Source of the DNA: Candidatus Tenebribacter burtonii | GTDB lineage: Bacteria; Cloacimonadota; Cloacimonadia; Cloacimonadales; TCS61 | Assembly (NCBI GenBank): GCA_030765625.1 | Contig: JAVCCF010000103.1 | Coordinates: forward strand, 1-47,911 | Length of the DNA: 47,911 nt | Reading direction: 5' to 3' | In this document: one piece after another, positions 1-47,911 of the stretch | Position numbering within the stretch: the stretch's first letter is position 1 | Layout: every line of letters begins with the position of its first letter | Made by a program: the position numbers and the translations under genes | The notes under the pieces: model-generated | The model's database searches: none | What the model saw: the letters and a program-made list of their open reading frames with translations, nothing else | Told to the model about the DNA's origin: nothing

Positions 1-715
1 GAACCTGAAATTCTTTCAAATTCTCTGATTCCCTAACCAATGTTTTAGTAGTTTTTGCTCCGGTAATTCCTTCATTAAAAGCTCCGGTAATTTTGGAATT
101 TGTTTTTCGTACCTTTCTGTATGCTTTTAGAATCACCTTCTGGAAATAGATACTCATTACTACCAGAACTGGCACGACAGTCATTGTAATCAATGCTAAT
201 TTCACATTTAGAATCAACATAACCACACAGATCATGATCATCAACGAACCACCCCAAACCATGTCTACCAGTCCCCAGGAAATGAAACTTCCCAAACGCT
301 GACTATCTGACGTCATTCTTGCCATCAACCAACCTACCGGAGTTTTATCATAATAATTAAATGATAATTCTTGCAGTTTTAGAAATCCCTTCTTCCTGAT
401 ATCATAGGTAAGATGTGTCTCAATCTTACCGGCAATATCGATGAAGAAAAAGATATTCAAAGCCTGGATAGCAACCATAGCAAAAAATACGATAGCGTAA
501 ATTTCTATTCCTTCTGTTTTACCTGGAATTACATAGTTATCAATGGCATACCCGCTCATCAGCGGGAAAAGTACATCAATTCCAGCTAAAGACAACATGA
601 AAAATCCCAGAAGGATCATCTTCTTTTTATAAGGTTTGCAGAAAGTTAAAAGTTTCTTCCACAAAACCAGATCAAATCTTTTACTATATTCTTTTTCTTC
701 AAATGCGTTACTCAT
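1..715 (-). CDS. ABC exporter half-transporter (transmembrane part, truncated by window edge)
   Basis: The frame is open from an ATG at 715 to the left edge, giving 238 residues with no stop. The protein starts MSNAFEEKEYSKRFDLVLWK. It has transmembrane segments at roughly residues 35-60, 75-95, 150-175 and 175-195, and a coupling-loop-like stretch (KTPVGWLMARMTSDSQRLG) typical of the type IV exporter (ABC_membrane, LmrA/MsbA-like) fold. The nucleotide-binding domain lies outside the window. It follows the complete half-transporter at 844-2703 on the same strand, so the two are the likely halves of a heterodimeric exporter of the MdlA/MdlB or BmrC/BmrD type. The 128 bp gap between them is long for an operon and holds an intergenic repeat (735-831). 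Substrate is unknown; multidrug or lipid export is inferred from family only. Confidence 0.88.
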   Translation of the reverse strand, partial: MSNAFEEKEYSKRFDLVLWKKLLTFCKPYKKKMILLGFFMLSLAGIDVLFPLMSGYAIDNYVIPGKTEGIEIYAIVFFAMVAIQALNIFFFIDIAGKIETHLTYDIRKKGFLKLQELSFNYYDKTPVGWLMARMTSDSQRLGSFISWGLVDMVWGGSLMIMICVVMLILNVKLALITMTVVPVLVVMSIYFQKVILKAYRKVRKTNSKITGAFNEGITGAKTTKTLVRESENLKEFQV

Positions 716-734
716 GATTACCTCAAATTATTTA

Positions 735-831
735 TGTCATGGTGAACAAAGTCGAACCGTCACCAATGTATCCTTCGACTCCAATGCTGAGTTTTGCTAA
801 ATTCCACGTATTCAACGGCATCAGGATGACA
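735..831. repeat. Degenerate intergenic inverted repeat of the GTCAT...ATGAC type
   Basis: The segment begins TGTCATGGTGA and ends TCAGGATGACA, forming imperfect inverted ends about 97 bp apart. It contains CTTCGACTC-like words in between. Related GTCATCCTGA / GAGTGACGG words recur at 12766-12945 and 14815-14975. It looks like a dispersed non-coding element rather than a gene. It sits between the two halves of the ABC exporter. Confidence 0.4.
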
Positions 832-843
832 ATTTTAACTTTA

Positions 844-2703
844 TTAACTAATTTTTCTATTTTCATTCTTTTCATCTTTTTTTAGAAGACCTTCTTCTTC
901 TAGAGCCAGCTCTTCTTCCAATGAGTTCTGGATAGCCCAAACACGTTTGTACAGACCTTCCTGCTCAATCAATTCCAGATGTGTTCCCTGCTGAACGATC
1001 TTGCCTTGTTCCAGAACAAGGATCACATCAGCTTCGGCTAATGTAGTTAGACGATGCGAGATGATGAAAGTCGTGGCTTTAGTATCCAGTTTCTTCAATC
1101 TCTTTCGAATTGCAGCATCGGTTTCTATATCCACTGCACTCAAGCTATCATCAAAAATGAGAATTGGACTTCCGTTAATGATCGTTCTAGCAATGGCTAC
1201 CCGTTGTTTCTGCCCACCGGAAAGCGTTACACCTTTCTCACCAACTGCTGTTTCATAACCATCTTCAAAGCTTTCTATAACATCATGTACTGAAGCGATC
1301 TGAGCTGCTTTGAAAACCATATCATCCTCATAACCACTTGTGGCTAAACCAATGTTGTCTTTCAAAGTTTTGGAAAACAAAAAAGGTTCTTGCAACACGA
1401 TTCCAATGTTCTCCCGCAAAGTTCGCTTGCTGATCTTCTTCACATCTATTCCGTCGATTTTCACTGATCCTGACTGGTTGTCATACAATCTTGGCAACAA
1501 GCTAACCAAAGTCGATTTACCTGATCCTGTTGGACCAAGAATTGCCACTGTTTGTCCTTTTTTCACTTTGAATGAAACACCTTCCAAAATCGGATGTCCT
1601 TCATCATAATGAAAACTCACATTTTCAAATTCAATTTTACCATCGATTTTCTCTTTGGAGATTCCTTCATCCAGATTTTCGATAGGTTCATCCAGAATTT
1701 CCTGTATACGTTCAATGGAAACCAGAGCTTTTCCCATATCGGTAAGTACTCTTCCCAATTGACGTACTGGCCAGAGCAGCATTCCCACATAAGAAGTGAA
1801 AGCCAGTAATGTTCCCAGAGTAATGATCCCATTTGCAGCCCAGTAAGTTCCCAAAACAGTTACAGCAATTATCTGAGTGAGACTGAGTAAATCTGAAACA
1901 GACCAGTACCAGGCTAAAAGTCGGATCAATCTGTATGTAAGATCGCGATATTCCAAGTTCTTTTCATCAAATTTATCGATCTCATATTTTTGTCGGGCAA
2001 AAGCACGAACAACTCTCACACCACTCAAGTTTTCCTGCAATACTGTGGAAAGTCTTCCTTCCGATTCATCTGAAGCTTTGAAGGCTACCTTTACTTTCAT
2101 GAAGAAAATTACTGCGAAAGCAAAGATAAATGGAACCAGAGATAGTGAGATCAAGGTCATTTTCACACTCATGGGTAACATGAAAGAAAGCGCAAAGAAG
2201 AGCATGAAGAATGCTCTACCCACTTCTACCATTTGCATCGACAAGAAACGACGGATTGTTTCCACATCTGATGTACAGCGTTGGATGAGATCTCCAGTTT
2301 TTGCTTTTACGTGATAATCAAAAGGCAAATATTGCAAATGATCATACACTTTATCTCTGATCTTTCGAGCAATGGACTCAGAAGCTATTGCCGACCACTT
2401 TCCTTTGAAGAATAGAAAAATTCCTCGGGATAGTGTGAGCAAAATTAGAATTATACTGCACATCCACAAACTCTTTTCCAACACCGTTTTTCCACCCAGA
2501 AAATTAAAGATCTCTGTAAATAATGGCTGCAGCCAGCCACTGGTTTCTATTAGTTTAGCACCAATTATCGAATCGATCGTAACACGCAATACCAATGGCC
2601 AGGCGAAGCGAAGGAATATCGCAGCACCAACAGCCAGGATCGAGAAAACATACAACGATCTATTGCCTTTCATAAAATTCCAAAGTATTTTAAATTTTTT
2701 CAT
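844..2703 (-). CDS. ABC exporter half-transporter, degenerate-site subunit (MdlA/BmrC-like)
   Basis: This 619-residue protein has an N-terminal six-helix exporter domain (about 1-330) and a C-terminal nucleotide-binding domain. Walker A is GPTGSGKST (about residue 393), the Q-loop is VLQEPFLFS, the signature is LSGGQKQR, and the H-loop is IISHRL. Walker B reads ILIFDDSLSAVD, so the residue after the Walker B aspartate is Asp rather than the catalytic Glu. In heterodimeric exporters such as BmrC/BmrD and TM287/288 this marks the subunit carrying the non-canonical ATP site. The partner follows at 1-715. The start at 2703 has only a weak ribosome binding site. Upstream lie a terminator and a leader peptide (2754-2988), so expression is probably controlled by attenuation. 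The substrate is not readable from sequence; drug export is the most likely role. Confidence 0.92.
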   Translation of the reverse strand: MKKFKILWNFMKGNRSLYVFSILAVGAAIFLRFAWPLVLRVTIDSIIGAKLIETSGWLQPLFTEIFNFLGGKTVLEKSLWMCSIILILLTLSRGIFLFFKGKWSAIASESIARKIRDKVYDHLQYLPFDYHVKAKTGDLIQRCTSDVETIRRFLSMQMVEVGRAFFMLFFALSFMLPMSVKMTLISLSLVPFIFAFAVIFFMKVKVAFKASDESEGRLSTVLQENLSGVRVVRAFARQKYEIDKFDEKNLEYRDLTYRLIRLLAWYWSVSDLLSLTQIIAVTVLGTYWAANGIITLGTLLAFTSYVGMLLWPVRQLGRVLTDMGKALVSIERIQEILDEPIENLDEGISKEKIDGKIEFENVSFHYDEGHPILEGVSFKVKKGQTVAILGPTGSGKSTLVSLLPRLYDNQSGSVKIDGIDVKKISKRTLRENIGIVLQEPFLFSKTLKDNIGLATSGYEDDMVFKAAQIASVHDVIESFEDGYETAVGEKGVTLSGGQKQRVAIARTIINGSPILIFDDSLSAVDIETDAAIRKRLKKLDTKATTFIISHRLTTLAEADVILVLEQGKIVQQGTHLELIEQEGLYKRVWAIQNSLEEELALEEEGLLKKDEKNENRKIS

Positions 2704-2753
2704 AATAATCTCAACTATTTATTTAATAATTTATTTTTCTTCTCACTGATAAT

Positions 2754-2784
2754 AAAAAAAGCTCGTGGGTTTTCCCACGAGCTT
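2754..2784 (-). terminator. Strong intrinsic terminator upstream of the ABC exporter (attenuator)
   Basis: On the minus strand an 11-bp perfect stem (AAGCTCGTGGG / CCCACGAGCTT, arms at 2774-2784 and 2759-2769) with an AAAA loop is followed by a run of seven T. It ends about 50 nt before the exporter ATG at 2703 and 157 nt after the leader peptide stop. No other gene ends here, so it can only act on transcripts heading into the exporter. That makes it an attenuator. Confidence 0.88.
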
Positions 2785-2940
2785 CCGTATCAATATTTCT
2801 AGATACAAAAATGGTGAGATAGCCCTTAATAAGGAACCAATCCCACCAATAAGTGGCTGATTTCTCAGCCTATATATTTTTCAGCCGTTTATAGGCCTAC
2901 GAACAAAGACGTATTTGGTTTTTACAGGATTGGTTTCCTG
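2785..2940 (-). promoter_or_regulatory. Structured leader RNA between leader peptide and attenuator
   Basis: Several alternative pairings are visible on the minus strand. CAGGA-AACCAA-TCCTG is a small hairpin right after the leader stop (2925-2940). GGAAACCAATCC (2938-2927) can instead pair with GGATTGGTTCC (2843-2833), with one bulge. GGCTGA-GAAA-TCAGCC forms a GNRA-loop hairpin (around 2858-2873). A GGTGGG segment (around 2843-2848) could pair with the CCCAC of the terminator 3' arm and act as antiterminator. These are by-eye pairings; the switch itself is inference. Confidence 0.55.
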
Positions 2941-2988
2941 TTAGGCAGAAGTACCTTGAGGTACTCTGTTTTTAAAATATCTGATCAT
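2941..2988 (-). CDS. Leader peptide MIRYFKNRVPQGTSA controlling the ABC exporter
   Basis: A 15-codon ORF starts at ATG 2988 behind a near-perfect ribosome binding site (GAGGAGG, about 5 nt upstream) and stops with TAA at 2941-2943. That is far better initiation than the exporter itself has. The peptide MIRYFKNRVPQGTSA contains Lys-Asn-Arg at positions 6-8, a match to the Arg/Lys-X-Arg/Lys motif at which macrolide-bound ribosomes are known to stall. A small hairpin (AGTACC-TCAA-GGTACT) lies inside its 3' codons. The layout of leader peptide, structured RNA, terminator and heterodimeric exporter is the same as in the Bacillus bmrB-bmrCD locus, where antibiotic-stalled translation of the leader prevents termination. 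There is no sequence family to test against, so the assignment rests on architecture. Confidence 0.75.
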   Translation of the reverse strand: MIRYFKNRVPQGTSA

Positions 2989-3000
2989 GAAAACCTCCTC

Positions 3001-3155
3001 ATATTTATTTGTGTAGATTTATAATTATTTCACACAGCGACTTTTTTTCTTTTTATATTTATATCAGTCAAGTTTTTTAATAACTTTTTTTATTAATCAT
3101 TTTAATTCATGTAAAATATTTACCGATAATTCATTGTCATTAAATGAGTTATCCT
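3001..3155. promoter_or_regulatory. AT-rich promoter region of the exporter leader
   Basis: This 155-bp, very AT-rich region holds the transcription start for the leader peptide, which reads leftward. The minus strand has a TTGACT near 3070 that could be a -35 element, but I cannot place a convincing -10 at 16-18 bp. An alternative AATTATAAAT lies nearer the leader. Nothing else is recognisable. Confidence 0.3.
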
Positions 3156-3380
3156 TTATAGAGAAATTATCTCATTTGATCCCTGAGCTCGAGCGATCTG
3201 CATTGAAAGCCAGATATTCGCTTCTTGTACATCAGAGAATTCTTTACTAGAGCAGAATGATTCGTCATTGGCATAAAATCTCCAATAAACTTTATTATTA
3301 TCCTCACTATGAAGGATATCCATTCTAAATAAATTTTCGATATTCACAAAATTGTTTTTTTTCACTTCTATAATAATCAT
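3156..3380 (-). CDS. Small protein of unknown function
   Basis: This 74-residue protein begins MIIIEVKKNNFVNIENLFRM and has a good ribosome binding site (AGGAGAATAGG just before the ATG). It has no signal peptide, no membrane segment and no motif I recognise; the middle (VYWRFYANDESFCSS) suggests a small mixed alpha/beta fold. It lies 35 nt downstream of the GyrI-like gene on the same strand, so the two are probably co-transcribed, and it precedes the exporter leader. It could be an accessory part of a drug-response locus, but that is only context. Confidence 0.6.
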   Translation of the reverse strand: MIIIEVKKNNFVNIENLFRMDILHSEDNNKVYWRFYANDESFCSSKEFSDVQEANIWLSMQIARAQGSNEIISL

Positions 3381-3415
3381 CCTATTCTCCTACCCCTTTA
3401 TCTAAATCTGGTTAA

Positions 3416-3940
3416 CTAATCTTTATCAACAATAAATAACCCATCAGCAATGTCATTTCCTTTATCTTTCTTTGAAATTGGAATATGTATGTCCATTTGT
3501 GAATCTTTCTCCTCAAATTTGAACCTTAAATCATACCATTCGATCTCGTCTGCTGCAATTAATTTATATTCACTTTCCAGTAACCATTTATCATAAATAT
3601 AATTATAAGTTTCACTAAGAGTTTCCAATGATCCCATATGAGTAAACACAGCTACAAGCTGCTTAGGTATCTCATGATATTCCATTCCTTCAGGAATAAT
3701 ACTATCATCTTTAACAACTTTGCATACTAAATAATCAAACTTGGAATTTTCATCTAATTCTATTCCAGTATCATTTAAACAAATACCAAGAGAACAGTCT
3801 GGAACAGCGATTTTATCTAGTTCATTCATTCTATCAATAAAATCACTCCATAGTTGTGAAATGCGATTCTCCTCGATATTTGTGTGGATCTTCATCCCTA
3901 CCACTCTTAACATTTCTCTTTCTGTTATTATTACTTTCAT
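3416..3940 (-). CDS. GyrI-like / AraC effector-binding-domain protein
   Basis: The 174-residue protein matches the stand-alone GyrI-like (AraC_E_bind, SHS2-fold) family over its whole length. The diagnostic C-terminal half is clear: YHEIPKQLVAVFTHMGS, then LSETYNYIYDKWLLESEY, then WYDLRF and QMDIHIPIS. No DNA-binding domain is present. Members bind small amphipathic molecules in the groove between two repeats and act as drug sensors, sequestering proteins or, in some cases, hydrolases. It lies upstream of, and on the same strand as, a multidrug-type ABC exporter, which fits a role in drug sensing or binding. The start has an AAGG ribosome binding site 8-9 nt upstream. Confidence 0.8.
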   Translation of the reverse strand: MKVIITEREMLRVVGMKIHTNIEENRISQLWSDFIDRMNELDKIAVPDCSLGICLNDTGIELDENSKFDYLVCKVVKDDSIIPEGMEYHEIPKQLVAVFTHMGSLETLSETYNYIYDKWLLESEYKLIAADEIEWYDLRFKFEEKDSQMDIHIPISKKDKGNDIADGLFIVDKD

Positions 3941-4183
3941 TTTTTAACCTTTTCTTAATCTTCACTTATAAAAAACTGTTTCCTAATTCCTTTGTCAAAT
4001 GAAATTCCCTGTAAAAAAAAATTATTCTTCATTAATTTTATAAGTACGTTGACTTTGATGATTATTTTAGCAGGGTATGCAACAATAAAATAGATAAACA
4101 AATTGACATTCTAAGAACAGGAATAGAAATTCTAACAAAATATGGATTTAATAGTAAAAAAAATAGATAGATATGGAGGAAAA

Positions 4184-6235
4184 ATGCTGTCATTTGAAAA
4201 ATTAGTCGAAAGGGAGAACCTACAAATTCGTGAGAATTATTTAAGTTCTTTAGAGAAGATAAAAACGATCAGGTCAGAAGTTAAGGATAGTGAAGACAAA
4301 TATAAGAAGTATTTATTTGCAATCGCTGATAAAGTCCTATTCTTTGCAGAATTTGAGCAGGAAGTAACAAATGATTATTTTAAACAGAATTCTTTGGAAG
4401 AATTAAAGCAGACGAATCATGATTTCTTTAACGAAGTAATGCCGCAAAACTATAACAGCAGTTATGCTGATCCGGCTTATTGTGTCAGAATTTTTGGAAA
4501 AGAATTCGGTCCTCTATTCTCAGCCTATTATATCAATTATAGAAATTATGTTACTTATTCTTTTCAACATATGCAGTATTATATGCTGAGATGGAACAAT
4601 GTTTTTATTGATGTAATTGAGCTGTTCAAGGCTGGAATTCCTGCTTATAAAGATTGCAGGAAGTTGATGCTAAGTGAATTCAAGAAGATGAATAAGGAAG
4701 ATTCGATCCTGAATTTCACAAAAAATTATGGTCCGGATACTGTGATGTATCGTGACATTGTGATGAACGCTGATCTGAATGATCCTCGCTATCTTTATCA
4801 ATACGGAAAACACATTGGTTCCAATGAATTGCAGACATCAAAATTTCTTAGCAGCTATCCGAATAAAAAAATTGAAATTCTAGCTGATTCAGTTGCAAAA
4901 GCCTTCATCCGTGGGTATGATCTGGCTAAAAAAGATCTCTCTATTAAGAAAACTTTGAATATTTATTATCATCTTGGGCAGGAGAAGATTGCACGTGCAA
5001 TTGCAAGATACATTGAAAAAAATGATTTAAATGTTTTGTTTAATATGGTGTTCACAACATCTCCTAACAGACAATATGGTTATGATCACCGTTTTGACAA
5101 TGCTCTCTATCTTGATAAAGAAATGGTTGAGAAACATTCTGAAATATTAAAATTAGCAACTTCTGAATGTGGAGATTTTTTAAAAGAATTCGCAGGTCCA
5201 ATTTACTTTGACACATTTGGAGAAAAACCATTTTCACCTGTTAATAAACCTGAATGCTTGAAACTGTCACAGGAACAGCAGAAGTTTTCTCAACAAATGA
5301 GTATTCAACGCAGCCAGATGATGGATAACTACATCTCACGTAAAACAACAAGTTTTTGCATTGTCGGTTTCCCATTACCGGAAATTGGAGATAATTTCGA
5401 AGAGATCTTTGAAGAGACAAATGCGATAAATATGATCGATACGATCCATCACGAAGATATTCAGCAGCACATTGTTGATGCACTGGATAAAGCTGATTAT
5501 GTTCATGTGAAAGGCAAGAACGGCAACCTCACTGATATAAAGGTTAAAATGCAGGAGCTCAAAGATCCATCTACACAAACTAACTTCGTGAATTGCGGGG
5601 CAGATGTGAATATCCCGGTGGGAGAAGTTTTTACCTCGCCTACACTAGCTGGAACAAATGGAGTTCTGCATCTTAAAGAAACATATTTGAAACAGCTTAA
5701 ATTTGTAGATCTGAACCTGAAATTTAAAGATGGATATGTGCATGAATACAACTGCGGTAATTTTGAGAAAGAAGCAGAAAACCGGAAATACATTGAAGAA
5801 AATCTTCTCTTCCCGCATAAAACATTACCTATTGGTGAATTTGCCATTGGAACAAACACGAAAGCTTACGTGATGGCACAAAAATTTAATATTCTCTCCA
5901 TCATGCCGGTTCTTATTGTAGAAAAAATGGGACCGCATTTCGCCATTGGAGATACCTGCTTCAGTTGGGAAGAAGATGCTGCCGTTTTTAATCCCATTGA
6001 TAATAAAGAGATCACAGCACGCGATAATGAGCGCAGTATTTTACGTAAAGAAGATCCAGCTAAGGCTTATACAAATTGCCATACGGATATCACCCTGCCT
6101 TACGAAGATCTGGATTTCATCACTGCTGTTACTAGTAAAGGTAATAAGATAGACATTATTCGTGATGGCAGGTTTGTCGTTCCTGGCACAGAAGAATTGA
6201 ATATACCGTTGGATAAATGGGAAAGGAATGAATAA
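4184..6235 (+). CDS. M29-family metallo-aminopeptidase
   Basis: This is an aminopeptidase of the M29 (thermophilic metallopeptidase/AmpS) family, long form (683 residues from this start). The catalytic half is C-terminal. It shows VGEVFTSPTLAGTNG with a metal-ligand Glu, IGEFAIGTN with a second Glu, MGPHFAIGDTCFSWEED with a His, and CHTDITLPY with the final His and Asp. All the expected ligands are therefore present. The N-terminal 350 residues are the extra helical domain of the long clostridial-type members. I chose the ATG at 4184, not the upstream one at 4142, because GGAGG sits 5 nt before 4184. The stop overlaps the start of the next gene by 8 nt. It is probably cytoplasmic, releasing N-terminal amino acids from peptides. 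Confidence 0.88.
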   Translation: MLSFEKLVERENLQIRENYLSSLEKIKTIRSEVKDSEDKYKKYLFAIADKVLFFAEFEQEVTNDYFKQNSLEELKQTNHDFFNEVMPQNYNSSYADPAYCVRIFGKEFGPLFSAYYINYRNYVTYSFQHMQYYMLRWNNVFIDVIELFKAGIPAYKDCRKLMLSEFKKMNKEDSILNFTKNYGPDTVMYRDIVMNADLNDPRYLYQYGKHIGSNELQTSKFLSSYPNKKIEILADSVAKAFIRGYDLAKKDLSIKKTLNIYYHLGQEKIARAIARYIEKNDLNVLFNMVFTTSPNRQYGYDHRFDNALYLDKEMVEKHSEILKLATSECGDFLKEFAGPIYFDTFGEKPFSPVNKPECLKLSQEQQKFSQQMSIQRSQMMDNYISRKTTSFCIVGFPLPEIGDNFEEIFEETNAINMIDTIHHEDIQQHIVDALDKADYVHVKGKNGNLTDIKVKMQELKDPSTQTNFVNCGADVNIPVGEVFTSPTLAGTNGVLHLKETYLKQLKFVDLNLKFKDGYVHEYNCGNFEKEAENRKYIEENLLFPHKTLPIGEFAIGTNTKAYVMAQKFNILSIMPVLIVEKMGPHFAIGDTCFSWEEDAAVFNPIDNKEITARDNERSILRKEDPAKAYTNCHTDITLPYEDLDFITAVTSKGNKIDIIRDGRFVVPGTEELNIPLDKWERNE

Positions 6236-6866
6236 ATTCAAAATTTTTGTCAGTTCTGAATTCGGAAAGAACAAAGTCAAAATTCAAGAAACATCTGAAC
6301 TGACTCTAAAAAAATTAGTTCAAATTCTCAAGGTAGAAGATTTTCAAGTCTCGATTGAACCTTTTGTATCCAATGATCCTTATTGGAACATAAGCGGAGC
6401 TGCAGATGAACCGCATAAAATTTGGTTGAAGTTAAATGTTGCATCTTCTAATTTTAAGGAAATAATAAATATCCATCTATCTAATGCAATTGCTCACGAA
6501 TTTCATTATCTGGCAAGAAAAGAAGCAATAAAAGATTGGAATTTACTTGAGCTTTTAGTATTGGAAGGATTAGCTCTTCATTTTGTAATGGATTTCTTTG
6601 ATGCTGAAAAAACTTCTTTAACTCAAGATATTTCGGAAGATGAGATTTTTACTCTTAAGAGTGAGATAATTTCAGATTTATTTAATGAGAGTTTTAATCA
6701 TAAATTTTGGCAGAATAAAACTGAAATAAAAATACCACACTTATTCGTTTATAGATTCGGTTATTGAATTATTAAAGAATATCTGAGAGATCATCCAGAG
6801 AAAGATGCTGTAATTCTTTATAAAGAACCTGCGAAAAGTTTTCTGCCAGAATATTTGAATACTTAA
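6228..6866 (+). pseudogene. DUF2268-like HExxH protein interrupted by an in-frame TGA
   Basis: The open part (6228-6767, 179 residues) contains AIAHEFHYLAR, an HExxH zinc site with the trailing Arg seen in DUF2268-type predicted proteases. The frame then hits TGA at 6765-6767 directly after YRFGY. The same frame continues without another stop as IIKEYLRDHPEKDAVILYKEPAK to TAA at 6864-6866. That tail is what the family normally has at its C terminus (a GY...I-KEYL--HP pattern), so TGA replaces one sense codon, probably TGG or CGA. UGA is a normal stop in this genome, so this is a recent nonsense mutation or a sequence error. The gene overlaps the M29 gene by 8 nt and was probably translationally coupled to it. 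Confidence 0.72.
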
Positions 6867-6910
6867 TAAGTAGAAATTTTATGGGTAAAGGATTAAAATG
6901 AGAAAGTGAT

Positions 6911-7675
6911 ATGAAAAAATTAATAATACATCTTTTAATTCTAGGATTTATAACTTCTGTTTTTGCTATAGAAGAATTTAAGATTAATTATATTAATGAG
7001 AAAGTTTCTAAAGATACTGAACTTAAAATGAGGGAAGGGAGTAATTATATTATCAATTTTTATGAGAATATAAAAGTTCCTATATTAATCTTTAACATAA
7101 ATGTGAGAGTTTTCACATCTTTCAACGATTATAAATCTCATCAGAAGTTAAACTCTAATGCAAAATCTAATAATGGATATTTCTCTAGTTCAAAACATGA
7201 GATCGTGCTTTTTTCTAACGAAAGGATATTAAAAACATTTTATCATGAATTTAACCATTATTTATTGCGTGCATATTTTAAGAACCCTCCCAAATGGATC
7301 AATGAAGGGTTATCGGAATATTTTGAATATTTGAATAATTCTGATCCAATTGAGATATTACCGCAAAAAAATAAAATAGCTCGAGTTAAAAGCTGGATAG
7401 ATGAGGAGATAGAAAATGATATTGAAAGAGTTCTGACTGTCTCTAATAAACAATGGACAGACCAAAATATCAAACCCGAATATAGATCATCTACAATTTC
7501 TTATACAATTATTTTTTTTCTAATGTCGTTTGAGGAGGGTGATCAAATACTAGGCAAGATCATACAAGAATTAATGAATGGAAAAAATTCAACTGAGGTA
7601 ATAAAATCAACTTATCCTGGTAGTATTGCAAAATTTAATGAAGATTTTATCAGATTCTATTTAGAATGGAATTAG
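6911..7675 (+). CDS. Secreted HExxH metallopeptidase-like protein (DUF1570 / peptidase MA-like)
   Basis: The 254-residue protein has a signal peptide (MKKLIIHLLILGFITSVFA). The gluzincin zinc site is intact: FYHEFNHYLL (two His and the catalytic Glu, about residue 112) and, 20 residues on, PPKWINEGLSEYFE with the third ligand Glu. This HExxH...W-NEGLAEYFE arrangement defines the peptidase MA-like/DUF1570 group. The remainder is helical. It would act outside the cytoplasmic membrane. It is the third predicted metallopeptidase in a row on this strand after the M29 enzyme and the DUF2268-like gene. Substrate is unknown. Confidence 0.8.
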   Translation: MKKLIIHLLILGFITSVFAIEEFKINYINEKVSKDTELKMREGSNYIINFYENIKVPILIFNINVRVFTSFNDYKSHQKLNSNAKSNNGYFSSSKHEIVLFSNERILKTFYHEFNHYLLRAYFKNPPKWINEGLSEYFEYLNNSDPIEILPQKNKIARVKSWIDEEIENDIERVLTVSNKQWTDQNIKPEYRSSTISYTIIFFLMSFEEGDQILGKIIQELMNGKNSTEVIKSTYPGSIAKFNEDFIRFYLEWN

Positions 7676-7690
7676 TTTAAGGGAGGTTCT

Positions 7691-7822
7691 GTGAAAGTTT
7701 TGGCATTTGCAGCCAGCAGCAGTACAAGATCAATAAATAAAAAGTTAGTTACTTATGCATTATCATTCTCAAGATCAATGTTGAATATTTCACGGAAAAC
7801 TGGAATTGCTATGATAGTTTAG
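7691..7822 (+). pseudogene. 5' fragment of an NADPH-dependent FMN reductase gene
   Basis: GTG at 7691 follows GGGAGG. The first ~23 codons read VKVLAFAASSSTRSINKKLV, the nucleotide-binding start of the flavodoxin-fold FMN reductase family (the usual form is MK-L---GS-R--S-N-KL). After about 7760 the similarity ends and the frame closes at TAG 7820. The rest of the gene has been lost and replaced by the tail of a TPR protein in another frame. Confidence 0.6.
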
Positions 7823-7956
7823 GTGAAGCTTATGTGAATGCAGAAAAATTAGAACTGGCGATTACAAATTATGAAAAATCAATTGAATTAAATCCCAACA
7901 ACGAAGGTGGAAAAAAGGTTCTGAAAAGAATAAAAGGTGAATTAGAAAAAAAATAA
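7768..7956 (+). pseudogene. 3' fragment of a TPR-repeat protein gene
   Basis: In the frame ending TAA 7954-7956 the sequence reads ...NVEYFTENWNCYDSLGEAYV, then ITNYEKSIELNPNNEGGKKVL and a basic end. This is one full tetratricopeptide repeat, the normal C-terminal end of periplasmic hydrolases that carry a TPR tail. It has no start codon or ribosome binding site and overlaps the FMN reductase remnant in a different frame. The two remnants meet at about 7760-7770, which marks a deletion junction. Confidence 0.6.
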
Positions 7957-7959
7957 ATT

Positions 7960-8052
7960 GTGAATAATTTTAAAATTATGGTAAGCTCTGAATTCGGGGA
8001 GCTGATAGTAGAACTGGCAGAGAAATATAAGTATAAATTGAATTACGATTAA
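7960..8052 (+). pseudogene. Short ORF, probable gene remnant next to the cassette array
   Basis: GTG at 7960 opens 30 codons, VNNFKIMVSSEFGELIVELA and ten more residues, ending TAA at 8050-8052, three bases before the first attC-like repeat. Its start resembles the start of the DUF2268-like protein at 6228 (NKFKIFVSSEFG against NNFKIMVSSEFG) but the rest does not. I do not recognise the family. It is either a truncated gene or a very small one. Confidence 0.35.
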
Positions 8053-8054
8053 TT

Positions 8055-8180
8055 GTAGTGTTTTGCGTGTGCGGCGGGATCGGAACGATCACGCCCAAAA
8101 CAAACTGACCAGCCGGTTGAATCGGAAGATTCAAACCAAAAGCACTTCCAGACCAAACTGCCGACACGCTTATTAGTGGC
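8055..8180 (-). repeat. attC-like site 1 (left end of array)
   Basis: A 126-bp copy. Read on the minus strand it begins CCACTAATAAGCGTGTCGGC and ends GCCGCACACGCAAAACAC. GCGTGT-CGGC pairs with GCCG-C-ACACGC, leaving one unpaired C, as in the L boxes of attC sites. Internal hairpins GATCGGAACGATC and GAATCGGAAGATTC are present. Its distal end lacks the TTAG of the other copies (GTAGTG on the plus strand), so this edge is degenerate or terminal. Confidence 0.66.
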
Positions 8181-8216
8181 AATAAATCTACATTCATGAC
8201 ACATTCTATTAGAACA

Positions 8217-8540
8217 TTAAAAAACATATTTCAACGAAAAATCCAATCTATCTTTATATCCTAATTCATTGTTACCAAACAGAGTTAAATAATTAGTGCT
8301 AAATCCGAAACCACTATTTAGAATAACATTAAGACCCAGTGAATGTGATACGCCGTAAGTCTTGCTATCAGAATAGAATGTATAACCTAATCGGTAAGAT
8401 AATATATCTAAATAACCTACTTCAATTCCACTCCCAATTACTAACCTGTCGATGCTATATTTTCTAAAATCGATACTATTATAAATATGGAATTTCTCAC
8501 GTATCTCTTTGAAATACGGATGATTTCCAAATTGCCATAA
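8217..8540 (-). pseudogene. 3' fragment of an outer-membrane beta-barrel protein
   Basis: In the frame ending TAA at 8217-8219 the protein reads ...NHPYFKEIREKFHIYNSID, then alternating strands (RLVIGSGIEVGYLDILSYRL, YTFYSDSKTYGVSHS) and ends DFSLKYVF. A terminal Phe after amphipathic strands is the mark of a beta-barrel C terminus. There is a stop just upstream (8541-8543) and no start, so only about 107 residues remain. It overlaps the 3' end of the 333-codon cassette gene in another frame, pointing to a fusion or frameshift there. Confidence 0.5.
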
Positions 8541-9468
8541 TTATCTGTTGTGTAGTATTTGCATAAACAGTGTATCCATTGAAATTGATATCTACAGTTC
8601 TTAGTAAAGTCGGTGTCCCAGAATCATCACTTTTAATTATAACATTTTCTTCTTTTAAGAAAGTTCTTAAAGTATCTGGAATTGGAGATCCATCATAATG
8701 AGGATTGTAGTCTTTATTGAAAGTAATAGTTTGATATAAATAGTTATTAACTTCCATTGATCCTCTTTCTCTAGATTGACCAATTTCCAATATATTTGGA
8801 GAAAATATTTTTTTTTCAGGAGATGGTATTTTCTCATCTTTAATATAATCACCTTTATAAAAATCCAATATCTCAGTTTGTGTTATTCTGATATAACCGT
8901 TTTTAAATCCAATAAGATATTTTAATTTAAGACCATTTATTCTATGATAAGCATAAATTTCTACGTTTAAAAAATATTTCTCATTAATTCCTGCTCTTTC
9001 TGCAAATCCTGGGACAAATTTATATTCTGAATTTATCCAGTTCATTTTTTCAATCTGCAATTTTTTACCTTTAATTAAATGAAGGTAATTGCTAATTATT
9101 TCAAAAGCATTTGTACTATCAATTTTAATCCCTTCATTTTTTAGCATCTTGTTAAAGTCGGTATAGGAATTAAAAATATCATCACCCTTAATCAATACTC
9201 TTCTGTAATCCCATTCATCAACATCCCCTTTAAAGCGGATTAAATAAGCTTTATAACCTTCATAGGGTATTGTATATTCATTGTCAGGTTTTATTTCAAT
9301 TTGAAAATTTACTGAGTTTACTTCTTTTTTGAAGCCATTTTCTTCTAAAAACTCAACAGCCATTAGTCTCAATTTAGGATCTTCTCCCTGATAATTTACC
9401 CCATTTGCAAATAAACAACCTGTAAATACTGTTAAAAACAACCAGAACAACATCATTTTTTTAAACAT
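8497..9468 (-). CDS. Cassette gene: exported protein of unknown function
   Basis: The start at 9468 is chosen because AGGAGG lies 7 nt upstream; the longer frame to 9498 adds ten unsupported residues. The product (323 residues) begins MFKKMMLFWLFLTVFTGCLF, a signal peptide, possibly a lipoprotein signal (TGC). The rest is a mixed polar protein (for example KAYLIRFKGDVDEWDYRRV and NSEYKFVPGFAERAG) that I do not recognise. The last ~20 codons look wrong. The alternative frame over 8520-8570 reads YYTTDNYGNLEIIRIS, which is more protein-like, so a frameshift near 8565 is possible. The outer-membrane fragment overlaps here. It is the last of the three cassette genes. Confidence 0.62.
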   Translation of the reverse strand: MFKKMMLFWLFLTVFTGCLFANGVNYQGEDPKLRLMAVEFLEENGFKKEVNSVNFQIEIKPDNEYTIPYEGYKAYLIRFKGDVDEWDYRRVLIKGDDIFNSYTDFNKMLKNEGIKIDSTNAFEIISNYLHLIKGKKLQIEKMNWINSEYKFVPGFAERAGINEKYFLNVEIYAYHRINGLKLKYLIGFKNGYIRITQTEILDFYKGDYIKDEKIPSPEKKIFSPNILEIGQSRERGSMEVNNYLYQTITFNKDYNPHYDGSPIPDTLRTFLKEENVIIKSDDSGTPTLLRTVDINFNGYTVYANTTQQIIMAIWKSSVFQRDT

Positions 9469-9557
9469 TTTGAACCTCCTCTTTTTGATTATCTCCAATA
9501 TTTAACATTCTTGTCAAAACATATTTCAATTTAAATAAGTTTTGAATAAACGTATGT

Positions 9558-9686
9558 CCACTAATGTTTTGCGTGTGCGGCGGGATCGGAACGATCCCAA
9601 CTGAAAGCAGACCAATCAAAGTTTGAATCGTAAGATTCAGACGAAACGAACTGATAACACAACCCGCTGAAACGCTTGTTAGCAGC
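9558..9686 (-). repeat. attC-like site 2
   Basis: A 129-bp copy between two cassette genes. Minus-strand ends are TGCTGCTAACAAGCGTTTCAGC and GCCGCACACGCAAAACATTAGTGG, paired here without copying either in full. Its outer 7-8 bases on each side match the far ends of the two neighbouring units. Internal hairpins are GGGATC-GGAAC-GATCCC and GAATC-GTAA-GATTC. Confidence 0.72.
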
Positions 9687-9693
9687 ATCCTTT

Positions 9694-11190
9694 TCATTTC
9701 AAGAGTAAACATTTTTTAACTGATACCGTTTTGCCATTCACATTTAATTTATAGAAATAGATACCTGAACTGACAGGTTTATTTGAATCATCATCTCCAT
9801 TCCAAACAATTGAGTGATAACCTATATCAAATTCATTATGAGACAAAATTTTCACTTTCTGCCCTTTAGTATTATAGATAGATAATTCTACATTGCTTTC
9901 ATTTTGAATTGAAAAAGAAATTGTTGTTGTTGGATTGAATGGATTTGGGTAATTTTGTAAATCGTTGATTGCCATTGATATTTGGTTATTGTCTGCTGAA
10001 ACTTGAATTTCTTCACTTAATGAATATACATTAATTTGAGTTTCATTATCCGTAAAAAAAAGTAATTCGTTATCAGATCTCCTATTTATTGAAAAGGGTA
10101 AGATATCTGATTCTTGGGTCAAAGCAACATTACCAGTAACTCTATTTCTAACTTCACAATATGGTTGTTGAGACAAATCTTTATAAAAATATAAAATAAA
10201 ATAGTCTCCAAGGTTTGTATTTACGCAAGTTGATGTGCTAATATAAATTTGATTAATTCCAGGATTAGAATTTTCCCATAATATCTCCGAAAAATCTGGA
10301 GAAAAACAGACAAAATTATAGTTTGGAGTAATATAAATTAACAAGCCATAATCAGGATAGTTACTGTCGTTTCTTGTTAGATAAGTAAGGTATTGGTAAT
10401 CATTACTAGAAATAGAAAAGATTTCTTCGACTACTGCAGGAGAATTTTGGGTTACTGAGTTTATTGAATTGCTAACAGAATAAAAAGATGGATAATTCCA
10501 AGAACCACCCTCACCAAATGCTATTAGAAAATCATTTTCTTCATACTTTAGTAATTTAGAACCACCTTCTGGAATATTCTCAACAAGATTAAGGGAATTT
10601 TGATCAAATAAAAATTTATACATCTCTGAGCCCCAGTAACCATTTTCATCCCCTTCATCACCTTGCAATAATCCGAGATAAATATAACATGAATTTTCAT
10701 AAGTCTTTATTGTAACATATCGCGTATTAAAACAATATCCAAAAACACCATAAGTTTCACCAATCTCGATGACTTCTGAATCAAGTAAAACATTTGAATC
10801 AAAATTGTACATCTCAATTATGCAGGAGCAAAATTCATTAATATTTTCATTATAGACTTCAATTAAATATCTTGTATCATCCCATTCAAATAGATAGCAC
10901 TTTGTAAGTTGTCTTTCAGGAGTACAATATTCAGTATATATAGATAAAATTTCTCCTTCAAGATCGTATGATACTAAACGCCACAGCTCAATTGAATAAT
11001 TGTCGTCCAGGTTAACATAATTAACCCAGATCTCTTCTTGTCCATTGTCGTCAAAGTCTCTTATAGAGATATTAACAACTTCATCTTCAAGATCTACCCT
11101 ATTAAGTGTTATATCTAAATTAAATGATATTTGAGATTCTAAAATTTGAATGAATAGAATCAGTAAGATAGTCAGTAATATTCTGATCAT
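9694..11190 (-). CDS. Cassette gene: secreted protein with PNPFNP C-terminal sorting domain
   Basis: This 498-residue protein has a signal peptide (MIRILLTILLILFIQILESQ). A repeat-containing body follows (for example VNISIRDFDDNGQEEIWVNY, VCBS/FG-GAP-like, then strands suggesting a beta-propeller). It ends in an Ig-like sorting domain with LQNYPNPFNPTTTISFSI, SIVWNGDDDSNKPVSSGIYF and KKCLLLK. This C-terminal domain is nearly the same as those at 40661 and 42042 and directs secretion or surface attachment in Cloacimonadota and relatives (type IX secretion-like; the secretion machinery is not in this window). The TGA stop is 7 nt before attC-like site 2 and the ATG is 31 nt inside the unit boundary, as expected for a cassette gene. 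The body's binding target is unknown. Confidence 0.82.
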   Translation of the reverse strand: MIRILLTILLILFIQILESQISFNLDITLNRVDLEDEVVNISIRDFDDNGQEEIWVNYVNLDDNYSIELWRLVSYDLEGEILSIYTEYCTPERQLTKCYLFEWDDTRYLIEVYNENINEFCSCIIEMYNFDSNVLLDSEVIEIGETYGVFGYCFNTRYVTIKTYENSCYIYLGLLQGDEGDENGYWGSEMYKFLFDQNSLNLVENIPEGGSKLLKYEENDFLIAFGEGGSWNYPSFYSVSNSINSVTQNSPAVVEEIFSISSNDYQYLTYLTRNDSNYPDYGLLIYITPNYNFVCFSPDFSEILWENSNPGINQIYISTSTCVNTNLGDYFILYFYKDLSQQPYCEVRNRVTGNVALTQESDILPFSINRRSDNELLFFTDNETQINVYSLSEEIQVSADNNQISMAINDLQNYPNPFNPTTTISFSIQNESNVELSIYNTKGQKVKILSHNEFDIGYHSIVWNGDDDSNKPVSSGIYFYKLNVNGKTVSVKKCLLLK

Positions 11191-11213
11191 AATTTCCTCA
11201 AATTAAATTAGTT

Positions 11214-11343
11214 GCTGCTAATGTTCTGCGTGTGCAGCGGGATCGGAACGATCACGCCTGGAAACGAACCAACCAAAGTTTGGATCGGAACGATCCAGAC
11301 GAAACGGACTGATAACACGTACAGCTGACACGCTTGTTAGGTG
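11214..11343 (-). repeat. attC-like site 3
   Basis: A 130-bp copy. The minus strand begins CACCTAACAAGCGTGTCAGC, where ACCTAAC fits the integron R'' consensus RYYYAAC, and ends GCTGCACACGCAGAACATTAG. GCGTGT-CAGC pairs with GCTG-C-ACACGC with a single bulged base. On the plus strand the right end is GTTAGGT, matching GTTRRRY. Internal hairpins GATCGGAACGATC and GGATCGGAACGATCC are present. Confidence 0.74.
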
Positions 11344-11348
11344 AAAAA

Positions 11349-11846
11349 TCAATCAATATCATTTTTATATTCCGAATGTCTTGAATACAGGATTAACTGA
11401 TAAGTTAGAATAATTTCTTTCATAATTTCTTCATCAATTTTAAAATGCTTTGATAATTTTGAGTAATAACTACTTGAGCAGGTATAATTTCTTCTATACA
11501 ATGTAGAATCAATGTTGCTGACAAATTTTGATCCTTCCATTGAATACAGAACATTGAAATTAAGATGCATTTTTTTCTCTAAATCGTGATGGGTAATAAA
11601 TAGTATTTTTTTCAAGTCATTTTTGTTAAGTTTGTACTTGTTTGAAATAATCTCTGAATCCTTCTCTAAATCACTTCCATAAATCATATCAAAAATATTA
11701 ACCTTAATATTTGTGCTGTCTATATTTTGAGAATCATTTGGTTCAATACTACATTTATTAACAATTAAAATGTAAAAAAAGAAAATTAGTAAAACAAAAA
11801 TTATTTGTCCAAAAATTCGAATTGATTTCTTGAAATTATGCGACAT
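11349..11846 (-). CDS. Cassette gene: membrane-anchored protein of unknown function
   Basis: The 165-residue product has one membrane segment (about residues 11-31, IFGQIIFVLLIFFFYILIV), followed by a Cys and a polar, Lys/Ile-rich helical domain that would face the periplasm. No family is recognised. The last codon (D-I-D-TGA) lies 5 nt from attC-like site 3. The gene fills the first unit of the array, whose 5' boundary is TTAGGTG at 12044-12050. Base composition is even more A/T-rich than in the flanking genes. Confidence 0.6.
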   Translation of the reverse strand: MSHNFKKSIRIFGQIIFVLLIFFFYILIVNKCSIEPNDSQNIDSTNIKVNIFDMIYGSDLEKDSEIISNKYKLNKNDLKKILFITHHDLEKKMHLNFNVLYSMEGSKFVSNIDSTLYRRNYTCSSSYYSKLSKHFKIDEEIMKEIILTYQLILYSRHSEYKNDID

Positions 11847-12043
11847 ACTTTCTCACTTTAATGCCAATTTGAAAAAAAATCAAACTTAAATAATTATTAA
11901 ACGAAATACTCATTTTAGTTTTTAGTATTTATTTAAAATACAAAAAAAGATAAAACAACCTACTATCAATAAAATTTTTGAACATGCTCTTTATCCTTAA
12001 CTTAAATTTCTTCAAAAACTAATAATATAATTTTAACTTTTTT

Positions 12044-12066
12044 CACCTAACATGTGCACACCACGC
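12044..12066 (-). other. Half recombination site at the 5' boundary of the cassette array
   Basis: The minus strand reads GGCGTGGTGTGCACATG followed by TTAGGTG. GTTAGGTG fits GTTRRRY, and TTAGGTG is the exact complement of the bases at the far end of the same unit (11337-11343). GTGTGCA resembles the inner box of the other sites, but the remaining ~100 bp of a full site are absent. It may be a decayed attC or the attI side of a lost integron. Confidence 0.5.
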
Positions 12067-12303
12067 CTATATAAAATGTAGACATAACTAACCTATAGTT
12101 ATCTAAAAAATGAATACAATAACTTTTTGGAGAAAGTTATTGTATTCATTTCCCAACATCTTTTCTCATTAAAAGTATTCCACACATTCATTTCTAATTG
12201 ATTCTATTTTTTTTATAACAGAAATTTTGCAATGAATAAGTTTGCGTCAATATATTAATTAATATTAGATGAATTTGATAGTTCTCAAATATATAAGACT
12301 TGA
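12067..12303. other. A/T-rich intergenic region without a recognisable gene
   Basis: No ORF of note and no integrase remnant is visible. One inverted repeat is present: AATACAATAACTTT ... AAAGTTATTGTATT at about 12114-12149 (14-bp arms, 8-nt centre). It could be a terminator-like or protein-binding structure, but it lacks a T run on either side. Confidence 0.4.
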
Positions 12304-12343
12304 TAAAAAAAAGAAATGGCTCGATATAAGTTTATCGAGCCAT
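12304..12343 (-). terminator. Intrinsic terminator
   Basis: On the minus strand an 11-bp stem ATGGCTCGATA / TATCGAGCCAT (arms 12333-12343 and 12316-12326, 6-nt loop) is followed by TTTCTTTTTTTT. It ends the outer-membrane-protein remnant that stops at 12354. Confidence 0.8.
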
Positions 12344-12353
12344 GTTACTAAAT

Positions 12354-12700
12354 TTAATAATCCAGGAATTTCCAATAAACAGTAAGGAATGGATTTTGGA
12401 AATGAAACCCTATTCTTAAAGTATCGTTAGGTGTAAAAGTAACTCCGAAATCAAAATCAAGAGGCTTCCTGTTTCCCATGTAGCCTGCCTGTACGAAGCT
12501 ATGAGTGAAATATTTTCTAAAGATTCTCCCAGGGTAAGATAGCGATTCCCGGGATCATAATAGACAATACTGATAAATTTAATTCTTTTACTCAAGTCAT
12601 AATCAAAACCGGCAAAGGCTCTATATCCAGAGCGAAGAGGGAAGAGTCTAAACACTCCAGATTCTTCGAGGGAAAAGAATGAAGAGTGTCTCCAGCCTTC
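12354..12700 (-). pseudogene. Frameshifted 3' remnant of an outer-membrane protein gene
   Basis: The upstream part, in one frame from about 12700, reads SGVFRLFPLRSGYRAFAGFD and YDLSKRIKFISIVYYDPGNR. At about 12530 the meaningful frame shifts. It continues RIFRKYFTHSFVQAGYMGNR, then FDFGVTFTPNDTLRIGFHF, and ends VYWKFLDY before TAA at 12354-12356. Alternating strands and an aromatic last residue indicate a beta-barrel or similar envelope protein. Without the shift the first frame runs on to 12416. No start codon is evident and the right end merges into a repeat. A good terminator still follows. Confidence 0.6.
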
Positions 12701-12950
12701 GTTATAAACTATGGCTTGGCAGGCAGAAAGACGGGGAGTTTATATAAGGATTAATTTATCGTCATCCTGCCTGCCACGTCGAAGCAGTGCAAAAGCTGGA
12801 CGAGTTTCGCACTTTGCTATCCATCAACACCGTCATCCTGACGAGTCTTGCACGTTGTTCTCCATAGGAAGGATAGACAATGTATCTCATAAATTCCTGG
12901 CTCTTCGTTAAGAGTTTCAGCAAGAAGACTCCTCAGAGTGACGGAAAGAA
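12680..12950. repeat. Cluster of dispersed intergenic repeat sequences
   Basis: The region carries CCAGCCTTCG...GGCTTGGCAGGCAGAAAG (12691-12730), a near copy of which is at 35810-35845. It also has two CGTCATCCTGnC words (12764 and 12830) and an inverted partner CTCCTCAGAGTGACGG (about 12927-12942). Short frames across it are spurious. It looks like decayed small repeats between the remnant and tetR. Confidence 0.45.
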
Positions 12951-12983
12951 AAATATCGTCATCTTACTTGCTTAAAATTAATC

Positions 12984-13019
12984 TTGACACTTTCGACCGA
13001 AATACGGTATTGGTCGAAA
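12984..13019 (+). promoter_or_regulatory. tetR promoter with overlapping dyad operator
   Basis: TTGACA at 12984-12989 is a consensus -35 element. The 8-bp inverted repeat TTTCGACC (12991-12998) / GGTCGAAA (13012-13019) covers the spacer and the likely -10 (about 13007-13013). The core CGAC-N15-GTCG is repeated with identical spacing in front of the next gene. This fits autorepression by the TetR protein that follows. Confidence 0.65.
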
Positions 13020-13037
13020 AGTATAAGGATAAAAGAA

Positions 13038-13610
13038 ATGGATATAAAGAAAAATAAGATCATAGAAGTGGCAGAACAGCTTTTTGCGCAGTTTGGTTTC
13101 TTTAAAACAACTATGGAAGATATTGCAAAAAAAGCTCATATGGCAAAATCCTCGGTCTATTATTACTTCAAAAGTAAAGAGGATATCTTTGCTGAGGTGA
13201 TCCGGCAGGATACATTTTTATTCCAACAAAAACTGGAAATAGCTGTAGCAGCAGCCGATACACCGGAAGCTAAGATCAGAGCTTATGTAACCACCAGGAT
13301 GACGCATCTGCAGGATCTCAGTAAATTTTATTTAACTCTCACAGATGAGTATCTCGACCATTATTTTTTCGTGGAGGAAGTTCGGAAGAATTTCTACGAA
13401 TATGAGAACAGGGTTCTGAAAAATTTATTGCTGGATGGTCAGGAGCAGAAGTACTTTGATGTGGATGATATTACCGTAATTTCTCGCATGATCTCAATTG
13501 CCATCAAGGGTTTGGAGTATCCACTCTTTGTGGATAAAAATGGTTATGATCCTGTACAGGAGAGTAACGATATGCTGGATGTAATTTTTAAGGGTATCGA
13601 AAAACGTTAA
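13038..13610 (+). CDS. TetR-family transcriptional regulator
   Basis: The 190-residue regulator starts at 13038 (AAGGAT 9-10 nt upstream); the frame's earlier ATG at 12984 would run through the promoter and operator. Residues 1-50 are a TetR helix-turn-helix: IIEVAEQLFAQFGFFKTTME, then DIAKKAHMAKSSVYYYFKSKED. The rest is the helical ligand-binding and dimerisation domain. An operator-like dyad overlaps its own promoter and the same half-sites with the same 15-nt spacing lie over the -10 of the downstream oxidoreductase gene. It therefore probably represses both. The ligand is unknown. Fatty-acid or lipid-related regulation is possible given the neighbour, but unproven. Confidence 0.88.
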   Translation: MDIKKNKIIEVAEQLFAQFGFFKTTMEDIAKKAHMAKSSVYYYFKSKEDIFAEVIRQDTFLFQQKLEIAVAAADTPEAKIRAYVTTRMTHLQDLSKFYLTLTDEYLDHYFFVEEVRKNFYEYENRVLKNLLLDGQEQKYFDVDDITVISRMISIAIKGLEYPLFVDKNGYDPVQESNDMLDVIFKGIEKR

Positions 13611-13624
13611 AATATTTAATAAAA

Positions 13625-13649
13625 TCGACTCAATATATAATAGTGTCGG
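13625..13649 (+). promoter_or_regulatory. Second CGAC-N15-GTCG operator over the oxidoreductase promoter
   Basis: CGAC at 13626-13629 and GTCG at 13645-13648 repeat the half-sites and the exact 15-nt spacing of the tetR operator. A TATAAT at 13636-13641 lies between them and is a perfect -10 element. Binding here would block the promoter of the gene at 13675. Confidence 0.55.
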
Positions 13650-13674
13650 AAAAAAAATTTATAAGAGGTAACAA

Positions 13675-14796
13675 ATGTTTCCAGAATTAAAAATTGGTCA
13701 GTTCACAGCACGGGTTCCCATTATCCAGGGTGGTATGGGAGTAGGAATTTCCATGTCCGGTTTAGCAGCTGCAACAGCAAATGAAGGTGGGATCGGTGTT
13801 ATCTCATCTGTGGGTTTGGGTTTACTGGAGAAGATGGATAGAAAGAACTATCGGAAGGAAAATTTAGTTTGTCTGCGTAAAGAGATCCGCAAAGCCAAAG
13901 CAATGTCGGATGGTGTGATTGGACTTAATGTGATGGTGGCAGTATCCGATTATGATGATATCGTGAAAGCTGCTATTGAAGAAGAGATTGATATTCTTTT
14001 TTTGGGAGCAGGATTACCACTCAAAATGCCGGAAGGTATTTCCCTGGAAGATTTGGAATCGATAAAAACTAAGATTGTACCAATCGTATCTTCTGCCAGA
14101 GCCGCAAATTTGATCTTTCACAGTTGGGAAAAAAGGTTCAATCATATTCCTGATGCAGTGGTAGTGGAAGGACCAAAAGCAGGTGGTCATCTTGGTTTCA
14201 AAGTAGAACAGATCAGCGATCCGCAATATGCCCTGGAAAAATTAATACCGGAAGTTATCAAGGTCATCGAACCCTTCAAGCAACGTTATGGGAAAGATAT
14301 TCCGGTAATTGCTGCCGGTGGGATCTACACTGGAGAAGATGTTTACAAATTCCTGGAAATGGGAGCGTCCGGAGTTCAAATGGGTACGCGTTTTGTGGCA
14401 ACTGATGAATGTGATGCTGATATTAAGTTCAAAGAGCAGTTTGTGAATTGCAGGGAAGAAGATATTGGCATAATTAAAAGTCCGGTTGGCCTGCCGGGAA
14501 GAGCAATAATCAATAAATTTCTTACAGATGTAACTTCAGGCATTAAAAAACCGTTTAGCTGTCCCTGGAAATGTTTAAAGACCTGCAAAATGAAACAATC
14601 ATTATATTGTATTGCAGATGCATTGATGAAAGCAAAGATTGGAGATCTAACTAATGGATTCAGCTTTGCTGGTGTTAATGCCTACAGAATCAAGCAGATA
14701 GTTTCCGTTAAAGAATTGATGGATTCCCTTCAAAATGAATTTGAAGAAGCAGTTTCAAAATTACAGGGCAGAAAAATTGCAAATGTGATAAATTAG
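13675..14796 (+). CDS. Nitronate monooxygenase / FabK-type FMN oxidoreductase
   Basis: This 373-residue TIM-barrel flavoprotein belongs to the nitronate monooxygenase (2-nitropropane dioxygenase) and enoyl-ACP reductase FabK superfamily. Visible features are the N-terminal PIIQGGMGVGIS, VVEGPKAGGHLG (with the His used as catalytic base in this superfamily), VIAAGGIYTGEDV and GASGVQMGTRFVAT (FMN phosphate binding). A Cys-rich insertion CPWKCLKTCKMKQSLYC near residue 300 is characteristic of one NMO-annotated subgroup. AGAGGT precedes the ATG. It is controlled by its own promoter under the second TetR operator. Whether it oxidises nitronates or reduces enoyl-ACP cannot be decided from sequence alone. 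Confidence 0.85.
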   Translation: MFPELKIGQFTARVPIIQGGMGVGISMSGLAAATANEGGIGVISSVGLGLLEKMDRKNYRKENLVCLRKEIRKAKAMSDGVIGLNVMVAVSDYDDIVKAAIEEEIDILFLGAGLPLKMPEGISLEDLESIKTKIVPIVSSARAANLIFHSWEKRFNHIPDAVVVEGPKAGGHLGFKVEQISDPQYALEKLIPEVIKVIEPFKQRYGKDIPVIAAGGIYTGEDVYKFLEMGASGVQMGTRFVATDECDADIKFKEQFVNCREEDIGIIKSPVGLPGRAIINKFLTDVTSGIKKPFSCPWKCLKTCKMKQSLYCIADALMKAKIGDLTNGFSFAGVNAYRIKQIVSVKELMDSLQNEFEEAVSKLQGRKIANVIN

Positions 14797-14814
14797 TTAT
14801 TACTGATATTATTC

Positions 14815-14972
14815 AGGACGTGTCATTTTGATGTATCCGAATTGTTTTGTTCAATCTGCAAAAATAAAACGGCAATTATGTTATCCTCAAGTAGATTTCA
14901 AATCAAGTTAAGAATGACAACTTATTTTTGTAATTTTGTCATCCTCACGAAAGTGGGGATCTCAGAATAATA
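14815..14972. repeat. Intergenic GTCAT/ATGAC repeat sequence
   Basis: The segment contains GTCATTTTGATG (14822), AAGAATGAC (about 14911) and GTCATCCTCACGAAAGTGGGG (around 14938; CCTCAC-GAAA-GTGGGG folds as a short hairpin). It is related to the repeats at 735-831 and 12764-12945. No gene is visible. Confidence 0.4.
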
Positions 14973-15000
14973 ATGACTCGATTTAATTAAATCGAGTCAT
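14973..15000. terminator. Perfect 28-bp palindrome between convergent genes
   Basis: ATGACTCGATTTAA and its exact reverse complement are directly joined (14 bp per arm, no loop). It lies between the 3' ends of the convergent oxidoreductase and FKBP genes. No long T run follows on either strand (TTATTATT on the minus strand), so it is a weak bidirectional terminator at best. Confidence 0.5.
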
Positions 15001-15029
15001 TTGCTTGAGAAATTTTATTGTACTTTTTA

Positions 15030-15830
15030 TTATTTCACTTCCAAGAGTTCTACATCGAAAATAAGTGTAGCATTGGGAGGGATTATTCCACCTGCACCAC
15101 GTTCTCCATAACCGAGATCAGCAGGAATGATCAGACGTACTTTATCACCTACTTTCATTAAAGCAATTCCTTCGTCCCAGCCTTTAATAACTCTTCCCAT
15201 TCCTAAAACAAAGCTGAATGGCTGATCTCTTTTTAGTGAAGAATCAAAAACAGTGCTATCTTCAAGATAACCAGTATAATGCACATTCACAGTATTCCCT
15301 GCAGCAGCTTTTATACCGTTACCTTCCTTAACTAAAATATATTCCAATCCCGATTCTGTTTTTGATTTTACTTTTCCTTCAATATCAAATTCTTCGATCT
15401 TAACAGGTGGTTTAATCTCTAGTAACTCAACCTCAAAAATCAGGGTAGCATTAGGTGGAATCATAGCACCGGCACCTCTTTCTCCATATCCCAGATTAGA
15501 TGGTATCTTTAGTACAGCTTTATCACCAACATGCATTAAAGCGATACCTTCATCCCAACCTTTTATTACCATTCCAGCTCCAAGCTCAAATGCAAAAGGT
15601 TCGCCTCTATCTAATGAACTATCAAATTTTGTTCCATCTTCAAGTTTTCCAGTATAATGAACTTTAACTCTACTTCCGGCTGTAGCTTGCACTCCGTTTC
15701 CATTCTCAGTAATTACATATTCTAATCCGGAATCTGTTTTTGTGTAATTCATCTCTTCTCCTTTTGGAACACTAAATAAATTTATCGAAACTAATGTTAC
15801 GATTATTATCAGTATTATTGTTTTTTTCAT
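15030..15830 (-). CDS. Exported tandem-domain FKBP peptidyl-prolyl isomerase
   Basis: This 266-residue protein has a signal peptide ([20 protein letters not shown]) and two FKBP domains in tandem, about residues 30-142 and 155-266. Each has the full signature: [16 protein letters not shown] or [16 protein letters not shown], then [21 protein letters not shown] and a final NATLIF-VELLE. Active-site residues (Y, D, F, W, Y) are kept in both copies, so both are probably active. The two domains are about two-thirds identical, indicating internal duplication. It would assist folding of periplasmic or outer-membrane proteins. The gene is the last of a minus-strand run that starts at the dcw cluster, but the gap to the next gene (22 nt plus a hypothetical) allows either shared or separate transcription. 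Confidence 0.93.
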
Positions 15831-15851
15831 TTTTTTCTCCTTTTTATTTCT

Positions 15852-16241
15852 TTATTCATTGAATGTTCTTATTTTGAAATATCCATTTTTGAAATTAATA
15901 TTCTCAATATGTACAATTTCTGTTTTATCCTTTAGTAATTGCTGCAAGAAAAAAGTGATTACAGGATGCTCGTACTGAAAATACTGAAGAGTTTTAAACT
16001 TCTTAAAATGCAAATATTTATCTATTATCCAGTTTGTTTGAATTTCCAGAAATAACTTACCATTATTGTAATCTTTATAATTAATTTCCAGATCAACATT
16101 AACTGGAATTGAACGTACATTTTTATAACGAAATTTTATGCTTTCTCCTAAAATAACAATATTAGAAATAGAGTCAGGGATCAAATTATTAGCAATACAA
16201 ATATCAATAATTTCTGAAATAGTTATCCTGATTTCTGCCAT
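15852..16241 (-). CDS. Conserved-looking cytoplasmic protein of unknown function
   Basis: The product (129 residues) begins MAEIRITISEIIDICIANNL and has no signal or membrane segment. It looks alpha then beta: an N-terminal helix, then strands such as NVDLEINYKDYNNGKLFLEI and HIENINFKNGYFKIRTF. The strand-rich part recalls lipid-binding or DUF-type domains, but I cannot assign one. The stop is 22 nt before the FKBP start, so the two may be co-transcribed. AGGAGCAGG precedes the ATG. Confidence 0.6.
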   Translation of the reverse strand: MAEIRITISEIIDICIANNLIPDSISNIVILGESIKFRYKNVRSIPVNVDLEINYKDYNNGKLFLEIQTNWIIDKYLHFKKFKTLQYFQYEHPVITFFLQQLLKDKTEIVHIENINFKNGYFKIRTFNE

Positions 16242-16309
16242 GACCTGCTCCTTTTATAATTTTCTAGGTAAAATTTTTTTAGTTAATATAATTTGCAAGA
16301 AAATAATCT

Positions 16310-16750
16310 TTAAATATCCGGATTTAACTTTTTTGTGTAGTAAATGATATCTTTGTGTTTTACATAGTCTTTGTTATGAAAAAATATCATCGATGTTTCA
16401 TTCCAATCTTCAATGAGACAGGCAAATATCTTAACATTACTAGAGAGAAAAAAATCTTCAGATTTTTTTATTAAAGAAGCAGCGATTCCTTTTCCTCTGA
16501 ATTCTGGCAGAACGGCAAGCCGGTTGATCCATCCTTTACGACCATTATGGCTTGCAATGATCGCACCTGCAAATCTTTCATTTATCTCAGCAACAAAGAA
16601 ACGGTTATTTTTTAACTTTAGTTGTCTTTTAATATTTTCTTCTGAATCTCTGCCTTCAGGTTTAAATGGAAGTGATGATTTGATCCAAATGTCGATTAGG
16701 TTTTCATATTCAGATGCGAGCATTTCCCGGATAATTAGATTATTATTCAT
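16310..16750 (-). CDS. GNAT-family N-acetyltransferase
   Basis: The 146-residue GNAT acetyltransferase has motif A INRLAVLPEFRGKGIAASLI (about residues 76-95), containing the acetyl-CoA-binding R-G-x-G-x-A. Motif B-like NETSMIFFHNKDYVKHKDII follows. The N-terminal MNNNLIIREMLASEYENLID is the usual first strand and helix. Its ATG lies one base after the hydrolase stop (TGATATG), so translation is coupled. The substrate is unknown; small GNATs of this kind modify amines of metabolites, antibiotics or protein N-termini. Confidence 0.85.
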   Translation of the reverse strand: MNNNLIIREMLASEYENLIDIWIKSSLPFKPEGRDSEENIKRQLKLKNNRFFVAEINERFAGAIIASHNGRKGWINRLAVLPEFRGKGIAASLIKKSEDFFLSSNVKIFACLIEDWNETSMIFFHNKDYVKHKDIIYYTKKLNPDI

Positions 16751-16751
16751 A

Positions 16752-18023
16752 TCATTTTAAATGCTTTGCAGCAAATCGAAAAACACGATTAAAACTTTTG
16801 TCTACTTCTCTCTCAAGTTTTTTAGTAGGTGGGAACGGAATTACGTGATCATAATTGTAATTGAAATCCATTACTCTAACTTTTGTAGGGATTTTATTAT
16901 CAGATCCTTTTAGTGTATTTAAAACTTCAGAAGGAGGAACTACAAAATCCTTTTTAAGAGCAATAGCAGAAATCTGTTTATGAAGTTCCCTGAATCGTTT
17001 TTCTCTGAAATTCTGCATTTTATGAAATTCCAACATGCTCCTAAAATATTTGCCCACAGGATGGAGATCACTGAAATAGTGTTGTAATCTATCATCTTTT
17101 TTAAGCTCTTGCTCAAATTTTTCTATATAGAAAGAATAAACTGAAATATTGGCTTCGCTATCCAGTATATATTTTGAAGCAGCGTTCATTCTATTCAGGG
17201 TAGGACCTCCACAGAAATTGAATAATTTAGATTTTGAAAGGTAACCGAATGAGTTTGTAAGTAGGAGGATATTCGCCAGAAATGAACCGATAGAATAGGC
17301 GAAGAAATCTATGGAAGTATTCTTCTTTATTCGTGGATGTAGACCGGATCTAATTTCATGTATTAGCTGCATTACATCATAAAATGATTGTAGACCGGAC
17401 CATAAGAATCTTTGCGGATGAAACTGCAATCTTGCACTAAGTGCAATATTGGCAAAAGATGAATTTGCAATGTTTGGAAATATCTCCTTCCTTTCTTTAT
17501 TTGCAGTTCTCAAGAACCTGGGATCAATCCATTTAGCCGGAGTTCTATTCATATGAAAAGCGATAGGGAAGAGTATAATTTGCTTTCCAGTTTGTTCCAT
17601 TAATTTATAAGCCCATGGTAGATATTTGCTCCAATCTTTTTCGTTAAGACCATGCAGAAGAATTATTGTACCATTAGTTTTAACCTTTTTTATTCTTCGC
17701 TTTCCTGTTTTTTTAGATTTTTTAACCTCAATAGGAATTAGAATGCTGTAATTGAAATTTATATTTTCCTTAATTTTAGAATCAGGGGTTTCAATAATTT
17801 CATTAAGATGAGGTGCTTTGAATTTGCTTGAGAGATCGTAAGTGGTTTTGAATTCAATATTATGCTCATTACATTGATATGTATTTTCACCTGGTAAAAG
17901 TTTATGACTAAAAGATTCAAATGGAATATTAATTACACGTGTTCCCAGTTCAGGAATATCGATCTTTTCATTAATTAAGTTAAATTTGTTTTTTAATAGA
18001 TTATAAATTTCTAAATATGTCAT
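16752..18023 (-). CDS. Alpha/beta-hydrolase-like protein (DUF6051-like)
   Basis: The 423-residue protein has a clear alpha/beta hydrolase core: GTIILLHGLNEKDWSKYLPW (oxyanion-hole strand), QIILFPIAFHMNRTPAKW, and a nucleophile elbow FFAYSIGSFLANIL in which Ser occupies the usual place but the motif is A-Y-S-I-G. Near the C terminus NYNYDHVIPFPP offers a candidate catalytic His in the usual position. The arrangement and length fit the DUF6051 group found in Bacteroidota and relatives; that family name is from memory. No signal peptide, so cytoplasmic. It is translationally linked to the GNAT gene and follows the small membrane protein and ftsZ on the same strand. Substrate unknown. Confidence 0.7.
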   Translation of the reverse strand: MTYLEIYNLLKNKFNLINEKIDIPELGTRVINIPFESFSHKLLPGENTYQCNEHNIEFKTTYDLSSKFKAPHLNEIIETPDSKIKENINFNYSILIPIEVKKSKKTGKRRIKKVKTNGTIILLHGLNEKDWSKYLPWAYKLMEQTGKQIILFPIAFHMNRTPAKWIDPRFLRTANKERKEIFPNIANSSFANIALSARLQFHPQRFLWSGLQSFYDVMQLIHEIRSGLHPRIKKNTSIDFFAYSIGSFLANILLLTNSFGYLSKSKLFNFCGGPTLNRMNAASKYILDSEANISVYSFYIEKFEQELKKDDRLQHYFSDLHPVGKYFRSMLEFHKMQNFREKRFRELHKQISAIALKKDFVVPPSEVLNTLKGSDNKIPTKVRVMDFNYNYDHVIPFPPTKKLEREVDKSFNRVFRFAAKHLK

Positions 18024-18036
18024 TATGTCTCCAAAA

Positions 18037-18378
18037 TTATTGAGAAATTAGTTTAGTTAATAAAGAACTAACGAGAGTGATAAGTAAGGCTGCAATTGCC
18101 GAAGTAAAGCAACCTCTAAGTTTGAATTTGGGTACAAGTTTGGAAACAATAAGCAGACAGAATCCATTAATAAAAAATGTAAACAAGCCAAAAGTAATAA
18201 ATGTAATTGGGAATGAAATGAACTCCAGAACCGGTTTAATAGTAATGTTAACTAAGGCTAATACAAGAGCAGCAATTATAGCTGCAAAAAAGTTATCTAT
18301 TTCAAAAAGTCCGGTAAGACGTCCAACAGCATATATCGAGAAAGAGAGAATTAAAAAATAGAAAATTGTATCCTGCAT
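18037..18378 (-). CDS. Four-helix phage-holin-family membrane protein (DUF360/PF04020 type)
   Basis: The 113-residue protein is almost entirely membrane-embedded, with four segments at about 2-22, 30-52, 55-80 and 88-110. The pattern ALVLALVNITIKPVLEFISFPI followed by FGLFTFFINGFCLLIVSKLV is diagnostic of the 'mycobacterial 4 TMS phage holin' family (also called YvlD-like). Despite the name these proteins are widespread chromosomal membrane proteins of unknown role. It begins 22 nt after the ftsZ stop and is likely part of the same transcript. Confidence 0.82.
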   Translation of the reverse strand: MQDTIFYFLILSFSIYAVGRLTGLFEIDNFFAAIIAALVLALVNITIKPVLEFISFPITFITFGLFTFFINGFCLLIVSKLVPKFKLRGCFTSAIAALLITLVSSLLTKLISQ

Positions 18379-18399
18379 TATCAGGTTACTTCCATTCTA

Positions 18400-19554
18400 T
18401 TAATTTGAGAATTTCCTTAAGAAAGCTGGAATTTCCATTTGTCTATCAGGAAACACGCTTGTCTTTTCATCAGTACTTTTATTCAAATTTAAAGAACCAG
18501 ATTTTCTTATTCTTTGCAATGTACTGTCAATATCTTCCGAATCATCTTCTTTATTATAAATTATAGTTTCACGTTCGTACACGGTTGTGTTAGGTGTATC
18601 AAGTCCGGTAGTGATAAGTGTTACTTTGATTTTTCCTTCCATAGCATTATCAATAATGATGCCTGTAATAATATCCCCATCATCACCAGTTTGCTTAACA
18701 ATTTCATTTGTAATTAGTTCGAACTCATCCATTTTAAAATCTTTACCGGCTGTTATATTAATAAGAACACCTTTAGCATTTCCTATTGTAATATCCGAAA
18801 GCAAAGGATTATTCATAGCTTTCTGAGCAGCATCTACAGCTTTTTGGTCTCCATCTCCTAACCCTGATCCCATCATAGCTAGTCCGCGATTTTTCATTAC
18901 AGTTTGGACATCAGCAAAATCTACATTCATATAACCACTGTAATGAATTATGTCAGAAATAGCTTTTGCAGCTTCATACAAAATATTATCAGCTTTTTTA
19001 AAGGCGTCGATAACAGTCATGTCAGGGTAAATGTCAGTGAGTTTTTCATTTGGGATAACAATAAGTGTATCAACATTTTCACGAAGTTTTTTTATTCCGT
19101 TTTCAGCGTTAATATTACGCTTTTTGCCTTCACTTCTAAATGGTCTGCTTACAATTCCAATTGTAAGAATGCCCATCTCACGTGCAAGAGACGCAATAAC
19201 AGGAGTTGCACCAGTTCCAGTTCCACCGCCCATCCCAGCAGCAATGAAAAGAAGATCTGTACCTTTTAAATTATTTTTAATATCCTCACGAGATTCTTCT
19301 GCGGCTTTACGTCCAATTTCTGGATTCGCACCTGCTCCAAGTCCTTTAGTTAATTCTCTTCCAAGTTGCAGTTTAACTTTTGCTTTTGATTTTTTCAAAT
19401 CCATGATATTAGTATTTGCAACGGCAAATTCTAAGCCTTGTAAGTTATAATCAATCATCGTACCAACTGCATTACCACCTGCTCCTCCAACACCAATGAT
19501 TTTTATATGTGTACCAAAAGGTATTTCATCATGATTCAGGTCTAATTCCAACAT
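18400..19554 (-). CDS. ftsZ: Cell division protein FtsZ
   Basis: FtsZ is the tubulin-like GTPase that forms the division ring. The 384-residue protein has the nucleotide-binding GVGGAGGNAVGTM (about 21-33), the tubulin signature AAGMGGGTGTGATPVIA (about 105-121), NADNIL-type NKADNILYEAA, and the T7-loop NVDFADVQTVM. A ~55-residue variable linker leads to the conserved C-terminal peptide EIPAFLRKFSN, the docking site for FtsA. The ATG at 19554 is 28 nt after the ftsA stop. It is the last core gene of the dcw cluster, the usual ftsQ-ftsA-ftsZ order. Confidence 0.98.
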   Translation of the reverse strand: MLELDLNHDEIPFGTHIKIIGVGGAGGNAVGTMIDYNLQGLEFAVANTNIMDLKKSKAKVKLQLGRELTKGLGAGANPEIGRKAAEESREDIKNNLKGTDLLFIAAGMGGGTGTGATPVIASLAREMGILTIGIVSRPFRSEGKKRNINAENGIKKLRENVDTLIVIPNEKLTDIYPDMTVIDAFKKADNILYEAAKAISDIIHYSGYMNVDFADVQTVMKNRGLAMMGSGLGDGDQKAVDAAQKAMNNPLLSDITIGNAKGVLINITAGKDFKMDEFELITNEIVKQTGDDGDIITGIIIDNAMEGKIKVTLITTGLDTPNTTVYERETIIYNKEDDSEDIDSTLQRIRKSGSLNLNKSTDEKTSVFPDRQMEIPAFLRKFSN

Positions 19555-19581
19555 ATAACCTCCGGAAATATATCTTGTTTC

Positions 19582-20847
19582 TTAAAAATAATCTTTAAAT
19601 GCTACTTTAATTCTTTGCCAGAAATTGGATAATGAACTCCCAATTTTTATACTATTTATTTTATTATCTCTACTTTTAAGTTCATCATAAACATAATAGA
19701 GAATACCTACGCTGGTTGCATATTTTGGATTTTCCAATCTATCTGTAGGCCCAGCTAATTTTGTTAAATATGGATAACCGATTTTGGTTGGCATATTAAA
19801 GATCTGGTCGGCAAGTAATGTACTATTAATTAGTAGAGAAGCTCCACCAGTAAGTACAAGTCCGGCAGTTATTAAATTAAGGTCATGGTGCTCGCTCAAA
19901 ATTTTATATGCTCCTTCGAATATCTCACGCATTCTGGCTTCAATGATCTCAGTCATGTATTTCAATTTTTTCTTTTTTGATTCTCTACCACCAATTCCTT
20001 CGATCTCTATCAATTTATCATCAGGGACCTGTGATGAAAGTGAATTACCCAATTCTAGCTTAAGTTTCTCTGCATTTTGAGGTGAAGTATGTAATCCGAC
20101 AGAAAGGTCGTGGGTTATATTTTTACCACCAATTGGAAGAACTGCACTGAATCTTATAGTGTCTTTGTAGAATATTGCAATATCAGTAGTTCCACCACCA
20201 ATATCAATAATTATAGAACCCAATTCTTTTTCTACATCATCCAAAACGGAATGTGAAGAAGCTATTGGTTCCAGATAGGTCTTTTCAACTTTGTATCCTG
20301 CTATCTCAATACACTTATTGATATTCCTAAGTGCATTGATGTCTGCCATCACGATATGTACATGAGCAGAAAGATTGAAACCACTCATATTCACTGGGTT
20401 CATTATTCCGTCTTGGTCATCAATTTTATAATATTGAGGAATTGCATGAATAATTTCTAATCTCTCATTTCCTTGTTGTATTTTTACATTATTTTTGGAA
20501 TTTGAAATAACGTTCTCTACATGTTGTTGATCTATATCACAAGGATGAGTACCGGAAGTTAAAGATATTCTTCCAATTGCGTTTTGGCTTTTAATGTGTT
20601 CTCCTGCAATTCCTACATAAATATTCTTCGCCTTAAAAGTTGCCATCTCCTCAGATTCATTAATAGCATCGCTCATAGATTTTGAAGCTTTCATAATATC
20701 CACAACAATACCATTGACCATACCATCGGATTTGCTTGTTCCTATACCTTTAACTTCTAACTTATTTTCTTCATTTATTTCTGCGATAATAACACAGATC
20801 TTGGTTGTACCAATATCTATTGACGTAATCACCTGACCGATTTTCAT
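19582..20847 (-). CDS. ftsA: Cell division protein FtsA
   Basis: FtsA is the actin-like ATPase that tethers FtsZ to the membrane. In the 421-residue protein the ATPase fold is evident from SIDIGTTKICVIIAE (phosphate 1), IIIDIGGGTTDIAIF (phosphate 2) and LVLTGGASLL (adenosine motif). The C terminus LSNFWQRIKVAFKDYF is the amphipathic membrane-targeting helix. Its ATG overlaps the ftsQ stop by 4 nt (ATGA) and has a GGAGGAG ribosome binding site. Confidence 0.97.
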   Translation of the reverse strand: MKIGQVITSIDIGTTKICVIIAEINEENKLEVKGIGTSKSDGMVNGIVVDIMKASKSMSDAINESEEMATFKAKNIYVGIAGEHIKSQNAIGRISLTSGTHPCDIDQQHVENVISNSKNNVKIQQGNERLEIIHAIPQYYKIDDQDGIMNPVNMSGFNLSAHVHIVMADINALRNINKCIEIAGYKVEKTYLEPIASSHSVLDDVEKELGSIIIDIGGGTTDIAIFYKDTIRFSAVLPIGGKNITHDLSVGLHTSPQNAEKLKLELGNSLSSQVPDDKLIEIEGIGGRESKKKKLKYMTEIIEARMREIFEGAYKILSEHHDLNLITAGLVLTGGASLLINSTLLADQIFNMPTKIGYPYLTKLAGPTDRLENPKYATSVGILYYVYDELKSRDNKINSIKIGSSLSNFWQRIKVAFKDYF

Positions 20848-21596
20848 ATCTCCTCCGACCTGATCACAAGTTGATCTTTGAATCTTAAATCTATTGTTGT
20901 ACCTTTTTCAAAAATACGATTTTGCTCTAGGAAAATGAGCTTCCTAAGTTTCTCCTCGATTTCATTATCTCCAAAAACGATTCTATACCCGATATCCGCA
21001 TTTACAAAAATTAGATTTTTATCTTTTAAATAGAATTCGGAAATACTATTTATAAAATCTGGGTCAACTCTTGCAAATTTCTCTCTTAAAGAAAATATTC
21101 TCTCAATAAGAATATTCTCGATTTTTTGTCCGATAATGATCTCAGAATCGGGAATTTTGGTTCCGATTACCGGCAGAGCTTCATTTTCATAAAAATTCAC
21201 ATTATCCAAGACGATTCTGTTTTTATCAATTGGAAAAATAATTCCGCTTTCTGTTCGGAAAAAAAATTCCCCCTTTTTCTCACTAATTTCAATTTTTAAC
21301 TTATTTGGGAATATTTTGGAAACTTTAATGCCATCGATACGTACAATATTTTCATATTTTTTTAGAACATCTTTCTTAGAGATTGAATACAAATTCAAAT
21401 TGATGAAATCATTACATATATTCTTAAGGAAATCTGTTTCTAAATTTTCATTTCCACTGATCCTAATTGATTCTACTTTGAAAATATCTAATTTGGTAAA
21501 TAAATTATTTATGCCAATGTAAGCTCCATAGATCAGTATAACAAGCACAATAAAGAAGAAAAAATATCTGCTTGAGCCGGATCTTTTTTTCTTCAT
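20844..21596 (-). CDS. ftsQ: Cell division protein FtsQ
   Basis: The 250-residue bitopic protein has a short basic cytoplasmic start (MKKKRSGSSRYF), a membrane segment (about 11-31), a POTRA domain (FKVESIRISGNENLETDFLK onward) and the FtsQ beta domain with a typical C-terminal DLRFKDQLVIR. It would link the divisome to the periplasmic FtsL/FtsB complex. Sequence similarity in this family is low, but domain order and position between murB and ftsA make the assignment secure. It overlaps the stop of murB by one base (TAATG) and the start of ftsA by four. Confidence 0.92.
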   Translation of the reverse strand: MKKKRSGSSRYFFFFIVLVILIYGAYIGINNLFTKLDIFKVESIRISGNENLETDFLKNICNDFINLNLYSISKKDVLKKYENIVRIDGIKVSKIFPNKLKIEISEKKGEFFFRTESGIIFPIDKNRIVLDNVNFYENEALPVIGTKIPDSEIIIGQKIENILIERIFSLREKFARVDPDFINSISEFYLKDKNLIFVNADIGYRIVFGDNEIEEKLRKLIFLEQNRIFEKGTTIDLRFKDQLVIRSEEI

Positions 21597-22465
21597 TAGT
21601 TTATTACCTTTATTTCTAATTCAAGTTCTATGCCTTTTTGTTTTGTAACTGTTTCTTGAACTATTTGTATTAATTTAGTTACATCGCTGAAAGAAGCATT
21701 TCCTCTATTAATAATGAAATTTGCATGCTTCTCACTAATTTGTGCATCACCGATCTGTAATCCTTTTAATCCGCATTCTTCTATTAGCTGTCCGGCAAAC
21801 ATTCCCACAGGATTTTTAAATGTACTTCCTAAACTAGGATAATCGTATGGATGTCGTTTAAATCTTTTGGAAATAATATCTTCCCTGTCAGCTGAAATCT
21901 GTTTTTTTGTTTTCTTATCCAGTTTAAAGGCGGCTCGCACAATAAAATCTTGTAATGATGTAGTCCTGTAACCAAATTCAAGATCATTGTAATCAATCTT
22001 GATAATTTCTCCTTTAAGATTTACATACTCAACCCATAACAGATAATCAAAAATACATTTTTCAAAAGCTCCAGCATTCATATGAATTGCTCCACCGATA
22101 TGGGCAGGAATACCGGAAATAAATTCCAACCCACCTAATCCATGCTGCATCGTTTTATCAATAAATGAGCTGATCTTTATATTGGAAGAGACAGTTACAA
22201 CTTTCTTATCAACCTGAAAAATTTTAGGAAGATAAGCATCCAAAATAATCACTCTATTCCCAACATTTCCAAATAGGATATTGGAACCACCGCCCACAGG
22301 AACTATCTCCAGATTTTGTGTCTTTGCTTCCTTAACTATAGAAGATAGATCACTAACACTCTGTGGTGCAAGAAGATAAGTGGCATTTCCACCAATTTTC
22401 ATGTTGGAGTATTTACTTAATGAACTCTTTATAGCAAACGAAGTTAGCATTTTACTGTCAAACAT
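21596..22465 (-). CDS. murB: UDP-N-acetylenolpyruvoylglucosamine reductase MurB
   Basis: MurB reduces the enolpyruvyl ether with NADPH to give UDP-MurNAc. The 289-residue type II-length protein has an FAD-binding start (YSNMKIGGNATYLLAPQS), VPVGGGSNILFG, GLGGLEFISGIPAHIGGAI with HMNAG, the Tyr/Arg FGYRTTSL, and the catalytic PSLGSTFKNPVG region with its Ser. A distal Glu lies in QETVTKQKGIELELE. It is translationally coupled to ftsQ and lies 20 nt after murC. Confidence 0.96.
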   Translation of the reverse strand: MFDSKMLTSFAIKSSLSKYSNMKIGGNATYLLAPQSVSDLSSIVKEAKTQNLEIVPVGGGSNILFGNVGNRVIILDAYLPKIFQVDKKVVTVSSNIKISSFIDKTMQHGLGGLEFISGIPAHIGGAIHMNAGAFEKCIFDYLLWVEYVNLKGEIIKIDYNDLEFGYRTTSLQDFIVRAAFKLDKKTKKQISADREDIISKRFKRHPYDYPSLGSTFKNPVGMFAGQLIEECGLKGLQIGDAQISEKHANFIINRGNASFSDVTKLIQIVQETVTKQKGIELELEIKVIN

Positions 22466-22485
22466 TTTTTCCTTTTTTACTAAAT

Positions 22486-23853
22486 TTAATTCTTTTTACT
22501 TAAAAATTTCTCACCAAATTTGTATATGCTTCCGGCACCCATTGTGATGAGAATATCTCCAGGTTTGGTAATTTCTTTAATTTTATTTACAATTTCATTA
22601 TTTGACTGAATATAATGAACATTTTTATGTCCGGATTGAATTGCTGCATCTGAAATCAGTTTTCCGGTAACTCCCTTAATTGGTTTTTCTCTAGCTGGGA
22701 ATATTGGGGTGACAAGAAGCACATCAGATTGGAAAAAGGAGTGTCCAAAATCTTCATAAAAATCTTGTGTCCGTGAATATAGATGAGGTTGGAAGACAAC
22801 CACGATGCGGTTTGGAATACCGTTTCTCACGCCTTTCAGGGTTGCTTTGATTTCGGTTGGATGATGTGCGTAATCATCATATAATATCACTCCATCTTTT
22901 TCACCTTTATATTCAAATCTACGGAAAACACCATTGAAATCAGCTAAACCTTTTTGAATTGATTCGAAAGAAATATCAAGTTCTAATCCAGTTGCAATAG
23001 CCAGCAGTGAATTAAGAATATTATGTTCACCCATTGCTTTTAAATTTATGTGTCCAAGTTCATTGCCATTATAAACGGCAATATAGCTGGTCTCAAAATT
23101 GTTAAATTCAATATCGATAGCACGAACATTTGCTTGTTGTGATAAACCATAAGTAAGTATTTCTTTCTTTATTCTTGGGATAATCGATTGAACACCATGA
23201 TCATCCAAACAAGCTATAACACAACCGAAAAAGGGAACTTTATTAGCATATTCAACAAATGCATCTTTTACACTTTCCAGATTTGAATAACAATCCAGAT
23301 GATCAGCTTCGATATTTGTAATGCCGGCAATAATCGGACTAAGTGTAAGGAATGAACGATCAAACTCATCAGCTTCTACCACAATATATTTTCCTGAACC
23401 GAGCAGGTTATTAGAGCCATAGTTTTTCACGATCCCGCCAACAATTACTGTAGGGTCAAGTGAAGCTGCTGATAACACACTGCCAACCATTGAAGTTGTG
23501 GATGTTTTGCCATGAGTTCCGGCAATTCCAATTCCATAACTCATTCTCATAATTTCAGAAAGCATTTCGGCTCTACGAATCACCGGAATCTTCTTAGAAA
23601 GTGCAAAGGCGATTTCCGGATTATCATCAGTTACAGCTGAAGATTTCACAATGACATCAGCATCCACGATCGTGTCAGCATTGTGAACTTGGGAAATGAC
23701 AGCACCTTTTTGAGTTAGATGTTCTGTGATTTTGCTTAAGGATAGGTCTGATCCACTTACTTTGAATCCTTGATTTAAGAGGAGTTCGGCTATTCCGCTC
23801 ATTCCAATTCCACCTATTCCTACAAAATGTATTTTCTTGGTTCTTCCTAACAT
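22486..23853 (-). CDS. murC: UDP-N-acetylmuramate--L-alanine ligase MurC
   Basis: The ATP-dependent ligase adds L-Ala to UDP-MurNAc in the cytoplasm. Of 455 residues, the N-terminal Rossmann domain has VGIGGIGMSGIAELLLNQGF. The central domain has the P-loop GTHGKTSTTSMVG (about 110), EADEFDRSFL and the ITNIEADHLDCY block. The C-terminal domain has YDDYAHHPTEI and VFQPHLYSRT. It is preceded by two small remnant ORFs that separate it from murG, where the order would normally be direct. Confidence 0.97.
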   Translation of the reverse strand: MLGRTKKIHFVGIGGIGMSGIAELLLNQGFKVSGSDLSLSKITEHLTQKGAVISQVHNADTIVDADVIVKSSAVTDDNPEIAFALSKKIPVIRRAEMLSEIMRMSYGIGIAGTHGKTSTTSMVGSVLSAASLDPTVIVGGIVKNYGSNNLLGSGKYIVVEADEFDRSFLTLSPIIAGITNIEADHLDCYSNLESVKDAFVEYANKVPFFGCVIACLDDHGVQSIIPRIKKEILTYGLSQQANVRAIDIEFNNFETSYIAVYNGNELGHINLKAMGEHNILNSLLAIATGLELDISFESIQKGLADFNGVFRRFEYKGEKDGVILYDDYAHHPTEIKATLKGVRNGIPNRIVVVFQPHLYSRTQDFYEDFGHSFFQSDVLLVTPIFPAREKPIKGVTGKLISDAAIQSGHKNVHYIQSNNEIVNKIKEITKPGDILITMGAGSIYKFGEKFLSKKN

Positions 23854-23860
23854 TTCTTCC

Positions 23861-24079
23861 TCATTTTAAAATTTCTCCACGGATAAATTCAATTGGCTTT
23901 ATTTTATCTGAGTTATCAGTGCTAATTTCAGAAAGTCTCTCAGAATTATATAATTTTATTAGTTCAGAAAATAATTCAAAAGCATAAATGGTATTTTCAA
24001 TGAAAACCGGATTCAACCGCTCATTTTTTTTCTGGATTTCTTTTATCCATTTCAAGTCAAAGCATTTGTCTTTAATCAT
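23861..24079 (-). pseudogene. 5' fragment of an AbiEii-type nucleotidyltransferase gene
   Basis: The 72-residue ORF reads DKCFDLKWIKEIQKKNERLN, then NPVFIENTIYAFELFSELIK. This resembles the N terminus of AbiEii/AbiGii toxin-type nucleotidyltransferases, which go on with a GGTSL nucleotidyltransferase motif that is missing here. The ORF ends 7 nt before murC, so the rest has been deleted or replaced. It still has a fair ribosome binding site (AGAGGAAACGGAG). The family call is from pattern memory and moderate. It may be maintained only because it lies in the dcw transcript. Confidence 0.45.
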
Positions 24080-24092
24080 TATTGCTCCGTTT

Positions 24093-24131
24093 CCTCTATC
24101 GGCAGTATTTCTCGATTACTGCCAATAGAGG
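24093..24131. repeat. Long hairpin between the two remnant ORFs
   Basis: CCTCTATCGGCAGTA (24093-24107) and TACTGCCAATAGAGG (24117-24131) form a 15-bp stem with one G-U-type mismatch and a 9-nt loop. It covers the end of the 73-residue ORF and part of the ribosome binding site of the next ORF. There is no T run. It may be a transcript-processing structure or the scar of a mobile element. Confidence 0.65.
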
Positions 24132-24317
24132 ATTTGTTTGAGTATCTTCTAATCGATTATTGAATCTTATCATACTTGCGATAAACTTCATTAATTCTAA
24201 AGCAGATAAATATAATTTTATTGGTATTGTTCTGGAACAAAACATAGCAAGTGAAGGATTTTTCATGAGAGTTATGTTACCTGAGTAAAATAGATTTTCG
24301 TAGACTTCATAGTTCAT
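24096..24317 (-). pseudogene. DprA/Smf-like fragment in the dcw cluster
   Basis: The 73-residue ORF reads YEVYENLFYSGNITLMKNPS, then LAMFCSRTIPIKLYLSALEL. This matches the start of the DprA/Smf Rossmann fold (usual form: Y-GN--LL--P-VAIVGSR), including the SR pair. The conserved GGAxGID continuation is missing and the ORF ends at TAG after a low-similarity tail. Its ATG overlaps the murG stop by 4 nt (ATGA), so it is translated by coupling if at all. With the AbiEii-like fragment behind it, this looks like the remains of a small defence or toxin module inserted between murG and murC. Confidence 0.45.
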
Positions 24318-25390
24318 GATAAAAATCCAATAATTTCTTTTGCAATATTTTTTGGTGCATCTGCATGAATTGATGATGTGAAATGTTTCTTGATTTTATC
24401 AATGTTTTGAAGCATTTTAACTATCATTTCTTTCAATTCATCTGAATTTAAAGATTTTTGTTCAATAATTTCAGCAACCCGCTTCTCTTTCAATTCCATC
24501 GCGTTGTAATACTGATGATTTTCAGTAGCAGAGGGGAGAGGGATTAAAATTGAGGGAATCTTCTTTGTTTCCAGTTCAGCTAAACTTAATGCTCCAGCTC
24601 GTGCAATTGCCAGATCAACAGAGTTATAAATTTTACCAATTTCATTGGTGAAGTCAAAAGCATAAACACCTTTTTTACCTTTAACTTTTGGATAAAACTC
24701 TTCGAAACTGTATTTTCCGATTTGCCAGATCACTTCATATCCCAAAGCTAACAAATCATCTATTATCGGTAGAAATGTATTGTTCAATATAACCGATCCT
24801 TGACTTCCACCAAAGAGAAAGATTTTCTTAGTATCAGGTTTCAAGCCCAACTTAATATAATCTATGGTATCTTTTTCAAGGACAGCATTCTGATTTATAG
24901 GATTACCTGTATAAATAGTCTTATTATTCGGAAAATATTTGTTTGCATTTTTATTACCCAAAAAAATCATTTTTGAATATTTGCTTAGAATCTTTGTGGT
25001 TGCACCTGGAAAGCTGTTTTGCTCCTGCAGGAAAATTGGAATTTTTAAGAGATGAGCAGCATAACCCACAGGTCCACTGACAAAGCCACCGGTTCCCAGA
25101 AATGCATCAGGATCGAATTTACGAATAATTATTTTGGAATCAAGAATACTTTTAATTAGTTTAAAAGGAAATTTGATATGAGCAAAAGTAAGTTTGCGAT
25201 AGAATTTTTGAACGTTTATTTCTGCAAAATTAATACTATGGCTAAAAGTGAGTTTTTGTTCCATGCTGTTTTTGTTGCCGACATAAAGGACTTGAACTCC
25301 AGCTTTTATGAGTTCAGTTGCAATAGAGAGAGCAGGAATTATGTGTCCACCGGTTCCTCCTGCTGCAATGACCACTTTCTTACTTCCCAT
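24314..25390 (-). CDS. murG: UDP-GlcNAc:lipid I N-acetylglucosaminyltransferase MurG
   Basis: MurG makes lipid II from lipid I at the inner face of the membrane. The 358-residue GT-B glycosyltransferase has the N-terminal G-loop AAGGTGGHIIPALSIATEL, ALHLL-type AAHLLKIPIFLQEQNSFPG with the membrane-binding region, the second G-loop FLFGGSQGSVILN, and the UDP-GlcNAc site ARAGALSLAELETKKIPSIL followed by LPSATENHQYYNA. It lies 11 nt after ftsW. Confidence 0.97.
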   Translation of the reverse strand: MGSKKVVIAAGGTGGHIIPALSIATELIKAGVQVLYVGNKNSMEQKLTFSHSINFAEINVQKFYRKLTFAHIKFPFKLIKSILDSKIIIRKFDPDAFLGTGGFVSGPVGYAAHLLKIPIFLQEQNSFPGATTKILSKYSKMIFLGNKNANKYFPNNKTIYTGNPINQNAVLEKDTIDYIKLGLKPDTKKIFLFGGSQGSVILNNTFLPIIDDLLALGYEVIWQIGKYSFEEFYPKVKGKKGVYAFDFTNEIGKIYNSVDLAIARAGALSLAELETKKIPSILIPLPSATENHQYYNAMELKEKRVAEIIEQKSLNSDELKEMIVKMLQNIDKIKKHFTSSIHADAPKNIAKEIIGFLS

Positions 25391-25401
25391 ATTAAATCCT
25401 T

Positions 25402-26547
25402 TTAATAACTCTGCAAAGTTTGCTTCTTAGCGCTTATGTTTAGTAAAAGCCCAACTGTGAAAGAATTAACTAACAATGATGAACCACCATAACTGATAAA
25501 TGGTAAAGTTACTCCAGTTGTTGGTAATATAGCCATGGAAACACCGATGTTAACAATTGCATTAAAAAATATATTCATTCCCAAACCAATTCCAGCAAGT
25601 TTTAAAAACATATCATTTTGCTGCAATGAGTTGATAATAACTCTGGAGAACAGGAATATAAATAGCGCAAAAACAAACAGAGCTCCCAGAAACCCAAATT
25701 CTTCTCCAATGATAGAGAAAATATAATCGGTTTTTGCCTCAGGTAAGAAATAGTGTTTACCCGTCCCTTTAGCTGGAGATGTACCAATTAACTTACCACC
25801 CGATAATGAAAGCAAGCTCTCTTTAACCTGGTAATCTTGAGTTCCGGAATATGCGCTATCTTTATTCATAGCTTTATGGATAAGAGAATACTTGGAATAA
25901 ATTTTCATTCTCTCTGAACGATAGGTTGGACCCAGATTAATTATTAACAGCCCTAAAATCAAACAGGCTGAGAGAATTAAGGCAATAGTTGAAAGCCTTA
26001 TCTTGGCTATAAACAGAAGTGATAGTAAGGTTATACCAGAAATTATCAAAGGGCTGAAATGACGTTCCAGTAAGATCAATAAAAAGATAATAAACGTGCT
26101 AATGATCAATTGTTTGAAGTTAATCCAGAAACCTATAGGTCTGGTATCTTCAATTTTTCTTTTAAACTTATCTAAGATATGTGCAAAATAGAGAATGAGG
26201 ATTACTCTAGCCAGTAAACTAGGTTGAATTCCAATCTTCCAAATGCGTATACTTCTAACAGCTCCTTTTACTGTATCACCAAATATTAGTACAGAGATCA
26301 ACATGAGAATAACAATGATGAGAAGTGGGAAGATCAGTCTTCTGAGTTTTTCTATATTTATGACTTTAAAACCAAAGTAAAGTGAGCCAATTGAGAGAAA
26401 TAACCAGAAGAATTGTCTGTAAAAGAAGGTCATAGTTGTACGAACAGAGCTTATGTTTAACTGCATGAAGATACCAATTGCGATCAGTATGAAATATGTG
26501 AAAAGCAGCTGATAATCATAATTGGCAATATAGGTTTTTGACTTCAT
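25402..26547 (-). CDS. ftsW: Septal peptidoglycan polymerase FtsW (SEDS family)
   Basis: The 381-residue SEDS protein has about ten membrane segments. Family marks are YKVKES-type DYQVKESLLSLSGGKLIG, the periplasmic LPEAKTDYIFSIIGEEFGFL with the essential acidic residues, and TGVTLPFISYGGSSLLVNS near the C terminus. It polymerises lipid II together with the class B PBP (ftsI here). Position between murD and murG supports ftsW rather than rodA. Its ATG overlaps the murD stop by 4 nt. Confidence 0.95.
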   Translation of the reverse strand: MKSKTYIANYDYQLLFTYFILIAIGIFMQLNISSVRTTMTFFYRQFFWLFLSIGSLYFGFKVINIEKLRRLIFPLLIIVILMLISVLIFGDTVKGAVRSIRIWKIGIQPSLLARVILILYFAHILDKFKRKIEDTRPIGFWINFKQLIISTFIIFLLILLERHFSPLIISGITLLSLLFIAKIRLSTIALILSACLILGLLIINLGPTYRSERMKIYSKYSLIHKAMNKDSAYSGTQDYQVKESLLSLSGGKLIGTSPAKGTGKHYFLPEAKTDYIFSIIGEEFGFLGALFVFALFIFLFSRVIINSLQQNDMFLKLAGIGLGMNIFFNAIVNIGVSMAILPTTGVTLPFISYGGSSLLVNSFTVGLLLNISAKKQTLQSY

Positions 26548-27872
26548 TTTTTCAACCTGGATACAATTTCTTTAAAAGTATTGCCGCGCTCTTCAAAGTT
26601 TTTGAATTTATCATAGCTTGTGCAGGCTGGAGATAAAACAATAATATCTCCCGGAGAGGAATCTGAAAATGCTTTCTTAATAACATCTTCAAAGTCCTTG
26701 ATAGACTCAATTTCCTTTATCATTTCAAATGCTTCTTTCATCTCATCAATTGTATCTCCAGTGAGATATACTTTTTTGGCTCGATTCTGTAAATATGGTA
26801 TTAGAATTCTATAATCTTCACCTTTCCCGGCTCCACCCATGATAATTCTGATTGGTGAGTTAAAAGATTGAAGAGCATATTTTACCGAATCTGTATTTGT
26901 AGCCTTAGAATCATTATAGAATTTTATTCCATTAATTTCTGTTACAAATTCCATTCGGTGGGCGAGAGGTGAGAAAGTTTTCAGAGACTTCTGAATTATA
27001 ACTTTTTCAATATTATAAGGTGAAACAGCCAAAATTGCACACATCATATTCGCTATATTATGAGGACCTTGAATGGATGCTTTCTTTATAGAAAACTTTT
27101 TTGAACCAGTATAAATTGAATTTTCCTTATAATTAATATCAGCTTTAGAATTATTAGAAAAATATTTGAGATTAAAATGTACCTTATCAATAAATTTTGC
27201 TGAAACCGTATCATCAAGATTTAGAATAGCAAGATCATGGAAATTCTGATTTTTGAAAATATTGAATTTTGTTTTAGCATAATCTTCAAAACTTTTATAA
27301 CGATCAAGATGATCTGGAGTGATGTTAAGGATTGCTGCAACATCAGGTTTGAATGTGTCAATGAGCTCAAGTTGGAAACTGCTGAGTTCTAAAACGATAA
27401 AATCAATATCTCCATTTTCTATAGGATAGGAAGAAAATGCAGTCCCAATATTTCCTGCTAGTATTGAATTATGCCCGGCAGTTAGCAAGATATGATGAAT
27501 AAGACTAACAGTTGTACTTTTACCATTAGAACCGGTAATAGCAATAATCTTGCTGTGATGGTGTTTTATTCTAAAACTGAATTCTATCTCACTTATAACT
27601 TCAATATTTTGCTTCTCAGCTTGTTGTAATATTGGAATATTTCTTGGAATTCCCGGACTTAATATCAGTATATCATTTTGTAGAAGTTTTTCTGTATGTC
27701 CACCGAATTCACATCGAAAAGATTGTTTTATTTGTTTGGAATTGATTATCTCTGTTTCGTCTTTATATTCACTTATGAAAGCGATTCCACCAAGTTCATC
27801 GATCTTTGTAGCTACGGAAATTCCACTTCTCGCCATTCCAAGAATTCCAAATTTCCTATTTTTTACTTTCAT
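26544..27872 (-). CDS. murD: UDP-MurNAc-L-alanine--D-glutamate ligase MurD
   Basis: MurD adds D-Glu to UDP-MurNAc-L-Ala. In 442 residues the N-terminal domain starts FGILGMARSGISVATKIDEL. The ATPase P-loop is ITGSNGKSTTVSLIHHIL (about 110). LNITPDHLDRYKSFEDYAKTK contains the Mg/carbamyl-Lys region. The C-terminal domain shows YNDSKATNTDSVKYALQ, IIMGGAGKGEDY and LSPACTSYDKFKNFEERG. The TGA stop overlaps the ftsW ATG (ATGA). Confidence 0.97.
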   Translation of the reverse strand: MKVKNRKFGILGMARSGISVATKIDELGGIAFISEYKDETEIINSKQIKQSFRCEFGGHTEKLLQNDILILSPGIPRNIPILQQAEKQNIEVISEIEFSFRIKHHHSKIIAITGSNGKSTTVSLIHHILLTAGHNSILAGNIGTAFSSYPIENGDIDFIVLELSSFQLELIDTFKPDVAAILNITPDHLDRYKSFEDYAKTKFNIFKNQNFHDLAILNLDDTVSAKFIDKVHFNLKYFSNNSKADINYKENSIYTGSKKFSIKKASIQGPHNIANMMCAILAVSPYNIEKVIIQKSLKTFSPLAHRMEFVTEINGIKFYNDSKATNTDSVKYALQSFNSPIRIIMGGAGKGEDYRILIPYLQNRAKKVYLTGDTIDEMKEAFEMIKEIESIKDFEDVIKKAFSDSSPGDIIVLSPACTSYDKFKNFEERGNTFKEIVSRLKK

Positions 27873-27875
27873 TTT

Positions 27876-28991
27876 CTACCTGAGTTTTAGAGTTGCTAAA
27901 CCAACGCCAACAAGAAGTGCTGCAATAATCCAAAATCTGACCACGATCTTCTCTTCTGAAATTCCTTTTAATTCGTAATGATGATGTATTGGAGCACAGA
28001 GAAAAACTCTTTTTCCTGTACCTGTTTTTCGTTTTGAATATTTAAAATAATAGCGTTGGATAATTGTGGATAATGCTTCAACAACAAATACTCCACCTAC
28101 AATCGCGAAGAACATTTCCTCTCTAAGCAGTACGGCAATAACAGCTAAAATACCACCCAAAGATAGTGATCCTGTATCTCCAAGTATTATTTGAGCTGGT
28201 TTTACATTATACCATAAAAATCCGAGCATTGTTCCAATAAGAGCGGCAATAAATACAGTAAGCTCTCCAGCATTCTGAATAAAATCTAAATTTAAATATC
28301 CTGCTAAAATAAAATTACCTTTAATATAAGCCATTATTCCAAGTCCTAGAGCAGCTATAGCTACTGTGCCACCGGCTAATCCATCTAACCCGTCTGTGAG
28401 ATTTACGGCATTAGAAGTTCCAGTAACCATGAAAACAACAAATGGAATGAAAAGGAGTTTTAATTGAATTGAGCTACCTTTAAAAAACAGTAAATTTACT
28501 TTCGTGATAATATCAGAATCTTGCGCTCCGTAATATAAAGCAAATGCAATAAGCAAACCCAGAGTTATTTGAGAAAGTAACTTATATTTTGCGATTAAAC
28601 CTTTCTTAGCTTTTAAGAAATTTTTTAGGTAATCATCCAAGAAACCAGTTGCACCTAACCAGATAGTAGTTATTATCATGATGAGCACATAACTATTTAT
28701 AAGGTTATTCCATAAAAGTACGGAAAGCAAAATACTGCTGATCACGATGAGACCTCCCATTGTGGGGGTACCCTCTTTTTCTCTATGTGAGATTGGAACA
28801 TATTCATTAATACTTTCAACAGCTTGGTGTTTTTTTAATATATTAATGAATTTGGGACCTAATAATATCGAGAAAAATATTGCAGTTATAAAAGCTGCGA
28901 TTGAGCGAAAAGTTACATACTGAAATACATTGAATAAATTGTATCCAAATACTTCTGTATTAGATAACGGGGCAAAAAGGTGATAAAACAT
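27876..28991 (-). CDS. mraY: Phospho-MurNAc-pentapeptide transferase MraY
   Basis: MraY transfers phospho-MurNAc-pentapeptide to undecaprenyl phosphate, giving lipid I. The 371-residue integral membrane enzyme has about ten segments. Signature regions: EGTPTMGGLIVI, GFLDDYLKNF (the DD motif; this copy has a single-G version), NAVNLTDGLDGLAGG, LGDTGSLSLGGILA, and the C-terminal HHHYELKG with its triple His. It lies one base downstream of the murEF fusion stop. Confidence 0.97.
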   Translation of the reverse strand: MFYHLFAPLSNTEVFGYNLFNVFQYVTFRSIAAFITAIFFSILLGPKFINILKKHQAVESINEYVPISHREKEGTPTMGGLIVISSILLSVLLWNNLINSYVLIMIITTIWLGATGFLDDYLKNFLKAKKGLIAKYKLLSQITLGLLIAFALYYGAQDSDIITKVNLLFFKGSSIQLKLLFIPFVVFMVTGTSNAVNLTDGLDGLAGGTVAIAALGLGIMAYIKGNFILAGYLNLDFIQNAGELTVFIAALIGTMLGFLWYNVKPAQIILGDTGSLSLGGILAVIAVLLREEMFFAIVGGVFVVEALSTIIQRYYFKYSKRKTGTGKRVFLCAPIHHHYELKGISEEKIVVRFWIIAALLVGVGLATLKLR

Positions 28992-28992
28992 T

Positions 28993-31770
28993 TTAAATCC
29001 TTCCTATTATTTTTTCTAATTTAATTCCATGAGAAGCTTTGATAAGAACAACTGCATTTTCTGGGATATTGCCTAACAAATTAGAAGATAATAATTTATC
29101 AACATCTTCAAAATGTGCATCAGCATTGAATATACGTGATATGTTTCCAACAGAAATCAACTGCTTATATTCCAATCCTTTAAGCACAAACAAAATATTT
29201 TCATGCAGTTCTTTTGTCAATTTTCCAAGTTCTAACATATCCCCAAGAATTGCATAGTGCGGTTTTTCCAATTCATATTCATTCCAGAATTCAATAGCAG
29301 CTTTCATAGAATCAGGATTTGCATTGTAGCAATCTACCAACAGTGTTTTCCCATTTTGTTTGATTATTTCCATTCTTTGAGAAATTTGTAGTGGTTTATT
29401 TAATCCTGTTTGAATTACACTTTTACTGATTTGCAATTGTAATGCAATGGCAATTGCAATTCCTGCATTTAGAAAAAACTCTTTAAATGGAGTTGGGATA
29501 GAAAACTCATTATCATTAACTTTAAAGAAAGTAGTGTTATTCTCTGTGTGAATACCGGTAAATCTGAAATTGGAATCTGGAGAAATACCAAAGGAAATTC
29601 CTGAAAATTTCTTGAATCTATCATCACCAGCAGGGAAGAATTTTATTTTAAGGTCATGTTGGAAGAGTGCTGTTTTTTCTTTGAACACACCTAATTCATC
29701 TTTCAAAAACTCAAGATGTGAAGTTCCTATTGAAATTATAACACCAATATCGGGATCTGTGATCTCAGATAGTTTTTCAATTTCTCCAAACTGATTTGTT
29801 CCAAGCTCTAAAACTGAATATTTGTATTTGGGATCTAGCCGGAAAATTGTTTTGGGAACACCAATAAGATTATTTTCATTTCCAAATGTTTTGTGTGTTA
29901 ATGCAATTTCAGATAGAATATTATAAAGATATTCTTTCATCGTTGTTTTTCCAAAACTGCCTGTTAAGGCAATTGTGGTTATATCGAATTGTTCTTTATA
30001 TATTTTTGCAAGTAGAGTATAGACTTCCAGTGTATTATTTACTTTGATAGTATTTGTTGAATTGCCATGATAATTCATATTTACAACAGCCCAACAGTTT
30101 TTCTTTTTGAGTACTTTCTCAACATAATCATGACCATCAAAATTTTCACCTCTCAAAGCAAAGAAAAGAGAGTTCTCTTTTATAGATCGTGAATCGGTAG
30201 AAATATTTTCAATTAATGGGTGGTTATTTATTATAATATTTTGTTCGAAGATCAATTCAAGTTGTAAAGGATCGATTGGAAGCGAAAGTGAATTATTAAA
30301 ATCAAATGAATGCTCAAGTGCGTTTTCTGCTTCTTTAATATCATCAAAATCAAATTTTTTACCCTTGATCTCTTGATATTTCTCATGACCTTTCCCAGCA
30401 ATAAGAACTATATCATTCTCTTTTGCAAAATTTATAGCAGTTTGAATAGCTCTTTTCCTGTCGTGGATTATCCAGAATGGAATTTCTGCATCTTTTATTA
30501 TATCACGAATGATCTCAGCAGAATTCTCATCACGCGGATTATCATCCGTAATTATTATTCTATCAGCGTATTTAACCGCTTTCAGCATTTTAGGTCGTTT
30601 GGTTTTATCTCTGCTCCCACCTGCACCAAAAACGCAGATCATTTTTTCTCTCTTAATTTCATTCAGAGTTTTAAGAACATTTTCCAAAGCATCTGGTGAA
30701 TGAGCATAATCGATGTAGATGCCGATATTACGTTTGTTTGGAACCTGTTGTAATCTACCGGGGATAAAATCAATATTACTTATAGAATTTCTAATTTGTT
30801 TCGAACTGGATTTTCCTAAAAGTTCAAGTGCTACAGAGAATGCAGTAGCAGTATTAAAGATATTGTATTTGCCTATTAATTTTGTTTTAAGCAGGAATTC
30901 ACTTCCTTTGAAGTTTATTATGAAGTTTGAACCGGAAATACTGTAACCATGTTCTCCAACACTAACTTCACCTTCTTCGAATGAAATACCATATTTGGTA
31001 AATGAACATTTATGGTATAATCTCTCACCATGTTTATCGTCAATATTGATAAAAGCTCTATCGGCATTTTTAAATAATTTGAATTTTGTTTTTGCATATT
31101 CATTCAAAGTTATGTGAAAATCAAGATGATCTTGGGTGAGGTTCGTGAAAACAGCAGTATGAAAGTGTATTGCAAATGTTCTATCTAATGATAAAGCATG
31201 AGACGATACTTCCATTATCACAAATTCTACATTTTCATCAATCATTTTACAAAAGATCTTATTTAAATTTATAATATCCGGAGTTGTTCTTTCGGATTTA
31301 TGGATAACTCCATTTATTGAATATCCCAGAGTCCCAATAATGCCAACTTTTTTATTGTTATCCAAAAGAATACGCTCAAGAATATTGCCAATAGTTGTTT
31401 TCCCATTTGTACCGGTTATTCCAACTATCTTTAATTTTTTAGAAGGATCATCAAAAAATAATATTGCCAATAAAGCAGTAGCCTTCCGTGCATTTAATAC
31501 AACGATCTGCGGAATATCTATTTCAAGTTCTCTCTCAACGATTAATAACTTTGCGCCCAGATCAACAGCTTTTCGGGCATAATCGTGTCCATCAACAACA
31601 AAACCGGAAATGCAAACGAAAATTTGTCCTTCTCTGATATTTCTGGAATCAGTTTGAATATCTGAATATGTACTCTTTTTATTTGTGTTGATACTCTCAA
31701 TAATTAGCTCATGTTTTTTCAATATTGTACTGATCTCAGCAGTTGAGATCATTTTGCCGTTATTGTACAT
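28993..31770 (-). CDS. murEF: MurE-MurF fusion: meso-DAP-adding and D-Ala-D-Ala-adding ligase
   Basis: One 925-residue polypeptide carries two complete Mur ligases. Residues ~1-490 are MurE: SDIQTDSRNIREGQIFV, P-loop GITGTNGKTTIGNIL, NLTQDHLDFH, and the substrate-specifying DDNPRDENSAEII. The DNPR version selects meso-diaminopimelate, not lysine. Residues ~500-925 are MurF: ENISTDSRSIKENSLFFALR, P-loop ALTGSFGKTTMKEYL (Phe replaces the usual Asn), and DCYNANPDSMKAAI. No stop or frameshift lies between them. The first ATG (31770) has GGAG upstream and overlaps the ftsI end by 22 nt; M7 (31752) lacks a site. Fusion guarantees consecutive addition of residues three to five of the stem peptide. 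Confidence 0.95.
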   Translation of the reverse strand: MYNNGKMISTAEISTILKKHELIIESINTNKKSTYSDIQTDSRNIREGQIFVCISGFVVDGHDYARKAVDLGAKLLIVERELEIDIPQIVVLNARKATALLAILFFDDPSKKLKIVGITGTNGKTTIGNILERILLDNNKKVGIIGTLGYSINGVIHKSERTTPDIINLNKIFCKMIDENVEFVIMEVSSHALSLDRTFAIHFHTAVFTNLTQDHLDFHITLNEYAKTKFKLFKNADRAFINIDDKHGERLYHKCSFTKYGISFEEGEVSVGEHGYSISGSNFIINFKGSEFLLKTKLIGKYNIFNTATAFSVALELLGKSSSKQIRNSISNIDFIPGRLQQVPNKRNIGIYIDYAHSPDALENVLKTLNEIKREKMICVFGAGGSRDKTKRPKMLKAVKYADRIIITDDNPRDENSAEIIRDIIKDAEIPFWIIHDRKRAIQTAINFAKENDIVLIAGKGHEKYQEIKGKKFDFDDIKEAENALEHSFDFNNSLSLPIDPLQLELIFEQNIIINNHPLIENISTDSRSIKENSLFFALRGENFDGHDYVEKVLKKKNCWAVVNMNYHGNSTNTIKVNNTLEVYTLLAKIYKEQFDITTIALTGSFGKTTMKEYLYNILSEIALTHKTFGNENNLIGVPKTIFRLDPKYKYSVLELGTNQFGEIEKLSEITDPDIGVIISIGTSHLEFLKDELGVFKEKTALFQHDLKIKFFPAGDDRFKKFSGISFGISPDSNFRFTGIHTENNTTFFKVNDNEFSIPTPFKEFFLNAGIAIAIALQLQISKSVIQTGLNKPLQISQRMEIIKQNGKTLLVDCYNANPDSMKAAIEFWNEYELEKPHYAILGDMLELGKLTKELHENILFVLKGLEYKQLISVGNISRIFNADAHFEDVDKLLSSNLLGNIPENAVVLIKASHGIKLEKIIGRI

Positions 31771-33929
31771 ACATCTCCAAATTTAATATTAGAACCTGGT
31801 TTTATTGATTGAGCTGAAATGATCCCATTTCCGTGGATCACCAGTTTTACACTGCTTTTATTTGATATAGCAATTGCCTTTCTCAAAGTTAATCCTATAA
31901 GGTTTGGCATTGCATAAACATCAATTCTCAATTGCTCTGTATCTTGTTTATTGTCAAGATTAAGGATGATCTTCTCATTTTTATCAAATGAGGTATTTGG
32001 CTTTGGATACTGGTCCATTATTGTTCCATTTTTATTTTCACCTGTTACGATGAAATTTATTTCTTTTTTTTGTAATATCTTAATTGCTTTTTCTAATTGC
32101 AAACCAGTTACATTCGGGGCAAAAACAAACTTTTTATTGTCTTCTTTCACATTTGCAATTACATCTGTATCCGGAAGATTAACTATTTTTTTTACAACAT
32201 CTCTAAAGGTGGGTACAGCAGAAAGTGAAGCATAATAAGAATATGATTTGTAATCAGCTTCATCGTATACGATCACTATTACATACTCCGGTTTTTTTAC
32301 AGGGAAGAACCCAGCAAAAACAGAAGTATATTTTTCTTCTTCATATCCAATTTTGCCGCTTGTTGCTTTTTCTGAAGTACCTGTTTTGCCGGCGATTGTA
32401 AGATGTTCAAACTTTGTTCCAGTTGCAGTTCCATAATCTACAACACTTTTTAAGAAAACTTTTAATGTATCGAGAGATCTCTTGTTGGAAATCTTCCGTA
32501 AAATTTTTGTTTTGTAAGAAGTAATTATTTTATTATTCTCATCTCGTATTTCTTTAACAAGATGCGGCTGCATAACATTTCCACCATTTGCAAGCGAACA
32601 ATAAGCATTTGCCAGCTGTAATGTACTTACCGAAATTTCCTGCCCAAAAGAAATCGAATGAAGAGAGAAACCTTGCCAGTCTTTCAACTTTCTGAATATT
32701 CCAGATGCTTCACCCGAAATATTAGACCCTGTTTTATGACCAAATCCCATTGCGATCAGCCGTTCATAAAGAACTTTACTGCCAATTTTCTCAACTATCC
32801 TGCTAATTCCAACATTACTTGAATAGGCAATAATATCCTTAAAACTGAGAGTTTTATATTTATGGTCATCTTTAATAACTCGTTCTTCCGATTCATATTC
32901 AAGATGATAATCTGTGCAGTCAATTATATCTGGTGGTTTATAAATATCTTTTTCTAAGGCAAGAAGAGCTGTTATCGGTTTTAAAGAAGATCCTGGCTCG
33001 AACATGAAAGAAGCTGCGATGTTTGTAACCGAACGAAGCTCATTTGCAGATCTTTCTTCATGACCTTTTGCAAGACCAGCCATTGCCAGTATCTCACCTG
33101 TATTTGGTTCCATCACGATTCCAATTGCATTCTTTGCTTTATACTTCTTAAGACCGATTATCAGTTTTTCTTCTAAAATTTCCTGAATTTCTTTGTTAAT
33201 TGTGAGATAAATAGATTTACCAGGTTGAGCAGCTTTTTCTTTGAGGAACAAAAGCGGGATCATGCGGTTATTAGCATCGTAGATCGTTTCTCTCCAACCA
33301 ATTTCTCCACAGAGATACTTATTATAAGTTGCCTCAATTCCATTTCTCCCAATAGTTGTGTAAATCGAATTTCCCGAATTTCTCTGTTTCTCAGCATCTA
33401 TAATTCCTAAAAAATTAGCGCCAAGTTTATCATGCGGATACAAACGTTTAATATTACTAAATGAAACAACCAGACCTTTTATATTCTCTTTTGCAAATTC
33501 CCTTTTAATAATATGAAGTTGATTTTCTGAAACATCAGATATGAGATAAATACTTGAATATTGCGGTTTTTTGGTTAATTTTTTAAATAGGAAATCTTTT
33601 TTTGCTAAACTATTATCTGAAATGATTTTAGCAATTTTATTAAAAACTTTTTTAGCTGTTAATTTTGATTCTCTATTGCAATTGTCAATTATTGCACGTC
33701 TATCTACATCTATTTGATAATATTTTACAGAGCTTACCAGCAGTTCACCATCACGATCATAAATATTTCCGCGGTTAGGTATTAATATTTCTTTGGAAGG
33801 ATTTTGCCTTATCTGTACAGTTGCCTTTAGTTTATGAGCGTCTAATATCTGGATTGAGAACAGATAACCAATCCAGAGGAGTATGAAGATGATGTTTAAA
33901 GCTATGAAATATTTAATTCTTGTATTCAT
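31749..33929 (-). CDS. ftsI: Division-specific penicillin-binding protein (FtsI/PBP3) with PASTA domains
   Basis: This class B transpeptidase cross-links septal peptidoglycan. Of 726 residues, a membrane anchor (about 6-27) and a pedestal domain precede the transpeptidase. Its motifs are complete: SxxK in FEPGSSLKPITA (about 310), SxN in YSSNVGISR, and KTG in IAGKTGTSEKAT. After ~residue 590 come two PASTA domains (VTGLQLEKAIKILQKKEINF and MPNLIGLTLRKAIAISNKSS), which bind muropeptides or lipid II. PASTA-tailed FtsI is common outside Proteobacteria. The ATG directly follows a terminator-like hairpin with a T7 run; its only ribosome binding site (AAGGA) lies inside that hairpin. Confidence 0.95.
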   Translation of the reverse strand: MNTRIKYFIALNIIFILLWIGYLFSIQILDAHKLKATVQIRQNPSKEILIPNRGNIYDRDGELLVSSVKYYQIDVDRRAIIDNCNRESKLTAKKVFNKIAKIISDNSLAKKDFLFKKLTKKPQYSSIYLISDVSENQLHIIKREFAKENIKGLVVSFSNIKRLYPHDKLGANFLGIIDAEKQRNSGNSIYTTIGRNGIEATYNKYLCGEIGWRETIYDANNRMIPLLFLKEKAAQPGKSIYLTINKEIQEILEEKLIIGLKKYKAKNAIGIVMEPNTGEILAMAGLAKGHEERSANELRSVTNIAASFMFEPGSSLKPITALLALEKDIYKPPDIIDCTDYHLEYESEERVIKDDHKYKTLSFKDIIAYSSNVGISRIVEKIGSKVLYERLIAMGFGHKTGSNISGEASGIFRKLKDWQGFSLHSISFGQEISVSTLQLANAYCSLANGGNVMQPHLVKEIRDENNKIITSYKTKILRKISNKRSLDTLKVFLKSVVDYGTATGTKFEHLTIAGKTGTSEKATSGKIGYEEEKYTSVFAGFFPVKKPEYVIVIVYDEADYKSYSYYASLSAVPTFRDVVKKIVNLPDTDVIANVKEDNKKFVFAPNVTGLQLEKAIKILQKKEINFIVTGENKNGTIMDQYPKPNTSFDKNEKIILNLDNKQDTEQLRIDVYAMPNLIGLTLRKAIAISNKSSVKLVIHGNGIISAQSIKPGSNIKFGDVCTITAK

Positions 33930-33956
33930 AAAAAAAGCTCATTCCTTCGAATGAGC
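33930..33956 (-). terminator. Terminator-like hairpin between ftsL and ftsI that buries the ftsI ribosome binding site
   Basis: On the minus strand GCTCATTC-GAAG-GAATGAGC (8-bp stem, 4-nt loop, 33956-33937) is followed by seven T and then at once by the ftsI ATG (33929). The AAGGAAT in loop and 3' arm is the only Shine-Dalgarno-like sequence in front of ftsI. The structure could terminate transcription or gate translation. Confidence 0.72.
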
Positions 33957-33962
33957 ATGAGA

Positions 33963-34292
33963 TCACCTGGTTAGTGCTTCGGCCGAAGGGACAATATAAT
34001 CAATCAAGCGGAAGGTCTTTTTCTTGTTGTTGAATTTTATATTGTGTATATTATCATTATCGGCTGGGAAGAACATATCCAGATTTTGTGAAGCAAGCCT
34101 TTGAATACGGTCGCGGGAACTAAGTTTGCTATTCAAGGTTATATGTTCTAAATTATCAACTTTCTGAGCTTGATAAAGTTCCCGGAAATCATCTAATTGG
34201 CGTCCATAAACTATGATCTTGTGTTTATTATTATAATGACAAAATATTGAAACTACTATTAAAAATGTGATAATAATAATTTTCCAGTTCAT
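33963..34292 (-). CDS. ftsL: Cell division protein FtsL (probable)
   Basis: This 109-residue single-pass protein has a cytoplasmic MNWK, a membrane segment (IIIITFLIVVSIFC, about 5-19) and a periplasmic coiled-coil-prone region (about 25-75, VYGRQLDDFRELYQAQKVDN). Sequence identity in FtsL is always low; position between rsmH and ftsI and topology support it. SKLSSRDRIQRLASQNLDM matches the conserved 'S..RIE..A...LGM' region near the end of the coil. Its ATG overlaps the rsmH stop (ATGA). Confidence 0.82.
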   Translation of the reverse strand: MNWKIIIITFLIVVSIFCHYNNKHKIIVYGRQLDDFRELYQAQKVDNLEHITLNSKLSSRDRIQRLASQNLDMFFPADNDNIHNIKFNNKKKTFRLIDYIVPSAEALTR

Positions 34293-35221
34293 GAAACCTC
34301 CTTCTTTTGAGCGATTCTAAGTTTTGCGCTTCTGGCACGCGGATTATTTTCTATTTCTATTGTTGTTGGAACGATAGGTTTCCTTGATATAATTTTTAAA
34401 GTTGATACTTTATCACAAACACATATTGGAAATTCAGGTGGGCAGATGCACGATTTAGCTTCATATTTGAAAATGTTCTTAACAATTCTGTCTTCTAAGC
34501 TATGATAAGCAATAACTACAATTCTACCACCGGGATTCAAAATCTTAATTGAGTCATTTAAGGCTATTTCCAAAACTTCCATTTCTTTATTGATGTAGAT
34601 CCGCAAAGCTTGGAATATCCTCGCTTTGGCTTTAATGCTCTTTTTGGAAATTATAGAATTCTCGATTATTTTAGATAACTGTAGAGTTGTTTGAATTTCT
34701 TTTTTTGATCTTTCCAGAATAATACTATTGGCAATCCTGCCAGCTTCTTTCTCTTCACCAAATTCACGAAATATTTTTGCAAGTTCTTCAAATGAGTAAG
34801 TATTAACAATATCTGCTGCTGTAAGAACAGAATCTTGATCCATTCTCATGTTCAAATTTCCATCACCACTAAAACTGAAGCCGCGAGCAGGATCATTGAT
34901 TTGATGTGATGAAACACCAAGATCAAAAAGTATGCCATCAACCTTTTTTATTCTTTCAAGAGCAAGACAGGTTCTAATGTTGGCAAAATTTTCTTTAATC
35001 ATAATAAATTTTTCAGGATACTTTTCCGTTAAGATTTTACTTTGCTCTATGGAATCGGGATCCTGATCAAAACCGAATAACTTAATATCTTTTCCACTTT
35101 CCAGTATTTTTTTGGAATGTCCTCCGCCTCCGAAGGTTGCATCTACATAAATTTTGCCATCCTGCAGATCCAGTGCTTCAAGACATTCAGATAATAATAC
35201 GGGAACGTGGTATTCTTTCAC
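34289..35221 (-). CDS. rsmH: 16S rRNA (cytosine1402-N4)-methyltransferase RsmH
   Basis: RsmH (MraW) methylates C1402 in the decoding centre of 16S rRNA using SAM. The 310-residue protein has YHVPVLLSECLEALDLQDG, the SAM-binding VDATFGGGGHSKKILESG, the FDLGVSSHQINDPARGFSF block, and VVIAYHSLEDRIVKNIFK. The start is GTG at 35221, sharing its G with the TAG stop of mraZ (TAGTG). The TGA stop overlaps ftsL, proving UGA is a normal stop codon here. Confidence 0.97.
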   Translation of the reverse strand: MKEYHVPVLLSECLEALDLQDGKIYVDATFGGGGHSKKILESGKDIKLFGFDQDPDSIEQSKILTEKYPEKFIMIKENFANIRTCLALERIKKVDGILFDLGVSSHQINDPARGFSFSGDGNLNMRMDQDSVLTAADIVNTYSFEELAKIFREFGEEKEAGRIANSIILERSKKEIQTTLQLSKIIENSIISKKSIKAKARIFQALRIYINKEMEVLEIALNDSIKILNPGGRIVVIAYHSLEDRIVKNIFKYEAKSCICPPEFPICVCDKVSTLKIISRKPIVPTTIEIENNPRARSAKLRIAQKKEVS

Positions 35222-35661
35222 TATTGATAATCCATAGAATTAAATAATTTCCTGTGTTCTTCCAAACGTTTCTGACGGAATTGCTCGTAATTTTCCGGAC
35301 TCCAAACAGAAATGTAATTTCCCGAACCTTTTATGATCACTTTATCTTTGATATTAGCGATCTCTAAAAGTTCAGTACCAATTTTTATCCTGCCGTTCTT
35401 TTCAATTTTCTGCTCGGATGAAGCAAATGTACGTAAATTAGAAAGCAGTTGTTTATCACGGTCGATACCGTTTTTTAGTTTATCTATTTTTTCATTCCAG
35501 TTATCCAGTGGATATATGGCAATATCAGTATTTGGTCCCAGCGTTATTATAACAGTTTGCTTTATCTGCGGATTAAATTTCTTCTTGAAAACGGCAGGAA
35601 TAGTGATCCATTTAAGCTTATTAACCGAATTCCTGAAAGTACCTAAGAATTCACCGGACAT
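35221..35661 (-). CDS. mraZ: Transcriptional regulator MraZ
   Basis: MraZ is a DNA-binding protein with two AbrB-like halves that regulates the dcw cluster, including itself. The 146-residue form starts at 35661, where AAGGAGG lies 8 nt upstream; a longer frame to 35760 is not supported. Halves: MSGEFLGTFRNSVNKLKWIT (first SpoVT/AbrB fold) and EKNGRIKIGTELLEIANIKD (second), each with the D/E-x-x-R-x-x-I-P-like pattern. It heads the cluster. Periodic TGAG repeats upstream are candidate binding boxes. Confidence 0.95.
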   Translation of the reverse strand: MSGEFLGTFRNSVNKLKWITIPAVFKKKFNPQIKQTVIITLGPNTDIAIYPLDNWNEKIDKLKNGIDRDKQLLSNLRTFASSEQKIEKNGRIKIGTELLEIANIKDKVIIKGSGNYISVWSPENYEQFRQKRLEEHRKLFNSMDYQ

Positions 35662-35871
35662 CACAACCTCCTTGTCTTTGAGAATAAGATTTTGCAAAAT
35701 ATAAAAAACTTTTGTATTTCTGAGGATGATCTTACATAGGCATTCGACGAAGAATCCCATTATAAGCGGAGATTTCTCCTGAGAACAACATGTAAGATTC
35801 GTCCAGCCTTCGCTTCACCAGCTTTGGCTTGGCAAGAAGGCTAACAAAGACACTCTATTATGTAAAAACCA
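35662..35871. other. mraZ leader region with a dispersed repeat
   Basis: This 210-bp stretch separates mraZ from the TGAG repeat. At 35810-35845 it carries CCAGCCTTCGCTT and GGCTTGGCAAGAAGG, close to sequence at 12691-12730. No gene is visible; the frame extending mraZ upstream into it has no ribosome binding site. Confidence 0.4.
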
Positions 35872-35922
35872 ATTTTGAGAAAAAATGAGAATATTTGAGA
35901 ACTTCTGAGTCAAACGTGAGAT
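35872..35922 (-). promoter_or_regulatory. Candidate MraZ box: TGAG direct repeats with 10-bp period
   Basis: On the plus strand TGAG occurs at 35876, 35886, 35896 and 35906 (exactly 10 bp apart; the first three are TGAGA) with a fifth at 35917. Known MraZ boxes are short direct repeats with 10-bp period, for example TGGGA-N5 three times in E. coli. A TTGACT (-35-like) lies on the minus strand at about 35911-35916, so repeats overlap the likely promoter of the cluster. Confidence 0.62.
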
Positions 35923-36003
35923 ATTTCTTGGGAGAGTCAAGTTTTTTTTGAGTAGTTATGAGTTTTTATTATATTTATTTAAATATATGTTATAGTTAAT
36001 GTT

Positions 36004-36092
36004 ACTAAATATTTTTTTAACTTGACTCAAATCCATTAAAAACAGCTTTTTAAATGTGAACTATAAATTGATAATTAATATCGTAACTTGCA
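36004..36092. repeat. ~89-bp direct repeat, copy 1
   Basis: Matches 38943-39030 with only a handful of differences. Shared blocks include ACTAAATATTTTTTTA, CTTGACTCAAATCCAT, ACAGCTTTTTAAATGTGAAC and AATTGATAATTAATATCG. It contains no ORF. The copies are 2.9 kb apart and enclose the HD-GYP gene. Confidence 0.85.
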
Positions 36093-36702
36093 TATAATTT
36101 ATAATATAATTCATATTATTCGTTTATTTTTTTTCAAAACTGAAATTTTGCAAACTCAAATTTAGATTCCAACTCGTGGTCGAACTCGTGCAAGGAGAGG
36201 AGAAAAGGTGTAAGTTAAAGTGTGTTTTCTCCATTTCATTCCGAAAGTCTCACTACTGTTCTCATCAATTCAGTTATAAGTTGTATCCGTGTCTTTTTGT
36301 GTTAGTTTCTTCTCGTAATTTGAAATTCGTAATTTATAAAACCGATGTGTTTTGATTCGCAAAGCCAAATCTTGTTTTAATTTCGTTTGCTTGCTCCGCT
36401 CACAAGTCGAAGTATAAATGGCACGCCAGAGAGGACTCGAACCCCAAATAATCTTGACAATATTGTTTATTAGAATTTAATGAATACATGAGTTTATATA
36501 AAAAATTAAAATATCATTCACTTACTGATGCAACCGAAAGTCTCGGTGATGTTTAATTAATAAAAGATACATTTATTTCATTTCAGAAGTATTTGTATAA
36601 TCTATGAGCTACATTATGAAACCAAAAATGAAATACTCAGTTGGAAAAAATAATTAATGATGAATTATTTATTTTGAAGCTTATGAGAAAAAGGAAAGTT
36701 TT
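36093..36702. other. Gene-poor region upstream of the HD-GYP gene
   Basis: No protein-coding frame is convincing. The region contains the tRNA 3' remnant described separately, a small hairpin ACCGA-AAGTC-TCGGT (about 36527-36541), and two ACTCGTG words near 36172-36189. I looked for a cyclic-di-GMP riboswitch in front of the HD-GYP gene and did not find its conserved elements. Confidence 0.4.
36419..36446 (-). pseudogene. tRNA 3'-end remnant (T-loop and acceptor end only)
   Basis: The minus strand reads TGGGGTTCGAGTCCTCTCTGGCGTGCCA (written here as TGGGG-TTCGAGT-CCTCT and CTGGCGTGCCA): a T-loop, four of five T-stem pairs, a 3' acceptor strand and CCA. Upstream on the minus strand no anticodon or D arm follows; the sequence becomes A/T-rich non-tRNA DNA. 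Such 3' ends are typical attachment-site scars left by elements that integrate into tRNA genes. Confidence 0.55.
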
Positions 36703-38088
36703 GTGGTAAAAGTTAGAAACAGGATCCCGAAATTTAAAGAGATGGATATGAGTGTATTTACACTTAGATTTAAGAGTGATCTTGAGAAAAAATTCGTCTA
36801 TGACTATTATAAAAAATCTATCTATCAGGTTCGAATATCTTTCTTCCTAGCGGTTTTATTATACGGTTTCTTTGGAATATTAGATATGCATCTTGCTGTC
36901 GAATTGCGCAATCTGATGTGGCTTATCAGATTTTGTGTAATTATGCCGATAGGATTTCTGGTTATCATAACTTCATACGCACCAGATTTTGATAAATACC
37001 GCGATATTACTATGGCTTTTACGATGATCTTATTTGCTATCGGGATCTTGCTAATGACCATCATTACACCTAAACCGGTAGATTTTGCATATTACGCAAT
37101 CTTGATGGTTACATTTGTTTTTGTCTATACATTAATTGGCATTCGTTTCATTTCTGCAACTCTAACAGGAATGATTATATTACTTTGCTATGAAGTCACT
37201 GCAATATTAATTTTAAACTCACCAATGACAGTTGTGGTAAGGAACAATTTTATTTTTATTAGCACAAATATTATAGGAATATTTGCAGCATACAGCATAG
37301 AATTTTACTCTCGCCGTGATTTTTTTATTACAAAGATCTTTGAATATAACCAGCAGGAAATGTTTAAACTTAATGAAGAATTAGAAGATCGGATAAGGGA
37401 GCAGACAGCAGAACTTATTAAGACGAATAAAGGTCTTATTAAAGAAATAAAATCCAGGGTAGACATTGAGGATAAGCTGCGTTCTACAAATATAAAATTG
37501 AATAAGTTGTTAAATGATACAATTACCGGACTCGTCTCAGCTATCGAATATAGAGACCCCTATACTGCTGGACATCAAAGAAAAGTTACCCAGTTGGCAG
37601 TTTCAATTGCACAGGAGATGAGACTTAGCAAAGATGAACAGGACTGCATTCGTATTGCTGCAATGATACATGATGTTGGGAAAATATATATTCCTGTTGA
37701 GATCCTCAGTAAGCCAGGTATAGTTAGCCATCACGAACTTGAATTGATGCAAAACCATCCACAGGCAGGTTATGATATTTTAAAAGAAATCGATTTTCCA
37801 TGGCCGGTTGCGAAGATTGTTCTTCATCATCATGAACGGTTAGATGGCTCTGGATATCCAAATGGTTTAAAAGGTGAGGATATTTTATTAGAAGCAAAAG
37901 TAATCTCTGTAGCAGATGTTATGGAAGCCATGTCTAATCGCCGTCCATATAGACCTTCTCTGGGAGTTGAAAAAGCACTGGAAGAACTAGAAAAAAACAA
38001 AGGAAAACTTTACGATACGAATATTGTGGAAACCTGTATTAAACTATTCAAAGAAGATAATTTTAAGTTTGAAGAAAAAAGCAATTAG
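36703..38088 (+). CDS. Membrane HD-GYP domain protein (cyclic-di-GMP phosphodiesterase)
   Basis: The 461-residue protein starts at GTG 36703 (AAGGAAAG upstream). Six membrane segments occupy about residues 45-215, then a coiled coil (about 225-270, LEDRIREQTAELIKTNKGLI). The HD-GYP domain runs from about 275 to the end. It has the metal-binding HD in MIHDVGKIYIP, further His in NHPQAGYDIL and LHHHERLDGSGYPNGLKG (the HHE..DGSGYP core), and ISVADVMEAMSNRRPYRP. The complete motif set predicts hydrolysis of cyclic-di-GMP in response to a membrane or envelope signal. There is no response-regulator domain. It stands alone between non-coding stretches. Confidence 0.92.
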   Translation: MVKVRNRIPKFKEMDMSVFTLRFKSDLEKKFVYDYYKKSIYQVRISFFLAVLLYGFFGILDMHLAVELRNLMWLIRFCVIMPIGFLVIITSYAPDFDKYRDITMAFTMILFAIGILLMTIITPKPVDFAYYAILMVTFVFVYTLIGIRFISATLTGMIILLCYEVTAILILNSPMTVVVRNNFIFISTNIIGIFAAYSIEFYSRRDFFITKIFEYNQQEMFKLNEELEDRIREQTAELIKTNKGLIKEIKSRVDIEDKLRSTNIKLNKLLNDTITGLVSAIEYRDPYTAGHQRKVTQLAVSIAQEMRLSKDEQDCIRIAAMIHDVGKIYIPVEILSKPGIVSHHELELMQNHPQAGYDILKEIDFPWPVAKIVLHHHERLDGSGYPNGLKGEDILLEAKVISVADVMEAMSNRRPYRPSLGVEKALEELEKNKGKLYDTNIVETCIKLFKEDNFKFEEKSN

Positions 38089-38942
38089 TAATTGTAATAT
38101 ACTAAATAAATACATCATTATATGTATTTAAAAACTATTTCAGGTAATATTGTCAATTTTGTTATGCCTGTATAAAAAAAAGAAACCTATAAATGCTTAA
38201 ATATTACAAAGAAATAAGGTCATTCAAGCTTACTGGAGATAAATTTAATATAGATCTTACTACTGGTAGAAATACATTAATCAAAATGGAAGAATTTAAA
38301 GCACTCCAGTAAGCAATTGTAGAATCTTTTAATATAAAGGTTCCCAGAGCAAAATCATTAACAAATGTTTTTTTGCAATATTTCCTGTTTTCAAGTCTTA
38401 TAAGAGCGCCACTATTTGTAAGATTTTAAATAATAGATTGTAAATTACTATATTTGTGTTTGAACAAATCGGAGATAAAATCCGTTGAAAATATCTCAAT
38501 TTCCTGATCTGTTACAATTTATTTTATTAGTGCAAATAATAATATCCTTGACTTTTAGTTTATATTATTTTCTTCATAATTTAATAGTAAAATAAACATT
38601 AAGGAATCACTATGGACAAGTTAATAAAACGGATAAGAGAATTCTCCCTGAAAAGGATTCCGAGAGTGATGGTGGTGTTATCGGAGCAATTATCGGTGTT
38701 GCATTTTCGCTTCTCTTCTCCTAATGATTCGATAGATAATATTCATTTCATTTAATAGAAATAAAACTCCAAACTATAAAAATGACAAACCCGTGCAACA
38801 ATTCCATTCTTAATAAAATGACAAACCTGCCGCAAGTGTCGTTAGTCACCTAAGTCGTTTTAATATTAAAGAGTTAATTTCGTTTTTGTCCCAGCTTGTT
38901 TTATGACAAACCACTAGCCACCCCATAATATTATTGATCTTA
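38089..38942. other. Gene-poor region with remnants and short repeats
   Basis: A weak hairpin (TAAATACAT...ATGTATTTA, about 38105-38130) follows the HD-GYP gene. Three copies of ATGACAAACC occur at 38782, 38818 and 38903. A frame ending 38723 reads DGGVIGAIIGVAFSLLFS, a glycine-zipper membrane helix, but has no start codon. The stretch looks like decayed DNA. Confidence 0.4.
38193..38312 (+). pseudogene. Possible gene remnant, 39 codons, readable beyond its stop
   Basis: The ATG at 38193 opens MLKYYKEIRSFKLTGDKFNI and more, ending TAA at 38310-38312. The same frame continues AIVESFNIKVPRAKSLTNVF to a TAA near 38428. Composition is protein-like but no family is recognised and no ribosome binding site is clear. 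Probably the remains of a small gene. Confidence 0.25.
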
Positions 38943-39030
38943 ACTAAATATTTTTTTATCTTGACTCAAATCCATGAAAACAGCTTTTTAAATGTGAACT
39001 AAAAATTGATAATTAATATCGCAACTTGCA
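38943..39030. repeat. ~89-bp direct repeat, copy 2
   Basis: Second copy of the repeat at 36004-36092, with one single-base length difference in ATCCAT(T)A/GAAAACAG and a few substitutions. Here it ends directly at GGAGTAG, the ribosome binding site of a 25-codon ORF. Confidence 0.85.
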
Positions 39031-39040
39031 GGAGTAGAAA

Positions 39041-39118
39041 ATGATAATCGTGATTCCCAAACATTCGGATGTTGTCTTGCTGGGATCACTTTATTTAGTA
39101 GTGAGGAGAGTGGAGTAG
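39041..39118 (+). CDS. Short ORF ahead of the membrane-protein pair (possible leader)
   Basis: ATG at 39041 follows GGAGTAG by 4 nt and opens 25 codons (MIIVIPKHSDVVLLGSLYLV, then VRRVE) to TAG at 39116. The next gene starts two bases later with GTG, so translation of the two is likely coupled. The peptide is hydrophobic in the middle. It may be a leader peptide, a remnant, or a coincidence. Confidence 0.4.
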   Translation: MIIVIPKHSDVVLLGSLYLVVRRVE

Positions 39119-39120
39119 GG

Positions 39121-39936
39121 GTGGATTGGAGAACATTTATTTATTCAGCACTCATTATAATTCCTCCATTATTCATATTAGTTGAATGGAGAGTAGAAAA
39201 ACATAAAAGTTTGATTAAGGCTGTATTCCTAATAATATGGATCATAACTGGTATATTTTCTACTGTTCAATATTTTTCAGATAATACAACTATGAGTCAA
39301 CAAATAGATACAATTGACTCTTTGAATGTAATTGCAAAAAATTCAGAGACAAAACTAGATAGTATACATAAAGCTATTATCAGTTTAGATAAAATGAAGT
39401 TTTCTGATCTTTCTTTAGCTGAAGCTATGGCTCTTTTAGGCCAAGAGTATGTTGAATTAAAGAAAGAGATTACTGAGGTTGAAAAAAAAACTGAATATTT
39501 AAAAGATCGTGATAGATTTGTTCCTTTATCTCAATCTAAAACAGAACAATTTATAAAAAGTTATGAGAATTTTTCTGATGAATTTAAAAAAACATTTCAA
39601 ATCGTTTTATTTAATAAAAAAAATAATTACAATACCACTGAGTTTGTATATGAATTACAAAGGCTTTTAAAACATGCTGGTTTTAATAATGTGAAAAATG
39701 AATGGGGAACTAATCATGTCAGTGGTAAGGTAACAGGTACAATTGTATGTTATTGTGATATTCAATATGTTGACTTGACTAAACAATTTCTAAATATTCT
39801 AGGTCAAAATCTTATTAATTTTAAAACTAGAAATATATTCCAAATCAAACCACAAAAAAATAGAGGGAAGAATATAGAACTTGATATTAGGGATGACCCT
39901 TATTTTGACAAGAATGGAGTCATTTCTTATGAGTAA
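39121..39936 (+). CDS. Two-helix membrane protein with cytoplasmic coiled coil, unknown function
   Basis: GTG at 39121 (GGAGTAGGG just upstream) opens 271 codons. Two membrane segments lie at about 6-23 and 33-53 with a short basic loop between. A coiled-coil region follows (about 58-135; heptad-like LSLAEAMALLGQEYVELKKE). A compact C-terminal domain covers about 140-271 (FVYELQRLLKHAGFNNVKNE, GKVTGTIVCYCDIQYVDLTK). The C-terminal part resembles a sensory or nucleotide-sensing alpha/beta domain only in general composition; I cannot name the family. It is followed after 15 nt by another small membrane protein, so the two form an operon. Confidence 0.65.
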   Translation: MDWRTFIYSALIIIPPLFILVEWRVEKHKSLIKAVFLIIWIITGIFSTVQYFSDNTTMSQQIDTIDSLNVIAKNSETKLDSIHKAIISLDKMKFSDLSLAEAMALLGQEYVELKKEITEVEKKTEYLKDRDRFVPLSQSKTEQFIKSYENFSDEFKKTFQIVLFNKKNNYNTTEFVYELQRLLKHAGFNNVKNEWGTNHVSGKVTGTIVCYCDIQYVDLTKQFLNILGQNLINFKTRNIFQIKPQKNRGKNIELDIRDDPYFDKNGVISYE

Positions 39937-39951
39937 CTTTAGGAGAAGGCT

Positions 39952-40554
39952 GTGATTGATACTTTAACAGTTGTTACAAATTCTATTCCAGATACACTTA
40001 GAATAGTATTAAGCACTTCAGATAAACCCAGCTTTTGGATCCAATATTCACCACTGTTAGTTGCAGTACTAATTGTTGTAATATCTTCTTCAATAAATCT
40101 TTTTATTGCTGCAAAACAAAGGAAAGTCACTGAGAAACAGATTAAAGAAAATAAGGAAATTGAAGAGAAGAAGAGAGTAGAAACAAGAGAAATTGAAGAA
40201 AAGAAAATAAAGTCAGATTTGATACATAAAGATAAACAAAATTGGAGAAAGGAAGTTAGGATTATATTATACAACCTATTTGTTCTTATGGATAATATGA
40301 TATCTAAAAATCCAAATAAAATGGTTCTCTATAATGATGATTTAACAAATCTATTTAATCTTCATGCTAAGTTACAGTTATATTTCAATTTAGATAATAA
40401 ATTACATAAAAAATTGTTAGATCATATTCATAGTATCTCAGAAACAGAGGAACAGGAAAGAGATAGAGATTTTATGGTGAATTATATAGCAATGACTCGA
40501 AAAACAAGTTATGAAATCATAAAAGATATTAATGAGAGTATATGTGATATATGA
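39952..40554 (+). CDS. Single-pass membrane protein with charged coiled coil, unknown function
   Basis: GTG at 39952 has AGGAG 7 nt upstream. The 200-residue product has one membrane segment (about 28-50, FWIQYSPLLVAVLIVVISSS), a highly charged helix (about 55-100, Lys/Glu-rich), and a helical C-terminal domain starting KDKQNWRKEVRIILYNLFVL. The plan of an N-terminal WxQY-type membrane helix, charged linker and K.R..W...R domain recalls small proteins often seen in mobile or defence-associated DNA. That is an impression, not an assignment. It is the second gene of a pair with 39121. Confidence 0.62.
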   Translation: MIDTLTVVTNSIPDTLRIVLSTSDKPSFWIQYSPLLVAVLIVVISSSINLFIAAKQRKVTEKQIKENKEIEEKKRVETREIEEKKIKSDLIHKDKQNWRKEVRIILYNLFVLMDNMISKNPNKMVLYNDDLTNLFNLHAKLQLYFNLDNKLHKKLLDHIHSISETEEQERDRDFMVNYIAMTRKTSYEIIKDINESICDI

Positions 40555-40660
40555 AAAGATTAAGCTTCACAATCCTCGAACTCCGAAATGATCAGAATTA
40601 TGATAGATTAATAAGAGAGTGATGAAGCGTGGAACATTTAATTAAAATTTGGAGGGAATA

Positions 40661-41983
40661 ATGAAAAATGTAATATGTTTTATAATTTTAAGTTCTCTGA
40701 TAAATTTATCTGCAATAATAATAAATATTCCAGAAGATTTTGATTCAATACAAGAGGGATTAAATTTTGCATCTGCAGGTGACACCATTTTGGTAGCTGA
40801 AGGGATCTATTTTGAAAACATAATTTGGCCAGATATTGAAGACATCAAAGTTATCGGAGTAAGTCGTGAATCAACTATTATTGATGGAAACTATGTAAAT
40901 CGAGTAATAGATTTCGATAATGATTACAACATAATTGATGAAAATACTCTTTTAAAAAATTTAACAATTAGAAATGGATTTACCCAAGGAGGCGGTGCCG
41001 GAATCTTTTATCATAATTCTAAACCAAGTTTGATAAATCTGATAATTACCAATAATGAATCTGTTTTTAGGGGTGGTGGTATAATGTGTTTTAATTATTC
41101 ACACACTATCATCGAAAATGTAATATTTTCTAATAATACAGCATCAGAAGGTGGAGCTATCAATTGCGATTTTTCATCTAACGCACTTTTAATAAATTGT
41201 AAATTATTAGATAACATTTCAGAAAGTTGTGGTGGTGGTATCGTTGCTCAAGGCGGATCAAATATAGATGTGTATAATACATTGATTTACAATAACAGTG
41301 CAACTTATGGTGGTGCAGTTATTACAGGTGAGAAAGGTACTGTTGACTTAATTAATTGTACTGTTGTAGCCAATAATGCTTCAGAAATTGGTGGTGCTAT
41401 TTATGCGTATGGTGGTGTTGATTTGTTAAATTGTATTTTATGGGATAATTCAATTCCTGCGATTGATGGATTTGTTAGTGCTACATATTCTGATATTCAA
41501 GAAGGTTTGGTAGGAGTGGGAAATATAGATGCTATTCCTTTATTTAATGATCCCCTGAACGGTGATTATCATTTAACGGAAAATTCTCCGTGTATTGATG
41601 CCGGAGATCCAAATTCACCGCTTGATCCGGATGGAACAATTGCAGACATGGGAGCATATTTTTTTTATCAAATAAATGAAATTAATGAAAATGAAATTGA
41701 AATAAACAAATATTATCTGTCAAATTACCCAAATCCCTTTAATCCAACTACAACGATCTCTTTCTCAATTCTCGAAGAAAGTAAAATTGAATTATTCATT
41801 TATAATGTTAAGGGTCAAAAGATCAAAACACTTCTTAACGATCAAATCTCAGCTGGAGAGCATTCTATTGTATGGAATGGGGAAGATGATAACAACAAAC
41901 CTGTAAGCTCAGGTGTTTATCTTTACAGATTAAGATCTGATGAAGGTGTGTTAACTTCAAAGAAAATGTTATTTGTCAAATAG
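40661..41983 (+). CDS. Secreted right-handed beta-helix protein with PNPFNP sorting domain
   Basis: The start at 40661 is chosen because GGAGGG lies 4 nt upstream; the frame upstream of it is unsupported. The 440-residue protein has a signal peptide (MKNVICFIILSSLINLSA), then a parallel beta-helix (about 25-320) built from repeated turns such as GGGAGIFYHNSKPSLINLII, GGGIMCFNYSHTIIENVIFS and GGAINCDFSSNALLINCKLL. It ends SPCIDAGDP and PDGTIADMGAYFF, as in many choice-of-anchor/pectate-lyase-like surface proteins. A C-terminal Ig-like sorting domain (SNYPNPFNPTTTISFSI to KKMLFVK) follows. It would be exported through the outer membrane; carbohydrate binding or cleavage is possible but no catalytic site is clear. 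Confidence 0.87.
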   Translation: MKNVICFIILSSLINLSAIIINIPEDFDSIQEGLNFASAGDTILVAEGIYFENIIWPDIEDIKVIGVSRESTIIDGNYVNRVIDFDNDYNIIDENTLLKNLTIRNGFTQGGGAGIFYHNSKPSLINLIITNNESVFRGGGIMCFNYSHTIIENVIFSNNTASEGGAINCDFSSNALLINCKLLDNISESCGGGIVAQGGSNIDVYNTLIYNNSATYGGAVITGEKGTVDLINCTVVANNASEIGGAIYAYGGVDLLNCILWDNSIPAIDGFVSATYSDIQEGLVGVGNIDAIPLFNDPLNGDYHLTENSPCIDAGDPNSPLDPDGTIADMGAYFFYQINEINENEIEINKYYLSNYPNPFNPTTTISFSILEESKIELFIYNVKGQKIKTLLNDQISAGEHSIVWNGEDDNNKPVSSGVYLYRLRSDEGVLTSKKMLFVK

Positions 41984-42041
41984 TGATAGTATTTCACTAT
42001 CTTTAAATCGTTAATCCATAAAAACACAGGAAGTTATAGTT

Positions 42042-43088
42042 ATGATTAACAACAGAAATACGATGGTATTGGTTTTACTAATAATCATATTTCCATTTAT
42101 TCTTTTATCACAGGAAGAAATTGAAATGAATTTAGTTGATCAGTTCCATTTTGAATATCCTAGTACAATAATAGGATTAACTTACGACGGAGAATATATC
42201 TGGATGTCTGATATAACAGCAGATTCTCTCATTGCAATTGATATGATTACTGGTGAAAAAGTATATGGTTTTCCCTTTCCTTTGGATCCAGATATTTATG
42301 GACTAACATTTGATGGAGAAAACTTCTGGGCATCTGCATCACGATTTTATCTATATAAGATATCGCATGAAGACGGTTCCATAATTACTTCATTTCAAAT
42401 TCCATATCCTATGGCTTCAAATGCACGTATAACAGAACTTACCTGGCACAATGATATTCTTTATTGTATGAATACATCTGGCTATAGTAGTGTTATCGTG
42501 GGAGTGGATGTAGAAACCATTACTTGCGTTGATACTATCGGAACAGCCATGTGTTCTACTCCGACAGGTCTAACTTTTATGAATGGATATTTTTGGCTTA
42601 ATGATTATGGTGAATTCAAGATCAGAAAAGTAAATCCAGACACATGGCAATACGAGGGCTGGTTCCCTCATTACAACTTGTGCTATGGAAATGTTGGCAT
42701 TACAAATGACGGGGAATATATGTATTGTTCGGATAACTTTCGCAATGTCTATAAATATGAGATCATTGAGAATTCTGCTATTGATGAAAACAATATTGAT
42801 ACACTTGAATATCCGATTCAAATAAGAACATATCCCAACCCTTTCAATCCAACTACAACAATTTCGTTTTCAATCCAAGAAGGTAGCAAAATTGATCTAT
42901 CAGTTTACAACATCAAAGGGCAAAAGATCAAAACTTTAGCTAATAATGAATTTATAAAAGGTTCTCACTCAATTGTGTGGAATGGTGTTGATGAATTTGG
43001 AAAAAATGTTAGTTCAGGAGTTTATCTGTATAAATTGAATGTTAATGGTAAAAATGAAGCTATGAAGAAATGCTTGCTATTAAAATAA
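42042..43088 (+). CDS. Secreted beta-propeller-like protein with PNPFNP sorting domain
   Basis: This 348-residue protein has a signal peptide (MINNRNTMVLVLLIIIFPFI to LLSQ). Repeated blades follow: TYDGEYIWMSDITADSLIAI, TFDGENFWASASRFYLYKIS, TFMNGYFWLNDYGEFKIRKV and GITNDGEYMYCSDNFRNVYK. This pattern is typical of glutamine-cyclotransferase-like or NHL/SMP-30-like propellers. The last ~75 residues are the sorting domain (RTYPNPFNPTTTISFSI, SIVWNGVDEFGKNVSSGVYL, KKCLLLK). It lies 58 nt after the beta-helix gene and may be co-expressed. Function beyond surface location is unknown. Confidence 0.82.
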   Translation: MINNRNTMVLVLLIIIFPFILLSQEEIEMNLVDQFHFEYPSTIIGLTYDGEYIWMSDITADSLIAIDMITGEKVYGFPFPLDPDIYGLTFDGENFWASASRFYLYKISHEDGSIITSFQIPYPMASNARITELTWHNDILYCMNTSGYSSVIVGVDVETITCVDTIGTAMCSTPTGLTFMNGYFWLNDYGEFKIRKVNPDTWQYEGWFPHYNLCYGNVGITNDGEYMYCSDNFRNVYKYEIIENSAIDENNIDTLEYPIQIRTYPNPFNPTTTISFSIQEGSKIDLSVYNIKGQKIKTLANNEFIKGSHSIVWNGVDEFGKNVSSGVYLYKLNVNGKNEAMKKCLLLK

Positions 43089-43163
43089 TAAACTAAAGAC
43101 TTTTTCACACTTTGTGTTTTACTCTCACTTTCGTGTAAGTCTCAAATATCTATTTCTCTCACT

Positions 43164-43685
43164 CTAATTCTTTAATTTTACTGCAATACCGTAGGCTAAA
43201 AACTCAGCAGCACTTCCAACAATACTGGTAGTCATATAGCGCAAATTAATGATAGCATCAGCACCCAGTTCTTCAGCTTGAATGATCATTCAAGCTGTGG
43301 CAACCTTACGGGCTTTTCCCATCATCGTTGTATATTCAATAAGTTCACCACCAAGAACCAGTCGTACTAAAGCAGAGAGATCGTTACCCAGCCAGATAGC
43401 AAAAATGGTGTTTCCTTTGACCAGGCCCAATATCTCCTTGATTTCCTGACAGGGTATATCTGAAGTGTTTAAAAGTAAAATTTGGGATTGAGTTACAATT
43501 GAGGGAATTTCCCTTACTGATGTTTTAATTTTCTTCTGTTCCAAAGCCACTGTAAATAGAACCAGAAGGACCCCACCCATAAGACTGAAAACTGCTATTC
43601 TCAACCATAGGGGGACAACTGGATTAACAGATACGATCACTGCCCAGATTATTCCTGCAAATATTGCTATGAAAAGCCCCAGCAC
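43164..43685 (-). pseudogene. Membrane-anchored YbjQ/UPF0145-type protein split by an in-frame TGA
   Basis: The upstream part (43290-43685) has a membrane anchor (LGLFIAIFAGIIWAVIVSVN and a second segment), then the YbjQ domain start ILLLNTSDIPCQEIKEILGL and VLGGELIEYTTMMGKARKVA. TGA interrupts at 43290-43292. In the same frame an ATG follows at once, and MIIQAEELGADAIINLRYMT to AAEFLAYGIAV supplies exactly the missing C-terminal third of the family. CGA (Arg, the usual ...ATxRMI) to TGA would explain it. No good start codon exists upstream (GTG at 43685 is a guess), so the 5' end may be damaged too. Reinitiation at the ATG could still make the second part. Confidence 0.7.
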
Positions 43686-43857
43686 AAAAGCCAGGGAACC
43701 AATTAATCGTACAATAATCGATATTTATTTAGCCAATCTGCAACTTATCTCAACAATGAAGAATGTAGCTAGTGGTTTGATGGAAAAATAATTAAAATAA
43801 TTGACAAATAAGAATGGTCTAATCTTTTTTGACTAAAATAAGTAAGGAGATATTTTA

Positions 43858-45210
43858 ATGATTGAAAATATTTTTATTGTAAACAGGCTTTCTCAGATGA
43901 AAGCTGTCAGCTCAGAGTTAAAAATTAAAATCATAAATGAATTGATACTTAATCCTGCTACAGGGCAACAATTGTCCAAAATATTTGGACTAAGTAAGCA
44001 AAAAATGCATTACACTTTAAAGACTCTTCTTGCTGCTAACCTGATTAGGATCATAAATATCGGCAATCATAAAGAAGTATATTATCGAGCCAAAGCTAAA
44101 AATTATTTTATCGATTTTTCCCTGGGTAATAACACAAGTAAAAATGAAAATAATCGCAGTCGGATCAACCAGATTTTACAATCAAACGATCTTAATCTTA
44201 CCAGTATTGCAGCCAATTTGCTGGAACATTCTTTGAAGATGACAGCTAAAGAAAAACTTCTTATAGTTAGTGGCGATTACAATATGCCATTAGTAAAAAA
44301 GATTCTGGTGGAAGCATCCAAAAGACAGATCGAAACTACTTTATTATTAAGAGATAAAGAGATGCTGAAAGCGAAACACGATCTTTTCTCATTAGCTACC
44401 TATAGTTGGGATTTTGAAAGCTTCAACAGGCTACTTAAGAATTGTAATGTTTATCTATTTCTGAATGGTGAATCAAGATTCAATCCATTGAACGATCCTG
44501 AAAAGAAAAAGATCCAGCAGAAAGCATTTGGAAAAAGCAGAGAAATTATTAAGAAAAATAGTATTAGAATAGCAATGATGGAAGGCTTGATGAAAGATGA
44601 ACTTACAGAAGAGAATATTCTTTCTGAGATTAATTTCTGGAAGTCACTCGATATAAATTATAATGAACTTACCATTGAAACTGAAAGAGCATCAAAGCAC
44701 TATTTAGATTTGAAAAAGATCAAAATTCAAACTGAGAAAGGTAGTGATTTTGTTTTCGATATCCATAAAGTGCTGTGCGATTATGGCTCATTTACAGACC
44801 TTCCCAGGCAATGTCCACTAATATCCATTCCAGGTGGAGAGGTTTTACTTATCCCTACTGAGAAAAGTTTCAACGGTATTATTACCGCAAAAACCGGGTA
44901 TCTTTATGGAAAAAGTATTCAAAACCCTACTCTAGAAATAGTTAATAATGAAATAGTAAGTTATCAGGCTGAAACAAACGAGAACCTAATTACAAAGGCA
45001 ATTTCAGAAGGTGGACCCGATGCGCGAAAGATTTCAACGATTAATATAGGAACAAACTATAATATGAACCAAGTGAATATTGATCCTCTTTATTTAAGCA
45101 GGGCAAAAGGGGTTATCAGCATCAAATGGGGAGAAAATGTTTCGATTGGAGGTTCAGTGAAAGGTGGTGTCGAATGGCAGATTCAATTGGAAAATACAAA
45201 ATGGATATAA
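43858..45210 (+). CDS. ArsR-type HTH fused to a degenerate M29 aminopeptidase domain
   Basis: AAGGAG precedes the ATG. In the 450-residue product, residues ~8-75 are a winged helix-turn-helix of ArsR type: ELKIKIINELILNPATGQQL, SKIFGLSKQKMHYTLKTLLA. Residues ~130-450 follow the M29 (aminopeptidase T/leucyl aminopeptidase) fold: AKEKLLIVSGDYNMPLVKKI, SIPGGEVLLIPTEKSFNGII, STINIGTN, VISIKWGENVSIGG. Only the first metal-ligand Glu (GGEV) is kept. The usual GELGIGTN is STINIGTN, and the expected His in the strand before GDN and the H-x-D pair are missing. It is therefore probably not a peptidase but a transcription factor that senses a peptide or amino acid through a retired enzyme domain. Confidence 0.78.
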   Translation: MIENIFIVNRLSQMKAVSSELKIKIINELILNPATGQQLSKIFGLSKQKMHYTLKTLLAANLIRIINIGNHKEVYYRAKAKNYFIDFSLGNNTSKNENNRSRINQILQSNDLNLTSIAANLLEHSLKMTAKEKLLIVSGDYNMPLVKKILVEASKRQIETTLLLRDKEMLKAKHDLFSLATYSWDFESFNRLLKNCNVYLFLNGESRFNPLNDPEKKKIQQKAFGKSREIIKKNSIRIAMMEGLMKDELTEENILSEINFWKSLDINYNELTIETERASKHYLDLKKIKIQTEKGSDFVFDIHKVLCDYGSFTDLPRQCPLISIPGGEVLLIPTEKSFNGIITAKTGYLYGKSIQNPTLEIVNNEIVSYQAETNENLITKAISEGGPDARKISTINIGTNYNMNQVNIDPLYLSRAKGVISIKWGENVSIGGSVKGGVEWQIQLENTKWI

Positions 45211-45227
45211 AAAAATAGGAGAATGAA

Positions 45228-47911
45228 ATGAAGAGAATAAAGAGTGTTGTGTTGATCGGGATCATGTTGTTGCTGACCACAATGATTTGGGGACAGTGGA
45301 GTCTTGATGAAAGCTTTGAGGGTGGAATTATTCCTACAGATTGGACGATATACGATGTGAATAATGATGGTTTGCAATGGATTGCTTATCAAAATTCTGC
45401 TTATGCCAATTCAGGAGATTGGATGGCAGCAGTGGAATGTTACGACAACGATGGTGAAGACTGGCTGGTTACCCCAGCTGTAGTAATTCAGGATGGGGAT
45501 TCATTCAGCTTCTTTGCCAGAGCCTGGTTTTCCACAGAGGATTTTAATGTTCTACTTTCTACTTCCGGGAATGCCATGAATGATTTTGACATAACTTTAG
45601 AAAGCATCGTTGCGATAGAAGATGATTATGTAGAATTTACCTATGATTTAAGTCCCTATGCCGGAGAATCAATTTTTCTAGCAATTGAGTGGTTGCAGGA
45701 TACTTACAGCCTGCTGATTGATGATGTGAAAGTTGGACAACCCGAACCGAACGATGTCGGGATGCTGTCCATCAATGTACCAACTGCTCATACTTTTTTG
45801 AATTCGGAAATATATCCCGCTGGTTACATCCAAAATTACGGCACTACAGCGATCACGGCAAATTTCGCTATAACCTGTGAAATCGTGGACGATCAATCTA
45901 CAGTTGTTTACAACCATACTATCCAGCATATAGGAACTTTAGAATCAGGGGTAAGCGAATTGATCGAATTTCAGGATTCGTGGATTCCAGATGAAATCGG
46001 GATTTTTCAGGTAACAATGACAACAAATCTTACTGGTGATGCCAATCCGGCTAACGACGCGATCAGTGAAGATGTCGAAATTGTGCAGCATTACGGAACC
46101 GGCGGACCGGATGATTTCGGCTATCAATGGATAGATAGTACGGAAGAGAACGGTCCCGTGTATGATTGGATTGAGATAAGCGGAACAGGAACTTCTACCA
46201 TAATGTATGGTGTTAATCAGTTTCACGGTGATGATAATTTTTCTGAACCGATTGAATTTGGATTCGATTTTCCATTTTATGGAATTCCACGTTCCTTTTT
46301 TTATGTTGATACGAATGGTGAATTTCTTTTGGCAGAAAGTAACTGGTATGAACCTTATCCTTCAAATGGCTGGGAAAACGACGGGAATGTTTTCAATTAT
46401 GTATACCCAATCCCTGGTTATAATGCTATGCCGGCTTTAATTGCTGCTTTTTGGGATGATCTGGAAGTAGATCAAGGAATCGGAGATATTTATTTCCAAA
46501 CTTTTGGTACGGTTCCCAATAGATATTGTGTAGTTGAATGGAACAATGTCAGGTTTCATGCCGGAACCGGAGGTGATCCTACTATCTGTTTCGAAGTGAT
46601 TTTCCATGAAAATGGAGAAATGATCTTCCAATACAAAAACGTGGTCAATGGTCAAACCGGTAGCACTTGTCCGCATGACTATGGTCAGAGTACAACTGTC
46701 GCAATTCAGAATGATACGGCGGACATTGGTTTATGTTACCTGCGGGAATTGGTAGAAAATGGTCAATATTTGGGTCTCGAACCTTACGGCAATATTCTGC
46801 AGAATGAACTTGCCATCAAATTTTATACTGGTGAGGATAACAGTGCTCCCAATTTTGTTTTTGAAGAAATGGGGAATACGTTTAACAATAATTCGGAATT
46901 CTCAGTCTTAATCAATGACATGTCTTCAATTCTTTCCGATACACTTTATTATAATCTTGGCTCCGGCTGGGAAGGCATTGCTCATATTGGTTTTGTGGAA
47001 CCGAATATCTATTCCTACCAATTACCTGAAATTCCGAACAGCACAACCATTAATTATTATTTTGTTGCTACTGACGATTCTCCAGCTCAAAATAGAGGAA
47101 CTTTGCCGAATAATGCACCGGATGAATTTTATACTATAAAGATTCTGCCAACCGACGGGGTGAATGTGCTTTTTGCCTATCCCGGTAACCAGGATTGGCA
47201 ATTGATCGAATATCCCGTCTATATTGCTGCCTTAAATAATCTCCAGATTTCTTACGATATTTATAACTGGTATGAATTCGAAGATTACCGTTTTCCCGAA
47301 AACTATGATGTAATTTTCACCTATGCCAATTCTGGCAGTGTTAACGCCAAACAAGATACACTGGCTGTGGCTTTGATGGAATTTATGGATAACGGGACGA
47401 ATGAAAACCCCAAGAACGTTTTTATGGCTTCAGATGGTTTGGCATATTCTCAGCATGGTTTTCCCAACGACAAACCTTCAAAGAAATTCTATACAGCTTA
47501 CCTGCGCGGTGGATATTACGGAACGGGAACATATGGTCAACCTCCTTATGGAGGAACAAATGGCTTGAGTGGACCGGATATTATCGCTTATGAAGAAGGA
47601 AGCGTTATTGGTGTTTCAGGTTCTCCAATTGGTGTTGCTAATGTGGAGTATCCCGTTTATGCAAACAGTCCGGATGTCTTATATGTCAGGGATTGCCCAA
47701 GTTGGTATGCAGATGAAGTAATAAATCCTGAAATCAGTTCGGAAGCAACATCTCTGTTTGAAGACGGACCTGGTCCATTAGTTTCAGGACAAGCATATTG
47801 TTATCACGGAGTTTGTGCACTCTGGTTGGATAATCTCATTTATAAATCCTTTTATACCAGCTTCGATCTTTCCCAATTCACAGATGGTAATGATATCGAA
47901 ATGATCATTAC
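45228..47911 (+). CDS. Large secreted choice-of-anchor J protein (3' end beyond window)
   Basis: ATG at 45228, with AGGAG upstream, opens a frame that is unbroken to the right edge (894 codons). The protein has a signal peptide (MKRIKSVVLIGIMLLLTTMI to WGQ). A choice-of-anchor J/cleaved-adhesin jelly-roll domain follows (about 25-165, WSLDESFEGGIIPTDWTIYD to LLIDDVKVGQPE), then a CARDB-like domain (about 170-285). Next are repeated beta domains with FWDDLEVDQGIGDIYFQTFG and a region around residues 640-890 with FAYPGNQDWQLIEYPVYIAA, possibly an alpha/beta domain of gingipain-like or unknown type. A PNPFNP sorting domain is expected outside the window. It lies 17 nt after the HTH-M29 gene and could be its target or operon partner. 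Confidence 0.85.
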   Translation, partial: MKRIKSVVLIGIMLLLTTMIWGQWSLDESFEGGIIPTDWTIYDVNNDGLQWIAYQNSAYANSGDWMAAVECYDNDGEDWLVTPAVVIQDGDSFSFFARAWFSTEDFNVLLSTSGNAMNDFDITLESIVAIEDDYVEFTYDLSPYAGESIFLAIEWLQDTYSLLIDDVKVGQPEPNDVGMLSINVPTAHTFLNSEIYPAGYIQNYGTTAITANFAITCEIVDDQSTVVYNHTIQHIGTLESGVSELIEFQDSWIPDEIGIFQVTMTTNLTGDANPANDAISEDVEIVQHYGTGGPDDFGYQWIDSTEENGPVYDWIEISGTGTSTIMYGVNQFHGDDNFSEPIEFGFDFPFYGIPRSFFYVDTNGEFLLAESNWYEPYPSNGWENDGNVFNYVYPIPGYNAMPALIAAFWDDLEVDQGIGDIYFQTFGTVPNRYCVVEWNNVRFHAGTGGDPTICFEVIFHENGEMIFQYKNVVNGQTGSTCPHDYGQSTTVAIQNDTADIGLCYLRELVENGQYLGLEPYGNILQNELAIKFYTGEDNSAPNFVFEEMGNTFNNNSEFSVLINDMSSILSDTLYYNLGSGWEGIAHIGFVEPNIYSYQLPEIPNSTTINYYFVATDDSPAQNRGTLPNNAPDEFYTIKILPTDGVNVLFAYPGNQDWQLIEYPVYIAALNNLQISYDIYNWYEFEDYRFPENYDVIFTYANSGSVNAKQDTLAVALMEFMDNGTNENPKNVFMASDGLAYSQHGFPNDKPSKKFYTAYLRGGYYGTGTYGQPPYGGTNGLSGPDIIAYEEGSVIGVSGSPIGVANVEYPVYANSPDVLYVRDCPSWYADEVINPEISSEATSLFEDGPGPLVSGQAYCYHGVCALWLDNLIYKSFYTSFDLSQFTDGNDIEMII

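Follow-up and report, generated by a model that had tools for sequence, protein, structure and literature searches.

Can a short leader peptide and a terminator in front of an ABC exporter allow ribosomes to sense antibiotics in Candidatus Tenebribacter burtonii? This question was raised by an initial annotation of a 47,911-nucleotide stretch of DNA (contig JAVCCF010000103.1, positions 1 to 47,911 of the forward strand; hereafter the window), in which a leader was likened to the bmrB-bmrCD system of Bacillus. The locus belongs to a 98% complete genome bin of 2.81 Mb, in which it occupies the minus strand of contig C52. The phylum, taken to be uncultured and unrelated to that of Bacillus, is Candidatus Cloacimonadota, where the leader was found in one family, and the genus of the window is Ca. 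Tenebribacter. Below, G-numbers denote genomes of the comparison set (G000 being the window's own genome) and L-numbers denote fetched loci.

Elements of the leader

The described layout was found complete on the minus strand: a 15-codon ORF with a near-ideal Shine-Dalgarno, a structured leader, and a terminator with an 11-bp stem and seven T. The Shine-Dalgarno sequence GAGGAGG (2994 to 3000) precedes the leader ORF (2941 to 2988), which consists of MIRYFKNRVPQGTSA followed by TAA and carries K-N-R at codons 6 to 8 and R-V-P at codons 8 to 10. Folding places a hairpin, AGTACC/GGTACT, within the ORF (2950 to 2965), where it is also seen in relatives by eye, uncounted. A small hairpin, CAGG/CCTG, is predicted right behind the stop codon (2925 to 2940) and is unrecognisable in some relatives (e.g. 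G005 and G029). It contains segment A (ACCAATCC, 2927 to 2934). Segments B (TGGTGGGATTGGT, 2836 to 2848) and C (ATCTCACCA, 2812 to 2820) follow, and covariation and duplex energies, described below, indicate that B can pair with A in a putative ON state or with C in an OFF state. A run of five U immediately 3' of the B:C hairpin (2807 to 2811), noted in the alignments, may act as a first terminator. The intrinsic terminator itself (2754 to 2784), identified by sequence, fold and scan, has arms AAGCTCGTGGG and CCCACGAGCTT at 2784 to 2759, which form 11 bp around an AAAA loop, and seven T at 2760 to 2754. Its 5' arm includes segment D (GTGGGA, 2773 to 2778), a candidate ON-state partner of C that is apparent by eye in the window.

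The predicted fold of the leader reaches −82.7 kcal/mol, compared with −53.3 (sd 4.5) in 200 dinucleotide shuffles, none of which was as low (z = −6.5). Four terminator-like sites, the leader terminator among them, were found on both strands of the region, against 0.2 expected; a promoter scan of the same region gave 4 sites against 5.0 expected, no better than chance. A search of the window against Rfam returned no family at its gathering score. The best sub-threshold scores were for the trpB motif RF04312 (39.8 bits, gathering score 59) and Trp_leader RF00513 (27.9 bits, gathering score 41), both on the part from B to the terminator.

Just upstream of the leader and on the same strand, the window encodes a protein with a GyrI-like / Cass2 small-molecule-binding domain (3416 to 3940; Pfam E 1.6e-26), and by eye a similar gene lies upstream of the leader in G034 (L130, 688 to 1197, leader orientation).

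Distribution of the leader

Leader DNA gave matches at E <= 0.01 in 21 of 40 genomes of the family. Judged by sequence, the G022 match (L022) and the second G039 match (L024) look spurious, the true G022 leader lying on another contig, and the G035 leader is cut by a contig end. A covariance model, R2, was then searched against 124 genomes of the phylum and matched 26 of them at E <= 0.05, under strict filters by which weak matches may be lost. All 26 belong to one family, in which they represent 11 genera. In the window's own genome, a search with the model R1 turned up no second leader. The pattern of segments B and C retrieved 15 stretches from a GTDB-based genome collection, from which the window's own genome may be missing, and an exporter gene came next in all 15.

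The annotation had supposed that antibiotic-sensing attenuation is wider than known or arose independently. Restriction to one family suggests, without proving, an independent origin. Exporter homologues in other families of the order have other short ORFs upstream, with Shine-Dalgarno sequences and in some cases terminators (G076 L073, G073 L074, G093 L064 and G098 L063), and by eye no recognisable A, B or C was found at these four. Leader control of the exporter may thus be wider than this RNA family. Among open-licence PMC papers we found none on a leader peptide or on HflX in Cloacimonadota, which does not establish absence from print.

The leader peptide and its motifs

Peptides were tallied for 26 leaders, comprising 24 aligned leaders and those of G017 and G026. 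The first leader alignment was built without L010 (cut) and without the spurious L022 and L024, and in the 24-leader set the sequences of G031 and G020 stop at a T run that precedes their terminator. The 26 ORFs are 11 to 15 codons long and each has a Shine-Dalgarno sequence. GGAGG stands ahead of the ORF in 19 of 19 leaders, GGAGG itself having been the search pattern, and the leaders with R-L-R have GGAG. Codons for conserved residues vary synonymously (Pro CCT/CCG/CCA, Gly GGT/GGC, Arg AGA/CGG and CGA/CGT, Gln CAA/CAG). With its frame and ribosome binding site kept across relatives and its conserved codons exchanged for synonyms, the ORF looks translated, as was presumed at the outset. The hairpin predicted in the same stretch of the ORF means that part of the conservation of P-x-G may come from the RNA.

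Arg-x-Pro is found in 18 of the 26 peptides, as R-V-P in the window's genus and as R-A-P, R-K-P, R-T-P, R-R-P, R-I-P or R-L-P elsewhere. Pro occurs without a preceding Arg in G029 (WNP) and G030 (TLP). Four peptides (G020, G025, G026, G027) have R-L-R and no Pro, that of G034 has K-G-R and no Pro, and that of G005 has neither Pro nor a +x+ motif. Of the 20 peptides that contain Pro, 19 continue after it with Q, Y, D, E or A, and Pro-Gly is confined to G030.

K-N-R had been proposed as a match to the motif at which macrolide-bound ribosomes stall. It is present at codons 6 to 8; K-x-R at this position, however, is limited to eight leaders of the window's genus (K-N-R in six including the window, K-S-R in G032, K-G-R in G034) and is found in none of the 18 others. 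More broadly, Arg/Lys-X-Arg/Lys occurs in 12 of the 26 peptides, these eight and the four with R-L-R, and is absent from the other 14. K-N-R was therefore rejected as the conserved signal, and the candidate determinant moves to R-x-P or R-L-R.

Erythromycin is reported to pause ribosomes at +X(+) and at a more general XP(X) motif (PMC6238534), and one account of ErmDL describes an intact +X+ motif as dispensable with erythromycin (PMC8298421). In the RAPP family, as described in PMC10951233, peptidyl-RAP stalls ahead of Pro or Gly. The residues found behind Pro in these leaders (Q, D, E, Y or A) agree with XP(X) rather than with RAPP as that report defines it. Arg-Ala-Pro followed by Pro or Gly was found in none of the 26 peptides, the R-A-P of G004 being followed by Tyr, and membership of the RAPP arrest peptides was rejected, since the second Pro/Gly is missing.

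Alternative RNA helices

Two alternative folds had been anticipated for the leader, and covariation was analyzed on an alignment of 17 sequences (A2), with shuffles that do not correct for relatedness. In A:B, 96.3% of cells are paired and five of eight pairs have changed on both sides; 0 of 500 shuffles reached the covariation score, and slid controls paired in 8 to 57% of cells. In B:C, which uses the same B columns, the corresponding values are 97.4% of cells and four of nine pairs, with 1 of 500 shuffles reaching the score and slid controls at 36 to 54%. The sequence of B is divergent in several lineages (G005, G012, G017, G018, G020, G022 and G025/G027).

Segments were next exchanged between genomes in silico, using 15 representatives of the 21 leaders with segments; G010, G011 and G013 were left out because the B pattern failed. 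Cognate A:B duplexes averaged −15.4 kcal/mol compared with −12.5 for swapped segments, and cognate B:C duplexes −19.1 compared with −16.7, with 0 of 20000 permutations as good in either case; for the A:C control the fraction was 0.11. The leader of G017, found by R2 and absent from its training, repeats the pattern, with −17.6 kcal/mol for A:B and −24.0 for B:C. Its A pairs about equally well with the B segments of G018, G025 and G027 and clearly more weakly (−12.8 or weaker) with those of the 18 remaining leaders. Covariation and energies thus support A:B and B:C as conserved helices, mutually exclusive through their shared B.

Support for the pairing of C with the 5' arm of the terminator is weaker. 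Cognate C:D duplexes averaged −10.5 kcal/mol compared with −9.4 for swapped ones (14 leaders, G020 omitted), and a fraction of 0.0046 of permutations was as good. C:D is weak in genus g7, in G012 and in the window, where the best-scored duplex (−7.6) differs from, and is weaker than, the GTGGGA pairing drawn by eye. Outside the helices some sequence is strongly conserved, such as ATTTTTGTATC 3' of B:C. The distance from the stop codon to the start of the A:B helix is 2 to 7 nt in the 21 leaders.

Ribosome position and proposed switching

The effect of a translating ribosome was modelled with an assumed footprint, in which the masked RNA reaches from 13 nt upstream of the first P-site base to 15 nt downstream of it. 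Nascent transcripts ending after B were folded for 20 of the 24 leaders (without G010, G011, G013 and G031). For a ribosome whose P site is occupied by the last sense codon, 0.1 to 5.8 A:B pairs were expected in 17 leaders and 7.2 to 8.2 in three (G037, G015 and G008). With the ribosome further upstream, from codon 4 on, the number was mostly 6 to 14. Upstream positions that also lowered A:B were codon 10 in G008 (4.4 pairs) and G012 (6.8) and codon 4 in G030 (3.2), with further exceptions at codon 5 in G008, codon 4 in G012 and codon 6 in G030. With no ribosome on the leader the model likewise forms A:B, so that keeping the operon silent would require ribosomes to reach the stop codon.

Equilibrium folding with C present (12 leaders) gave no switching by ribosome position; B:C won in 11 of the 12 and G034 was mixed. 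Since B:C wins once C has been made, the decision must be kinetic, as it is in the E. coli trp attenuator. There, too, the first pairing partner is covered by a ribosome that has reached the stop codon, and the Cloacimonadota leader has the same geometry. It differs from the trp attenuator in its genes, in having no run of codons for a single amino acid and in an extra step, the pairing of C with D.

Taken together, the conserved ORF, the pair of covarying helices that exclude each other, the small and nearly constant distance between A and the stop codon, and the downstream genes described below lead us to read the leader, with a probability of about 0.8, as a trp-type attenuator through which ribosomes switch on transcription of an operon for resistance to ribosome-targeting antibiotics. 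We infer the stalling, its site, the class of drug and the read-through as follows. In the normal state, ribosomes would run through the leader to the stop codon and cover A; B would then pair with C, leaving arm D free, the terminator would form, and transcription would stop. In the induced state, a drug-bound ribosome would stall in the ORF at R-x-P (as XP(X)), K-x-R or R-L-R. A would remain free to pair with B, and the released C would pair with D. RNA polymerase could then read through into exporter half 1 and half 2 and, in many relatives, into a second hflX and sometimes an ABC-F gene.

Genes downstream of the leader

The candidate resistance genes, those for the exporter, the second HflX and ABC-F, were assigned by family models. 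Both exporter genes of the window are on the minus strand. Half 1 (844 to 2703) is MsbA/MDR-like by family models and PDB matches and has a degenerate Walker B motif, FDDSLSAVD, which is also present in half 1 of G037. Half 2 (2 to 715) is truncated by the contig end; its complete homologue in G037 has the Walker B motif LDEATSSVD. The best PDB sequence matches of the exporter are ABCB1-type transporters, followed by the bacterial multidrug exporters TM_0288, Sav1866 and YheH. YheH, matched by both halves, is BmrD. The assignment as a heterodimeric ABC exporter was thus upheld, with two halves of which one has a degenerate catalytic site (TM287/288, BmrCD type). In G017 a gene for an RsgA-type GTPase lies between leader and exporter (L140, 2309 to 3451, leader orientation).

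HflX models matched 35 of 39 genomes of the family, 16 of them twice. Eleven genomes have the second hflX on the same contig and strand as the exporter. It accompanies half 1 in G003, G018, G019, G020, G024, G025, G027, G029, G036 and G037, and half 2 in G004, which has the leader and half 1 on a separate contig. The leader was seen on the exporter/hflX contig in seven (G003, G018, G020, G025, G027, G029 and G037); in G024 and G036 the contig begins inside or close to half 1, and in G019 no leader of this type was found with the exporter and second hflX. In G034, hflX directly follows the leader. Overall, 14 of the 26 leader-bearing genomes searched have a second hflX (G033 was outside that search), and none was found in G030 and G013, which have leader and exporter.

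A tree of 43 of the 51 HflX matches, drawn from the window's family only, separates two groups at 100/100; three copies were not located (G020, G024 and G036) and five were not included. Of the 17 rows of the second-copy type, 12 either sit on the exporter's contig or come after the leader, and five are linked to neither (G000, G022, G028, G031 and G039). The five copies outside the tree were typed by BLAST, G017 as the second-copy type and G010, G012, G018 (contig C49) and G032 as the other type. Duplications of HflX are reported from other phyla as well (PMC6310831).

In the window's own genome the second hflX is on contig C164. This contig ends within a gene homologous (77% identity over 137 residues) to the P-loop gene located between exporter and hflX in G037, and a gene for a MacB/FtsX-like permease (L120, C164, 620 to 3046, hflX orientation) stands between the cut P-loop gene and hflX. 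The arrangement fits, without proving it, a single operon of window exporter and C164 hflX broken by the assembly. The P-loop protein of G037 (203 aa, GAAATGKT; L121, 4875 to 5486, plus strand) has homologues by eye in G004, G013, G031 and G036. It gave no Pfam match below 1e-5, the best being AAA_18 at 0.00038.

ABC-F proteins scored above the NCBIfam cut-off for ribosomal protection in G018, G022 and G024. Their genes lie ahead of hflX in G018 and in G022, whose contig is without the exporter, and behind it in G024. Genes for Pfam-confirmed GNAT acetyltransferases were found in G018, G027 and G037, and a likewise confirmed methyltransferase gene in G027. To judge by their sequences, the downstream genes fit a response to antibiotics. 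The antibiotic-sensing reading of the annotation accordingly gains in context from the second hflX and ABC-F genes, while its motif has to be reassigned.

Alternative explanations

The resemblance of R-x-P to the RAPP family (as described in PMC10951233) and the general use of HflX as a ribosome-splitting factor reported in PMC6310831 would both suit a sensor of translation stress, in which R-x-P-x-G, like R-A-P-P peptides, pauses the ribosome without any drug and reports slow translation generally instead of one particular antibiotic. We consider this unlikely: the one Pro-Gly, in G030, has no Arg before Pro, and the other 19 peptides with Pro continue differently; four leaders carry R-L-R, a motif of macrolide-sensing leaders; and the ABC-F and exporter genes point to drugs. 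The conserved sequence outside the helices would speak for a riboswitch binding a ligand or protein, with the ORF incidental. Against such a switch, which has very little probability in our view, the Shine-Dalgarno and frame are kept while peptide length varies, conserved residues are encoded by different codons, and A:B holds its narrow spacing to the stop codon.

The trp-like geometry and the sub-threshold Trp_leader score recall an attenuator that responds to starvation for Arg or Pro. Each peptide, however, has at most one Pro codon, few Arg codons and no run of a single residue, and no amino-acid biosynthesis gene was recognised in the downstream stretches read; this explanation was rejected as scarcely credible. 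An ordinary terminator of the upstream region beside a chance ORF would be in keeping with the terminator itself, which is ordinary, but was rejected as having practically no chance of being correct, because the ORF, A, B and C are conserved with covariation.

Comparison with known attenuators

The drug-responsive trp-type attenuator favoured here shares with bmrB-bmrCD of Bacillus subtilis, as described in PMC4191407, a leader ORF, a terminator, an ABC multidrug exporter pair and ribosome-mediated transcription attenuation. It differs from that description in that segment A lies after the stop codon and that hflX and ABC-F genes can follow the exporter. The layout drawn in the initial comparison therefore holds, whereas the Cloacimonadota geometry predicts that a ribosome reaching the stop codon promotes termination; the RNAs were compared through Rfam only, with no match.

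In Listeria, hflXr (lmo0762), a second HflX copy, is reported to be induced through a transcription attenuator with a 14-aa RLR leader, rli80, and to protect against erythromycin and lincomycin (PMC6310831). R-L-R recurs in four Cloacimonadota leaders, but in Cloacimonadota hflX comes behind both exporter halves (except in G034), most leaders have R-x-P, and A lies after the ORF, whereas the Listeria ORF region as reported encompasses the anti-anti-terminator. In msrDL-msrD and mefAL of Streptococcus, an erythromycin stall on the leader is described as relieving an intrinsic terminator ahead of an ABC-F gene (PMC10314930), as the predicted stall would do here. MsrDL (MYLIFM) is reported there to stall at its stop codon, where a ribosome on the Cloacimonadota leader would favour termination.

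We regard as evenly balanced a broader proposal, that of a new family of antibiotic-sensing attenuator RNAs, known to date from a single family of Cloacimonadota, in which the stalling code was exchanged in the course of evolution (Arg-x-Pro/XP(X) versus Arg-Leu-Arg/+X(+)) on a common switch that coordinates up to three defences, export, ABC-F ribosome protection and HflX ribosome splitting, against natural ribosome inhibitors of anoxic habitats. If the antibiotic-sensing reading is right, an uncultured phylum controls an exporter/HflX/ABC-F operon through drug-stalled ribosomes, an example of inducible defence against ribosome-targeting antibiotics far from the Firmicutes. The swap of Arg-x-Pro and Arg-Leu-Arg on one RNA scaffold would offer a natural comparison for the effect of the nascent chain on drug specificity, and the covarying segments would let compensatory mutations probe the switch directly in a laboratory strain.

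Additional small ORFs

Read by eye, similar second small ORFs with their own Shine-Dalgarno sequences follow the terminator in G017 (L140), G018 (L060) and G022 (L044), beginning MYKILKFIMRFCFSWSYRI..., MLRFLLVLLKLCFSWPFRI... and MLRLLKTLLKLCFSWPYRI..., respectively. They end near a CGGATA/TATCCG-like inverted repeat and are possibly second leaders. By eye, G022 has a third small ORF, MQNLAVKGIYLVNPYRGEY.

Follow-up and report, generated by a model that had tools for sequence, protein, structure and literature searches.

We describe a short gene cassette array in Candidatus Tenebribacter burtonii that was probably built in the manner of an integron at an attI-type site, most likely by a pair of tyrosine recombinases, Rec1 and Rec2, that are not of the IntI type. 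A single enzyme, IntI, is regarded as indispensable to integrons; it has an extra domain with which it reads the folded attC site and by which search tools recognise integrons. The array lies in a stretch of 47,911 nt, hereafter the window (assembly GCA_030765625.1, contig JAVCCF010000103.1, our contig C52); the genome, G000, comprises 2.81 Mb in 181 contigs and is 98% complete. The whole data set consists of MAG sequences, and all support given below is sequence-based.

Results

Cassettes and attC-like sites in the window

The array consists of three minus-strand cassettes (12050–11222, 11221–9565 and 9564–8059), each with a terminal attC-like hairpin of ~130 bp, at a density of three attC sites in 3.3 kb. 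The hairpins, attC1 (11214–11343), attC2 (9558–9686) and attC3 (8054–8179; plus-strand numbering, all read on the minus strand), lie where an earlier, sequence-only reading of the window had placed three repeats, and the unit ends it had given, TTAGGTG/CACCTAA, TTAGCAGC/GCTGCTAA and TTAGTGG/CCACTAA, were correct. Cassette 1 (829 bp) runs from TTAGGTG to CACCTAAC with attC1, and its ends match exactly over 12 nt (TTAGGTGAAAAA and its complement at R'' of attC1). Its ORF (11349–11846, minus strand) encodes a 165-aa protein with an N-terminal membrane anchor and without a Pfam family. attC1, a type-1 site matched by the covariance model at 131 bits, has covarying inner hairpins and the boxes R'' CACCTAAC, L'' GCGTGTCAGC, L' GCTG[C]ACACGC and R' CA^TTAGCAGC. 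Cassette 2 (1657 bp) runs from TTAGCAGC to GCTGCTAAC with attC2 (type 1, 127.5 bits). Its ORF (9694–11190, minus strand) encodes a predicted exported protein of 498 aa with a FlgD-Ig/type IX-type C-terminal sorting domain, scoring above the cut-offs of PF13860, PF13585 and PF18962 (Pfam) and of TIGR04183. Cassette 3 (1506 bp), from TTAGTGG to CCACTAAT with attC3, carries an ORF (8497–9498, minus strand) for a 333-aa protein with a lipoprotein-like N-terminus. It also contains, at 8181–8535, the out-of-frame end of a second, barrel-like ORF that has a relative in genome G007; this segment had earlier been described as a decayed tail. attC3 (type 1, 132 bits) ends the array and is slightly decayed, with TAAT instead of TAAC at R'' and CACTA instead of CATTA at R'. 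The window ORFs examined around the array include no recombinase, and the recombinase matches of the genome are all on contigs other than C52. As a separate observation, a possible link to tet(X3) plasmids was noted, which could make the system relevant to how resistance genes originate.

A search of the whole genome with one repeat as the query found the type-1 site at 40 places at E ≤ 0.01. Aligned type-1 sites share nnnTAACAAGCGTGTC...GCACACGCnnAACA^TTAnnn and have variable middles. The R' triplet is ATT (CA^TTA) in nearly all of them and not the canonical GTT, although the sequence-only reading had listed GTTAGGT boxes for the sites; GTT is present at attI, on the complement of R'' and in type-2 sites. 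A specified structure of 27 pairs was paired in 93.2% of cells and showed 57 two-sided changes, compared with a shuffle mean of 23.8 (0 of 500 shuffles reached the observed value) and 1–11 in slid controls. The two inner hairpins were the most variable, while the L''/L' stem was mostly invariant, so that covariation neither supports nor refutes it. The structural claim rests on this covariation, because DNA folding of single sites, which had been proposed as a check, gave mixed results (z of −1.1 to −3.1, both strands alike). The main stem has a single bulged base in L'; the attC sites studied so far have theirs in L''.

We compared the start of each unit with its own end, measuring the bases after TTA at the start against those before TAAC at the end. 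Across 15 pairs of consecutive sites on the same strand, the summed complementary run was 82 versus a shuffled mean of 13.5, and none of 20,000 shuffles was as high; within single sites the mean run was 0.27. Read from the sequences in this way, complementarity between the start and the end of a unit is a signature of putatively circularised cassettes. The copies are scattered across many contigs, as a dispersed family of REP- or MITE-like hairpins that flank genes by chance would be, but such a family is extremely improbable given the own-unit complementarity, the fixed polarity, the starts at attI and the cassette differences at one locus (see below). Neither non-complementary unit ends nor repeats standing alone or inside genes, which had been named as signs of another repeat family, were seen. 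The R''-L''-L'-R' hairpins and the own-end complementarity strongly support the earlier view of an integron-type cassette array with attC-like sites.

Further elements accompany the type-1 sites in G000: short attC sites of ~70 bp that share the R/L core but differ in the tip, a second site family of ~190 bp (TTTAACGGCGGCGTGCC...GGCACGCCGCCG^TTA; 25 matches), and 34-bp minicassettes without an ORF (TTAATCAACATTCCGCTTCGCTCCATGTTGATTAAC). Many G000 contigs stop within such repeats. Rfam returned no family for the window or for four other stretches. Nearly all matches of a 22-base site pattern to GTDB genomes fell in Cloacimonadota MAGs, Candidatus Tenebribacter and Celaenobacter among them; the few others came from bins carrying the labels Armatimonadota, Zixiibacteriota, Neomarinimicrobiota, Sabulitectum and Peptostreptococcaceae. 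Of 118 relatives searched with the covariance model, 42 had type-1 attC sites, representing 21 of 50 genera.

The attI-type site at the start of the array

The array begins at an attI-type site (12051–12100, minus strand; AACTATAGGTTAGTTATGTCTACATTTTATATAGGCGTGGTGTGCACATG) with the crossover after its final G (12051^12050). The right-hand boundary TTAGGTG had been recognised from the sequence alone, but the boundary also includes this conserved attI-like site. Directly upstream lies an inverted-repeat hairpin (12110–12149, minus strand; ATGAATACAATAACTTT/AAAGTTATTGTATTCAT). Such a hairpin precedes every attI block inspected, its equivalent in relatives lying between the Rec2 stop codon and attI, and it could represent a terminator or accessory binding sites.

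Comparison with related genomes, also suggested earlier, revealed the same ~50-bp block as at 12100–12051 next to the orthologous TetR gene in G006 and G008. The first cassettes at this attI differ among all three genomes (^TTAGGTG, ^TTATACACC and ^TTAGCAGC), and they start exactly at ^TTA. In G001, attI is not kept at the window locus; the matching contigs of G001, G006 and G008 stop close by. With up to two mismatches, the pattern AACTATAGGTTAGTTATG occurs in 11 copies in G000 and in 2–14 copies in eight of the nine other genomes of the genus, against 0–1 copies for the reversed control. The crossover could be read in 29 attI blocks. In 17 of these, an exact complement of at least 9 nt to the start of the first cassette occurs further downstream, in almost every case precisely at the nnnTAAC of an attC hairpin; several of the others run off their contigs.

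We also considered a reversed cassette polarity, in which attC precedes the ORF and crossover occurs at R'', in view of the bulged base and the AAC motif. It was rejected because at attI the ORF directly follows ^TTA without a preceding attC, and because the window array ends in attC.

A tandem recombinase pair behind attI in relatives

At no fewer than eight loci (G001:C93, G002:C3, G005:C5, G015:C75, G015:C89, G021:C172, G030:C341 and G038:C337), the attI block lies ~55 bp behind Rec2, which forms a tandem pair of tyrosine recombinase genes with the preceding Rec1; both are on the same strand as the block and read towards the cassettes. attC cassette arrays follow the pair in G001:C93 and G002:C3. 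A further pair, in G020:C140, has a divergent downstream site, and in G017 a contig breaks off within Rec2, leaving Rec1 and the first part of Rec2. Remnants of the 3' end of Rec2 abut attI at three loci of G007 and, at the window's own locus, in the sister genome G006. The array had been called integrase-less; this holds for the locus itself, but its attI start lies behind a recombinase pair in relatives. In the G000 assembly, neither Rec1 nor Rec2 was found, the only relative being a single recombinase, C65.

The two proteins differ in their active sites. Rec2 retained the catalytic residues in all nine sequences. Rec1 does not have the full catalytic set (Arg-I, Lys, His, Arg-II, His/Trp and Tyr): His is replaced by Ser or Thr and Arg-II by Lys in all ten sequences, and Arg-I by Ser or Thr in nine of the ten, while Tyr is kept. 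The substitutions sit within an invariant LKNSFAVHL box. The dN/dS values of Rec1 (0.06–0.13) are as low as those of Rec2 (0.04–0.14), with some dS near saturation; Rec1 is therefore a maintained protein, not a decaying gene. We predict that it is catalytically inactive, although the Lys found at the Arg-II position might preserve some activity. No relatives of Rec1 were found among viral contigs.

A second platform consists of a single recombinase and another attI, attI-2 (GGGGACACACA^TTA). Recombinases of this kind precede attC arrays with five sites in G122:C141 (L324) and two in G118:C67 (L323). In G000, C65 is catalytically intact, and its contig stops exactly at the attI-2 crossover; the contig of a second attI-2 copy, C168, which lacks a recombinase, also ends at the crossover. 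C65 scores above the NF040815 cut-off, and its closest solved structures are 4a8e and 5hxy, both of the XerA type. We rejected an assignment of C65 to IntI because it reaches 224 bits where the cut-off is 265 and lacks the IntI insert. It is conceivable, if rather unlikely, that a C65-type recombinase with attI-2 now moves the cassettes by acting in trans at type-1 attC sites and perhaps also at attI-1. The intact C65, the arrays behind its relatives and the two contig ends exactly at the crossover, as expected where the next cassette varies, would fit this. attI-2, however, differs in sequence from the window attI, which makes the platform here one of the Rec1-Rec2 type, and present movement by C65 would be compatible with first building by that pair.

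Comparison of the array recombinases with IntI

The region of the IntI-specific domain spans 31–32 residues in all array recombinases, compared with 73–74 in IntI1, IntI4 and further IntI proteins, among them the intact one from G015, and an attI-associated tyrosine recombinase with the IntI-specific insertion was not found. C65 aligned with IntI4 (2a3v) as two blocks flanking a gap and with XerA continuously, whereas the G015 IntI aligned with IntI4 over its full length. In the tree, Rec1 with C65 and Rec2 with the short types form one clade (97/96), separate from IntI (100/99), with thin sampling beyond the phylum. The insertion has been described as defining for IntI (PMC9668308) and, elsewhere, as not fully conserved yet essential (PMC8138268).

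The array might instead be an ordinary CALIN, the IntegronFinder term for an attC cluster without an integrase, built by a canonical IntI that lies elsewhere, was missed in the MAG or has been lost, with Rec1-Rec2 near attI incidental. CALINs are common (PMC9668308), canonical IntI occurs in 7 of 125 Cloacimonadota genomes, and a genome of the same genus, G002, has a frameshifted IntI together with type-1 attC on contig C175 (sites at 3516, 4587 and 5566 of L071). Because of this shared contig and these seven genomes, we allow that IntI may use type-1 sites too. However, the attI block of the window recurs behind Rec2, no type-1 attC was detected in the sequence inspected near four intact IntI genes (G108, G109, G112 and G114), and the search for an IntI-type recombinase proposed in the sequence-only reading returned no G000 protein above the IntI cut-off. 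We consider a CALIN of this origin improbable and favour assembly by the Rec1-Rec2 pair.

Discussion

Under assembly by Rec1 and Rec2, circular cassettes, each with one gene and one attC hairpin, would have been inserted successively at attI (12051^12050), so that the newest cassette would begin at 12050 and the oldest would end at 8059. At the insertion point, CACATG^TTA, Rec2, a putatively active XerA-like tyrosine recombinase, would act with Rec1, its Tyr-bearing paralogue, as partner. Both genes would once have stood directly upstream of attI, reading towards the cassettes, before they disappeared from the window locus and the rest of the assembly; the array would now be stationary unless a recombinase works in trans. 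The recombination reaction, its circular intermediate and the role of Rec1 are all inferred.

Integron recombination exchanges only one attC strand. Rec1 might occupy the half-sites that are not to be cut, so that exchange stops at a single strand and replication resolves the junction; limitation of the reaction to one strand exchange would then be its contribution. We give about even chances to the broader proposal that this is a second kind of integron, in which a heteromer of catalytic XerA-like Rec2 and degenerate Rec1 serves many dispersed attI sites in trans. Rec1 would replace by protein design the asymmetry that IntI gets from the extra domain reading bulged bases, and would halt the reaction once one strand has been exchanged. 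Most attI copies no longer have recombinases beside them, which suggests such service in trans.

If a cassette system with the DNA logic of integrons works without the IntI domain, current searches would be overlooking a whole class of gene-capture platforms. Through a conserved inactive partner, the old question of how the attC reaction is restricted to one strand could be approached directly. Among the cargo are exported proteins from uncultured anaerobes that form a dominant group. A 2021 list of integron-bearing phyla does not include Cloacimonadota (PMC8618304), and integrons are unmentioned in the paper describing Tenebribacter (PMC8542988). Searches of the open-access literature turned up neither integrons in Cloacimonadota nor tandem non-IntI integron recombinases.

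Like class 1 and chromosomal integrons, the system has cassettes with complementary own ends, attC sites with R and L boxes, and one-directional arrays that start from an attI-type site. It differs from them in that the recombinases lack the IntI insertion, fall outside the IntI branch and occur as two in tandem, one of them predicted to be inactive; the recombinase genes read towards the array, the attC R' triplet is ATT, and attI is present in ~11 dispersed copies per genome instead of one. In integrons of the Treponema denticola type, the integrase is transcribed towards attI, in the same direction as the cassettes, and attC sites measure 63–132 bp (PMC3607928). The same-direction integrase and mixed attC lengths are shared with the present system, but a single intI is described there, whereas we find tandem non-IntI recombinases and many attI sites. 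The window array resembles a CALIN in combining attC sites with the lack of a nearby recombinase gene; unlike a CALIN, it begins at an identifiable attI of a non-IntI platform. Filing it as an ordinary IntI integron or as a CALIN would be wrong or incomplete, because the insertion that defines IntI is absent. The nearest described proteins are those of NF040815 (site-specific tyrosine recombinase/integron integrase), whose cut-off C65 exceeds, and XerA, the type of its closest solved structures. XerA resolves chromosome dimers, whereas the members found here precede attI and cassettes.

Cassettes and attachment sites elsewhere in the genome

The genome from which the window derives also carries a second, strongly conserved attC-like family of ~190 bp, with 25 matches (for example, positions 2190-2421 and 4419-4648 of locus L048 and 2878-3080 of L050). 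These copies usually have a 34-bp minicassette without an ORF in front of them, and contig ends often fall within the repeats. The cassettes on contigs of this genome (L042-L064) are big by integron standards, many being 0.8-1.8 kb, and some contain ORFs of 900-1070 amino acids or two ORFs.

Two copies of attI-2, the attI type that belongs to the single-recombinase platform, were found in the same genome (L343, contig C168, 4460-4550; L041, contig C65, 2995-3095), each at a contig end, with the crossover TTA being the exact end in both cases. Since one of the two lacks a recombinase, attI blocks spread without their genes.

Within the window but outside the array, the minus strand encodes a GyrI-like protein (3416-3940) for which Cass2, "integron-associated effector binding protein", is a further Pfam match. 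The left flank of the array holds TPR-like gene remnants (7676-7960), where positions 7772-7944 share 87% identity with a segment of the related Cloacimonadota genome G002 that has the same neighbours close by.

A frameshifted canonical IntI, and another recombinase as possible cargo

Contig C175 of G002 (L071, 52-5696) contains a frameshifted canonical IntI oriented divergently from a cassette region, which mixes type-1 attC, the ~130-bp hairpin of the window array, with ordinary-looking attC sites. In another relative, a short recombinase (L225, G008 contig C293, 5897-6938) that is single rather than paired and belongs to the clade of the array recombinases starts just past a type-1 attC site, positioned as if it were itself cassette cargo.

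Relatives on plasmids

On the Acinetobacter baylyi plasmid NZ_CP104735.1 (L330, 2967-5117), a recombinase fragment 5' of tet(X3) shares 58.7% identity over 218 amino acids with Rec2, the catalytically intact member of the tandem recombinase pair. GCCACTTG^TTATGTGCC (^, crossover) precedes tet(X3), and GGCTACTAACAAGCAG...GTACATTAGCTGCC comes after it; the complementarity of these ends is partial only. tet(X3) may lie within a cassette of a Rec2-type system.

The Chryseobacterium plasmid NZ_CP041688.1 (L331, 4905-10945) carries a Rec2-like recombinase followed by G^TTATACGAT, whose 9-nt complement lies 1.1 kb further; it also has three near-identical 176-bp repeats, each ending GCCGAGCTGGCCG^TTAnnn. 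The recombinase-first layout of the Cloacimonadota platforms is seen here in Bacteroidota.
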